Assembly: GCA_017449025.1 (NCBI GenBank)
Contig: JAFSKJ010000070.1
Location: forward strand, 1 to 43,120
Direction: 5' to 3'
Length of the DNA stretch: 43,120 nt
Source: Prevotella sp.
Lineage (GTDB): Bacteria > Bacteroidota > Bacteroidia > Bacteroidales > Bacteroidaceae
In this document: positions 1 through 43,120 of the stretch, one piece after another
Layout: every line of letters begins with the position of its first letter
Numbering within the stretch: position 1 is the first letter of the stretch
The notes under the pieces: generated by a model
Databases searched by the model: none
Told to the model about the DNA's origin: nothing
What the model saw: only the letters and a program-made list of their open reading frames with translations
Position numbers and translations under genes: made by a program

Positions 1-15
1 CGAGCGAGTGGATGT

Positions 16-279
16 CAACGACAACTATGACAACTTGGACAACTTATCTGTGTCAGCGGGGCGGGCGAGGTCGCCCGCGTTCCTATGTGTCATCACGTAC
101 GCGCGCGTAAGGTGGGAATGCCCCAGCGGGGCATGATAGGGGTAGCCAGCCATACAGCCATGCCGTAGGTATGGCTGTATGGCTGGTGGAATGTCGTAGG
201 TAGGAATGCCTGCCTCGTAGGTAGGCGACCACTGCGGCTGTGGCAGTATGCTGTTTACAAGTTGTCATAGTTGTCGTTG
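16..279. repeat. Composite palindromic repeat element upstream of lon
   Basis: The stretch is bounded by a perfect 21-bp inverted repeat (16-36 and 259-279) made of iterated ACAACT/GTTGTC words. Inside are three more palindromes: GCGGGCGA/TCGCCCGC at 61-78 with a 2-nt loop, GCCCC/GGGGC at 120-132, and a perfect 16-bp stem (146-161 with 171-186, CCAGCCATACAGCCAT). The 117-187 part recurs in inverted orientation at 19407-19477. No plausible gene lies here. The termini make it look like a MITE-like or REP-like unit, but no target-site duplication is evident. Confidence 0.75.
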
Positions 280-393
280 AATCATTACGACAACCTAAAC
301 AACTTATTCCTACTGAAAAACGGATTTATGGAACATAGCATTAATTTTTCTATAATTTTGAGTATAAGTGTCGTTCATTTGAAATAGTTTTTG

Positions 394-401
394 TACCTTT
401 G
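394..401 (+). promoter_or_regulatory. Bacteroidetes -7 box (TACCTTTG) for lon
   Basis: TACCTTTG matches the Bacteroidetes sigma-ABfr -7 consensus TAnnTTTG and lies 28 nt before the first candidate lon start. No clear TTTG is found 19-21 nt upstream, so the -33 half is weak. It is the only promoter signature seen for the nine-gene run that follows. Confidence 0.6.
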
Positions 402-429
402 CGGCCGCAAATAATGTTGACATAAAGAA

Positions 430-2922
430 ATGAACGACGAACAGAATAACAGAGGAGGATTCTCGATGATCGCCGATATTGAGGGCGACTTCTTCGAACT
501 TGTAAACAGCGACACTCCAAAGGAGGTGCCCATTCTTGCCGTACGAAACCTGGTGCTTTTCCCCGGTGTGGTGACTCCAATACTCATAGGGCGCGAATCG
601 AGCATAGCCCTTGTCCGTAAGGCCGAGCGCAAGCATCTCACCATTGGTGTGCTCTGCCAGCGCGACCCCGACGTGGACTCACCGGAAAAGGACGACCTTT
701 ACAGCTTTGGCGTGTATGCCAAGGTGATAAAGCAGCTGCAGCTGCCCAACGGCAGCCTGACGGCCATTGTGCAGGGCATGGGGCGCATGGTGCTGAACGA
801 CATAACGGGCACGTCGCCCTACCTGACAGGCTCGGTGGAGGCAGTGCCTGAGCTTATGCCAGAAAAGCGCGACCGCGAGTTCAAGACCGGCATGAGCGAC
901 CTTCGTCAGCTCACCAACGAATACGTGTCGAAGAACGAGGAGATACCCGACGAGGCGATGTTTGCCCTGCGCAACATTGAAAACGACGTGATGGCCCTTA
1001 ACTTCACATGCTCCAACATGCCTTTCAACATCAAGGAGAAGATGATGCTACTTGGAGTGGAGACGGTAAAGGAGCGCATGTTCGGAGTGATGAAGATACT
1101 GAACAGGGAAATAAACCTGCAGAACCTGAAACAGGACATACGCAACAAGACCCGCGAGGACATTGACGAGCAGCAGCGCAACTATTTCCTGCAGCAGCAG
1201 ATAAAGAACCTTCAGGCAGAAATAGGCAACGGCGAGAACTCGGCCGAGAAGCAGGAGCTGCTGAAGAAGGCACAGAAGAAGAAGTGGCCGGAGGAGGTGA
1301 TGAAGGCCTTCTTGAAAGAGGCCGACAAGCTGGACAACCAGAACCCGCAAAGCCCGGAGTTCAACATACAGCTGACATACTTGCAGACACTTGTAGGGCT
1401 GCCATGGGGCGAGTACACCACCGACGACCTTAACCTCAAGCGCGCCAAGCGCATACTGGACCGCGACCACTACGGCATGGAGAAGGTGAAGGAGCGCATA
1501 CTGGAATACATGGCCGTGCTCTCCATGCGCGGCGACCTGAAGAGCCCCATACTGTGCCTCTACGGCCCCCCGGGAGTGGGAAAGACATCGCTGGGCAAGT
1601 CGATAGCCGCAGCCATGAAGCGCAAGTATGTGCGCATATCGCTTGGCGGCCTTCACGACGAGGCCGAGATACGCGGTCACCGCCGCACTTACATAGGAGC
1701 CATGCCCGGACGCATCATCAAGTCGATACAGAAGGCCGGAAGCTCGAACCCCGTGTTCATTCTCGACGAGATAGACAAGGTGACCCAGGCCACCCACAAC
1801 GGCGACCCTGCCTCGGCACTGCTTGAAGTGCTCGACCCAGAGCAGAACTCAGCCTTCCACGACAACTACTTAGACGTTGACTACGACCTGTCGAAGGTGC
1901 TCTTCATAGCCACCGCCAACAACCTGAGCACCATACCGCCTGCGCTGCTCGACCGCATGGAGGTGATAGAGGTGAGCGGATACATCACCGAGGAGAAGAT
2001 AGAGATTGCCCGCCGCCACCTCATCCCACGGGAATTGGAGAATACGGGCATGAACATGCTCACGCCCAAGCCAACGCTGAACAAGGCCGCCATAGAGAAG
2101 ATTGTGGAGCAGTACACCCGCGAGAGCGGCGTGAGGCAGCTTGAGAAGCAGGTGAACAAAGCCATGCGCAAACTGGCTTACCGCTGGGTGATGGGAACCG
2201 ACAACCCGTCGGAGGGAAGCGACCAGGGAGCACAACCCATAAAGATCACACCGGCAGAGATTGAAGACTTGTTAGGCAAGCCGCCCTTCTATCGCGACAT
2301 TTACCAGGGCAACGACTATGCCGGCGTGGTTACGGGGCTGGCATGGACAAGCGTGGGCGGAGAGATACTGTTCATAGAGACATCGCTGTCGAAGGGCAAG
2401 GGTGCCAAGCTTACCCTGACGGGAAACCTGGGCGACGTGATGAAAGAGAGCGCCATCATTGCCCTGGAATACGTAAAGGCACACATAGGCAAGCTGGGTG
2501 TGGACTACCGCATTTTTGACAACTGGAACATACACATACACGTGCCCGAAGGAGCCACGCCAAAGGACGGCCCGTCGGCAGGCATAACCATTGCCACATC
2601 TATAGCGTCGGCCATCACACAACGAAAGGTGCGCAAGAACACGGCCATGACCGGAGAGATAACCCTGCGCGGAAAGGTACTGCCCGTGGGCGGCATCAAG
2701 GAAAAGATACTCGCCGCCAAGCGCGCCGGAATATCAGACATAGTGATGTGCCGCGAGAACGAGAAGGACATACTCGAAATTCCCGACATCTACCTGAAAG
2801 GCGTCACCTTCCACTATGTGGAGAGCGTTGACGACGTGTGGCAGTTTGCGCTCACCGACGACATGGTGAGAAACCCCGTCACGTTCGACATACCAGCCGA
2901 TGACAAAGGAGAAAAAGAGTAG
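430..2922 (+). CDS. lon: ATP-dependent Lon protease
   Basis: Lon is a cytoplasmic hexameric AAA+ serine protease that degrades misfolded and regulatory proteins. The 830-residue product has the LonA layout: an N-terminal substrate domain (about 30-230), a coiled-coil region (about 235-300), an AAA+ module with Walker A GPPGVGKT at 379-386 and FILDEIDK as Walker B, and a C-terminal peptidase. The peptidase motif DGPSAG carries Ser716, with Lys759 in GGIKEK at the family's 43-residue spacing, so the dyad is intact. Two starts are possible: ATG 430, 28 nt after the -7 box, or ATG 466, which follows a GAGGAGG Shine-Dalgarno-like run; I kept 430. tgt begins 7 nt downstream. Confidence 0.97.
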
Positions 2923-2928
2923 CGGCAG

Positions 2929-4071
2929 ATGAAGTTTGAAGTAAAACATTGCGACCAGGAGAGTGATGCCCGTACGGGTGTCATCAGCACTGCCCACGGC
3001 CAGATAGAGACACCGATATTCATGCCAGTGGGCACTGCAGGCGCAGTGAAGGGCGTGCACTTCGCCGAGCTGCGCGAGCAGGTGGAGGCACAGATAATAC
3101 TTGGCAACACCTACCACCTCTACCTCCGTCCCGGCCTCGACATACTGCGCAAGGCCGGCGGCCTGCACCGCTTCAACACCTGGGACAAGCCCATACTTAC
3201 CGACTCCGGCGGATTCCAGGTGTTCTCGCTCACAGGCATACGCAAGCTTCGCGAGGAAGGCTGCGAGTTTCGCTCACACATAGACGGCTCGAAGCACTTC
3301 TTCACTCCCGAGAACGTGATGGACACGCAGCGCGTGATAGGAGCCGACATAATGATGGCTTTCGACGAGTGCCCTCCGGGCAACAGCGACTACCAGTACG
3401 CCCGCAAGTCGCTCCGCCTGACACAGCAGTGGCTGGAGCGCTGCATAAAGCGATTCAACGAGACGGAGCCACACTACGGCTACAGCCAGACCCTGTTCCC
3501 GATAGTACAGGGCTGCACCTACAAGGACCTGCGCATAGACGCGGCCAACCATGTCTGCGACGCACTCACCCACCTTGACGACTGCGGCGGCGTGGCCATC
3601 GGAGGACTGGCAGTGGGCGAGCCCACAGAGGTGATGTACGAGATGATAGAAGTGGTCAACGGAGTGCTGCCCAAGGACCGCCCCCGCTACCTCATGGGCG
3701 TGGGCACCCCGCAGAATATTCTCGAGGCCATAGAGCGCGGCGTGGACATGTTCGACTGCGTGATGCCCACCCGCAACGGCCGCAACGCCATGCTCTTCAC
3801 TTACGAGGGCACCATGAACATGCGCAACAAGAAGTGGGAGGACGACTTCTCGCCCATCGACCCCGATGGCTGCTACATCGACCGCCTGCACACCAAAGCC
3901 TACCTTCACCACCTGTTCAAGGCCCAGGAGCTGCTGGCCTTGCAGATAGCATCCATCCACAACCTTAGTTTCTACCTCAGGCTGGTGAGCGACGCCCGTC
4001 AGCACATAGCAGCCGGCGACTTTACATCGTGGAAACGGTCGGTGACAGAACAATTAGGAAAGAGACGATAG
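2929..4071 (+). CDS. tgt: tRNA-guanine transglycosylase (Tgt)
   Basis: Tgt exchanges the wobble guanine-34 of GUN-anticodon tRNAs for a queuosine precursor. The 380-residue protein has the TIM-barrel hallmarks: DSGGFQVFS with the first catalytic Asp and FDCVMPTRNGR with the nucleophilic Asp. The usual CxCxxC...H zinc site is not intact. Against the Zymomonas enzyme (from memory), its positions are Asp313, Cys315, Asp318 and His344, so two of three cysteines are aspartate. I believe this is a lineage feature of Bacteroidetes Tgt. The gene sits between lon and an LptF/G-like gene with almost no spacing. queH, from the same modification pathway, lies about 10 kb downstream. Confidence 0.96.
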   Translation: MKFEVKHCDQESDARTGVISTAHGQIETPIFMPVGTAGAVKGVHFAELREQVEAQIILGNTYHLYLRPGLDILRKAGGLHRFNTWDKPILTDSGGFQVFSLTGIRKLREEGCEFRSHIDGSKHFFTPENVMDTQRVIGADIMMAFDECPPGNSDYQYARKSLRLTQQWLERCIKRFNETEPHYGYSQTLFPIVQGCTYKDLRIDAANHVCDALTHLDDCGGVAIGGLAVGEPTEVMYEMIEVVNGVLPKDRPRYLMGVGTPQNILEAIERGVDMFDCVMPTRNGRNAMLFTYEGTMNMRNKKWEDDFSPIDPDGCYIDRLHTKAYLHHLFKAQELLALQIASIHNLSFYLRLVSDARQHIAAGDFTSWKRSVTEQLGKRR

Positions 4072-5283
4072 ATGAAAGAGTTCAGCATAATACGACGCAA
4101 CATAAAGAGCTACAGGCGCAGGCGTGCCGTCGGCAGATTCTTTGCCAAGATTGGGCGGAAACTGAGATGGATGCGCTTTCTGAACCCGTTGCACTACCTG
4201 AAGCGCATCGACCGCTACATCATCAACAAGTTCATAGGCACATACATCTACTCCATACTGCTGATTATCTCCATCTCGATAGTCTTCGACGTGAACGAGA
4301 ACCTGGCAAAATTCTCCACACACCATGCACCGCTGAAGGCCATAGTGTTCGACTACTATGCCAACTTCGTGCCCTACTTTGCCAACCTCTTCTCGCCGCT
4401 GTTCGTGTTCATAGCCGTGATTTTCTTCACTTCGAAACTTGCGGGCAACAGCGAGGTGATTGCCATGCTGGCCTCGGGCATGAGCTTCCGCCGGCTCATG
4501 AGGCCATACTTCATATCGGCAGCACTAATAGCAATGCTCAACTACTACCTTGGAGCCTACGTGATACCGAAGGGAACAGTGGTGAAGCAGAACTTCGAGA
4601 CACTGTACAAGAACCACAGGAAGAACACCTCGGCCGAAAACGTACAGCTGCAGGTGGGAAAGGGCATAGTGGCCTACATACAGCACTACGACGACCTGTC
4701 GAGGCGCGGCTACGGCTTCTCTCTTGACAAGTTTGAGAACAAGAAGCTGGTGAGCCACCTCACCGCCTCCACCATATTCTACGACAGCATTAGCGACACC
4801 CGCTTCCGCTGGAGGCTGCAGAACTACAAGATACGCTCGCTGAAGGGGCTGCGGGAACAGATCACCTCGGGCGAACGCATAGACACTCTGATTATGATGG
4901 AGCCAATGGACCTTGTCTTCTCCAAGGGGCAGCAGGAGACGTTCACGTCGCCCGAACTGCGCGAATACATCTCGAAGCAGCAAGAGCGCGGTTCGCAGAA
5001 CGTGGTGCAGTACGAGGTGGAGTACCACAAGCGCATAGCCATGTCGTTCGCCTCGTTCATACTGACTGTCATCGGAGCAAGCCTGTCGTCGCGAAAGCGA
5101 AAGGGCGGCATGGGTCTGTACTTAGGCATAGGCCTGGCACTGTCGTTCGCTTACATACTGCTGCAGGCCATCAGCTCTACATTTGCCATCAACGCCGGAA
5201 CGCCAGCCATGCTTGCCGCCTGGATACCTAACATACTGTACGTGTTCATTGCCTACTTCTGCTGGAGGCAGGCACCGAATTAA
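4072..5283 (+). CDS. LptF/LptG-family permease (YjgP/YjgQ)
   Basis: This is a permease of the LPS export ABC transporter, which extracts LPS from the inner membrane and passes it to the periplasmic bridge. The 403-residue protein has the family's 3+3 membrane layout: segments near 52-75, 105-125 and 143-165, a periplasmic domain of about 130 residues, and three C-terminal segments ending in a Trp- and Tyr-rich helix. The motif LDRYIINKF-like (RIDRYIINKFIGTY) opens the first helix, as in the family. An Arg/Lys-rich stretch of about 45 residues precedes it; ATG 4171 is an alternative start. The gene starts directly after the tgt stop codon, so the two are surely co-transcribed. Whether it plays the LptF or LptG role cannot be told. 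Confidence 0.9.
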   Translation: MKEFSIIRRNIKSYRRRRAVGRFFAKIGRKLRWMRFLNPLHYLKRIDRYIINKFIGTYIYSILLIISISIVFDVNENLAKFSTHHAPLKAIVFDYYANFVPYFANLFSPLFVFIAVIFFTSKLAGNSEVIAMLASGMSFRRLMRPYFISAALIAMLNYYLGAYVIPKGTVVKQNFETLYKNHRKNTSAENVQLQVGKGIVAYIQHYDDLSRRGYGFSLDKFENKKLVSHLTASTIFYDSISDTRFRWRLQNYKIRSLKGLREQITSGERIDTLIMMEPMDLVFSKGQQETFTSPELREYISKQQERGSQNVVQYEVEYHKRIAMSFASFILTVIGASLSSRKRKGGMGLYLGIGLALSFAYILLQAISSTFAINAGTPAMLAAWIPNILYVFIAYFCWRQAPN

Positions 5284-5295
5284 CTGTTAATCACA

Positions 5296-6561
<1,266 letters not shown>

Positions 6562-6567
6562 ACAGAT

Positions 6568-9500
6568 ATGAGGACCAAGAAAACCTTCGTCGCCATGATG
6601 CTGCTCATGGCAGCCACGACAGTTCAAGCTGCCGACGTGAAGCAGCAGGGAAACACCGTAACCATCAAGCCCGACGGCGGACAGGCAAAGGTGATCAAGC
6701 TGGAAGTAATCAACGACAACATCATCCGTGTGCGGGCTACATCCAAGGACGAGCTGCCCGTGAAGCCGCAGAGCCTGATGATTGTGCCGCAGACACCCTA
6801 CAAAGGCACCGTCAGCGTGAAGGAGTTGGCGGCAGAGGCCGGCGACATGGCAACACCAGCCCGCGTGAGGGTGTCGGCAAAGAACGTGCAATGCGAAGTA
6901 AGCAAGGAAACCGGACGCATTGAGTTTTTCGACGGCAACGGCAAGCGACTGCTCTGCGAGGCCTACGACCGTCAGGGCAAGGAGCCAGGCAAGCAGTTCT
7001 GGGACTTCACCGTGCCCGAGCGCGAGCTGGGAATAAAGGGCGGCACACAGCCGACAGAAGAGCAGAAACACGGCCTGACGTGGCAGATGAAATTCTTGCC
7101 ATCGGCAGCAGGCGAGTCGTTCTACGGCTTAGGTCAGCACCAGTCGGAAGAGTTCAACATGAGGGGGAAGAACGAAGACCTGTTCCAGTACAACACCAAG
7201 GTATCCATTCCATTCGTTCTCTCCACAAAGAACTACGGCCTGCTTTGGGACGCATACAGTTACTGCCGCTTTGGCAACCCTAAGGACTACCGGCAGCTGA
7301 ACCGCGCCTTCAAGCTGTATGACAAGCAAGGGCAGCCGGGGCACCTGACAGGCACCTACATCGACGCCAAGGGCAAGAAGCTGGTGCGCAACGAGGACTC
7401 TATATATTATGAATATGGTACGCCCGCGAAGTCGGAGATTGCCCTCAAAACCGACAACGGCGGCATCAAGAACCTGCCTAAGGGCTTCAACCTCAATGGC
7501 GCCAACGTTGTCTACGAAGGATTTATCGAGGCTCCAAAGTCTGCCCTCTATCAGTTCATACTCTACTACGCCGGATACATAAAAGTGTATATCGACGGCA
7601 ACGAGGTGGTGGCCGAGCGCTGGCGCACGGCCTGGAACCCGAACACATATAAGTTCAGCACCGAGTTAGTCCAGGGGCGCCGCACACATCTGCGCATAGA
7701 GTGGCAGCCCGACGGCGGCGAGTCGTACTGTGGACTGAGGGTGGCGGAGCCACGTAATGTTACCGACCAGGAGAGCCTCACCATCTGGTGCGAGATGGCC
7801 AAGGACATGGACTACTACTTCATTGCCGGCAAGAGCTTCGACGAGGTCATCTCGGGCTATCGCACGCTGACAGGCAAGGCCAGCCTGTACCCCAAGTGGG
7901 TGATGGGCTTCTGGCAGAGCCGCGAGCGCTACAAGACTCAGGACGAGATTGTGTCGACCTTGGCAGAGTTCCGCAAGCGGGAGATTCCCATCGACAATAT
8001 TGTGCAGGACTGGAACTACTGGCCCGAGGACCAGTGGGGCAGCCACCAGTTCGAGGCTTCGCGCTATCCCAATCCGCAGCAGATGCTCGACGACGTGCAC
8101 CGGATGCATGGGCGCTTCATGGTTTCGGTGTGGCCCAAGTTCTACGTCAACACCGACAACTACAAGGAGCTGGATGCCAAGGGCTGGATGTACAACCAGT
8201 CGCCCACCGACGACATCCACGACTGGGTGGGCCCGGGCTACAAGAACGGTTTCTATGACGCCTACGACCCCGAGGCCCGCAAGATGTTCTGGCGGCAGAT
8301 GGACGAGAATCTGTACTCCAAATACAATAAGAACGGTGTACCTGGCGTTGATGCCTGGTGGATGGATGCCTCCGAGCCGAATGTCCGCGACTGCACCCCG
8401 ATGTGGTATCGCAAGGCACTCTGTGGCCCTACAGCCCTTGGCACCTCTACCGAATACTTCAATGCCTACTCAACGGTGAACGCCGACGCCATCTACAACG
8501 GACAGCGCAGCGTGTGGAAGGGCAAGAAGGACGAGCCGCGAGTGTTCCTCCTGACCCGCAGCGGTTTCGCTGGCGAGCAGCGCTACTCCACGGCCACGTG
8601 GAGCGGCGACATAGGCACCCGCTGGGAGGACATGCGCGCCCAGATGACTGCCGGACTGAACTACTCCATGTCGGGCATACCCTTCTGGGGCATGGACCAG
8701 GGCGGCTTCTGCGTGGAAAACCGCTACGTCAAGGCCCAACAGCTCTTCGACAAGACAGGACAGGAAAACGAGGACTTGAAGGAGTGGCGTGAACTGCAGA
8801 CACGCTGGAACCAGTTCGGTGCATTCATACCCCTGTTCCGCAGCCACGGCCAGTGGCCCTTGCGCGAGATATGGAACGTAGCCCCCGACAGCCATCCCGC
8901 CTATAAGTCGTTTGTCTATTATGACAAGCTGCGCTATCGCCTCATGCCTTACATCTACTCGATGGCCGGCTGGGCACATTTCAAGGACTACACGCTGATG
9001 CGTGCCTTGGTGATGGACTTCAACGGTGACAGCGATGTAGAGGACATAGGCAACCAGTGGATGTTCGGCCCGGCGCTGATGGCCTGCCCCGTGGGCTACT
9101 ACAAGGCCCGCAACCGCCAGGTATACTTCCCACGGCAGTGCGGCTGGTACAACCTCTATACAGGCGAGTTCACAAATGGCGGCCAGCGCCTCGTGGTCGA
9201 TGCCCCATACGAGCAGATACCCGTATTTGTGCGCGAGGGTGCCATCATCCCCTTCGGCCCAGAGATGCAGTGGAGCGACGAGAAGCCAGCCGAGCTTATC
9301 AACCTATATGTTTATGCCGGCCATGACGGCGAGTTCCAGCTCTACGAGGACGAGGGCACGAACTACAACTACGAGAAGGGAAAGTATGCCACCATCGACA
9401 TTAGTTATGACGACGCAAGTCGCACTGTCAGCTTCTCCGCCCGCAAGGGCAACTTCCCCGGCATGCTGAAGCAGCGCCGCTTCAACGTGGTGCTCGTAAC

Positions 9501-9588
9501 CAGAGACAATGCCAAGCCACTGAACCTGGACAATCCCGAGGGGACAATGGTAAGCTACAACGGAAAGGCCGTTAGTGTGAAACTGTAA
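6568..9588 (+). CDS. Secreted GH31 alpha-xylosidase/alpha-glucosidase with PA14 insert
   Basis: This retaining exo-alpha-glycosidase removes alpha-xylosyl or alpha-glucosyl units. The 1006-residue protein starts with a signal peptide (residues 1 to about 21, ending VQA), followed by a beta-sandwich domain. A PA14-like insert lies at about 305-390. The TIM barrel carries WWMDASEP with nucleophile Asp600 and TWSGDIGTRW with acid/base Asp681, then C-terminal beta domains. A GH31 with a PA14 insert is the layout of the Bacteroides ovatus xyloglucan alpha-xylosidase, so alpha-xylosidase is the better guess. It is packed against the helicase (6-nt gap) and the next nucleotidase (no gap), an odd place for a glycan enzyme. 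Substrate is inferred only. Confidence 0.93.
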   Translation: MRTKKTFVAMMLLMAATTVQAADVKQQGNTVTIKPDGGQAKVIKLEVINDNIIRVRATSKDELPVKPQSLMIVPQTPYKGTVSVKELAAEAGDMATPARVRVSAKNVQCEVSKETGRIEFFDGNGKRLLCEAYDRQGKEPGKQFWDFTVPERELGIKGGTQPTEEQKHGLTWQMKFLPSAAGESFYGLGQHQSEEFNMRGKNEDLFQYNTKVSIPFVLSTKNYGLLWDAYSYCRFGNPKDYRQLNRAFKLYDKQGQPGHLTGTYIDAKGKKLVRNEDSIYYEYGTPAKSEIALKTDNGGIKNLPKGFNLNGANVVYEGFIEAPKSALYQFILYYAGYIKVYIDGNEVVAERWRTAWNPNTYKFSTELVQGRRTHLRIEWQPDGGESYCGLRVAEPRNVTDQESLTIWCEMAKDMDYYFIAGKSFDEVISGYRTLTGKASLYPKWVMGFWQSRERYKTQDEIVSTLAEFRKREIPIDNIVQDWNYWPEDQWGSHQFEASRYPNPQQMLDDVHRMHGRFMVSVWPKFYVNTDNYKELDAKGWMYNQSPTDDIHDWVGPGYKNGFYDAYDPEARKMFWRQMDENLYSKYNKNGVPGVDAWWMDASEPNVRDCTPMWYRKALCGPTALGTSTEYFNAYSTVNADAIYNGQRSVWKGKKDEPRVFLLTRSGFAGEQRYSTATWSGDIGTRWEDMRAQMTAGLNYSMSGIPFWGMDQGGFCVENRYVKAQQLFDKTGQENEDLKEWRELQTRWNQFGAFIPLFRSHGQWPLREIWNVAPDSHPAYKSFVYYDKLRYRLMPYIYSMAGWAHFKDYTLMRALVMDFNGDSDVEDIGNQWMFGPALMACPVGYYKARNRQVYFPRQCGWYNLYTGEFTNGGQRLVVDAPYEQIPVFVREGAIIPFGPEMQWSDEKPAELINLYVYAGHDGEFQLYEDEGTNYNYEKGKYATIDISYDDASRTVSFSARKGNFPGMLKQRRFNVVLVTRDNAKPLNLDNPEGTMVSYNGKAVSVKL

Positions 9589-11334
9589 ATGAAAACAATC
9601 ATGTCAAGGGTAAACACATTAATCATAACGATGTTACTATCGGCAATGACGGCCATGGCAGCAGAGAGGACTGTGGAGCTGAAGGTGATAGAGACGAGCG
9701 ACGTTCACGGTTACTTCTTCCCTTACGACTTCATGGAGAAGAAACCGCTGAAGGGAACGCTCTCCTGTGCCAACAGCTACGTCAAGCGTATGAGGCAGCA
9801 GTATGGCGACCGCCTGTTGCTGATAGACAATGGCGACATACTGCAGGGGCAGCCTTGCAGCTACTGGTCGAACATGGTGATGCCCCACGACGAGAACCTG
9901 GCTGCCAGCGTGGTGAACTATATGGGCTACGACGCGGAAACCGTGGGCAACCATGACATTGAGCCCGGCCATAAGGTCTACGACAAGTGGATACGCGAGG
10001 TGAGGTGCCCGGTGATAGGCGCCAACATAGTGAACCGCGCCGACGGCCAACCATACGTGAAGCCCTACTCCGTGCACTATAAGGACGGGGTCAAGATTGT
10101 GGTTATCGGAATGCTTACCCCTGCCATACCCAACTGGCTGCACGAGAACGTGTGGAAGGGGCTGGAGTTCGAGGAGATGGTGGCTTGCGCCAAGAAGTGG
10201 GTGAAATACGTCAAGGAGGTGGAGCGGCCCGACCTTGTGTTCGGACTCTTCCACAGCGGCTTCCACGGCGGCATTGTCACCGACAAGTATGCCGAAAATG
10301 CCACCGAGGCCGTGGCCAAGGAGGTGTCTGGCTTCGACATCATATTCTTCGGCCATGACCATCAGGTTCACAACGTATGGGTTACTAACAGCTCCGGGCA
10401 GAAGGTGCTTTGCTTAGACCCGTCGTGCTATGTCAGGAACGTGGCCGAGGCAACTATCAGCCTTACATACAAAGACGGGCGGATGGTGAAAAAGGACATT
10501 AATGGCAGGATAGTAAGCATGGACAACGAGGCCGTGGACGAGCAGATGGTGGAGCACTTCTCCAAACGCATTGAGCAGATTCGCAAATATGTTGACCAGC
10601 CCATCGGCATCTTTGAGAACCCCGTCTACACACGCGACTGCTTTTTCGGCAACTCCCCCTTCTGCGACCTCATCCACAACTTGCAGCTGCAGATTACCGG
10701 AGCCGACATCTCGTTCAACGCCCCGCTTTCCTTCAACGCATCGATAAACGCAGGTACGGTGACCATGAGCGACATGTTCAAGCTCTACCGCTTCGAGAAC
10801 CTGCTCTATGTGCTCAACATGACTGGGCGGGAGATACAGGGACATCTGGAAATGAGCTATGACATGTGGACAAACACCATGCGCAGCCCCGACGACCACA
10901 TTATGCTGCTCAACGACGGCGCCAAGGAAGACCAGCAGCGCTCAGGCTTCAAGAACTACACCTTCAACTTCGACTCTGCCTCAGGCATAGACTACGAGGT
11001 GGACATCACCAAGCCTAACGGGCAGAAGGTCCGCATACTCCGCCTGAGCGACGGTCGCCCCTTCGAGCCTGACCGCTGGTACCGGGTGGTTATGAACAGC
11101 TATCGCGGCAACGGCGGAGGCGAGCTGCTCACTCACGGTGCCGGCATTCCCAAGGACAGCATCAGCAAGCGCATAGTCTACCAAAGCGAGTTAGACCAGC
11201 GGCATTATCTCACAGAGGAGATACGCCGTATGGGTAAGGTCGTTCCGAAAGCCAACAGCAACTGGCGCTTCGTGCCTGAAGAATGGGCACGCCCAGCCAT
11301 TGAGCGCGACAGGAAACATCTCTTTGGCGAGTAA
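9589..11334 (+). CDS. Secreted 5'-nucleotidase / 2',3'-cyclic phosphodiesterase family protein
   Basis: This is a periplasmic or secreted metallophosphoesterase that hydrolyses nucleotides for salvage. The 581-residue protein has a signal peptide (about 1-24, ending AMAAE) and a calcineurin-like domain with metal motifs DVHGYFFPYDF, DNGDILQG, GNHDIE and FFGHDHQVHN. A C-terminal 5'-nucleotidase domain from about residue 340 holds the substrate pocket (YRFENLLYV, GNGGGELL). The DVHG first motif and overall shape resemble the CpdB/YfkN branch, so 2',3'-cyclic nucleotides are plausible substrates. ATG 9589 directly follows the GH31 stop codon. A second ATG at 9601 could also serve as start. Confidence 0.92.
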   Translation: MKTIMSRVNTLIITMLLSAMTAMAAERTVELKVIETSDVHGYFFPYDFMEKKPLKGTLSCANSYVKRMRQQYGDRLLLIDNGDILQGQPCSYWSNMVMPHDENLAASVVNYMGYDAETVGNHDIEPGHKVYDKWIREVRCPVIGANIVNRADGQPYVKPYSVHYKDGVKIVVIGMLTPAIPNWLHENVWKGLEFEEMVACAKKWVKYVKEVERPDLVFGLFHSGFHGGIVTDKYAENATEAVAKEVSGFDIIFFGHDHQVHNVWVTNSSGQKVLCLDPSCYVRNVAEATISLTYKDGRMVKKDINGRIVSMDNEAVDEQMVEHFSKRIEQIRKYVDQPIGIFENPVYTRDCFFGNSPFCDLIHNLQLQITGADISFNAPLSFNASINAGTVTMSDMFKLYRFENLLYVLNMTGREIQGHLEMSYDMWTNTMRSPDDHIMLLNDGAKEDQQRSGFKNYTFNFDSASGIDYEVDITKPNGQKVRILRLSDGRPFEPDRWYRVVMNSYRGNGGGELLTHGAGIPKDSISKRIVYQSELDQRHYLTEEIRRMGKVVPKANSNWRFVPEEWARPAIERDRKHLFGE

Positions 11335-11375
11335 CCCGCCACCATATTGGTTTCAATCACTAATCTGCAATAGTC

Positions 11376-13652
11376 ATGACTGAACTACCTGTACTGATTA
11401 AGGACCTTGCCCTGATACTGATGGTGGCTGGCATCGTCACCCTGATATTCAAGAAGCTGAAGCAGCCGCTTGTCTTAGGCTACATCGTGGCCGGATTCCT
11501 GGTGTCTCCGCACATGCCGCTGACAGCATCCGTAATCGACACAGAGAGCGTTCACCTATGGGCAGACTTGGGCGTCATGTTCCTACTGTTCTCACTCGGA
11601 CTTGACTTCTCGTTCAAGAAAATCCTGAAGATGGGCGCCTCGCCCATAATCGCTACCATCACCATCATCTTTGTCATGTCCATGCTCGGCGTGAGCGTAG
11701 GCCACGCTTTCGGATGGCACAAGATGGACTGCATATTCCTTGGCGGCATGCTGGCAATGAGTTCCACCACTATTATATATAAGGCCTTCGACGACCTTGG
11801 CCTGCGCCAGCAGCAGTTTGCAAGCATTGTGATGTCGGTGCTCATCCTTGAGGACATCCTGGCCATAGTGATGATGGTGATGCTGTCGGCCATTGCCAGC
11901 GGCAACAACCCCAACGGTGGCCAGATGTTAGGGTCGGTGCTGAAGATAGCCTTCTTCCTCGTGCTGTGGCTCGTGGTGGGAATCTTCGCCGTGCCACTGT
12001 TCCTTAGGTCCGTACGCAGACTCATCAACCAAGAGGTGCTCTTGGTGGTTTCGTTAGGCTTATGCTGCGCCATGGCCGTGTTTTCGTCGGCAGTGGGGTT
12101 CTCGTCGGCATTCGGGGCCTTCATCATGGGCAGCATCTTGGCGGAGACCATTGAGGCAGAGCGGATAGAGAAGCTTGTGGAGCCGGTGAAGAACCTCTTC
12201 GGAGCCATCTTCTTCGTCTCAGTAGGCATGCTTGTCGACCCGATGATCATAGTAGAATATGCTGTTCCCATTATCGTGCTCATTCTAACCATCATCTTCG
12301 GGCAGTCACTCTTCGGCACCATGGGTTTCATGCTTGCTGGCGAGAGCCTGAAGTCGGCCATGCGCTGCGGATTCTCAATGGCGCAGATAGGTGAGTTCTC
12401 GTTCATCATTGCCTCGCTTGGCCTGTCGCTTGGCGTAATCAGCGATTTCCTATATCCGGTTGTGGTAGCCGTATCAGTCATAACCACATTCCTCACACCT
12501 TACATGATACGGTTTGCCACACCGGTTTACAATGTCTTGGAGCGGCATTTGCCATCACGGCTCATACGCACGCTCAACCAGCTGACCATGAGCCACCCCA
12601 ACAGCAATGAGCAAAGCAAGTGGAAACGGCTGCTGCTGCAGATGGGAATGAACACTATGGTTTATTCCATTCTTTCTGCAGCCATGACAGCGGTGATGTT
12701 CACCTATGCCCGCCCCCTCTTCCACCATCTGGTTAAAATAGACCTGACGTTATTCGGCATACAGTTGTCGGTGTCCGACACCATCACTGGTGTCCTCTCC
12801 ATAATGCTGATAGCTCCCTTCTTGCGCGCCATGGTCATGAAGAAGAACCATTCCGAGGAGTGGAAGACACTTTGGGCGGAGAGCAACAGCAACCGCCTGC
12901 CGCTGCTCTTCACAGTGCTGCTGCGCTCGGCAGTGGCCCTGACTTTCGTGTTCTACATCTGCCATCACCTCTCGCGCTTCACACCGGCCATTGTGCTCAC
13001 TATCGGCCTCACAGTCTTGGTGCTCATTGTATTGTCGCGCCGCACCAAGCGCAACAGCATACTGTTGGAACGCCTGTTCATCAACAACCTCCGCTCGCGC
13101 GACATCGAGGCACAGGTGCACGGCAAGAAACGGCCGCTCTACGAGGGCAAGCTGCTTGACCGCGACATACACATTGCCGACTTCGACGTTCCTACCGACT
13201 CCAGCTGGATGGGTCACACGCTGAAACAGCTTGAGCTGGGACGCAAATATGGCGTACACGTCACCAGCATACTGCGAGGCGGCCACAGGCTTAACATTCC
13301 CGACGGCGACTATATCATCTTCCCCGGCGACCGCCTGCAGGTCATAGGCAGCGACGACCAGCTGTCACGCTTCCATGCCGACATTGAGAACCAGCGCATG
13401 TGCGAGGACACTGAGGTGGAGAAACGCGAGATGAAGCTGCGCCAGATGATTATCGGCCATGACAGTCCCTTCATAGGCAAGACCATGGAGGAAAGCGGCA
13501 TACGCAGCCTGTTCAGCTGCATGGTCGTGGGCTTGGAGGAAGGCATGGAGAACCTGTCGGCAGTCAGTCCCAACCGCCTGTTCAAAGAGGGCGACATCAT
13601 CTGGGTGGTGGGCGAAGAGGAAGCCTTGGACACATTGATAAGCAGCAGATGA
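11376..13652 (+). CDS. CPA2-family cation:proton antiporter with two RCK-C domains
   Basis: This inner-membrane monovalent cation/proton antiporter of the KefB/CPA2 type exchanges K+ or Na+ for protons. Residues 1 to about 390 form the Na_H_exchanger domain, with many hydrophobic helices and GLDFSFKKI and AFGAFIMGSILAET as family-like stretches. A second membrane portion follows (about 425-570). The C-terminus holds two RCK-C/TrkA-C-like domains, near 600-675 and 685-755, each ending in a 'GD.I.V.G' motif (PGDRLQVIGSDDQ and EGDIIWVVGEEE). No NAD-binding Rossmann (TrkA-N) domain is seen between them, unlike KefB/KefC. The 758-residue length is typical for Bacteroidetes. It overlaps queH by 4 nt. 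Confidence 0.93.
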   Translation: MTELPVLIKDLALILMVAGIVTLIFKKLKQPLVLGYIVAGFLVSPHMPLTASVIDTESVHLWADLGVMFLLFSLGLDFSFKKILKMGASPIIATITIIFVMSMLGVSVGHAFGWHKMDCIFLGGMLAMSSTTIIYKAFDDLGLRQQQFASIVMSVLILEDILAIVMMVMLSAIASGNNPNGGQMLGSVLKIAFFLVLWLVVGIFAVPLFLRSVRRLINQEVLLVVSLGLCCAMAVFSSAVGFSSAFGAFIMGSILAETIEAERIEKLVEPVKNLFGAIFFVSVGMLVDPMIIVEYAVPIIVLILTIIFGQSLFGTMGFMLAGESLKSAMRCGFSMAQIGEFSFIIASLGLSLGVISDFLYPVVVAVSVITTFLTPYMIRFATPVYNVLERHLPSRLIRTLNQLTMSHPNSNEQSKWKRLLLQMGMNTMVYSILSAAMTAVMFTYARPLFHHLVKIDLTLFGIQLSVSDTITGVLSIMLIAPFLRAMVMKKNHSEEWKTLWAESNSNRLPLLFTVLLRSAVALTFVFYICHHLSRFTPAIVLTIGLTVLVLIVLSRRTKRNSILLERLFINNLRSRDIEAQVHGKKRPLYEGKLLDRDIHIADFDVPTDSSWMGHTLKQLELGRKYGVHVTSILRGGHRLNIPDGDYIIFPGDRLQVIGSDDQLSRFHADIENQRMCEDTEVEKREMKLRQMIIGHDSPFIGKTMEESGIRSLFSCMVVGLEEGMENLSAVSPNRLFKEGDIIWVVGEEEALDTLISSR

Positions 13653-14260
13653 AGACTCCAGCAATAGTTATACCAGAAGGGGCAAGCCAGGTGCTGCTGC
13701 ACGCATGCTGCGCACCATGTTCGTCGGCCATCGTCGAGTGGATGACAGCCAACGGAGTGCAGCCAACCATTTTCTACTACAACCCCAACATCTTTCCTCG
13801 CGAAGAGTACGAAATACGCAAGCAGGAAAGCAAGCGCCACGCCGACAGCCTGGGCATAAGATGGATTGACGGCGACTACGACCACGACCTTTGGCTCAGC
13901 GAGGTTTGTGAACTGTCAGCCAATTCCACCGATGAAGAGCGACAGCACTGTGCCATGGCACATGAGCCGGAGCGCGGACTACGGTGCTTCAACTGCTTCG
14001 CCATGCGACTTACTGCCGCTGCACACGAAACACGGCGACAGGGACTGACTTTTTTCACCACCACACTGGCCTCATCGCGATGGAAAAGCATAGAGCAAAT
14101 TGCCGCTGCCGGCCTTGAGGCCCAAAAGGCTGTGCCAGGCACCGTGTTCTGGGCACAGAACTGGCGCAAGGGTGGCCTGTATGAGCGCCGCAACTACCTA
14201 CTGCGCCACTACGGCTTTTACAACCAGAAGTACTGCGGATGCGAGTACAGTCGACGTTAG
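13649..14260 (+). CDS. queH: Epoxyqueuosine reductase QueH
   Basis: QueH performs the last step of queuosine synthesis, reducing epoxyqueuosine in tRNA to queuosine, and is the non-cobalamin alternative to QueG. The 203-residue protein carries the QueH (former DUF208) cysteine set: HACCAPCSS (Cys20, Cys21, Cys24), RCFNCFAMR (Cys113, Cys116) and a C-terminal YCGCEYS (Cys196, Cys198). Some of these bind an iron-sulfur cluster. The ATG overlaps the antiporter stop as ATGA, so translation is probably coupled. Together with tgt the window encodes two steps of the pathway; no queuosine-precursor synthesis genes are seen. Confidence 0.94.
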   Translation: MKTPAIVIPEGASQVLLHACCAPCSSAIVEWMTANGVQPTIFYYNPNIFPREEYEIRKQESKRHADSLGIRWIDGDYDHDLWLSEVCELSANSTDEERQHCAMAHEPERGLRCFNCFAMRLTAAAHETRRQGLTFFTTTLASSRWKSIEQIAAAGLEAQKAVPGTVFWAQNWRKGGLYERRNYLLRHYGFYNQKYCGCEYSRR

Positions 14261-14285
14261 AAAAAACTATCAGGGACGGCCGGAA

Positions 14286-14966
14286 ATGAGCACTGTGACA
14301 GCCAAGGAAATATTCAGCCTTCGCAAGCATGGGCAATATAAGGATGCCTATGATGCGGCGAGGCTGCTCTATGCCACCGACAAGAGCCAGTATGCATCGT
14401 CGACCATGTTCTGGGCCGCTGTCGACATGCTGAAGATGAAGGTCCGCGAAGGCAGGATGTATGAAGCACAAAAGATATTTCTTGCCCTACAGCGACTGTC
14501 AGGAGTCTTGGTCGACGAGAGAGACAGGATTTGCGATGCCCTGGACAAGTGCGACATGCTAATCCATGGCGACAATGCCAACCACGTTTCCAAAAACAAC
14601 GACCCCAAACACCTGAGATTAGGCGTCTGGGGCGAAAATCTGGCCGCTGCCTTCCTCCGTGACAAAGGATACGTGATTCTTGAGCGCAACTGGCACTCAG
14701 GCCACCGCGACATCGACATAATAGCACAGGATGGCGAATGGATTGTCTTTGTGGAGGTAAAGACCCGGAACAACAGAAACTTTGCCGACCCACTTTCTGC
14801 TATCGACCACAACAAACAGCGTAATCTGCTGCGTGCCATGAACCATTACATCAAGAACCGTAAACTGGAGAATCCCTGCCGCCTTGACGTCATAACCATA
14901 GTTGGAACACCAGACAGCGGGCAGCCAGAAATAGAGCATATTGAGCACTGCTCTATTTCGAGGTGA
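14286..14966 (+). CDS. YraN/UPF0102 nuclease-like protein with helical N-terminal extension
   Basis: Residues about 110-226 are a YraN (UPF0102) domain, a predicted endonuclease-like fold: RLGVWGENLAAAFLRDKGY, then a DIDII...FVEVKTR motif resembling the PD-(D/E)xK core. YraN proteins are usually only about 120 residues. Here an extra helical domain of about 95 residues precedes it (EIFSLRKHGQYKDAYDAARLLY...GRMYEAQKIFLALQRL) and reads like a pair of TPR-type helical repeats. I chose ATG 14286; the open frame extends upstream, but only as the shadow of queH. The 3' end overlaps the convergent GH31 gene by 14 nt. The function of the extension is unknown. Confidence 0.85.
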   Translation: MSTVTAKEIFSLRKHGQYKDAYDAARLLYATDKSQYASSTMFWAAVDMLKMKVREGRMYEAQKIFLALQRLSGVLVDERDRICDALDKCDMLIHGDNANHVSKNNDPKHLRLGVWGENLAAAFLRDKGYVILERNWHSGHRDIDIIAQDGEWIVFVEVKTRNNRNFADPLSAIDHNKQRNLLRAMNHYIKNRKLENPCRLDVITIVGTPDSGQPEIEHIEHCSISR

Positions 14967-17340
14967 CAGGCAGCTCTACTCTTTGAAGCGCAGTATCACC
15001 AGGCTTGAATACCAATCCATGACAAGAGCCGCAATCAGCCTTGTACTCGCGCAACTCCAAAGCGTTCCAGTCAATCTGGTCTGTACGCTGAGCAAGCGGG
15101 GCGTGAGGAATCAGACTGCCGTCGCGAACCAAGATGACTGCCGGTATCTTGCCTGTCTCTATGGTTTGGTAGCCACTGTTGTAGACCTTGCCTGTCTGAT
15201 AGTCAATCCACTTGGAACTATCACCAGCCACTCCTGATGAGGGGAGATAGACATTGCGACTGTTGCCACTTTCCAACAAGGGAGCAACCAATATTTGCGA
15301 ACCGAACATGTACTCGTCTTCAACCAACCATGCTCCCTGGTCGTCAGGAAACTCAACAAACAAGGCACGCACCATAGGCAATCCGCGCTCTGTGCAGTCC
15401 TTGGCCTGGGCATAGACGTAAGGCATCAGTCGGTACTTCATATTGGCACACTCACGGAAAGCGTCTGTAAACGACTCGCTGATGAGCCAGGGCTCCGTGG
15501 GCGGTGCTCCGTGGGCACGGGTGTGGCTTGAGAGGAATCCGAAGGGAAGCCAGCGCCGATAGATGTCCTCAGGCGAAGCCGTCACAAAGCCACCCATGTC
15601 GTGACTCCAGAACGAGAAGCCGCTGAGGCCGAAAGAGAGTCCGCCGCGCAGGTCGCCCAACATACCTATATTATTTGTGGCTGCATCGCCGCCCCAGTGC
15701 AGGGCGTAACGCTGTGAGCCAGCCCAAGCCGAACGCGCCCAGATGATGCCCTCGCCGAAATACTGGCGGTTGACAGCCTCCCAAAGTGCCTTATTATAGC
15801 GCAGGGGATAGAGGTTGTGCTCGTAAAGTCCGCCCTTGCCGCTGTGGTAGATACCGTTGTATGGCGCAGCCTCGCCAAAGTCGCACTTGATGGTCGAGAC
15901 TCCCTGCTTCAGCAGGTTCGTAATCTTCGACTGATACCAGCTCACTGTCTCGGGATTGGAGAAGTCGAGGATGGCATCCTCAACAGGCATGCCGCCAGCG
16001 GCGTTACGAATGTGGAGGTTGTTTTCTACAATCTCGCCAAAGAAGCGGTTCTTCGGCGTGAAGTATGGCAACTGCCACAGACAGGTGTGGAAGCCGTCCT
16101 TGGCCAACTGTTTCAGCATACCGACAGGGTCTTTGAAGCGGTCCTTGGCAAACTCATAGTCGCATTGCCAGTCAACGCCGAACCAGCCAGTATCGAAATG
16201 GATGACATCGGCAGGAATCTTATGCTGGCGTAGCTTCTTGGCAATGTCAAGTCCTTCCTCCTGCGAGAAATAGGTGATGCGGCTCATCCACGTGCCAAAA
16301 CTCCAGAGCGGCGGCATGGGGCTTTTGCCTGTGACGTTGGTGTATTCATCGAGGATTTCCTTGGGCGAGCCAAAGAACACGAAGAGGTCTATCTGCTCGT
16401 CGGCCATGAAGAGCCGTTGGGCGCCGATGTACGTGGCACCGAAGTCGGCGGTGACGGGAGCCGAGGTGTGCATGAAGATGCCGTAGCCACGGTTGGAGAA
16501 GTAGAAAGGCACAGGCTTGTACATGCCGTCGGTCTCTGGCCCTTGTGGGTCGGTAACACTGAGGTGCACCTTCTGTCCCACCTTATTTAAAGAGGTGAAC
16601 GACTCGCCACAGCCGTAGATACGCTCACCAGGCGACAGCAGGAACACGGGGTTAACAGAGCGGGAATTGTCGCTTCCGCGCTTTATGAACGAGAAAGGCT
16701 GCAGCTTCACCTGTGTGGAGTCGTTGTCAACGATGTGGCGCGTCTGGGTGAGAATCTTGCCCTTCTTGTCCTTCAGCACTATGCGGAAGGGGAAGCGCTG
16801 AATCTCAATGCTGCCGTTCTCTGCCTTGTAGACAATCGACTTGCCGTTGTCTGTCGATGGCCATGAGGGAGTTTCCACCTTCTTGCCGTTGACGTTTTCA
16901 TAGAAGCGGGCCTTGAACTCTGGACTGAACATCAGGTCGTCGACATCGTTGTTCTTGGGCACGATAGGGGTGGTAAGCATCCGTATGCGGGCAGCCCTCG
17001 GCGATATGAACTCAATGTTGAGGCGCAAGTTGGGGTCGTTGTCGTAGGCAGCATCGGGAAAGTCCAACATCTTCATCCTCACAGGCCAGTAGCCGTTGAG
17101 GTTGAACGCCTGTCGTGGCGACATACGGTAGCGCTTCCAGTTGACGAGTCCCTCGCCCTTCGCCACGTTGAACGATGCTACCGAGTCGGCAAAGAAATAG
17201 GTGTTCGACAGGTCGTAGAAGTCTGTCGACATGTCCTTTTGCATACACTGCAAGTACTGCACACCTGCATTCAACTGTATCTGTGCTGAGGCTGCGCAAG
17301 TGCACCATGCAACACACAACGCCAATATTCTCCTTTTCAT
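14953..17340 (-). CDS. Secreted GH31 alpha-glycosidase (YicI-like alpha-xylosidase branch)
   Basis: This retaining alpha-glycosidase is a second, distinct GH31. The 795-residue product, counted from ATG at 17340, begins with a signal peptide (MKRRILALC...CAASAQ). An upstream in-frame ATG at 17364 is less likely because it would bury that signal. GH31 marks are the conserved HFDTGWFGVDWQCDYEF barrel strand, the nucleophile motif TIKCDFGEA (Asp487) and the acid/base motif LHWGGDA (Asp552). KCDFGE is typical of the YicI-like alpha-xylosidase branch. No PA14 insert is seen. It is transcribed alone from its own promoter, and its end overlaps the convergent yraN-like gene. Confidence 0.92.
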   Translation of the reverse strand: MKRRILALCVAWCTCAASAQIQLNAGVQYLQCMQKDMSTDFYDLSNTYFFADSVASFNVAKGEGLVNWKRYRMSPRQAFNLNGYWPVRMKMLDFPDAAYDNDPNLRLNIEFISPRAARIRMLTTPIVPKNNDVDDLMFSPEFKARFYENVNGKKVETPSWPSTDNGKSIVYKAENGSIEIQRFPFRIVLKDKKGKILTQTRHIVDNDSTQVKLQPFSFIKRGSDNSRSVNPVFLLSPGERIYGCGESFTSLNKVGQKVHLSVTDPQGPETDGMYKPVPFYFSNRGYGIFMHTSAPVTADFGATYIGAQRLFMADEQIDLFVFFGSPKEILDEYTNVTGKSPMPPLWSFGTWMSRITYFSQEEGLDIAKKLRQHKIPADVIHFDTGWFGVDWQCDYEFAKDRFKDPVGMLKQLAKDGFHTCLWQLPYFTPKNRFFGEIVENNLHIRNAAGGMPVEDAILDFSNPETVSWYQSKITNLLKQGVSTIKCDFGEAAPYNGIYHSGKGGLYEHNLYPLRYNKALWEAVNRQYFGEGIIWARSAWAGSQRYALHWGGDAATNNIGMLGDLRGGLSFGLSGFSFWSHDMGGFVTASPEDIYRRWLPFGFLSSHTRAHGAPPTEPWLISESFTDAFRECANMKYRLMPYVYAQAKDCTERGLPMVRALFVEFPDDQGAWLVEDEYMFGSQILVAPLLESGNSRNVYLPSSGVAGDSSKWIDYQTGKVYNSGYQTIETGKIPAVILVRDGSLIPHAPLAQRTDQIDWNALELREYKADCGSCHGLVFKPGDTALQRVELPVTSK

Positions 17341-17386
17341 AATAATGTGTGGTAAAAGAAACAATGGTTCTCTCTAATCTTGACGG

Positions 17387-17418
17387 CAAAGGTACACTTT
17401 TCTTTTCAAACTTCCAAA
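17387..17418 (-). promoter_or_regulatory. Bacteroidetes promoter for the minus-strand GH31 gene
   Basis: On the minus strand, TTTG (17418-17415) is followed after 20 nt by TACCTTTG (17394-17387). This matches TTTG-N19-21-TAnnTTTG. Transcription would begin around 17380, giving a leader of about 40 nt before ATG 17340. Confidence 0.75.
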
Positions 17419-17744
17419 CATTATTAGGAAAAGAGTAAGATAATTCGCAGAAAAAGCAATTGCAGTCCGATTGAGCTTCGCCACATTATACACATCCATA
17501 GGAAGGTAGGCTGTTCAATTTGTTGTACCCTGATTTTACTTGCTTACACCTCATCGAAGATTACCATGCTCAGACTAATGCCACATAGGGGCGCAGGGGG
17601 GCTTGATAGGAGTAGGCAGCAGATGGAAGTTCATTAACGTGTGTGTGGGCGCACGGTGGAGGGGTTGTTTTTTGTCATATTATACTTGATTTATATCAAA
17701 AAGTGACAAAAAGAAAGATTTTGAGTATTTTTTTTGATATTTTG
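17419..17744. other. Intergenic stretch with a decayed repeat fragment
   Basis: No gene is seen between the two divergent promoters. At about 17597-17620 the sequence GGGGGCTTGATAGGAGTAGG followed by CAGC resembles the flank of the 117-187/19407-19477 repeat (GGGGCTTGATAGGGGTAGCC), so a degraded copy probably lies here. The rest is AT-rich and otherwise featureless to my reading. Confidence 0.4.
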
Positions 17745-17775
17745 TTTGGTATTTCAAAAATTTGATGTAATTTTG
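17745..17775 (+). promoter_or_regulatory. gdhA: Bacteroidetes promoter for gdhA
   Basis: TTTG (17745-17748), a 19-nt spacer and TAATTTTG (17768-17775) match the Bacteroidetes -33/-7 consensus closely. The predicted start site near 17782 gives an A-rich leader of about 58 nt before ATG 17841. Confidence 0.8.
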
Positions 17776-17840
17776 CACCCGAAAACAAGCACACAATAAT
17801 TTCAAACAATAAAAACAATTTAAACGAAAGGAAAAAGATT

Positions 17841-19178
17841 ATGAATGCAGCACAAGTTGTAGAACAGCTGAAGCAGCGCTTCCCCAACGAGCCGGAGTAC
17901 ATCCAGGCCGTAAGTCAAGTTCTTCCCACCATTGAAGAAGAGTACAACAAGCACCCTGAGTTTGAGAAGGCCAACCTTATCGAGCGCCTGTGCATCCCCG
18001 ACAGGGTATGTGAGTTCCGCATCACTTGGGTTGACGACCAGGGTAAGGTGCAGACCAACATGGGTTACCGCATCCAGCACAACAACGCCATTGGCCCGTA
18101 CAAAGGCGGTCTTCGCTATCACAAGAGCGTGAACCTGGGTATCCTGAAGTTCCTCGCCTTCGAGCAGACCTTCAAGAACTCGCTGACAACCCTACCCATG
18201 GGTGGTGCAAAGGGTGGTTCCGACTTCTCGCCCCGCGGCAAGAGCGACGCTGAGGTGATGCGCTTCTGCCAGGCATTCATGAATGAACTCTACCGCGTGA
18301 TTGGTCCCGACGAGGATGTTCCCGCCGGCGACATCGGCGTTGGTGGCCGTGAAGTTGGCTATCTGTTCGGTCAGTACAAGAAGCTCACCCACCAGTTCCA
18401 GGGCGTGCTGACAGGCAAGGGCATCCCCTTCGGCGGTTCGCTCATCCGTCCCGAGGCTACTGGTTACGGTACCGTTTACTTCCTTACCTCCATGCTTGCC
18501 ACCCGCGGCATCGAGCTGAAGGGCAAGAAGGTGCTGATTTCCGGTGCCGGTAACGTGGCTCAGTATGCTGCCGAGAAGTGTCTGCAGCTGGGTGCCATCC
18601 CCATGACCATGTCAGACTCAGACGGTTACATCTACGACCCCGACGGCATCGACCGCGCCAAGCTCGACTATATCATGGAGCTGAAGAATGTGGAGCGCGG
18701 ACGCATCAAGGAGTATGTTGAAGAGTATCCCACCGCAGTTTATCACGAGGGCAAGCGCCCCTGGTACGAGAAGGCCGACATCGCCCTGCCTTGCGCTACA
18801 CAGAACGAGATCAACGGCGACGAGGCTGCCGCTCTGGTGAAGAATGGTGTGATTGCCGTTGCCGAGGGTGCCAACATGCCTACCCTGCCCGAGGCCATCA
18901 AGATCTTCCAGGATGCCAAGCTGCTCTACTCTCCCGGTAAGGCCAGCAACGCCGGCGGTGTGTCGGTCTCTGGTCTTGAGATGTCGCAGAACTCTGAGCG
19001 TCTGAGCTGGACTGCTGAGGAGGTTGACAACTACCTGAAGCGCATCATGAACGACATTCACGAGAACTGCGTGAAGTACGGTACGGAGAAGGATGGCTAC
19101 ATCAACTACGTCAAGGGTGCCAACGTTGCCGGCTTCATGAAGGTGGCCAAGGCCATGATGGCTCAAGGCATCGTGTAA
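17841..19178 (+). CDS. gdhA: Glutamate dehydrogenase, hexameric family I
   Basis: GdhA interconverts 2-oxoglutarate plus ammonium and glutamate, the main ammonium-assimilation entry in many Bacteroidales. The 445-residue length fits the bacterial small hexameric class. Substrate-binding GPYKGGLRYH (Lys88) and catalytic PMGGAKGG (Lys124) are present, and the Rossmann domain shows ISGAGNVAQYAAEK. The cofactor is probably NADP, but I cannot settle it by reading. The gene is monocistronic: strong promoter upstream, hairpin terminator downstream. Its last codons lie in a 21-bp direct repeat (19168-19188 and 19214-19234), a small duplication that copied the stop region. Codon use is very regular, as expected for a highly expressed gene. 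Confidence 0.97.
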   Translation: MNAAQVVEQLKQRFPNEPEYIQAVSQVLPTIEEEYNKHPEFEKANLIERLCIPDRVCEFRITWVDDQGKVQTNMGYRIQHNNAIGPYKGGLRYHKSVNLGILKFLAFEQTFKNSLTTLPMGGAKGGSDFSPRGKSDAEVMRFCQAFMNELYRVIGPDEDVPAGDIGVGGREVGYLFGQYKKLTHQFQGVLTGKGIPFGGSLIRPEATGYGTVYFLTSMLATRGIELKGKKVLISGAGNVAQYAAEKCLQLGAIPMTMSDSDGYIYDPDGIDRAKLDYIMELKNVERGRIKEYVEEYPTAVYHEGKRPWYEKADIALPCATQNEINGDEAAALVKNGVIAVAEGANMPTLPEAIKIFQDAKLLYSPGKASNAGGVSVSGLEMSQNSERLSWTAEEVDNYLKRIMNDIHENCVKYGTEKDGYINYVKGANVAGFMKVAKAMMAQGIV

Positions 19179-19234
19179 GCTCGACGAAGTCAAGGTTGTC
19201 ACGATGATGACAAGCATCGTGTAAGCTCGACGAA
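19168..19234 (+). repeat. 21-bp direct repeat spanning the gdhA stop codon
   Basis: GCATCGTGTAAGCTCGACGA (plus A) occurs at 19168-19188 and again at 19214-19234, a 46-bp period. The first copy encodes the end of GdhA. Between them CACGATG (19200-19206) can pair with CATCGTG (19215-19221), so the duplication also creates a 7-bp hairpin just after the gene. Confidence 0.8.
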
Positions 19235-19268
19235 TTAGCTAACCAATCACACAAAAACTAACTCGAAA

Positions 19269-19298
19269 GGGGATGTGCCTGCTATCAGGTGCATCCCC
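19269..19298 (+). terminator. Hairpin terminator after gdhA
   Basis: GGGGATGTGCCTG (19269-19281) and CAGGTGCATCCCC (19286-19298) form a 13-bp stem with two G-U pairs and a CTAT loop. No strong U-tract follows, so termination strength is uncertain. Confidence 0.55.
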
Positions 19299-19305
19299 TC
19301 TCTCA

Positions 19306-19372
19306 GCCCCCTTGCCCCCTAAAGGGGGAACTACAGACTTTGCAGGAACTTCCCCTTTAGGGGGTTGGGGGG
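19306..19372. repeat. G/C-run palindromic repeat, copy 1
   Basis: Arms CCCCCTTGCCCCCTAAAGGG... and the inverse ...CCCTTTAGGGGGTTGGGG flank a short centre (CTACAGACTTTGCAGGAAC). A nearly identical copy is at 21767-21831. The outer words reappear inside the DarA-like gene near 32223-32276 and, more loosely, at 35941-35972. Confidence 0.85.
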
Positions 19373-19406
19373 CTCTACGAGGCACGCCTTTTCCTGGCAT
19401 CTTCAT

Positions 19407-19477
19407 ACCAGCCATTTCGCCATACCTCTGGCATGGCTGTATGGCTGGCTACCCCTATCAAGCCCCTCTGGGGCTTT
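19407..19477. repeat. ATGGCTGTATGGCTGG palindromic repeat, inverted copy
   Basis: This is the reverse complement of 117-187. It retains the right arm ATGGCTGTATGGCTGG and the flank GGCTACCCCTATCA followed by a GCCCC..GGGGC hairpin. The left arm has diverged (CCAGCCATTTCGCCAT). Confidence 0.8.
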
Positions 19478-19527
19478 AGGCTGCGCACAGTTTTCTCTTC
19501 GGATTTTCCGTGCGGGTGAACAGCATT

Positions 19528-19616
19528 ATGACCGCAACGCGGTCATCTCTCAATAACGGGCGGTGCGAAGCAACCCAAGAGAAGATGAGGGTAGGACAAC
19601 GACCCAAAAAGGGTCG
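19528..19616. repeat. Two short perfect hairpins in the repeat island
   Basis: ATGACCGC (19528-19535) pairs with GCGGTCAT (19539-19546) across a 3-nt loop. CGACCC (19600-19605) pairs with GGGTCG (19611-19616) across AAAAA. Neither belongs to a gene; they extend the palindrome-rich island between gdhA and the lipid locus. Confidence 0.6.
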
Positions 19617-19662
19617 CCCAATATTGCTGCTGGGGCACTCTTTCTTTCCGCTACATTCTCGA

Positions 19663-19736
19663 TTCCGCAGGTCCTTCGGACACTACGGCATTGAGAGGAG
19701 ACGCTTACAGCGTCTTTTCAACCGCACTCAGTGGCT
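19663..19736 (-). repeat. GCGGTTGAAA/GACGCTG structured repeat, inverted copy
   Basis: Read on the minus strand it begins GTGCGGTTGAAAAGACGCTG, continues TAAGCGTCT and ends GTCCGAAGGACCTGCGGAA. Both ends match the copy at 43009-43106; the beginning matches the one at 42673-42726. GACGCT/AGCGTC forms an inner hairpin. The middle section differs in length among copies. Confidence 0.8.
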
Positions 19737-19749
19737 TTATATTAAAAGA

Positions 19750-19836
19750 TGTGTCAGCCTTGTGTCACCCGTGTCACCCTTGAAAAAGGCTGCAAACGCC
19801 CTGTACATCGGCGTTGTGTCAGCGTGACAACCTTTT
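19750..19836. repeat. GTGTCA word array with flanking hairpins
   Basis: The word GTGTCA is iterated (GTGTCAGCC, GTGTCACCC, GTGTCACCC). A hairpin AACGCC/GGCGTT and then an inverted word pair follow (GTTGTGTCA 19813-19821 and TGACAAC 19825-19831, followed by CTTTTTT). That last part could act as an intrinsic terminator before the lipid-locus promoter. The layout parallels the arrays at 16-46 and 42908-43000. Confidence 0.6.
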
Positions 19837-19950
19837 TTGCGAATTCTATCAGTTTATTTGTTTATTTGTTAAGGTATGTTTATAAAATCGTTTTTCTTCA
19901 CGTTTTGCCACTTTTTGCCGTTTCAATTCTTCTGTTTCACGAAAAAATAG

Positions 19951-19958
19951 TAATTTTG
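19951..19958 (+). promoter_or_regulatory. Bacteroidetes -7 box (TAATTTTG) for the lipid locus
   Basis: TAATTTTG matches TAnnTTTG exactly. A convincing TTTG 19-21 nt upstream is not visible, though the region is T-rich. Transcription would start near 19965, leaving a leader of about 140 nt before the ketoreductase ATG at 20106. Confidence 0.65.
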
Positions 19959-19964
19959 CAGCCG

Positions 19965-20105
19965 CAAACATGAGCACATTGTCTAATGTGTCTACTCGAC
20001 GAGGCGAGAAAACTCCTCAGAGCAAAGGTTTTACACGGCTTTTGCCATCTTCGGTGTCGCAGCCGGAGGGTCGGTAGAATGTGCTCTTAAACCAAATAGA
20101 AAGAA
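19965..20105 (+). ncRNA. Structured 5' leader of the aryl-polyene-like locus (candidate cis-regulatory RNA)
   Basis: GAGCACATT (19972-19980) pairs perfectly with AATGTGCTC (20078-20086), closing a domain of about 115 nt. Inside are GAGG/CCTC (20001-20004, 20015-20018), GCAAAGG/CTTTTGC (20022-20028, 20039-20045) and CTTCGG/CCGGAG (20049-20054, 20063-20068). CACATT of the closing stem can instead pair locally with AATGTG (19985-19990), so two folds exclude each other, as in attenuators and riboswitches. I do not recognise any known riboswitch class. The fold was drawn by eye, not calculated. Confidence 0.45.
19970..20077 (+). CDS. Possible 35-codon leader ORF inside the structured leader
   Basis: An ATG at 19970, about 5 nt after the predicted transcription start, opens 35 codons (MSTLSNVSTRRGEKTPQ..., ending PEGR) and stops at 20075-20077, just before the right arm of the long-range stem. 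Translation would unwind the left arm, so it could act as a leader peptide. A chance open frame is quite possible: it is short, has no ribosome-binding sequence and no recognised homologue. Confidence 0.2.
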   Translation: MSTLSNVSTRRGEKTPQSKGFTRLLPSSVSQPEGR

Positions 20106-20837
20106 ATGAAATATGCACTTGTAACGGGTGGCTCAAGAGGTCTCGGAAGAGCCATTTGCCTGGAGATTGCCAGAAAAGGAATCCCCGTAATCGTAAACTA
20201 CCAGTCGAACCACCATGCCGCCGCCGAAGTGAAAGCCACTATTGAGGCTGAGGGCGGCCATGCCGAGCTGATGGCATTCGACGTGTCAGAGCAGGAGTCA
20301 GTGGAAACAACCCTCGATGCCTGGCAGGAGTCTCATCCCGACGACTATATTGCCTACCTTGTGAACAACGCAGGCATACGTCGCGACAATGTAATGTTCA
20401 TGATGCCCACCGAAGACTGGCAAGCCGTGATAAGCACCTCGCTCGACGGGTTCTTCTACGTTACACGCAAGCTACTGCCAAAGATGCTGCAGCGCAAGCA
20501 TGGCGGACGCATTGTCAACATGTCATCGCTGTCGGGGCTCAAGGGCATGCAGGGGCAGGCAAACTACAGCGCAGCCAAGGCTGCCGTCATCGGTGCCACC
20601 AAGGCGCTGGCTTTAGAGACAGCCCCCCGCAACGTTACGGTCAACGCCGTGGCGCCTGGTTTCATTGATACCGACATGACCCGCGAGTTGCCTAAGGACG
20701 AGCTGAAGGAGCTTATACCCATGAAGCGCTTTGGGCAACCAGAGGAAGTGGCTGCCCTCGTGGCGTTCCTGCTGTCGGATGCTGCTGCCTATATAACAGG
20801 ACAGGTGATCGGCATCAACGGAGGGCTTTACACATAG
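20106..20837 (+). CDS. 3-oxoacyl-ACP reductase (FabG/ApeQ-like SDR)
   Basis: This short-chain dehydrogenase reduces 3-oxoacyl-ACP to 3-hydroxyacyl-ACP with NADPH, one step per chain-elongation cycle. The 243-residue protein has the cofactor motif TGGSRGLGR (7-15), NNAG (87-90), and the catalytic set Ser141, Tyr154 and Lys158 (NYSAAKAA). It closes with the usual [11 protein letters not shown]. It is the first gene of the lipid locus, behind the structured leader, and corresponds to the ketoreductase ApeQ of aryl-polyene clusters. The next gene follows after 28 nt. A housekeeping FabG role cannot be excluded, but the context argues for the dedicated pathway. Confidence 0.93.
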
Positions 20838-20865
20838 TCCGAGGAGTTCCGAGGTTTCAAGGAGA

Positions 20866-21738
20866 ATGAGGAAAAACGGCACTACATACGGAAGTGCATG
20901 GATGTTCAGGATGCTGATTAGTGGGCTTCGCTCCATTAACATAAAGGTGTTCTATACATTCATGGCCATCTGTGTGATACCCGTCACGCTGGTGTTCAGC
21001 CCAGGTGCCCATCTCACCCTTCGCTACTACCACCGCCGCCGCGGCTATGGCTGGTGGAAGGCGCTGGTGGCCACCTACCGCAACCACTGCATCTTCGGCC
21101 AGACCGTAATAGACAAGTTTGCCATGTATGCAGGCCACAAGTTCCGCATAACCTACAATGGGCTGGAGCTATACAGGGAGCTGTGCGCCAGCGACAAGCC
21201 CCTGCTGCTACTCAGTGCCCACATGGGCTGCAGCGAGATTCTGGGTTACTCAGTCCACCACGACAAGCCGTGCAATGTTCTTGTCTATGGCGGCGAGAAG
21301 CAGTCGCTGATGAGCTACCGCCGCACATCGTTCAGCAACTCTAACATAAGGATGATTCCTGTGGGCACTGCCACATCGCACAGCGACGAGATTATCAGTG
21401 CCTTGGACAATGGCGAGATTATCAGTGCCTTTGCCGACAGGTTCATGAATGCCAACAAAGTTCTGGTGTCAACCCTCCACGGCTTTCAGGTGAGCCTTGC
21501 CAAAGGGCCATTCTCGCTTGCCACCACCCGCGGCATTGACGTCATGATGATGAGTTCCATGAAAGAGCCTGACGGCTCTTACTCAGCATTCTTCACTCCC
21601 CTACCCTACGACCGAACACTGCCGAAGAGCCAGCAGCGCCAGCAGCTTGCCGATGCCTACACCACTGAGATTGAGCGCCTGCTTGCCATTTATCCGCTGC
21701 AGTGGTTTAACTATTCAAACATTTGGATTTGTACGTAA
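20866..21738 (+). CDS. LpxL/HtrB-type acyltransferase, copy 1
   Basis: This membrane-associated acyltransferase of the lipid A late-acyltransferase family moves an acyl chain from ACP to a lipid acceptor. The 290-residue protein has an N-terminal hydrophobic helix (about 27-46) and the catalytic HX4E motif as SAHMGCSE (His119, Glu124). Homology to the second copy at 23237 is visible across the whole length (NHC.F.Q.VID.FAMYAG, the LPYD stretch near the end, P.QW.NY). The ATG follows a GGAG-like sequence. In aryl-polyene-type loci such enzymes probably attach the finished polyene acyl chain to the membrane anchor. Two copies in one locus suggest two acylation steps. Confidence 0.85.
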   Translation: MRKNGTTYGSAWMFRMLISGLRSINIKVFYTFMAICVIPVTLVFSPGAHLTLRYYHRRRGYGWWKALVATYRNHCIFGQTVIDKFAMYAGHKFRITYNGLELYRELCASDKPLLLLSAHMGCSEILGYSVHHDKPCNVLVYGGEKQSLMSYRRTSFSNSNIRMIPVGTATSHSDEIISALDNGEIISAFADRFMNANKVLVSTLHGFQVSLAKGPFSLATTRGIDVMMMSSMKEPDGSYSAFFTPLPYDRTLPKSQQRQQLADAYTTEIERLLAIYPLQWFNYSNIWICT

Positions 21739-21766
21739 AGACACAAAGACACAAAGAAAGAACAAA

Positions 21767-21831
21767 GCCCCCTTGCCCCCTAAAGGGGGAACTACAGACT
21801 CTGCAGGAACTCCCCCTTAGGGGGTTGGGGG
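21767..21831. repeat. G/C-run palindromic repeat, copy 2
   Basis: Nearly identical to 19306-19372: the same arms, and centre CTACAGACTCTGCAGGAAC with one T/C change. It is preceded by a tandem ACACAAAG run (21740-21756). It lies inside the lipid locus between acyltransferase 1 and the methyltransferase. Confidence 0.85.
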
Positions 21832-21892
21832 TCTCCCCACTAACGTCATTGCATACCATTAAATAAATAAAGTTTCCCACCCGTAATGAGCC

Positions 21893-22081
21893 ACAGAAAG
21901 CATTGCCCTGAAAGGGCTTTCAGACCACAGGCAGGGGTGAAAGCCCTGCAAAAGATGACAGTTGCATTAGCCCTGAAAGGGCGACAGAATGCTCTTCCAC
22001 CCCTTCGGGGTTTGTGTTGGTCACCCTTTTTGCAGGGGTTTTCACCCCTGCCTATAGTCTTATCAGGCCTTCGGCCTTAAA
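21893..22081. repeat. CAGGCAGGGGTG inverted-repeat element, copy 1
   Basis: GACCACAGGCAGGGGTGAAA (near 21921) and the inverse TTTTCACCCCTGCCTATAGTC (near 22039, written loosely) form long arms. Between them are two AGCCCTGAAAGGGC hairpins and CCCCTTCGGGG. The end, GTCTTATCAGGCCTTCGGCC, recurs at 42842 onward. The element separates the first two genes of the locus from the rest and may affect transcript stability or termination. Confidence 0.75.
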
Positions 22082-22106
22082 AGTAGTAAAGTTCAGTTAA
22101 ATAAAT

Positions 22107-23213
22107 ATGGAATTGTTTCCCGACTTGAAAAAAAGATACACCGAGGAACACTTGTCGGCCCGTGAAGCCCAGCGCTTGGCAGAGTTCATTGCATGGGGGC
22201 CGATGGTGTTCCAGGTTTCGAGACTGATGGTGAAGACCGGGATATTGGAAATGATACGCAATTCGTCGGAGGGCATTACCCTTGAGGAGATTATAGAGCA
22301 TAGCGGTCTGACTGACTATGCAGTGAAGTGCCTGATGGAGGCCTCGTTAGCCATAGGCACCATATTGGTAGACGCCGACACCGACCGCTTCACCATTTCT
22401 AAGACAGGCTGGTTCCTTCTGAACGACCCGGCAACACGCGTGAACCTCAACTTCAACCACGATGTAAACTACATTGGCATGTTCAAGCTCGAAGAGTCGC
22501 TATCCAGCGGCAAGCCTGAGGGGCTGAGGCATTTCGGCGAATGGCCGACGATATATGAGGGACTGTCGTCGCTGCCGGCCGACGTGCAGAAGAGCTGGTT
22601 TGACTTCGACCATTTCTACAGCGACTCGTCGTTCGACGAGGCACTGAGGATTATATTCGACGAGCACAAGGTGAAGTCGCTCTATGACGTAGGCGGAAAT
22701 ACCGGAAAGTGGGCACTACGCTGCGTTGACTACTCCCCCGAAGTGCGTGTCACCATCCTCGACCTGCCGCAGCAGATACAGATGATGCTTGACAACACCA
22801 AGGGTAAGAAGGGAGCTGAACGCATAAGCGGTTACGGCATTAACCTGCTCGACGAGAACAGCTCTTTTCCGGAATACGACGGCGAGCTCGATGCCATCTG
22901 GATGAGCCAGTTCCTCGACTGTTTCAGCATGGACGAGATTACCAGCATTCTGCTTCGGGCAAGAAAGGCAATGACTTCGCGCACGCGCATATATATTATG
23001 GAGACGCTATGGGACCGCCAGCGCTTCGAGCCGGCAGCGTTCTGCATGACCATGACCTCGCTGTACTTCACGGCAATGGCCAACGGCAACTCCAAGATGT
23101 ATAACACCCGCGACATGGAGCTTTGCATAAAAGCCGCAGGATTAGAGATAGAGCACATTTACGACTACTTGGGGCAGGGGCACTCCATCCTGGTTGTAAA
23201 AAAGGCAGAATAA
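22107..23213 (+). CDS. SAM-dependent O-methyltransferase
   Basis: The 368-residue protein resembles plant-type or polyketide O-methyltransferases: an N-terminal winged-helix dimerisation domain (about 25-110, TLEEIIEHSGL) and a C-terminal Rossmann domain with the SAM-binding motif LYDVGGNTGKW near 200 and a following acidic motif ILDLPQQ. In aryl-polyene and flexirubin loci a methyltransferase decorates the aryl head group, so methylation of a phenolic oxygen or ring position is the likely role. The substrate is inferred. It lies after a 368-nt gap filled by repeats and could have its own promoter, though none with TAnnTTTG is seen. Confidence 0.85.
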   Translation: MELFPDLKKRYTEEHLSAREAQRLAEFIAWGPMVFQVSRLMVKTGILEMIRNSSEGITLEEIIEHSGLTDYAVKCLMEASLAIGTILVDADTDRFTISKTGWFLLNDPATRVNLNFNHDVNYIGMFKLEESLSSGKPEGLRHFGEWPTIYEGLSSLPADVQKSWFDFDHFYSDSSFDEALRIIFDEHKVKSLYDVGGNTGKWALRCVDYSPEVRVTILDLPQQIQMMLDNTKGKKGAERISGYGINLLDENSSFPEYDGELDAIWMSQFLDCFSMDEITSILLRARKAMTSRTRIYIMETLWDRQRFEPAAFCMTMTSLYFTAMANGNSKMYNTRDMELCIKAAGLEIEHIYDYLGQGHSILVVKKAE

Positions 23214-23236
23214 GGTCAAAGACCTAACAAAAGAAC

Positions 23237-24148
23237 ATGGCGGAGGCAAGACAGTGGGGCGGAACTACGTTTGGCAACGAGCTTATGCACCGTTGGCTGA
23301 TAAAACTGCTGCGTGTGGTAGACACGCGCCTCATCTATCTTTTCACCTACGTCTTCATTGTCCCGCCGACTCTGTTCTCGCCTGGTTTCGGCCATGCCTA
23401 CCGTTTCTTCCGCGAGCGCTTTGGCTACTCCAAGCTTCATTCGCTGACTATGGCCTTCAAAAACCACTGCATGTTCTCGCAAGTGGTGATAGACAGGTTC
23501 GCGATGTACGCCGGCCGCAAGTTCAAGATTGAGTTTGAGGGCTACGACCACTTCCTTGACTTAACCTCCAAGCCCGACGGCTTCGTGCAGCTAAGCTCGC
23601 ACGTGGGCAACTATGAGATTGCCGGCTACTCGCTCGTGGCTGAAGCAAAACGCTTCAACGCATTGGTGTTTTTTGGTGAAAAACAGGAGGTTATGGACAA
23701 CCGTACAAAACTCTTCACCCACACCAACATACACATGATACCTATAAAGTCGGATATGAGCCACCTCTTCGAGATAAACAACGCCCTGTCCAACGGTGAG
23801 ACTGTGAGCATACCTGCCGACCGCATCTGGGGGTCGCAGAAGTATGTTGTGAAAAATGTGCTCGGACGGGATGCCTACCTGCCAAAGGGGCCTTTCCAGG
23901 TGGTGGCCATGCGCGGCGTAGACGTGCTTGCCGTACACGTGGTGAAGACCGCCTCAAAGCGATATAAGATTATTGTCAAGCCGCTACCCTACGACAAGGA
24001 GGCTCCGCGCAAACAGCAAATCGACGAGATAGCACAGCGCTATGTGGACGAGCTGGAGCGCATAGTGCGGCTCTATCCCACGCAGTGGTACAACTATTTC
24101 GACTTCTGGGCCCAGCACCGCGACGAGAAGGAACAGGACGGCAATTAA
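23237..24148 (+). CDS. LpxL/HtrB-type acyltransferase, copy 2
   Basis: This is the paralogue of the gene at 20866 and has the same family architecture over 303 residues: hydrophobic N-terminal helix (about 31-50), HX4E motif as SSHVGNYE (His122, Glu127), and the conserved LPADR-like stretch (SIPADRIWGS). Its HVGNYE is closer to the canonical HxGNWE than copy 1, which reads HMGCSE. A role in acylating the membrane anchor of the polyene, or the polyene itself, is inferred from context. It sits between the methyltransferase (23 nt) and the dehydratase (13 nt). Confidence 0.86.
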   Translation: MAEARQWGGTTFGNELMHRWLIKLLRVVDTRLIYLFTYVFIVPPTLFSPGFGHAYRFFRERFGYSKLHSLTMAFKNHCMFSQVVIDRFAMYAGRKFKIEFEGYDHFLDLTSKPDGFVQLSSHVGNYEIAGYSLVAEAKRFNALVFFGEKQEVMDNRTKLFTHTNIHMIPIKSDMSHLFEINNALSNGETVSIPADRIWGSQKYVVKNVLGRDAYLPKGPFQVVAMRGVDVLAVHVVKTASKRYKIIVKPLPYDKEAPRKQQIDEIAQRYVDELERIVRLYPTQWYNYFDFWAQHRDEKEQDGN

Positions 24149-24161
24149 ACAGCATGGCATA

Positions 24162-24608
24162 GTGACAACAACAGAATTGCAAAACACACCGGTTACCAAG
24201 TTCATACCACAGCGCCCACCATTCGTGATGGTGGACAGGGTGACAAGCTGCGACGATGTAGACACCACCATAGAGTTTACCATTCGTCAAGACAACATAT
24301 TCCTTGACAATGCGAAACTGTCGGCAGCCGGAATCATCGAGAACATGGCGCAATCGTGCGCCGCACGCATGGGCTGCATGAACATGCTCAGAAACGAGCC
24401 GGTGAAGATTGGGTATATAGGTGACATACGAGGTCTGGAAATCATGCACCAGCCACGGTTGGGCGATGTGGTGACCACTCTGGTGCACATTGAAGAAGAA
24501 GTATTCCATCTTACATTGGCAAGCGTGAGCAGCATGGTGGGCGACAAGACCATAGCCAGTGCCCGGGTCAAGATAGCCCTGACAACCATTGAAGCCGAAC
24601 AACAATAA
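24162..24608 (+). CDS. ApeP-like 3-hydroxyacyl-ACP dehydratase (hotdog fold)
   Basis: This hotdog-fold protein of 148 residues is related to FabA/FabZ and most like the ApeP dehydratase of aryl-polyene clusters. It opens the family way (FIPQRPPFVMVDRV), but where FabZ has HFPGxPVxPG it reads NIFLDNAKLSAAGIIENMAQ. The FabZ catalytic His is therefore absent and the chemistry would rely on other residues, or it partners the FabZ-like domain at 30306. The start is GTG 24162, since the nearby ATG at 24154 runs into a stop. It probably removes water from 3-hydroxyacyl-ACP to build the conjugated chain. Confidence 0.8.
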   Translation: MTTTELQNTPVTKFIPQRPPFVMVDRVTSCDDVDTTIEFTIRQDNIFLDNAKLSAAGIIENMAQSCAARMGCMNMLRNEPVKIGYIGDIRGLEIMHQPRLGDVVTTLVHIEEEVFHLTLASVSSMVGDKTIASARVKIALTTIEAEQQ

Positions 24609-24621
24609 CAGCCGCCAGACT

Positions 24622-26367
24622 ATGATTATACGCCTGTCAGACAATGTCATCACCCCGCTCGGCAATACCACCGGCGAGAACTATTCGGCAGTGAAGGCCG
24701 GACAGTCGGCCCTGAGCAGGCACGAGCAGCTCTGGGGCATACCCGAGCCTTTTGTGGCCTCGCTCTTCACCGAAAAGCAGACATTGGCCCTGGCCATAGA
24801 GGGTTTCACGCGCTTTGAGTCGTTAGCCATACGCTCTGCATCCAAGGCCATCGCCGACTCAGACATCGATCCTGCATCGAAACGCACACTCTTCATTCTC
24901 AGCACTACCAAGGCCAACATAGAACTCTTGGCTCCCGACACTGCCGAGGCCGAGGCCGTGACACCATCAGTGGCAGCCAAGCGCATAGCCGCCTATTTAG
25001 GCATAACTACAGAGCCAGTGGTTGTGTGCAACGCATGCATCTCGGGTGTTGCTGCCATTGTGCTCGCGTTGCGTCTGCTCGATGCCAACATCTACGACAA
25101 GGCCATAATCTGCGGTGCCGACGTGCAGAACAAGTTTACTGTTAGCGGATTCCAGTCGCTTCATGCCATGAGCGATAACGAATGCAGGCCATTCGACATA
25201 GAGCGCTTAGGGCTTAATTTGGGTGAGGCGGCCGCAACGCTGGTGGTTGGGAGGCATGATGGCACCGACGAGACATCCAACAAGTGGGCCATTGAGCGCG
25301 GGGCAATAAGAAACGATGCTTTCCACATCAGCTCACCTTCGAAAAACGGCGACGGCGCACGTTTAGCCTTAGAGGCCGTGACGGACAATATTGACACTAC
25401 AGAGCTGGCACTCATCAATGCCCACGGCACTGCCACTCTGTTCAACGACCAGATGGAGTCGGTGGCCATCGAGGGTGCCGGACTGTCAGCCATTCCAGTG
25501 AATGGTCTCAAGGGCTACTTCGGCCATACCCTTGGAGCTGCGGGACTGCTTGAGACCATACTCACCATGGCTGCCATTGACGACCACACCATCTTGGCCA
25601 CAAGAGGCTTTGACGAAAGTGGCGTGTCGGGGCACATCAGCATATCTCCAGAGAACCAGGCCACAGAGAAGACGGCCTTCATAAAGATGATTTCCGGCTT
25701 CGGTGGCTGCAACGGCGCTATACTGGCTAAGAGAGGGGAAACTGGAGGAGCTGGGGCTTCCGCGGAAAGTCGTTTCCTAAGCGCCAAGAGGCTCCAGCCT
25801 CTCCGTAAGCTCCACTCCGTGAGACTCACTCCCCATTCCCTTTGCATCGACGGGCGAGACATTCCGCAGACAGAATGTGGCGGAGCACTGCTGACAAGCC
25901 TCTACAAGAGCCGCGTGGCAGACTACCCGAAGTTCTACAAGATGGACGGCCTGTGCCGCTTAGGCTTCGTGGCCACGGAACTGCTGTTGCAGCAGGAGCA
26001 GCGCCAGCGGTTCGTGCCTACTTCCGACCGCTCCGTGATACTTATGAACCACTCTTCGTCAGTATTCGCCGACAGGAAGTACCTGCAATCGATAGCCTCC
26101 GCCGACGACTATTTCCCCAGTCCCTCGGTGTTTGTCTATACGCTGCCCAACATTGTGACGGGAGAGATAGCCATGCGCAACTCATACCATGGAGAAACGT
26201 CGTTCTACATTGTGGCAAGCCGCAACGACATCTTGGCCGCCAACATAGTCAGTGCCTCACTGGCCGACGCATCTGCCAATAGTGCAGTTGCAGGTTGGAT
26301 AGACTATTACGACGACAGCCACTTTGAGGCCGACATATACATAGCAGAAATTGCGTTAGTTACTTAA
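24622..26367 (+). CDS. Beta-ketoacyl-ACP synthase fused to a second, KAS-like half domain
   Basis: Residues 1 to about 370 form a complete KAS I/II condensing enzyme: CNACISG with Cys139, NAHGTAT with His268 and GYFGHTLGAAG with His302, ending in the usual SGFGGCNGAILAK. After a linker (about 371-400) comes a second region of about 180 residues that reads like the N-terminal half of another ketosynthase (PSPSVFVYTLPNIVTGEIA...GETSFYIV) without a catalytic Cys. The linker is encoded by a long imperfect DNA palindrome at 25731-25803. I start at ATG 24622 (581 residues); TTG 24589 is in frame but would overlap the previous gene. It likely elongates polyene chains. Confidence 0.85.
   Translation: MIIRLSDNVITPLGNTTGENYSAVKAGQSALSRHEQLWGIPEPFVASLFTEKQTLALAIEGFTRFESLAIRSASKAIADSDIDPASKRTLFILSTTKANIELLAPDTAEAEAVTPSVAAKRIAAYLGITTEPVVVCNACISGVAAIVLALRLLDANIYDKAIICGADVQNKFTVSGFQSLHAMSDNECRPFDIERLGLNLGEAAATLVVGRHDGTDETSNKWAIERGAIRNDAFHISSPSKNGDGARLALEAVTDNIDTTELALINAHGTATLFNDQMESVAIEGAGLSAIPVNGLKGYFGHTLGAAGLLETILTMAAIDDHTILATRGFDESGVSGHISISPENQATEKTAFIKMISGFGGCNGAILAKRGETGGAGASAESRFLSAKRLQPLRKLHSVRLTPHSLCIDGRDIPQTECGGALLTSLYKSRVADYPKFYKMDGLCRLGFVATELLLQQEQRQRFVPTSDRSVILMNHSSSVFADRKYLQSIASADDYFPSPSVFVYTLPNIVTGEIAMRNSYHGETSFYIVASRNDILAANIVSASLADASANSAVAGWIDYYDDSHFEADIYIAEIALVT
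25731..25803. repeat. In-frame palindromic insert between the two ketosynthase regions
   Basis: Complementary blocks nest in order: GAGAGG (25731-25736) with CCTCTC (25798-25803), CTGGAG (25742-25747) with CTCCAG (25792-25797), and GGAAA (25764-25768) with TTTCC (25773-25777) around a GTCG loop. TTCCGCGGAA inside is itself palindromic. It encodes the low-complexity linker GETGGAGASAESRFLSAKR. Confidence 0.6.
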
Positions 26368-26380
26368 CATATAATAGACA

Positions 26381-26638
26381 ATGGAAGAATTAATTGAAGA
26401 ACTGAAGAAAGAGATTATCGAGGCACTGAACCTTGAAGACATTACGCCCGCCGACATCGACGCCGACGCCCCGCTTTTCGGCAGCGGCCTTGGCCTCGAC
26501 TCCATCGACGCCCTTGAGCTGATAGTGCTAATAGAGAAAAAGTACGGCATAAAGCTTAAAGACGCATCAAAGGGCAAGGAGGTTTTCAAGTCGGTCAGCG
26601 TGATGGCGAAGTTCATTGCCGAAAACCGCGTAAAGTAA
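26381..26638 (+). CDS. Acyl carrier protein
   Basis: This small acidic acyl carrier holds the growing chain as a thioester on phosphopantetheine. The 85-residue protein has the attachment motif GLDSIDALEL with Ser41 and the typical four-helix pattern, starting with an acidic amphipathic helix. It lies between two ketosynthase genes; the next ATG directly follows its stop codon. It therefore almost certainly serves this locus rather than general fatty acid synthesis. Only one ACP is seen, whereas E. coli-type aryl-polyene loci have two. No phosphopantetheinyl transferase gene is present in the window. Confidence 0.94.
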   Translation: MEELIEELKKEIIEALNLEDITPADIDADAPLFGSGLGLDSIDALELIVLIEKKYGIKLKDASKGKEVFKSVSVMAKFIAENRVK

Positions 26639-27838
26639 ATGCCGATGTCTGAGTCACTCTTCATAACCGGAGCTGGAGTAGTGTCGGCCATAGGTGTGGG
26701 CAAGGCAGAGACCCTTGCGTCACTCATTAGCGGCAAAACAGGCATAGGGCGGATGAAGTATCTTCATTCCGTTCACGACGACCTTCCCGTGGGCGAGGTG
26801 AAGCTTGACAATACCGAGATGGCCCGCATGCTTGGAACAGAGCCTTCGGAGGGCTTGTCGCGCACCGTGCTGTTAGGCCGCCTGGCTTTGCGCGAAGCCC
26901 TTGGTCAGGCAGGTCTCACTGCTGCTGACATAGCAGTCGCCCCATTCATCTCGGCCACCACCGTTGGCGGCATGGACCGCCGTGAGCTGTTCTATGCCGG
27001 CGAAAGAGACTGCGACAGGAAGCATGCCCTGATAGCCGTCCACAACTGCGCAGACAGTAGCATCCAGACAGCAGAGCCCTTTGGCCGCTTTGCATCTATT
27101 ACCACTGTGTCTACGGCCTGTTCGTCGGCCACCAATGCCATTATCACTGGTGCCAACATGCTGCGATGCGGCAAGGCCGACGTGGTAGTAGCTGGCGGTT
27201 CGGAGAGCCTGTCGCTGTTCCACCTTAACGGCTTCAACACACTGATGATTCTCGACCATGAGCAGTGCCGCCCGTTCGACCGCGACCGTGCCGGCCTTAA
27301 CCTCGGAGAGGGAGCCGCATATATCGTCATTGAGACCGAAGCCTCTGTGGCCCGGCGTGGCGTGAAGCCCCTCTGTCGCCTCAGCGGCTATGGCAATGCC
27401 TGCGATGCCTTCCACCAGACAGCCTCTTCTGCCGACGGCGAAGGAGCCTTCCTTGCCATGCAGGAGGCTCTGCACACTGCCGGCATCAAGGCTGAAGACA
27501 TTGACTATGTGAATGCCCACGGTACAGGCACGCCCAACAATGACGAGAGCGAAAGCCGTGCCCTCTGCCGAATCTTCGGAAGCAAGATGCCGCCGGTTTC
27601 GTCGACAAAGTCTTTCACCGGACACGCCACCAGTGCTTCGGGAAGCATAGAGGCGGTGTTCTGCATGCTGGCCATGGAACACCAGTTCTTGCTGCCTAAC
27701 ATAAACTGGAAAACGCCTATGGACGAGGGGATAGTGCCTGTCACAGACACATGCCCGAAGAGGGAGATACGCAACGTGCTGAGCAACGCCTTCGGCTTTG
27801 GCGGCAACGACTCGTCGATGATTCTTTCCAAAACATGA
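26639..27838 (+). CDS. Beta-ketoacyl-ACP synthase (FabF-like)
   Basis: This full-length KAS II-type condensing enzyme of 399 residues has the complete triad: VSTACSSATNA with Cys161, NAHGTGTPNND with His294 and KSFTGHATSASG with His329. It catalyses decarboxylative condensation of malonyl-ACP with the growing acyl chain. The neighbouring downstream gene encodes a KAS-like protein without the Cys, so the two probably form a ketosynthase/chain-length-factor heterodimer like ApeO-ApeC. ATG 26639 abuts the ACP stop codon; an internal ATG at 26645 is an alternative start. Confidence 0.93.
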   Translation: MPMSESLFITGAGVVSAIGVGKAETLASLISGKTGIGRMKYLHSVHDDLPVGEVKLDNTEMARMLGTEPSEGLSRTVLLGRLALREALGQAGLTAADIAVAPFISATTVGGMDRRELFYAGERDCDRKHALIAVHNCADSSIQTAEPFGRFASITTVSTACSSATNAIITGANMLRCGKADVVVAGGSESLSLFHLNGFNTLMILDHEQCRPFDRDRAGLNLGEGAAYIVIETEASVARRGVKPLCRLSGYGNACDAFHQTASSADGEGAFLAMQEALHTAGIKAEDIDYVNAHGTGTPNNDESESRALCRIFGSKMPPVSSTKSFTGHATSASGSIEAVFCMLAMEHQFLLPNINWKTPMDEGIVPVTDTCPKREIRNVLSNAFGFGGNDSSMILSKT

Positions 27839-27847
27839 CCCACCGAC

Positions 27848-28876
27848 ATGAAAAGAAAAGCATACATACAAGCCGCTATGCAGGTTTCCATGCAGCAGCC
27901 GCTCTCGGAGCAGTGGATGGAAGAGCCTGTCGTAGGCAGTGAGCCGTTCGTGCGGGCCGTGAACCCCACATTCCGCGACTTCCTGCCTGCCAATGAAGCC
28001 CGACGCATGGGCAACCTCATGAAGCGGGCACTGGTAACGGCCCTCAAAGTGCTTGCTGACACCGGCATAGAACATCCCGATGCCATCATCACGGGCACAA
28101 GCCTCGGATGTATGGAGTCTACAGAGAAATTCCTTGGTGCACTCGTGGAGAATGGCGAGCAGACACTTAGCCCCACCTTCTTCATGCAGTCTACACATAA
28201 CACCGTCGGCTCTGCCTTGGGCATACACACCAAGAGCCACGGATACAACACCACCTACTCGCACGGAACCATGAGCTTTGAAATGGCTCTCCAAGACTGT
28301 TTGATGCAGATGCAGTTAGGCAAGATAACTACGGCCTTGGTGGGTGGCCACGACGAGATGATGGATTCATACTTCGACCTGTTGCGCAAGGCCGGCCATG
28401 TGGGCTTGGAAGGCATGGTTCCGTGTGGCGAGGTGGCCGTGTCGATGATGGTGAGCACCAACGACAGTGCTGACAGGCTCTGTGAGATTGCCGGAATGTG
28501 CATCTTCAACAGCCAGTCGGCCGACGACATAAAGGTTCGCATAGAGTCCATGCTCTCCGAGGCCTCGATGACGGCTGCCGACATAAGTGCAGTGATGACC
28601 GGCGTCAACGGCAATGCTGCCAACGACAGCTTTTACACCGCTATGGTTGAGACCGCCATTCCCGGCGTTCCCCATCTTCGCTACAAGCACCTCTTTGGCG
28701 AGAACTTCACTGCCTCGGCCTTTGGCGTGTATGCTGCCGCCCACTGCCTGAAGCGCGGCTACGTACCGCCGTTCATGTATTGCGGCGACAGGCCTCTTAC
28801 GATGGAGGCACCGCAGGGCATACTCCTCTGCAACCATGCCGCCGACGGAGAAACATCACTGATAATCCTTAAATAG
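27848..28876 (+). CDS. Ketosynthase-like chain-length factor
   Basis: This 342-residue thiolase-fold protein is shorter than a true KAS and lacks the active-site cysteine. Where the Cys would be it reads NTTYSHGTMSF, with Ser at about 138. The LSPTFFMQSTHNTVGSALG stretch is typical of the Ketoacyl-synt_2 (chain-length factor) family. Such proteins pair with an active KAS and set chain length; the E. coli aryl-polyene counterpart is ApeC. It starts 9 nt after the FabF-like gene, its likely partner. It could instead be an inactive structural subunit of another complex, but gene order favours the pairing. Confidence 0.83.
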   Translation: MKRKAYIQAAMQVSMQQPLSEQWMEEPVVGSEPFVRAVNPTFRDFLPANEARRMGNLMKRALVTALKVLADTGIEHPDAIITGTSLGCMESTEKFLGALVENGEQTLSPTFFMQSTHNTVGSALGIHTKSHGYNTTYSHGTMSFEMALQDCLMQMQLGKITTALVGGHDEMMDSYFDLLRKAGHVGLEGMVPCGEVAVSMMVSTNDSADRLCEIAGMCIFNSQSADDIKVRIESMLSEASMTAADISAVMTGVNGNAANDSFYTAMVETAIPGVPHLRYKHLFGENFTASAFGVYAAAHCLKRGYVPPFMYCGDRPLTMEAPQGILLCNHAADGETSLIILK

Positions 28877-28884
28877 AAACAACC

Positions 28885-29241
28885 ATGTTATTCAAGCTTA
28901 TACCAATAATGTTATTGCAAAATTCCTTGCTTTCCGGAGGCCAGATTCTGATGAAGATGGGCCTTACCCAGGCAGGCGACTTTTCGTTCACTCTCTCCTA
29001 CTTTATGCGGCTGCTTACAAACATTCCGTTCATACTGTGCGGAGTGCTCTTCACCGCGAGTTCCATACTCTGGATGTACACCATCAAGGTGTTTCCGCTT
29101 AGCGTCTGCTACCCCTTGTTAAGTCTGAGCTATGTAATAGCAATGCTTGGTGCCATTTTCATTTTCCATGAGCAAGTGCCTCCCATCCGCTGGATAGGTG
29201 TGGCGCTGATAATGCTGGGGTGTGTGTTAGTAACAAAGTAA
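28885..29241 (+). CDS. Small four-helix membrane protein (EamA/SMR-like, ArnE/ArnF-like)
   Basis: The 118-residue protein has four hydrophobic segments (about 3-24, 38-62, 68-88 and 96-116) with short loops, the shape of small multidrug resistance and ArnE/ArnF flippase subunits. The end motif IRWIGVALIMLGCVLV is characteristic of the EamA/SMR family. In this locus it may flip a lipid-linked intermediate or move the product across the inner membrane. That matters because no MMPL exporter, usual in aryl-polyene loci, is present. The role is inferred; these proteins usually work as dimers. Confidence 0.8.
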   Translation: MLFKLIPIMLLQNSLLSGGQILMKMGLTQAGDFSFTLSYFMRLLTNIPFILCGVLFTASSILWMYTIKVFPLSVCYPLLSLSYVIAMLGAIFIFHEQVPPIRWIGVALIMLGCVLVTK

Positions 29242-29247
29242 CCTGTT

Positions 29248-29880
29248 ATGAAGAGTATTATAATAGTTTTGATGATGGCTGCCATGCCTTTGATGGCTGC
29301 CAGCCAGACAAGGCTTTCTGCCGAACAGCAGAAGCAGCTGATAGACAAGATAGACAAGGCGGCAACAACCATGACCGCCATGCAGTGCGACTTCACCCAA
29401 ACCAAGAGCATGAAGCTGCTGAGCAAGGAGATGCAGTCGAAGGGCATAATGCTCTTCAAGCGGCCTGACAGGCTGCGCTGGCAGTACACCGCCCCATACG
29501 ACTACACGTTCATACTCAACGGCAACAAGATAAGCATCAATTCGGCCAAGTCGAAAAAGAGCATCGACGCGAACAAGAACAAGATGTTCCGCTACATAAC
29601 CACCATCATACTCAACAGCATTACCGGCGGGGGGCTGAAGAGTGCTGCCGACTTCCGCGTGGAGGCCTACAAGGCGGGCGACAGCTATTTTGCCCGGCTC
29701 TATCCCAAGAAGAAGGAGCTGAAGCAGATTTACGACAACATAGAAATACACTTCAACCCACAGCTCACTATGGTGAGCATGGTGAAGATGAAGGAGAAAA
29801 CGGGCGACATGACTGTTGTCAAGCTAATAAACGTAAAGACCAACGTTGCTGTCGATGAGAAGATGTTTGCTGCTGATTAG
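29248..29880 (+). CDS. LolA-like outer membrane lipoprotein carrier
   Basis: This periplasmic lipid-carrier protein of 210 residues has a signal peptide (about 1-18, MAAMPLMAAS). The LolA fold is recognisable from MQCDFTQTKSMKLL, the KGIMLFKRPDRLRWQYTAPYDYTFILNG segment and the later IYDNIEIHF strand. Housekeeping LolA ferries lipoproteins; copies inside aryl-polyene loci are thought to ferry the lipidic product to the outer membrane. It overlaps the next small gene by 26 nt, so translation is probably coupled. Confidence 0.88.
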   Translation: MKSIIIVLMMAAMPLMAASQTRLSAEQQKQLIDKIDKAATTMTAMQCDFTQTKSMKLLSKEMQSKGIMLFKRPDRLRWQYTAPYDYTFILNGNKISINSAKSKKSIDANKNKMFRYITTIILNSITGGGLKSAADFRVEAYKAGDSYFARLYPKKKELKQIYDNIEIHFNPQLTMVSMVKMKEKTGDMTVVKLINVKTNVAVDEKMFAAD

Positions 29881-30322
29881 CCTCATGTCTGCCTTGATGT
29901 GGCTCTCGCCATGCCGGGCCGACAACTCCGTAAGCCGTGAATACAACCTGCTGATGCAGGTGCGCGGCAATGACATCACGGCCATCTGCATGATGGACAC
30001 ATCGGCCGACGACACCACCGTAGGCACTGTGGTCAACGAGTTCGGGGTGAAGGCGTTCGACTTCCGTTTCTCCAATGGCAAGGCCGTCGTGTTCAATGTG
30101 ATAGGGCCGCTCAACAAATGGTTTATAAGGCGAGTGCTCCGCCGCGACTTCACCTTCATCTTGAAGCACATCTTCAGCGGCAAGGATGCCATGGAGAAGA
30201 AGCGCAGCATCACCTTCCTGCCATCGGGCGACATAAAAATGAGCAACTGCCGCCATAAGATTTACTACACGTTCACCCCAACATCAGACAACCAACGCCT
30301 GTCAAGTGAAACTGATAGATAA
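29855..30322 (+). CDS. Small secreted protein of unknown function in the lipid locus
   Basis: I do not recognise this 155-residue protein. It begins with a signal sequence (MRRCLLLISLMSALMWLSPCRA) and continues as a mixed alpha/beta domain: REYNLLMQVRGNDITAICMMD, a VVNEFGVKAFDFRF strand, then a basic stretch. The position directly after LolA fits the small outer-membrane-associated proteins (DUF3261 type) of aryl-polyene loci, but I see no decisive motif. I start at ATG 29855; the in-frame TTG at 29846 is less likely. It overlaps LolA by 26 nt and the next gene by 17 nt, so it is firmly inside the operon. Confidence 0.75.
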   Translation: MRRCLLLISLMSALMWLSPCRADNSVSREYNLLMQVRGNDITAICMMDTSADDTTVGTVVNEFGVKAFDFRFSNGKAVVFNVIGPLNKWFIRRVLRRDFTFILKHIFSGKDAMEKKRSITFLPSGDIKMSNCRHKIYYTFTPTSDNQRLSSETDR

Positions 30323-31406
30323 CTTCTTCGAGATAGTCTCTGCAGAGACCACTGCCGACGAATACCGTTGTAGGGTGCGGATGAATGCCGCCCACTACCT
30401 CTACGGTGTGCACTTTCCTGGCAATCCTGTCACGCCTGGAGTTTGTCTCGTGCAGATGGCGACAGAGATTCTGGGCAAGAAATACGGCAAGGAGTTGCAG
30501 CTCTTCCGTTCTCGCAGCATCAAGTTCAAGCACCCCCTGTTGCCCGGCGACGAGCCTACGTTTGTCTTCACCAAGGTGAAGACCGCTGACGACACCATGA
30601 GCGCAAACGTGGACATTGTGTGTGGACAGACACAGTTTGCCACCATGTCATTGCAATGCAAGGCCGCTGAGCAGAGAAGGCTCTGCACAATCATTCCCAC
30701 CTACAACAACGCAGCCACCCTGGCCCAAGTAGTGGAGTCGGTACGGAACTATTGCAGCGATGTCATAGTGGTCAACGACGGCAGTACCGACGCCACCGCC
30801 AACGTGCTTGCCTCGCTTTCCGACAAAGTAACTATTGTAGCCTACGAGCGCAACCGCGGAAAGGGGCACGCCCTGGTGGCAGGCTTCAGGAAGGCCTTGG
30901 AGATGGGCTTTACTCACGCCATTACCATCGATGCCGACGGCCAACACTTTGCCGACGACATACTGAGCCTTACAGATGCACTCTCTACGTGTGGCAACGG
31001 CATTATAGTAGGCGCGCGAAATCTGACTGAGGAGAACATGCCGCGGCAGAACACATTTGCCAATAAGTTCTCAAACTTCTGGTTTCGCCTGCAAACCGGG
31101 GTCAACCTTCCTGACACCCAGAGTGGCTACCGCCTTTACACGCTGTCGGCCCTGCACGGGCTGAGTCTCATAACTTCGCGCTACGAGGCCGAACTTGAGT
31201 TGCTCGTATATGCCGCCTGGGCAGGCGTCAGCATCGCCTGGGTGCCAGTCAAGGTCTACTATCCGCCTGCGGATGAGCGCGTCAGCCACTTCCGCCCTGT
31301 CTACGACTTCGTGCGCATAAGCATACTCAACACGGTGTTCTGCGCAGCAGCCCTTGTCTATGGCTATCCCCGCCGACTTCTGGGCAAGATGTTTCATTCC
31401 GCCTGA
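30306..31406 (+). CDS. Fusion of FabZ/ApeI-like dehydratase and GT2 glycosyltransferase
   Basis: Two domains share one 366-residue chain. Residues 1 to about 120 are a hotdog dehydratase with the true FabZ motif HFPGNPVTPGVCLVQMATE, so catalytic His and surrounding residues are present. From about 125 a GT2 family transferase begins (CTIIPTYNNAATL), with VVNDGSTD and TIDADGQH for nucleotide-sugar and metal binding, most like dolichol-phosphate-mannose-synthase-type enzymes. The dehydratase probably works with the ApeP-like one at 24162; the transferase may add a sugar to the product or its anchor. The start is GTG 30306, overlapping the previous gene. The fusion implies both activities belong to one pathway. 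Confidence 0.88.
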   Translation: MKLIDNFFEIVSAETTADEYRCRVRMNAAHYLYGVHFPGNPVTPGVCLVQMATEILGKKYGKELQLFRSRSIKFKHPLLPGDEPTFVFTKVKTADDTMSANVDIVCGQTQFATMSLQCKAAEQRRLCTIIPTYNNAATLAQVVESVRNYCSDVIVVNDGSTDATANVLASLSDKVTIVAYERNRGKGHALVAGFRKALEMGFTHAITIDADGQHFADDILSLTDALSTCGNGIIVGARNLTEENMPRQNTFANKFSNFWFRLQTGVNLPDTQSGYRLYTLSALHGLSLITSRYEAELELLVYAAWAGVSIAWVPVKVYYPPADERVSHFRPVYDFVRISILNTVFCAAALVYGYPRRLLGKMFHSA

Positions 31407-31425
31407 CAACTCACCTATCACCTCA

Positions 31426-32163
31426 ATGCTTTATATCATCCGTCAGACAGCATACACCCTGTTCTCCTTTTGCGCCTTCCTCGCCATGGCAGTGGAGCTT
31501 ACCGTCAGAGGATTCTTCCTCATCACCATAGGCGGTGCTACAGATGAACACAAGCTTCGCTACCACAGGCTGTTGCAGCGCCGCTCCCGCTTTGCCATCA
31601 GCCATGTTCCTGGCACCACATTCTCGTACAGCAATCCAAGCGGCGAGACTTTCGAGAAGCCGTCAGTAATTATAAGCAACCACCAGTCGCACCTCGACCT
31701 GATGGGCATAATGATGCTTACACCCCGCATGATTATTCTCACCAAGTCATGGGTATGGCACAATCCCTTCTACGGTGCCGTCATACGCTATGCCGACTTC
31801 TTCCCTGTCAGCGACACAGAACAGATGACTGCCAAGCTGCGTGGGATGGTGGCCAAGGGCTATTCGGTAATGATATTCCCCGAGGGCACACGCTCTGCCG
31901 ACAGCCGCGTGCAACGTTTCTACCGCGGGGCCATGTACCTGGCCGAGCAATTAAGTCTCGACGTGGTTCCAGTATACATCAGTGGTTTTGGAACCGTGCT
32001 GCCAAAGCCGTCGTACCACCTTCATCCAGGACACATGTCGGTGGAGGTGATGCCGAGAATAAAGCGCGGCGAAGAGCCGCTGGCCTCAGGCTATCAAGAG
32101 GCCACACGAGCCATGCATCGCCGTTATGTAGCCAAACAGCAGCAAGACAGCAACTCACAATGA
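31426..32163 (+). CDS. PlsC/LPLAT-type 1-acylglycerol-3-phosphate acyltransferase-like protein
   Basis: This membrane acyltransferase of 245 residues has an N-terminal hydrophobic helix (about 8-30), the NHQSHLD catalytic motif (HX4D) and the acceptor motif FPEGTRS. This family acylates lysophosphatidate or related glycerol lipids. In this locus it is a third acyltransferase beside two LpxL-type enzymes and may build the lipid anchor or load the polyene on glycerol. ATG 31426 follows the previous stop by 19 nt; an upstream in-frame ATG inside the preceding gene is ignored. Its stop overlaps the ATG of the DarA-like gene. Confidence 0.88.
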   Translation: MLYIIRQTAYTLFSFCAFLAMAVELTVRGFFLITIGGATDEHKLRYHRLLQRRSRFAISHVPGTTFSYSNPSGETFEKPSVIISNHQSHLDLMGIMMLTPRMIILTKSWVWHNPFYGAVIRYADFFPVSDTEQMTAKLRGMVAKGYSVMIFPEGTRSADSRVQRFYRGAMYLAEQLSLDVVPVYISGFGTVLPKPSYHLHPGHMSVEVMPRIKRGEEPLASGYQEATRAMHRRYVAKQQQDSNSQ

Positions 32164-33089
32164 AAGTAGCAGTATTCTACTATACACAGAGCGGCCAGGC
32201 GCTCTCCGCCGCACACCACATCTTTTCTCCCCTCCCCTCGAGGGGAGGGGCAGGGGTGGGGTCCCCCAACCCCCTTGTTGTCTACAAGCCCATCGTTCCT
32301 AAGCAGCAGTATCCCTTCCCGTGGTCCACTGCCGAATTCTTCGACACCTTTCCCGAGACACGTCTCGGCCTTCCCCCGTCTGGCATTGAGCCAATTGACT
32401 TCTCTGACATACAGGATGCCGACCTTGTCGCCATCGTGGGGCAGTCGTGGTTCCTGTCGCCGTCGCTGCCCCTGCAGTCGTTCCTCACCGACAGCGAGGC
32501 CACCCGCTATCTCAACGGCCGTAATGTGGTCTTCGTCAATGTGTGTCGCAACATGTGGCTTATGACCATCCGTAGTGTCAAGACCTCTCTCCACAATGCA
32601 GGTGCGCGACTTGTGGGGCATATAGTGCTGCAAGACGAGGCTCCCAACCTTGTCAGCGCTCTCACCATCGTGCGCTGGCTAATCCAAGGAAAGAAGAGTG
32701 CCTCGCGGCTCTTGCCAGCCGCCGGAGTCTCCGACAGCCACATTGTCACCTCCGCCCGCTTCGGTGCCATCATCCGCTCCGCAGTTGCCTATGGGCAGCT
32801 GTCAGCCCTCCAGTCTAAGCTGCTTGATGCAGGTGCCATCAACTACAAGCCTTCCATACTTTTTCTTGAGAAGGCCGGTCATCGCATGTTTGGCCTTTGG
32901 GCAAAGTTTATCCGGCGCAAGGGCGGTTTCAGGAATCCCCATCGCCTGCGTCGCGTTTACCTTTTCTATTACTACCTCCTCGTAGTGCTATTCGTAGTCT
33001 CCCCCTTCGCTCAGCTTTTCTTCTTCCTAACCTATCCTCTGCAAAGGGTAGGAAGACATCGGCTTGAGGACTGCGGAGTATTATTATGA
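32160..33089 (+). CDS. DarA-like protein of dialkylresorcinol/flexirubin pathways
   Basis: The 309-residue product begins with a flavodoxin-like strand and loop (MKVAVFYYTQSGQAL), then YPFPW...FFDTFPETRLG, IVGQSWFLSPSLPLQSFL, an internal VNVCRNMW and a C-terminal membrane-seeking tail (VYLFYYYLLVVLFVVSPF). From memory this matches proteins annotated as dialkylresorcinol condensing enzyme DarA, the aromatase that works with DarB; no DarB is seen here. Codons 22-39 are encoded by a palindromic G/C-run repeat, so the loop reads FSPLPSRGGAGVGSPNPL. ATG 32160 overlaps the acyltransferase stop. It is the last gene of the locus. Family assignment is moderately sure; its role without DarB is open. 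Confidence 0.65.
   Translation: MKVAVFYYTQSGQALSAAHHIFSPLPSRGGAGVGSPNPLVVYKPIVPKQQYPFPWSTAEFFDTFPETRLGLPPSGIEPIDFSDIQDADLVAIVGQSWFLSPSLPLQSFLTDSEATRYLNGRNVVFVNVCRNMWLMTIRSVKTSLHNAGARLVGHIVLQDEAPNLVSALTIVRWLIQGKKSASRLLPAAGVSDSHIVTSARFGAIIRSAVAYGQLSALQSKLLDAGAINYKPSILFLEKAGHRMFGLWAKFIRRKGGFRNPHRLRRVYLFYYYLLVVLFVVSPFAQLFFFLTYPLQRVGRHRLEDCGVLL
32223..32276. repeat. In-frame palindromic G/C-run repeat inside the DarA-like gene
   Basis: A perfect 22-nt palindrome of CCCCT/AGGGG blocks (32229-32250) is followed by CAGGGGTGGGG and TCCCCCAACCCCCTT. The last words are the inverse of the AAGGGGGTTGGGGG arms of the intergenic repeats at 19306 and 21767. The reading frame passes through without a stop. 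Confidence 0.75.
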
Positions 33090-33106
33090 TATAATAGTGT
33101 ATAAAG

Positions 33107-35935
33107 ATGAGACAAACTATAATTGCCTTGGCCGTTTCGGCTCTTTGCGCCGTGGGCGTAAAGGTGAATGCAGCAGACAGGCACGTGAATGAGGACTGCG
33201 AGACGCAACGCCTGTACCTCAGTGGCACCGGCTGCGACGACATGGCAGAATGGGACTTCCTGTGTACCGACGGTCGGAACAGCGGGAAGTGGACCAAGAT
33301 TGGCGTCCCCTCTTGCTGGGAGCTGCAGGGCTTCGGCACCTATCAGTACGGCATGCGCTTCTACGGCAAGGCCACGCCGGAGGGCATTGCCGACGAGAAG
33401 GGCTTGTACAAGACTGAGTTTACACTGCCACAGCAATGGGAGGGTCGGCAGATACTGCTGGTGTTCGAGGCAGTCTTTACGGACATGCGTGCCACCATCA
33501 ATGGGCGCAAGGCGGGTAATGGCCTGTATTGTGGCGGATTCACTCGTCATACCATCGACATCAGCGACCGCGTGTTTTTCGGAAGTAAGAAGAACCGGTT
33601 AGAGGTGGAGGTGGCCAAGGAGAGCAGCAATCCGCAGGTCAACCTCGCCGAGCGGAGGGCCGACTACTGGAACTTCGGCGGCATCTGGAGGCCGGTGTTC
33701 ATCGTCAGCAAACCTGCACGAAACATACAACGAGTGGCCATTGATGCGAAGGCCGACGGACGATTCGTGGCCGACGTCTACCTGAACCGCGCCATCAATG
33801 GCTGTTCCGTAAGTGTCGATGTCATCGACACCAATGGCAAGAAGGTGGCACAAAGCCCCTCGTTTACCATTGCCAGCGATCAGGGCAAGGCCGATTTCAT
33901 CGTCAACAATCCCAAACTTTGGAATGCCGAGCAGCCCAATCTCTACACGGCCGTTTTCACCCTCAAGGATACTAATGGCAAGACCCTCCATGTGGAGCGT
34001 CAGAAGTTTGGCTTCCGCACCATCGAATATCGTCATCAGTATGCTGGCGACCAGGATGATGGCGTATTCATTAACGGTCAGAAGGTTATCTTCAAGGGCG
34101 TGAACCGTCACTCGTTCCGCCCCGAGAGTGGTCGCACGTTGTCGAAGGCCAAGAACATTGACGACGTGAAGCTCATCAAGTCGATGAACATGAACGCCGT
34201 GCGCCTCTCCCACTACCCCGCCGACCCGGAGTTCCTTGATGCCTGCGACTCCTTGGGGCTCTATGTGGAATGTGAGCTGCCGGGCTGGCACTGGGCGCAC
34301 GAGAGTGTTGTAGGTTCGCAGATTGTAGAGGAGATGGTGACGCGCGATGTCAATCACCCTTCGATAATCTTCTGGAGCAACGGCAACGAGGGCGGTTTCA
34401 ACTACGAGCTGGAGCCAGTATTCACTAAGCTCGACCCTCAGCAGCGCGTGGTGCTCTACCCCTGGGCCAACCGCAACGGCTTTGAGACAAAGCACTACCG
34501 TTCATGGGGCGAGACAGCCGAATATATGCGCCAGAAGGAGATATTCATGCCCACCGAGTTCCTGCACGGTCTCTACGACGGCGGACACGGTGCAGGCCTG
34601 AAGGACTACTGGGAGCTGATGATGTCTAACCCCCGTTGTGCCGGCGGATTCCTCTGGGACCTGATGGACCAGGCCGTAGTCCGTACCGACCAGAATGGCA
34701 TACTCGACCCTGTGGGCAACTTCGGCTCCGACGGCATAGTAGGACCTCATGCGGAAAAGGAAGGCAGCTACTATACTATTAAAGAGGTGTGGAGTCCTGT
34801 GCAGGCTACGGTCGACAACGGTCAGCTTACCTTGCACAACTGCTACAACTTTACCAACCTGAAGGACTGCAAGCTGACCTACAAGTATATAGACATGCCT
34901 GCCTACGGGCAGTCGTCGGTGAAGCTCCTGAGCCAGGGTGTGCTCAACGTAGGTAGCGTAGAGCCTTTCGCCTCGACAACCGTCAGCCTGCCTAAGGGCA
35001 GCGGGCAGGTGCTGCAGCTGACGGCCACCGACCCTAAGGGGGAGGAGGTCTATACATGGAACTTCAAGTCAGCGACCATCAGCACTGCCGTCGGAGCAGG
35101 CATCGACTGCACACGGACGGAGACCGCCGACGAACTCAGGGTGAGCGCAGCCGGCAAGACCTATACTTTCTCAAAGAAGGACGGACGGCTCTGCCACGTA
35201 TCGGTAGGCAACAAGACCCTCTCGTTTGGCAATGGCCCCCGCTTCGTGGCCGCCAAGCGCAGCGACCGCTCACAGGACGGATTCTATAACCACGATGACA
35301 AGCAGGCTTTTGACAAGAAAACCCAGTACACCGAATATGCCGACCTGGGCACCTTCAGCGGCTTCGAACTCAGCGGCGGCGTGCTCACCGTCAGTTACCA
35401 GCATGGTTCGCTCAACACCGTCAGGTGGGCATTCTCCAACCAAGGCGACGTCAGCGTGGAGGCCGACTACACGTTCAATGGCGTGGTCGACCTGTTAGGC
35501 ATCTGCTTCGACTACCCCGAGCAGCAGGTGAAGAGCAAGCAGTGGGTGGGGCGTGGCCCCTACCGCGTATGGCAGAACCGCCAGGAAGGTCCACAGTACG
35601 GCTACTGGCAGACCGACTATAACGACCCCGTTCCGGGCGAGAGCTGGGAATACCCTGAATTCAAGGGTTACTTCGCCGGCGTGGACTGGATGCAGCTGAC
35701 CACCACCGAGGGTCGCATCGGCATAATGGCACCCTCCCACTATGTCGGCATCTATACCCCTCGCGACGGACGCGACCACCTGCTCTACGAGCTGCCCCAG
35801 ACAGGCATCGCCGTGCTGAAGGCCATACCCGCCGTGCGCAACAAGGTGAACACCACCGACCTCAACGGCCCCTCGGCGCAGCCCTATTGGAGCAAGGGCA
35901 AGGGTCGCATCAATGCCATCCTACGTTTTGACTAA
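33107..35935 (+). CDS. Secreted GH2 beta-galactosidase-like enzyme
   Basis: This retaining exo-glycosidase probably releases terminal beta-galactose. The 942-residue protein has a signal peptide (about 1-22, ending VNAAD), a jelly-roll sugar-binding domain (FGTYQYGMRFYGKA), an immunoglobulin-like domain, and a TIM barrel with RLSHYPADPEFLDACD and the acid/base Glu428 in WSNGNEGG. Glu484 in MPTEFLHG is the likely nucleophile. A C-terminal domain with WVGRGPYRVWQNR resembles the LacZ small chain. It starts only 17 nt after the DarA-like gene with no promoter signature, so it may be transcribed together with the lipid locus. Specificity within GH2 is inferred. Confidence 0.92.
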   Translation: MRQTIIALAVSALCAVGVKVNAADRHVNEDCETQRLYLSGTGCDDMAEWDFLCTDGRNSGKWTKIGVPSCWELQGFGTYQYGMRFYGKATPEGIADEKGLYKTEFTLPQQWEGRQILLVFEAVFTDMRATINGRKAGNGLYCGGFTRHTIDISDRVFFGSKKNRLEVEVAKESSNPQVNLAERRADYWNFGGIWRPVFIVSKPARNIQRVAIDAKADGRFVADVYLNRAINGCSVSVDVIDTNGKKVAQSPSFTIASDQGKADFIVNNPKLWNAEQPNLYTAVFTLKDTNGKTLHVERQKFGFRTIEYRHQYAGDQDDGVFINGQKVIFKGVNRHSFRPESGRTLSKAKNIDDVKLIKSMNMNAVRLSHYPADPEFLDACDSLGLYVECELPGWHWAHESVVGSQIVEEMVTRDVNHPSIIFWSNGNEGGFNYELEPVFTKLDPQQRVVLYPWANRNGFETKHYRSWGETAEYMRQKEIFMPTEFLHGLYDGGHGAGLKDYWELMMSNPRCAGGFLWDLMDQAVVRTDQNGILDPVGNFGSDGIVGPHAEKEGSYYTIKEVWSPVQATVDNGQLTLHNCYNFTNLKDCKLTYKYIDMPAYGQSSVKLLSQGVLNVGSVEPFASTTVSLPKGSGQVLQLTATDPKGEEVYTWNFKSATISTAVGAGIDCTRTETADELRVSAAGKTYTFSKKDGRLCHVSVGNKTLSFGNGPRFVAAKRSDRSQDGFYNHDDKQAFDKKTQYTEYADLGTFSGFELSGGVLTVSYQHGSLNTVRWAFSNQGDVSVEADYTFNGVVDLLGICFDYPEQQVKSKQWVGRGPYRVWQNRQEGPQYGYWQTDYNDPVPGESWEYPEFKGYFAGVDWMQLTTTEGRIGIMAPSHYVGIYTPRDGRDHLLYELPQTGIAVLKAIPAVRNKVNTTDLNGPSAQPYWSKGKGRINAILRFD

Positions 35936-35940
35936 AAAGC

Positions 35941-35972
35941 CCACCCCAACCACTCCCCTCATAGGGAGGGGA
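35941..35972. repeat. Fragment of G/C-run repeat between GH2 and GH106 genes
   Basis: CCACCCCAACCACTCCCCTC followed by ATAGGGAGGGGAATT is an imperfect hairpin built from the same word types as the repeat in the DarA-like gene. It fills most of the 59-nt gap between the two genes. Confidence 0.5.
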
Positions 35973-35994
35973 ATTGCGAGAAACGGATGAACCA

Positions 35995-38900
35995 ATGATA
36001 CTAAAGAAAAACGTCATCAGTTTCCTGCTTTTGTTAAGCGCCCCCCTCTACGGTAATGGGCAGGAGAATGCTCCCTGGACCTTCTGGTACTGGATGTACG
36101 GGGCTGTCTCGGAGGCTGGCATCAAGGCCGATCTTCAGGCCATGAAGGATGTAGGGTTAGGCGGTTGTTACCTTATGCCTATCCGTGGGACCGTAGAGCA
36201 CCCTGAGTATGATGGCAAGGCTGATGCTTTAAGCCCTAACTTCTGGCGGATGGTGGATTGCGCTTTTGCCCAGGCCGACAGCCTCGGCTTGGGCATCGGC
36301 ATACACGTGTGCGACGGCTTTGCCTTGGCGGGCGGGCCTTGGATTACGCCCGAAGAGTCGATGCAGAAGATAGTATTCTGCGACACGGTGGTCAGCGGCG
36401 GCAACCATAGTTTCCTGATGCCCAAGCCCCTACACTATCAGGAATACTACGAGGACATAGCTGTCTACGCAATACCTGTCCGGGGCGAGAAGTCGGAGGC
36501 AAGAGGCAAGAGAATAGCAACATCGCCTGAAGTGACATTGAACGACAAGGGCGTTTACTGTGCAGACAAGCCCTGCTGGATTCAGTATGAGTTTGACGAG
36601 CCGACATTGGTGCGCAACGTTGAGATTGAACCCTCGGGCACTAACATCCAGTGCCAGCGGTTGCTGGTGAAGGCCTCCAACGACGGTGAAAGCTTCTTGC
36701 CAGTCAAACAGCTCACTCCCCCTCGTCAGGGTTGGCAGAACACGGGCTTTAACACCACCTTCGCCATTCCTCCCACAACCGCCAAATACTTCCGATTCGA
36801 ATGGACGCCGGAGGGCACGGAGCCAGGGGCGGAAGACCTCGACGCAGCCAAATGGAAGCCCGTGCTCCGGCTGAAGAGCATCAAGTTTGGCTGTTGGCCG
36901 CTTATCGACAACTGGGAAGGCAAGGCCGGCTACGTCTGGCGCATAGCCCCTGACACACCTGAGACAGATCTGTCTGCCAAGGACTACCTCCGTCCACAGG
37001 ATATCATCTGCACGAAAATGCAGGAGGGGCAGCTCAACATCGACCTGCCTGAGGGTAAGTGGCGCATTCTCCGCATGGGGCACACCTCGACAGGTCACAC
37101 CAACGCCACTGCTGGAGGTGCCAAAGGCCTGGAGTGCGACAAGTTCTCGCGGCAGACCGTTGCCAAGCAGGTGGACAACTGGTTCGGACTGTTTATGAAG
37201 CGCCCTCATCATCAAGTCATCCGCTATCTGCACGTAGACTCATGGGAATGTGGTTCACAGAACTGGAGCAAGAACTTTGCCCGGGAGTTTGAGCGTCGCA
37301 GAGGCTATGACCTTCTTCCCCTGCTGCCCGTCTATGCCGGCGTGCCCATGGTGGGAGGCGAGGATGTGTTGCGCGACATCCGCAACACCATCAACGAACT
37401 CATCAACGAGGTGTTCTTCGCCACCGTGGCCCAGAAAGCCAGGAAGTACGGAGTGCTGTTGTCGTCGGAAAGCGTGGCTCCCACGATGGTCAGCGACGGC
37501 ATGGAGCATTACAAATATGTGGATGTGCCCATGGGCGAGTTTTGGCTTAACTCGCCCACCCACGACAAGCCCAACGACATGCTCGACGCCATCAGCGGTG
37601 CCCACGTCTATGGCAAGAACATTGTTCAGGCCGAAGGGTTCACCGAGGTTCGCGGAGTGTGGGACGAGACGCCCGCAAGTATCAAGGCACTCTTGGACCG
37701 CAACTTCGCCTTGGGCATGAACCGACTCTTCTTCCATGTGAACACCCATAATCCGTGGCTCGACCGCAAGCCCGGCATGACTCTCGACGGCATCGGACTC
37801 TTCTTCCAGCGCGACCAGACGTGGTTTGCCGAGGCCAAACCCTTCGCAGACTACATCACCCGCTGCCAGACGTTCCTGCAAAAGGGAAAGCCAGTGGTTG
37901 ACATAGCCGTGTATACAGGCGATGAAGTTCCTTCACGGGCTTTCACTCCCGACCGTCTGGTGCCGATGCTTCCCGGACTGTTTGGTCCTGGGCGTATAGC
38001 CTCCGAACACGAGCGTCTCGCGAACCATGGTTTACCCATGACTGAATCGCCCGTAGGAGTGAAGCACTCCGCCGGCATCCTCGACCTCAAGGACTGGGTC
38101 AACCCACTGCACGGCTATCAGTATGACTCGATGAACAAAGACGGACTGTCGCGATGGCTCTCCAAACTCTTTGACCCTACCGACTATGACATGCCAAACT
38201 ACCGGGTGCTGGTGGTGCCCAAAGGCGTAAGGGTGGCTCGAGAAACACAGGCGAAGATTGACTCTCTGAAGCAATATGGAATCACCGTCATTACCTCGCC
38301 CTACAAGGAACAAGCGTTACCCGGATTGCCTCCTGATGCCATCCTGCCAGAAGGCATAGCCTACACACATCGGAAGTACGGCAAGTCTCATTGCTATTTC
38401 CTGAGCAACCAGACCGACTCCACGTTAACATTCCTGGCCAAGTTCCGTATCGGCAGCAAAGTGACGGAGCTGATTAACCCGCTGACGGGAGAGCCGATGG
38501 TTTTCGAAGAGCGGCGTGAAGGCAAGTACAGTTGCGTCAATATCACGCTCCTGAGGCATGGCTCTGTCTTCGCGATGGCCGGACTCCATATTCTTGATGC
38601 CTGGCCGGAGCCTCAGGACATGCCACACACAAGACCCCTTGGAGAGGCGCCAATGTGGGACGTGACATTCCGCGAGAGCGGTGAACAGGTAAAGACGCAA
38701 CGGCTCTTCGACTGGAGTCAGAGCAACAACGAACGCATTCGGTACTTCAGCGGACATGCACGCTACAAGACCACCTTCACCATGAAGAAGCAAGAGCTGC
38801 AACACGCCACATGGTGGCTCCGTCTGCCGGAAGTGAGGGATGTGGCACACGTGTGGCTCAATGGCATTGACTTAGGCACCGTATGGACAGAACCCTATCA

Positions 38901-39135
38901 AGTGAAGCTCGGCAAGCACCTCAGGAAAGGCAAGAACACGCTGGAGATAGAGGTGGTCAACACATGGCACAATGCCTTGCGGGGAGCGGACATGGGCAAG
39001 CCTCCTTACGAGGGTATCTGGACCAACGCCAAGTACCGCACAAAGGGCGATGGCCTATTACCAGCAGGTCTCTTACAAATGCCACTGCTGGTCAGGCAAG
39101 CACACTCTGGCTTCAGAGCGGCTTTCGACGATTAG
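35995..39135 (+). CDS. Secreted GH106 alpha-L-rhamnosidase
   Basis: This inverting alpha-L-rhamnosidase releases rhamnose from plant glycans such as rhamnogalacturonans. The 1046-residue protein starts at ATG 35995 with a signal peptide (MILKKNVISFLLLLSAPLYG). GH106 marks are the opening barrel sequence WTFWYWMYGAVSEAGIKADL, the HVDSWECGSQNW acidic region and the QAEGFTEVRG motif. A C-terminal beta-sandwich follows (ATWWLRLPEVRDVAHVWLNG). An in-frame TTG at 35974 is ignored because it would bury the signal. The segment near 36484-36512 (GEKSEARGKR) has a tandem GGCAAGA character and may be repeat-derived. It lies in a four-gene glycan-degradation run. Confidence 0.9.
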   Translation: MILKKNVISFLLLLSAPLYGNGQENAPWTFWYWMYGAVSEAGIKADLQAMKDVGLGGCYLMPIRGTVEHPEYDGKADALSPNFWRMVDCAFAQADSLGLGIGIHVCDGFALAGGPWITPEESMQKIVFCDTVVSGGNHSFLMPKPLHYQEYYEDIAVYAIPVRGEKSEARGKRIATSPEVTLNDKGVYCADKPCWIQYEFDEPTLVRNVEIEPSGTNIQCQRLLVKASNDGESFLPVKQLTPPRQGWQNTGFNTTFAIPPTTAKYFRFEWTPEGTEPGAEDLDAAKWKPVLRLKSIKFGCWPLIDNWEGKAGYVWRIAPDTPETDLSAKDYLRPQDIICTKMQEGQLNIDLPEGKWRILRMGHTSTGHTNATAGGAKGLECDKFSRQTVAKQVDNWFGLFMKRPHHQVIRYLHVDSWECGSQNWSKNFAREFERRRGYDLLPLLPVYAGVPMVGGEDVLRDIRNTINELINEVFFATVAQKARKYGVLLSSESVAPTMVSDGMEHYKYVDVPMGEFWLNSPTHDKPNDMLDAISGAHVYGKNIVQAEGFTEVRGVWDETPASIKALLDRNFALGMNRLFFHVNTHNPWLDRKPGMTLDGIGLFFQRDQTWFAEAKPFADYITRCQTFLQKGKPVVDIAVYTGDEVPSRAFTPDRLVPMLPGLFGPGRIASEHERLANHGLPMTESPVGVKHSAGILDLKDWVNPLHGYQYDSMNKDGLSRWLSKLFDPTDYDMPNYRVLVVPKGVRVARETQAKIDSLKQYGITVITSPYKEQALPGLPPDAILPEGIAYTHRKYGKSHCYFLSNQTDSTLTFLAKFRIGSKVTELINPLTGEPMVFEERREGKYSCVNITLLRHGSVFAMAGLHILDAWPEPQDMPHTRPLGEAPMWDVTFRESGEQVKTQRLFDWSQSNNERIRYFSGHARYKTTFTMKKQELQHATWWLRLPEVRDVAHVWLNGIDLGTVWTEPYQVKLGKHLRKGKNTLEIEVVNTWHNALRGADMGKPPYEGIWTNAKYRTKGDGLLPAGLLQMPLLVRQAHSGFRAAFDD

Positions 39136-39156
39136 GAAACAAAACAAACGAGTAAG

Positions 39157-40566
39157 ATGAGGAAAATACTGACTTGGCTAATAGCCGCTACCATTACGGC
39201 ATCGGCACAGGCAACAGTTAAACTGCCGCAGTTCTTCTCTGACAACATGGTGCTGCAACAGCAAACGGAGTGCAGCATCTGGGGATGGACGGAAGCCGGC
39301 AAGAAGGTTGCCGTCGCCACGTCGTGGAACAAGAAGTCCTACACCGTCACGGCTGACAAAAAAGGCAGTTTCGCGGTGAAGGTGAAGACACCCGAGGCTG
39401 GCGGTCCCTACACCGTTACCTTCAACGACGGCGACACCCTGCAGCTCAGCAATGTGATGGTTGGCGAGGTGTGGATATGCTCTGGGCAGTCGAACATGGA
39501 GATGCTGATGAAGGGTTACAAGGCACAGCCCGTTGAGGGAGCCGTAGAGGAATTGCTCGCCTGCCACGATAATGAACTGCGACTGTTCTATGGCAAGCGG
39601 TTGGCTTCATTGGAGCCACAGAAAGACCTTGCCGGTTACTGGCAGGAGGCCAATACAGCCAGCGTCCGCGAGTTCTCGGCCACTGCCTATTTCTTCGGAA
39701 AGACCCTGAGGCAAGTCCTCGGCGTTCCTGTGGGATTGATCTGCACGGCCTTCGGTGGTTCTGCCTGCGAAGCCTGGATGAAGGCCGACTGGCTGAAAGC
39801 CTTCCCCAAGGTGCAGCAGACGATTACGGAGGAAGACGTAAGGAAGCTGCAACAGCGTTGTCCTACGGCCCTCTACAACGGACAGCTCGCGCCGCTTATA
39901 GGCTACGGCATCCGAGGTGCCATCTGGTATCAGGGCGAGGACAATGTGCCCCGCTATGACTTCTATGCTCCTCTACTCTCACGTATGATACAGGGCTGGC
40001 GGACGGAGTGGCAGCAGGGCGACTTCCCCTTCTACTACTGTCAAATTGCGCCCTTCGACTATAGCGTCACCGACTGGGCGCTCCACAACAGCGCCCTGCT
40101 CCGCGAGCAGCAGGCAAAGGTAGAGACGATGGTCGGGAACTGCCGCATGGCCGTGCTCTTGGATACAGGTATCAGCGATGTCATTCATCCGCGCAAGAAG
40201 CGCCAAGCAGGCCAGCGCTTAGCACTCTTGGCACTAAGCAACACCTACGACGTAAAGGGCTTGCCCGACTTCGCCAAATATAAAGAGGTGGAGTTCAAGA
40301 ACGATACGGCTGTCATCAGCTTCGACCGCTCTAAGGAGTGGGTATATTTCGAGAACGGTGCCACATCCACGAACTTCGAGGTGGCTGGCAGCGACAAAGT
40401 GTTCCATCCCGCCACTAAGGTTTGGGTGAACCGCAATCGTGTCTATGTCACCTGCGACGAGGTGAAGCAGCCTGCGGCTGTGCGCTATGCTTTCAAGGAC
40501 TGGGTTGTCGGCGACCTGATGCACGATGGGTTGCCCGTCTCTTCCTTCCGTACCGACAATTGGTAA
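39157..40566 (+). CDS. Secreted SASA-family carbohydrate O-acetylesterase
   Basis: This SGNH-type esterase probably removes acetyl groups from glycan side chains. The 469-residue protein has a signal peptide (about 1-18, ending ASAQA) and an N-terminal beta domain (VKLPQFFSDNMVLQQ), typical for Bacteroidetes sialate-9-O-acetylesterase-like proteins. The catalytic part shows CSGQSNME with Ser112, WYQGEDNV as the conserved oxyanion-type block, and SDVIHPRKK with Asp341 and His344. Despite the family's name, the neighbours (GH106, GH2) point to acetylated plant polysaccharide rather than sialic acid. It starts 21 nt after GH106. Confidence 0.91.
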   Translation: MRKILTWLIAATITASAQATVKLPQFFSDNMVLQQQTECSIWGWTEAGKKVAVATSWNKKSYTVTADKKGSFAVKVKTPEAGGPYTVTFNDGDTLQLSNVMVGEVWICSGQSNMEMLMKGYKAQPVEGAVEELLACHDNELRLFYGKRLASLEPQKDLAGYWQEANTASVREFSATAYFFGKTLRQVLGVPVGLICTAFGGSACEAWMKADWLKAFPKVQQTITEEDVRKLQQRCPTALYNGQLAPLIGYGIRGAIWYQGEDNVPRYDFYAPLLSRMIQGWRTEWQQGDFPFYYCQIAPFDYSVTDWALHNSALLREQQAKVETMVGNCRMAVLLDTGISDVIHPRKKRQAGQRLALLALSNTYDVKGLPDFAKYKEVEFKNDTAVISFDRSKEWVYFENGATSTNFEVAGSDKVFHPATKVWVNRNRVYVTCDEVKQPAAVRYAFKDWVVGDLMHDGLPVSSFRTDNW

Positions 40567-40570
40567 AACC

Positions 40571-42712
40571 ATGATGAGAAATCTGCTCTGCGCCATCTGT
40601 CTGCTGAGTGCGTTCGCCACCGTGAATGCCGACTATGTGCCATGCGACTACGCCTGGACTTCACAAAGCCGGAACTCCAGCGAGTCTATGCCCTGCGGCG
40701 GTCACGACATAGGCATGAACGTATGGGTGGAACAGGGCGACGTGCTCTTCTATATTGCACAAAGCGGATGGTTCGACGAGAACAACACCCTGTTGAAGGC
40801 AGGCCGCTGGCGCCTCCATTTCAATGGCGATCCCTTCAGCGGCAACGACTTCGAACAGCGCCTCAGTCTCAACGAAGGCTGCATATATATAAAAGGTGGC
40901 GGCATGGAACTTCGCCTGTGGGCCGACGTTGATGAGCCTGTAGTGTTTGTGGCCATGACAGCGCAACATACTGAACGGGCAACGCTGAGCTATGAGAGCT
41001 GGCGCTACAAAGAACGCCCCGTGACGAAGGCCGAGTGCCAGCAATGCTCCTACAAATGGATCATCCCCAAAGACTGCGTAACCTATGCCGACAGCATCTA
41101 CGCCAAGGACGACCGGCTGACCTTCAGCCACCAGAACCGCAGAGAAACTGTCTTCGACTTCACCGTCGAGCGCGAGCGCATGAGCAGCGTAAAAGACCAG
41201 CTCTACAACCCCATCGGCAACATGCTGATGCAGGGAGTGATGCAGGCCGATGGGTTCCGTTTCGTAGGAACCAGCCTCGGCACTTACGCCTCTACCGACT
41301 ACAAGAGCTGGAACTTCCGTAACGACAACCTCGAAGAAAGCACCATCCGCATTGCCTTCGCCCCTCAGTGTACTGGGCGGTTTTCCCGCCCAGAGTCCCA
41401 CTCACCACTCACCTCTCACCTCTCGAAAGCACGCAGCGCGCAATGGTGGCATAACTTCTGGCAGCGCAGCTGGATACAGGTGGACACTGACGACGAGGCC
41501 GCCAAGACCATGGTGCGCAACTACGAGCTGATGCGCTACATGCTGGGCTGCAACGCCTACGGCCAATGGCCCACGAAGTTCAATGGCGGACTATTTACCT
41601 TCGACCCCGTCTACGTCGACTCCACCGCCACCTTCACCCCAGACTACCGCAAGTGGGGCGGCGGCACCATGACAGCCCAGAACCAGCGGCTCGTCTATTG
41701 GCCCATGCTGAAGAGCGGCGACTTCGACATGCTCCGTCCACAGTTAGACACCTATCTGCGCATGCTGCCCAACGCCGAAGCATGGACGCGCCAACACTGG
41801 GGGCACCACGGCGCTTGCTTCAGCGAACAGATAGAGAACTTCGGACTGCCCAACCCTGCCGAGTATGGTAAGCACAACGACGGCGACGACTGGGGTGTGG
41901 AGAACAACCGATGGTTGGAGTACGAGTGGGACACTGTCCTGGAGTTCTGCCTGATGGCGCTTCAGGCTGGCTACAGCGAGGTCATACCGTTGACTAAGAG
42001 CTGCCTGCGCTTCTTCGAGGAGCATTACAAGGGCGACTCCCTGATGGTCATCTATCCGGGCTCTGGCTGCGAGACCTATAAGCTCGCCCGCAACCCATCC
42101 AGCACCATTGCAGCCCTCAAAGCCCTGTCGGCATACGCCACACACCCACAACTCATCCCCCCCATTCCCCTGCACGTCATCGACGGCGACACCTGCATAG
42201 CACCCGCCGAACACTGGGAACGCATACAGAACACCGAGACCCCGCAACTCTATCCCGTCTTCCCTTGGCGCATCTACGGCATGGGAAGACCCCACCTCGA
42301 CATAGCCCGCAATACTTGGTTCAAGGACCAGCATGCCTTGCAGATGCGCAGCATAAAGGGCTGGAAGCAGGACAACATCTGGGCTGCATGCTTAGGTTTA
42401 ACCGACGAAGCAAAGCATCTGAACACAAGTAAGTTAAGTAGCGGTCCCTATCGCTTCCCAGCCTTCTGGGACGCAGGCTTCGACTGGGCACCAGACCACA
42501 ACCGCGGCGGTGCAGGCATGATTGGCCTGCAAGAGATGTTGTTGCAGGAAGACCTCGACCACAACCCCATACTCTTTCCCGCCTGGCCACGCCAATGGAA
42601 CTGCCGCTTCCGACTCTACATCTCAGGCCAGCGCTGCATTGACGGGGAGATGAAGGACGGAAAAATCCGTGCTGTGCGGTTGAAAGACGCTGAAAGCGTC
42701 TACGCTCGGTAA
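40571..42712 (+). CDS. DUF5703 protein, putative glycoside hydrolase
   Basis: The 713-residue secreted protein has a signal peptide (MMRNLLCAICLLSAFATVNA) and an N-terminal DUF5703-type domain (SMPCGGHDIGMNVWVEQGD, FDENNTLLKAGRWRL). An alpha-helical barrel-like region from about 300 to 700 follows (NYELMRYMLGCNAYG, GGGTMTAQNQRLVYWPM). This resembles six-hairpin glycosidases, but no enzyme activity is established as far as I know. Two oddities: the segment CTGRFSRPESHSPLTSHLSK is encoded by a hairpin plus a CTCACC word array (41373-41425), and the last residues VRLKDAESVYAR and the stop lie in an intergenic-type repeat. ATG 40571 or 40574 starts the signal peptide; the longer frame overlaps the esterase. 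Confidence 0.82.
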   Translation: MMRNLLCAICLLSAFATVNADYVPCDYAWTSQSRNSSESMPCGGHDIGMNVWVEQGDVLFYIAQSGWFDENNTLLKAGRWRLHFNGDPFSGNDFEQRLSLNEGCIYIKGGGMELRLWADVDEPVVFVAMTAQHTERATLSYESWRYKERPVTKAECQQCSYKWIIPKDCVTYADSIYAKDDRLTFSHQNRRETVFDFTVERERMSSVKDQLYNPIGNMLMQGVMQADGFRFVGTSLGTYASTDYKSWNFRNDNLEESTIRIAFAPQCTGRFSRPESHSPLTSHLSKARSAQWWHNFWQRSWIQVDTDDEAAKTMVRNYELMRYMLGCNAYGQWPTKFNGGLFTFDPVYVDSTATFTPDYRKWGGGTMTAQNQRLVYWPMLKSGDFDMLRPQLDTYLRMLPNAEAWTRQHWGHHGACFSEQIENFGLPNPAEYGKHNDGDDWGVENNRWLEYEWDTVLEFCLMALQAGYSEVIPLTKSCLRFFEEHYKGDSLMVIYPGSGCETYKLARNPSSTIAALKALSAYATHPQLIPPIPLHVIDGDTCIAPAEHWERIQNTETPQLYPVFPWRIYGMGRPHLDIARNTWFKDQHALQMRSIKGWKQDNIWAACLGLTDEAKHLNTSKLSSGPYRFPAFWDAGFDWAPDHNRGGAGMIGLQEMLLQEDLDHNPILFPAWPRQWNCRFRLYISGQRCIDGEMKDGKIRAVRLKDAESVYAR
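41373..41425. repeat. In-frame hairpin plus CTCACC word array in the DUF5703 gene
   Basis: CTGGGCGG (41373-41380) pairs perfectly with CCGCCCAG (41386-41393). It is followed by iterated ACTCACC/ACCTCTC words to about 41425. Both parts look like the intergenic repeats of this genome rather than coding sequence, yet the frame stays open. Confidence 0.7.
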
Positions 42713-42726
42713 CCGCAGCGTCCGAA
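42673..42726 (+). repeat. GCGGTTGAAA/GACGCTG repeat overlapping a gene end
   Basis: TGTGCGGTTGAAAGACGCTG, AAAGCGTC and ACCGCAGCGTCCGAA match the copy at 43009-43106, minus about 33 nt of its middle. GACGCT/AGCGTC forms an inner hairpin and GCGGTT/AACCGC an outer stem. The first 40 nt lie inside the DUF5703 gene and supply its last 12 codons and its TAA stop. Confidence 0.85.
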
Positions 42727-42757
42727 TGCATAAAAGAAATGGATACTTTATAATAAA

Positions 42758-42888
42758 ATGATTATCCGCTATCGTACCACCAAAGCCCCAAAGGGGCAAC
42801 AGACCGCAGGCAGGGGTGCCGCTCCAGCTCCCCTGCCTGTGGTCTTATCAGCCCTTCGGGCTTTGGTGGTATCTTTGCGGATAATCAT
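42758..42888. repeat. CAGGCAGGGGTG inverted-repeat element, copy 2, with long terminal arms
   Basis: Outer arms of 30 nt, with mismatches only in a 5-nt block, begin ATGATTATCCGC (42758-42769) and end GCGGATAATCAT (42877-42888), with TACCACCAAAGCC next. The core CAGGCAGGGGTG...CCCCTGCCTGTGGTCTTATCAG matches the element at 21893-22081. The right arm contains TATCTTTG (42870-42877), a match to the -7 promoter consensus. Confidence 0.8.
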
Positions 42889-42907
42889 AAATAATAATAT
42901 AATGTTA

Positions 42908-43000
42908 CTTTTTTACCTACATTGCCTACACTATTATATAAGTCGCTGGTTTACAAGATGATAAACAGTGTAGGCAAAATGTAGGCAGTGTAGGCAAAAT
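42908..43000. repeat. GTAGGC word array in inverted arrangement
   Basis: ACCTACATTGCCTACACT on the left is answered after a short spacer (GTCGCTGGTTTACAAGATGA) by AGTGTAGGCAAAATGTAGGC and AGTGTAGGCA. The spacer words GCTGGTTTACAAG resemble GCTGTTTACAAG at 251-261, which also sits next to a word array. No gene is seen. Confidence 0.65.
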
Positions 43001-43008
43001 TTTTCGAC

Positions 43009-43106
43009 CTGTGCGGTTGAAATGACGCTGAAAGCGTCTTCGCTCAGGACTCGAACTTGTTCGCTTGGCTTGTCCAAGAACCGCAGCGTCCGAAGGACCT
43101 GCGGAA
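43009..43106 (+). repeat. GCGGTTGAAA/GACGCTG structured repeat, long copy
   Basis: This is the longest of three copies. It holds GTGCGGTTGAAATGACGCTG, AAAGCGTCTTCGCTC, a middle stretch with TTCGCTTGG, then AACCGCAGCGTCCGAAGGAC and CTGCGGAA. GACGCT can pair with either AGCGTC nearby or with CAGCGTC at the 3' side, so alternative folds exist. The window ends 14 nt later. Confidence 0.8.
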
Positions 43107-43120
43107 GTAGGAACACTACG

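Follow-up and report, generated by a model that had tools for sequence, protein, structure and literature searches.

UpxY-family proteins reportedly recognise a paused RNA polymerase, with nascent hairpins helping. Passages of a review describe UpxY as preventing premature termination in 5' leaders, and the Bacteroides loading sites (Chatzidaki-Livanis 2009; Saba 2024) belong, as passages of citing papers present them, to factors of this family that are encoded first in long surface-product operons. The element described here is tied to the same kind of factor, but it is part of the upxY coding sequence, adopts a defined fold with a pseudoknot and occurs in stand-alone copies, which sets it apart from the Bacteroides sites as those passages portray them. 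RfaH of E. coli, a trans-acting NusG paralogue, loads at the leaders of several operons, and ops is 12 nt long and recognised in the non-template DNA; a trans-acting NusG paralogue at several operon leaders is also what we would propose here. By eye, the window tail resembles ops in CGGTAG only, and these letters stand in a shifted register with respect to the proposed pause. A conserved multi-hairpin RNA is not known to be part of ops. LoaP of Bacillus is a NusG paralogue that uses a leader RNA hairpin on polyketide operons (dfn/mln), and in this use of a leader hairpin it is alike. The Bacillus leader carries one UNCG-type hairpin, and an intrinsic terminator comes after it. In contrast, neither is conserved in the element described here, and by eye no LoaP-type UNCG loop is conserved in our alignments A2 (20 gap-free relatives) and A3 (a broader alignment). 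The open-licence literature searched yielded no report of an element of this kind in Prevotella.

The leader studied here lies in a 43,120-nt stretch of Prevotella DNA (the window). Its features, and the changes seen in A2 and in A4 (90 model-aligned matches, 87 of them distinct), are as follows.

19951..19959, + strand: Bacteroidetes -7 promoter box TAATTTTGC, a motif match
19967..20088, + strand: the whole stand-alone upxY-type RNA element, matched by covariance model R1 (70.9 bits, E 1.3e-18)
19970..20077, + strand: 35-codon open reading frame, read as a upxY 5' coding remnant, sharing MSTLSNVxTRRGE with intact UpxY proteins
19972-19980 with 20078-20086, + strand: long-range stem P0, a feature of the window sequence; pairing probabilities of 0.998 and 0.988 for two of its pairs when the full leader is folded; no covariation in relatives
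19975-19980 with 19985-19990, + strand: hairpin P1, loop GTCT; two-sided changes in 1/6 pairs (20 relatives) and 4/6 (87 distinct A4 rows)
19995-19998 (CTCG) with 20005-20008 (CGAG), + strand: pseudoknot stem S1; two-sided changes in 3/4 pairs, 91.3% of cells paired (20 relatives)
20001-20004 (GAGG) with 20015-20018 (CCTC), + strand: pseudoknot stem S2; two-sided changes in 1/4 pairs (20 relatives) and 4/4 (87 distinct rows)
20022-20028 (GCAAAGG) with 20039-20045 (CTTTTGC), + strand: hairpin P3; two-sided changes in relatives in 8/8 model pairs
20049-20054 (CTTCGG) with 20063-20068 (CCGGAG), + strand: hairpin P4, from the R1 alignment and the predicted fold
20069..20083, + strand: tail GGTCGGTAGAATGTG with a candidate pause (G-10 at 20073, T-1 at 20082, G+1 at 20083), from column frequencies in 90 elements

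The first-pass annotation had described a structured, probably cis-regulatory leader with a 9-bp perfect long-range stem, a competing 6-bp hairpin and a 35-codon frame reaching the right arm of the stem, and these three features are exact in the sequence. GAGCACATT at 19972-19980 is the perfect complement of AATGTGCTC at 20078-20086, CACATT at 19975-19980 can pair instead with AATGTG at 19985-19990, and the frame runs from an ATG at 19970 to a TAG at 20075-20077 that abuts the right arm. Structure as such is also borne out, both by covariation of the local fold in relatives (below) and by folding energy: the 141-nt leader reaches -44.9 kcal/mol against a mean of -33.6 (sd 3.8) in 200 shuffles, of which one was as good (z -2.98). 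With spans capped at 45 nt, the leader folds at -32.6. P1 is present in the minimum-energy fold at the tested 3' ends from 20060 to 20080 and is gone at ends of at least 20086. Judging by the box TAATTTTGC (consensus TAnnTTTG), transcription would start at about 19963-19967, upstream of both long-range arms and just before the fold. The window holds 7 boxes of this type where chance would give 3.7, which makes the one at 19951-19959 weak evidence when taken alone; a second TAATTTTGC box stands at 17768, upstream of a glutamate dehydrogenase gene.

A blastn search of 60 genomes with the leader gave matches in 13, its own genome counted. The weaker matches reach no further than the promoter-like end (query positions 2-31). 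Outside the own genome, the best four (L002 to L005) span the body of the leader, and each of them falls on the 5' end of a gene whose product, of about 222-227 aa, belongs to the UpxY family NF033644 (115-130 bits, cutoff 100). The family profile begins at residue 47-48 of these proteins, which places the element upstream of the NGN domain, within an N-terminal extension. R1, built from 30 upxY 5' ends with the window and stem S1 left out, returned the element listed above as its sole match in the window at E <= 1 (E-values are rough). These comparisons show the leader to be a homologue of the upxY 5' end (the first ~42 codons), from genes of the same bacterial family that encode NusG-type antiterminators. 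In the R1 alignment the frame of the window is moved by 2 nt in the P3 loop relative to upxY and stays shifted from there on, which marks the open reading frame as what is left of a upxY 5' end after a frameshift. No UpxY homology follows within 1.3 kb downstream; the upxY body of this operon appears to have been lost and its RNA part kept. The own genome holds one DNA-level copy of the leader by blastn and two elements by R1, which disposes of a repeat unrelated to the locus, a case the first reading had allowed for.

What is conserved is the local fold, which in relatives comprises P1, an H-type pseudoknot (S1 x S2), P3, P4 and a near-invariant GGGGTGTC tail, and not the long-range stem. In A2, 96.6% of the cells of P1, S1 x S2, P3 and P4 are paired, and 13 of the 29 pairs show two-sided changes (35 cells vs 7.5 in shuffles, 0/500 as high), while slid controls give at most 4 such cells. 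RNAalifold, unaided, finds the same P1, S2, P3 and P4 on A2, and P1, P3 and the outer P4 stem only on A3. A4, whose alignment was fitted to the structure, contains 254 two-sided cells, where shuffles give 77.8 and slid controls no more than 56. Among 39 non-overlapping nearest pairs of elements, a comparison that limits relatedness, we counted 25 compensatory, 48 one-side-kept and 50 broken cases, against 3.0 compensatory (maximum 7 in 300) and 72.6 broken when partners were permuted, and 1 to 8 compensatory when structures were slid. The long-range stem, in a 7-pair version, is paired in 63.6% of cells in the 20 relatives vs 61.6% in shuffles (68/500 as high), and we discarded it as a conserved structure. 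Compensatory changes in the leaders of relatives, the check named in the first reading, are present in the local fold but absent from the long-range stem; P0 and P1 do compete in the sequence of the window, but P0 is not kept in relatives. At least 8 pairs between the first 50 and the last 24 nt occur in the predicted folds of 53 of 129 distinct elements, with the window joint tenth at 17 pairs, and long-range pairing so common in predicted folds is weak evidence taken alone. Six elements of longer UpxY extensions (L089, L091, L170, L190, L192, L196) have a predicted pairing of a 5' CACCC with a GGGGTG in the tail that competes with P4. The element at L330 carries 33 additional nt inserted in the P3 loop, with a broken upxY downstream.

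The element is widespread. R1 matched 41 of 200 genus genomes at E 0.01, 77 of 398 at 1e-6 (the two genus sets overlap) and 57 of 399 family genomes at 0.001, covering 18 of the 30 sampled genera; in the 200-genome set it begins 56 of 76 UpxY genes. We classified 182 places in these draft assemblies: in 150 (109 + 41) the element starts an intact upxY, in 16 (13 + 3), the window among them, it has no UpxY homology behind it, and the remaining 16 are partial, broken or at contig ends. Left out of this count are weak matches in G105 (L142, L143; E 0.007-0.009) and the L169 pair, which duplicates L203; nor does it hold the matches G066:C4, G008:C28, G168:C29, G152:C22 and G015:C37 (5/5 overlap UpxY genes) or those in G276 and G378, which came from the family-genome search. 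The genes next to intact upxY (112 of 129 candidates scanned) include SDR/FabG (7), sugar transferase (6) and Poly_export (6) among 76 families in total, each matched by at most 7 members. Of 181 elements tested, 51 have a TAnnTTTGC box in the 160 nt before them. By pattern match only, a CCACGC-TTTT motif lies within the same distance of 42 of the 181 (L134, L203, L330 and L074, for example); by eye, CCACGC and its T run often form a terminator-like hairpin end, upstream rather than downstream of the element. The two motifs never occur together within these 160 nt and may mark two leader architectures.

Stand-alone copies precede varied genes. One (L135) stands before a Poly_export gene that is followed by a Wzc-like gene, one (L131) before a hexapeptide transferase and a MatE-like protein just below the Pfam cutoff, with a short UpxY C-terminal fragment by eye, and others before a small ORF followed by a nucleotidyl transferase (L223), a ketoacyl synthase III (L132) and a ClpB-like ATPase (L134). 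L338 is near-canonical, has its own promoter motif and precedes acyltransferase and FlxJ homologues in a second aryl-polyene operon, whose next gene is 71% identical to the second gene of the window operon. Three copies (L213, L361, L369) precede miscellaneous genes; their near-alike elements stand before a 495-codon ORF of unknown type, a DUF2971 gene and a small operon that includes an SF1-type helicase, a pattern suggestive of a cargo-swapping spot. Partial or degenerate copies are also found (L136, L138-L140, L215, L217).

In the window, the element ends shortly before an operon whose first genes are listed here.

20106..20837, + strand: first operon gene, FabG/FlxB-type SDR reductase (NF053542 FlxB, 385.7 bits, cutoff 340)
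20866-21738, + strand: acyltransferase (PF03279)
22107-23213, + strand: FlxJ methyltransferase (NF053543, 590.6 bits, cutoff 560)
23237-24148, + strand: second acyltransferase (PF03279)

The fabG start lies 17 nt past the element. Ketoacyl synthases and LolA2_flexi are among the further genes, and by these profile matches the operon is a flexirubin/aryl-polyene-type cluster; the FlxB-like, FlxJ and LolA2_flexi genes agree with the aryl-polyene-like locus named in the earlier reading. In a close relative (G032), a upxY with the element directly precedes a gene orthologous to fabG (84% identical), and the next five aryl-polyene genes, when tested, also had homologues there. Five more close relatives (G758, G726, G614, G747, G189) likewise have the element and an intact upxY before fabG. 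A FabG search of genome contigs put five close Bacteroidales among the best 80 loci listed. In 30 fabG loci, UpxY homology was found in the flanks of 4 and in none of the other 26, the window locus included; two of the four (G032, G189) carry the element, and two (G182, G135) a divergent UpxY without an R1 match. Divergent UpxY genes before fabG orthologues at L023 and L025 have hairpin-like 5' coding ends by eye, possibly a second type of element; R1 had no match in the genomes of these two loci.

Within intact genes, the element is constrained at the nucleotide level. In 32 intact upxY genes with a 129-nt element, synonymous divergence (pS) is 0.32 in the element vs 0.81 elsewhere, and 493 of 496 gene pairs have the lower value inside the element. 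Amino-acid divergence is alike in the two parts (0.23 in the element, 0.26 in the rest). The first codons of upxY must therefore hold a second, nucleotide-level message. The window copy might still be a decaying relic, a upxY 5' end that lingers without function while fabG is driven by its promoter alone, a reading that we regard as unlikely though deserving of attention. Its frame is broken and its P4 is shortened, with CTTCGG/CCGGAG and a short loop in place of CCCC/GGGG with an inner part, so that the function of P4 may have drifted. Several copies without an intact upxY (L133, L136, L138-L140, L215, L217) are partial or degenerate, as decay would have it. However, all 22 of the aligned pairs in the window are standard pairs in A4 despite the broken frame, even though 11 of 44 stem positions have changed relative to the nearest intact copy, with 4 pairs changed on both sides. 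Random substitution keeps a mean of 14.3 pairs and did as well as the window in 0 of 20,000 draws, its baseline being the nearest intact copy rather than the true ancestor; the 83 other A4 elements, stand-alone copies set aside, are 93% paired on average (minimum 78%). The same test on seven stand-alone copies is in part on the side of decay, since three fail to beat chance (L132 0.17, L135 0.09, L136 0.46). Against it, the aryl-polyene operon at L338 retains its near-canonical element together with the promoter motif.

The leader is a real, conserved, folded RNA, and we favour the reading in which it is probably a docking site for a factor encoded elsewhere in the genome. RNA polymerase would transcribe the element, the nascent RNA would fold into P1, the pseudoknot, P3 and P4, the polymerase would pause in the tail past P4, and a UpxY-family factor would dock on the paused polymerase, which could then read through the long downstream operon. 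Binding of UpxY, pausing, antitermination and action in trans are what we infer. The consensus of the elemental pause in E. coli is G-10, Y-1, G+1. In the 90 elements, GGGGTGTC after P4 is kept in 84 to 90 per column and is followed by a looser GGTARRRTATG, with GG at 60 and 62 and the final G at 84. Only 60 of the 90 retain the G that would stand at -10 of the pause. By analogy with this consensus, the pause in the window would fall at 20082/20083, where, in the folding model, the right arm of the long-range stem would still not be free. Such a course of events would resemble UpxY recruitment as citing papers describe it. It is less probable, in our estimate, that UpxY or another protein binds the RNA to control downstream translation or stability, as an autoregulatory operator with no polymerase loading, and we give this reading little weight. 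It would suit the overlap of the element with the upxY start codon in intact genes and the conservation at the level of RNA pairs, but the near-invariant tail is more like a sequence signal, and termination in 5' leaders is where the review passages place UpxY. A ligand riboswitch or leader-peptide attenuator toggling P0 and P1, as first proposed, is very improbable, for although the two stems exclude each other and P0 prevails when the full leader is folded by prediction, it is P0 that is not conserved (by eye absent in L338), no terminator-like site occurs in 19200-20300, the open frame is a frameshifted upxY relic and no Rfam family matches at gathering score.

Docking of a factor would require a source for it in this genome. 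In the window genome, the operon would have lost its own upxY body and retained the element, and so the factor must come from elsewhere in the genome. The only other upxY found there (G000:C84:679-1299; E 7.2e-66 with A1) lies on a 4.3-kb contig of an assembly that is 80.65% complete, and its product, at 94.4 bits under the NF033644 cutoff of 100, is a candidate trans factor for the window leader. The P3 stem of the window agrees with that of this upxY in 13 of 16 positions, which ties for the best score among 89, a suggestive likeness that was noticed post hoc; by eye, no comparable P3 match was seen in G220 or G121. UpxY above the cutoff is present in 10 of the 15 genomes with stand-alone copies (5/8 + 5/7) and absent from G000, G096, G097, G768 and G347. 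We consider it fairly likely that the window copy is a loading or pause site for a UpxY acting in trans, as predicted from these comparisons. This simple loading-site model leaves the upstream CCACGC-TTTT motif (42/181) unexplained. More tentatively, and with somewhat less than even confidence, we suggest that the RNA is dual-coded: the 5' end of an antiterminator gene would both code for protein and load its own factor, and would repeatedly have been freed to place new operons (pigment, capsule and others) under a trans factor, giving an RfaH-like regulon assembled from cis-acting parts, with P3 as a possible specificity stem.

The earlier reading could match the leader to no known class. This stands as far as Rfam is concerned, with 0 matches at gathering score in the window and in the loci of 8 relatives, but the element is recognisably derived from upxY and recurs at many loci. 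At looser thresholds, Rfam gave 3 chance-level matches around the leader and, across 12 loci, 5 matches, of which one is a real tRNA (L066) and none falls on the element; the strict and looser results together ruled against a ligand riboswitch. A leader-peptide attenuator with terminator stem, U-run and control codons was rejected likewise. The element represents a structured RNA family without a match in Rfam release 15 in these searches, tied to antiterminator genes and standing in part ahead of surface polysaccharide and aryl-polyene genes. It explains the scarce synonymous change in the first upxY codons and would help to predict UpxY targets from sequence, and the window locus would be a natural experiment in which the site outlives its gene.

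Two repeats lie upstream of the leader in the window. An exact 21-nt direct repeat (19168-19188 and 19214-19234, copies 46 nt apart) begins in the 3' end of the glutamate dehydrogenase gene, and an inverted repeat at 19305-19374 has 23-nt arms that are 87% complementary and rich in CCCCTTTAGGGGG.
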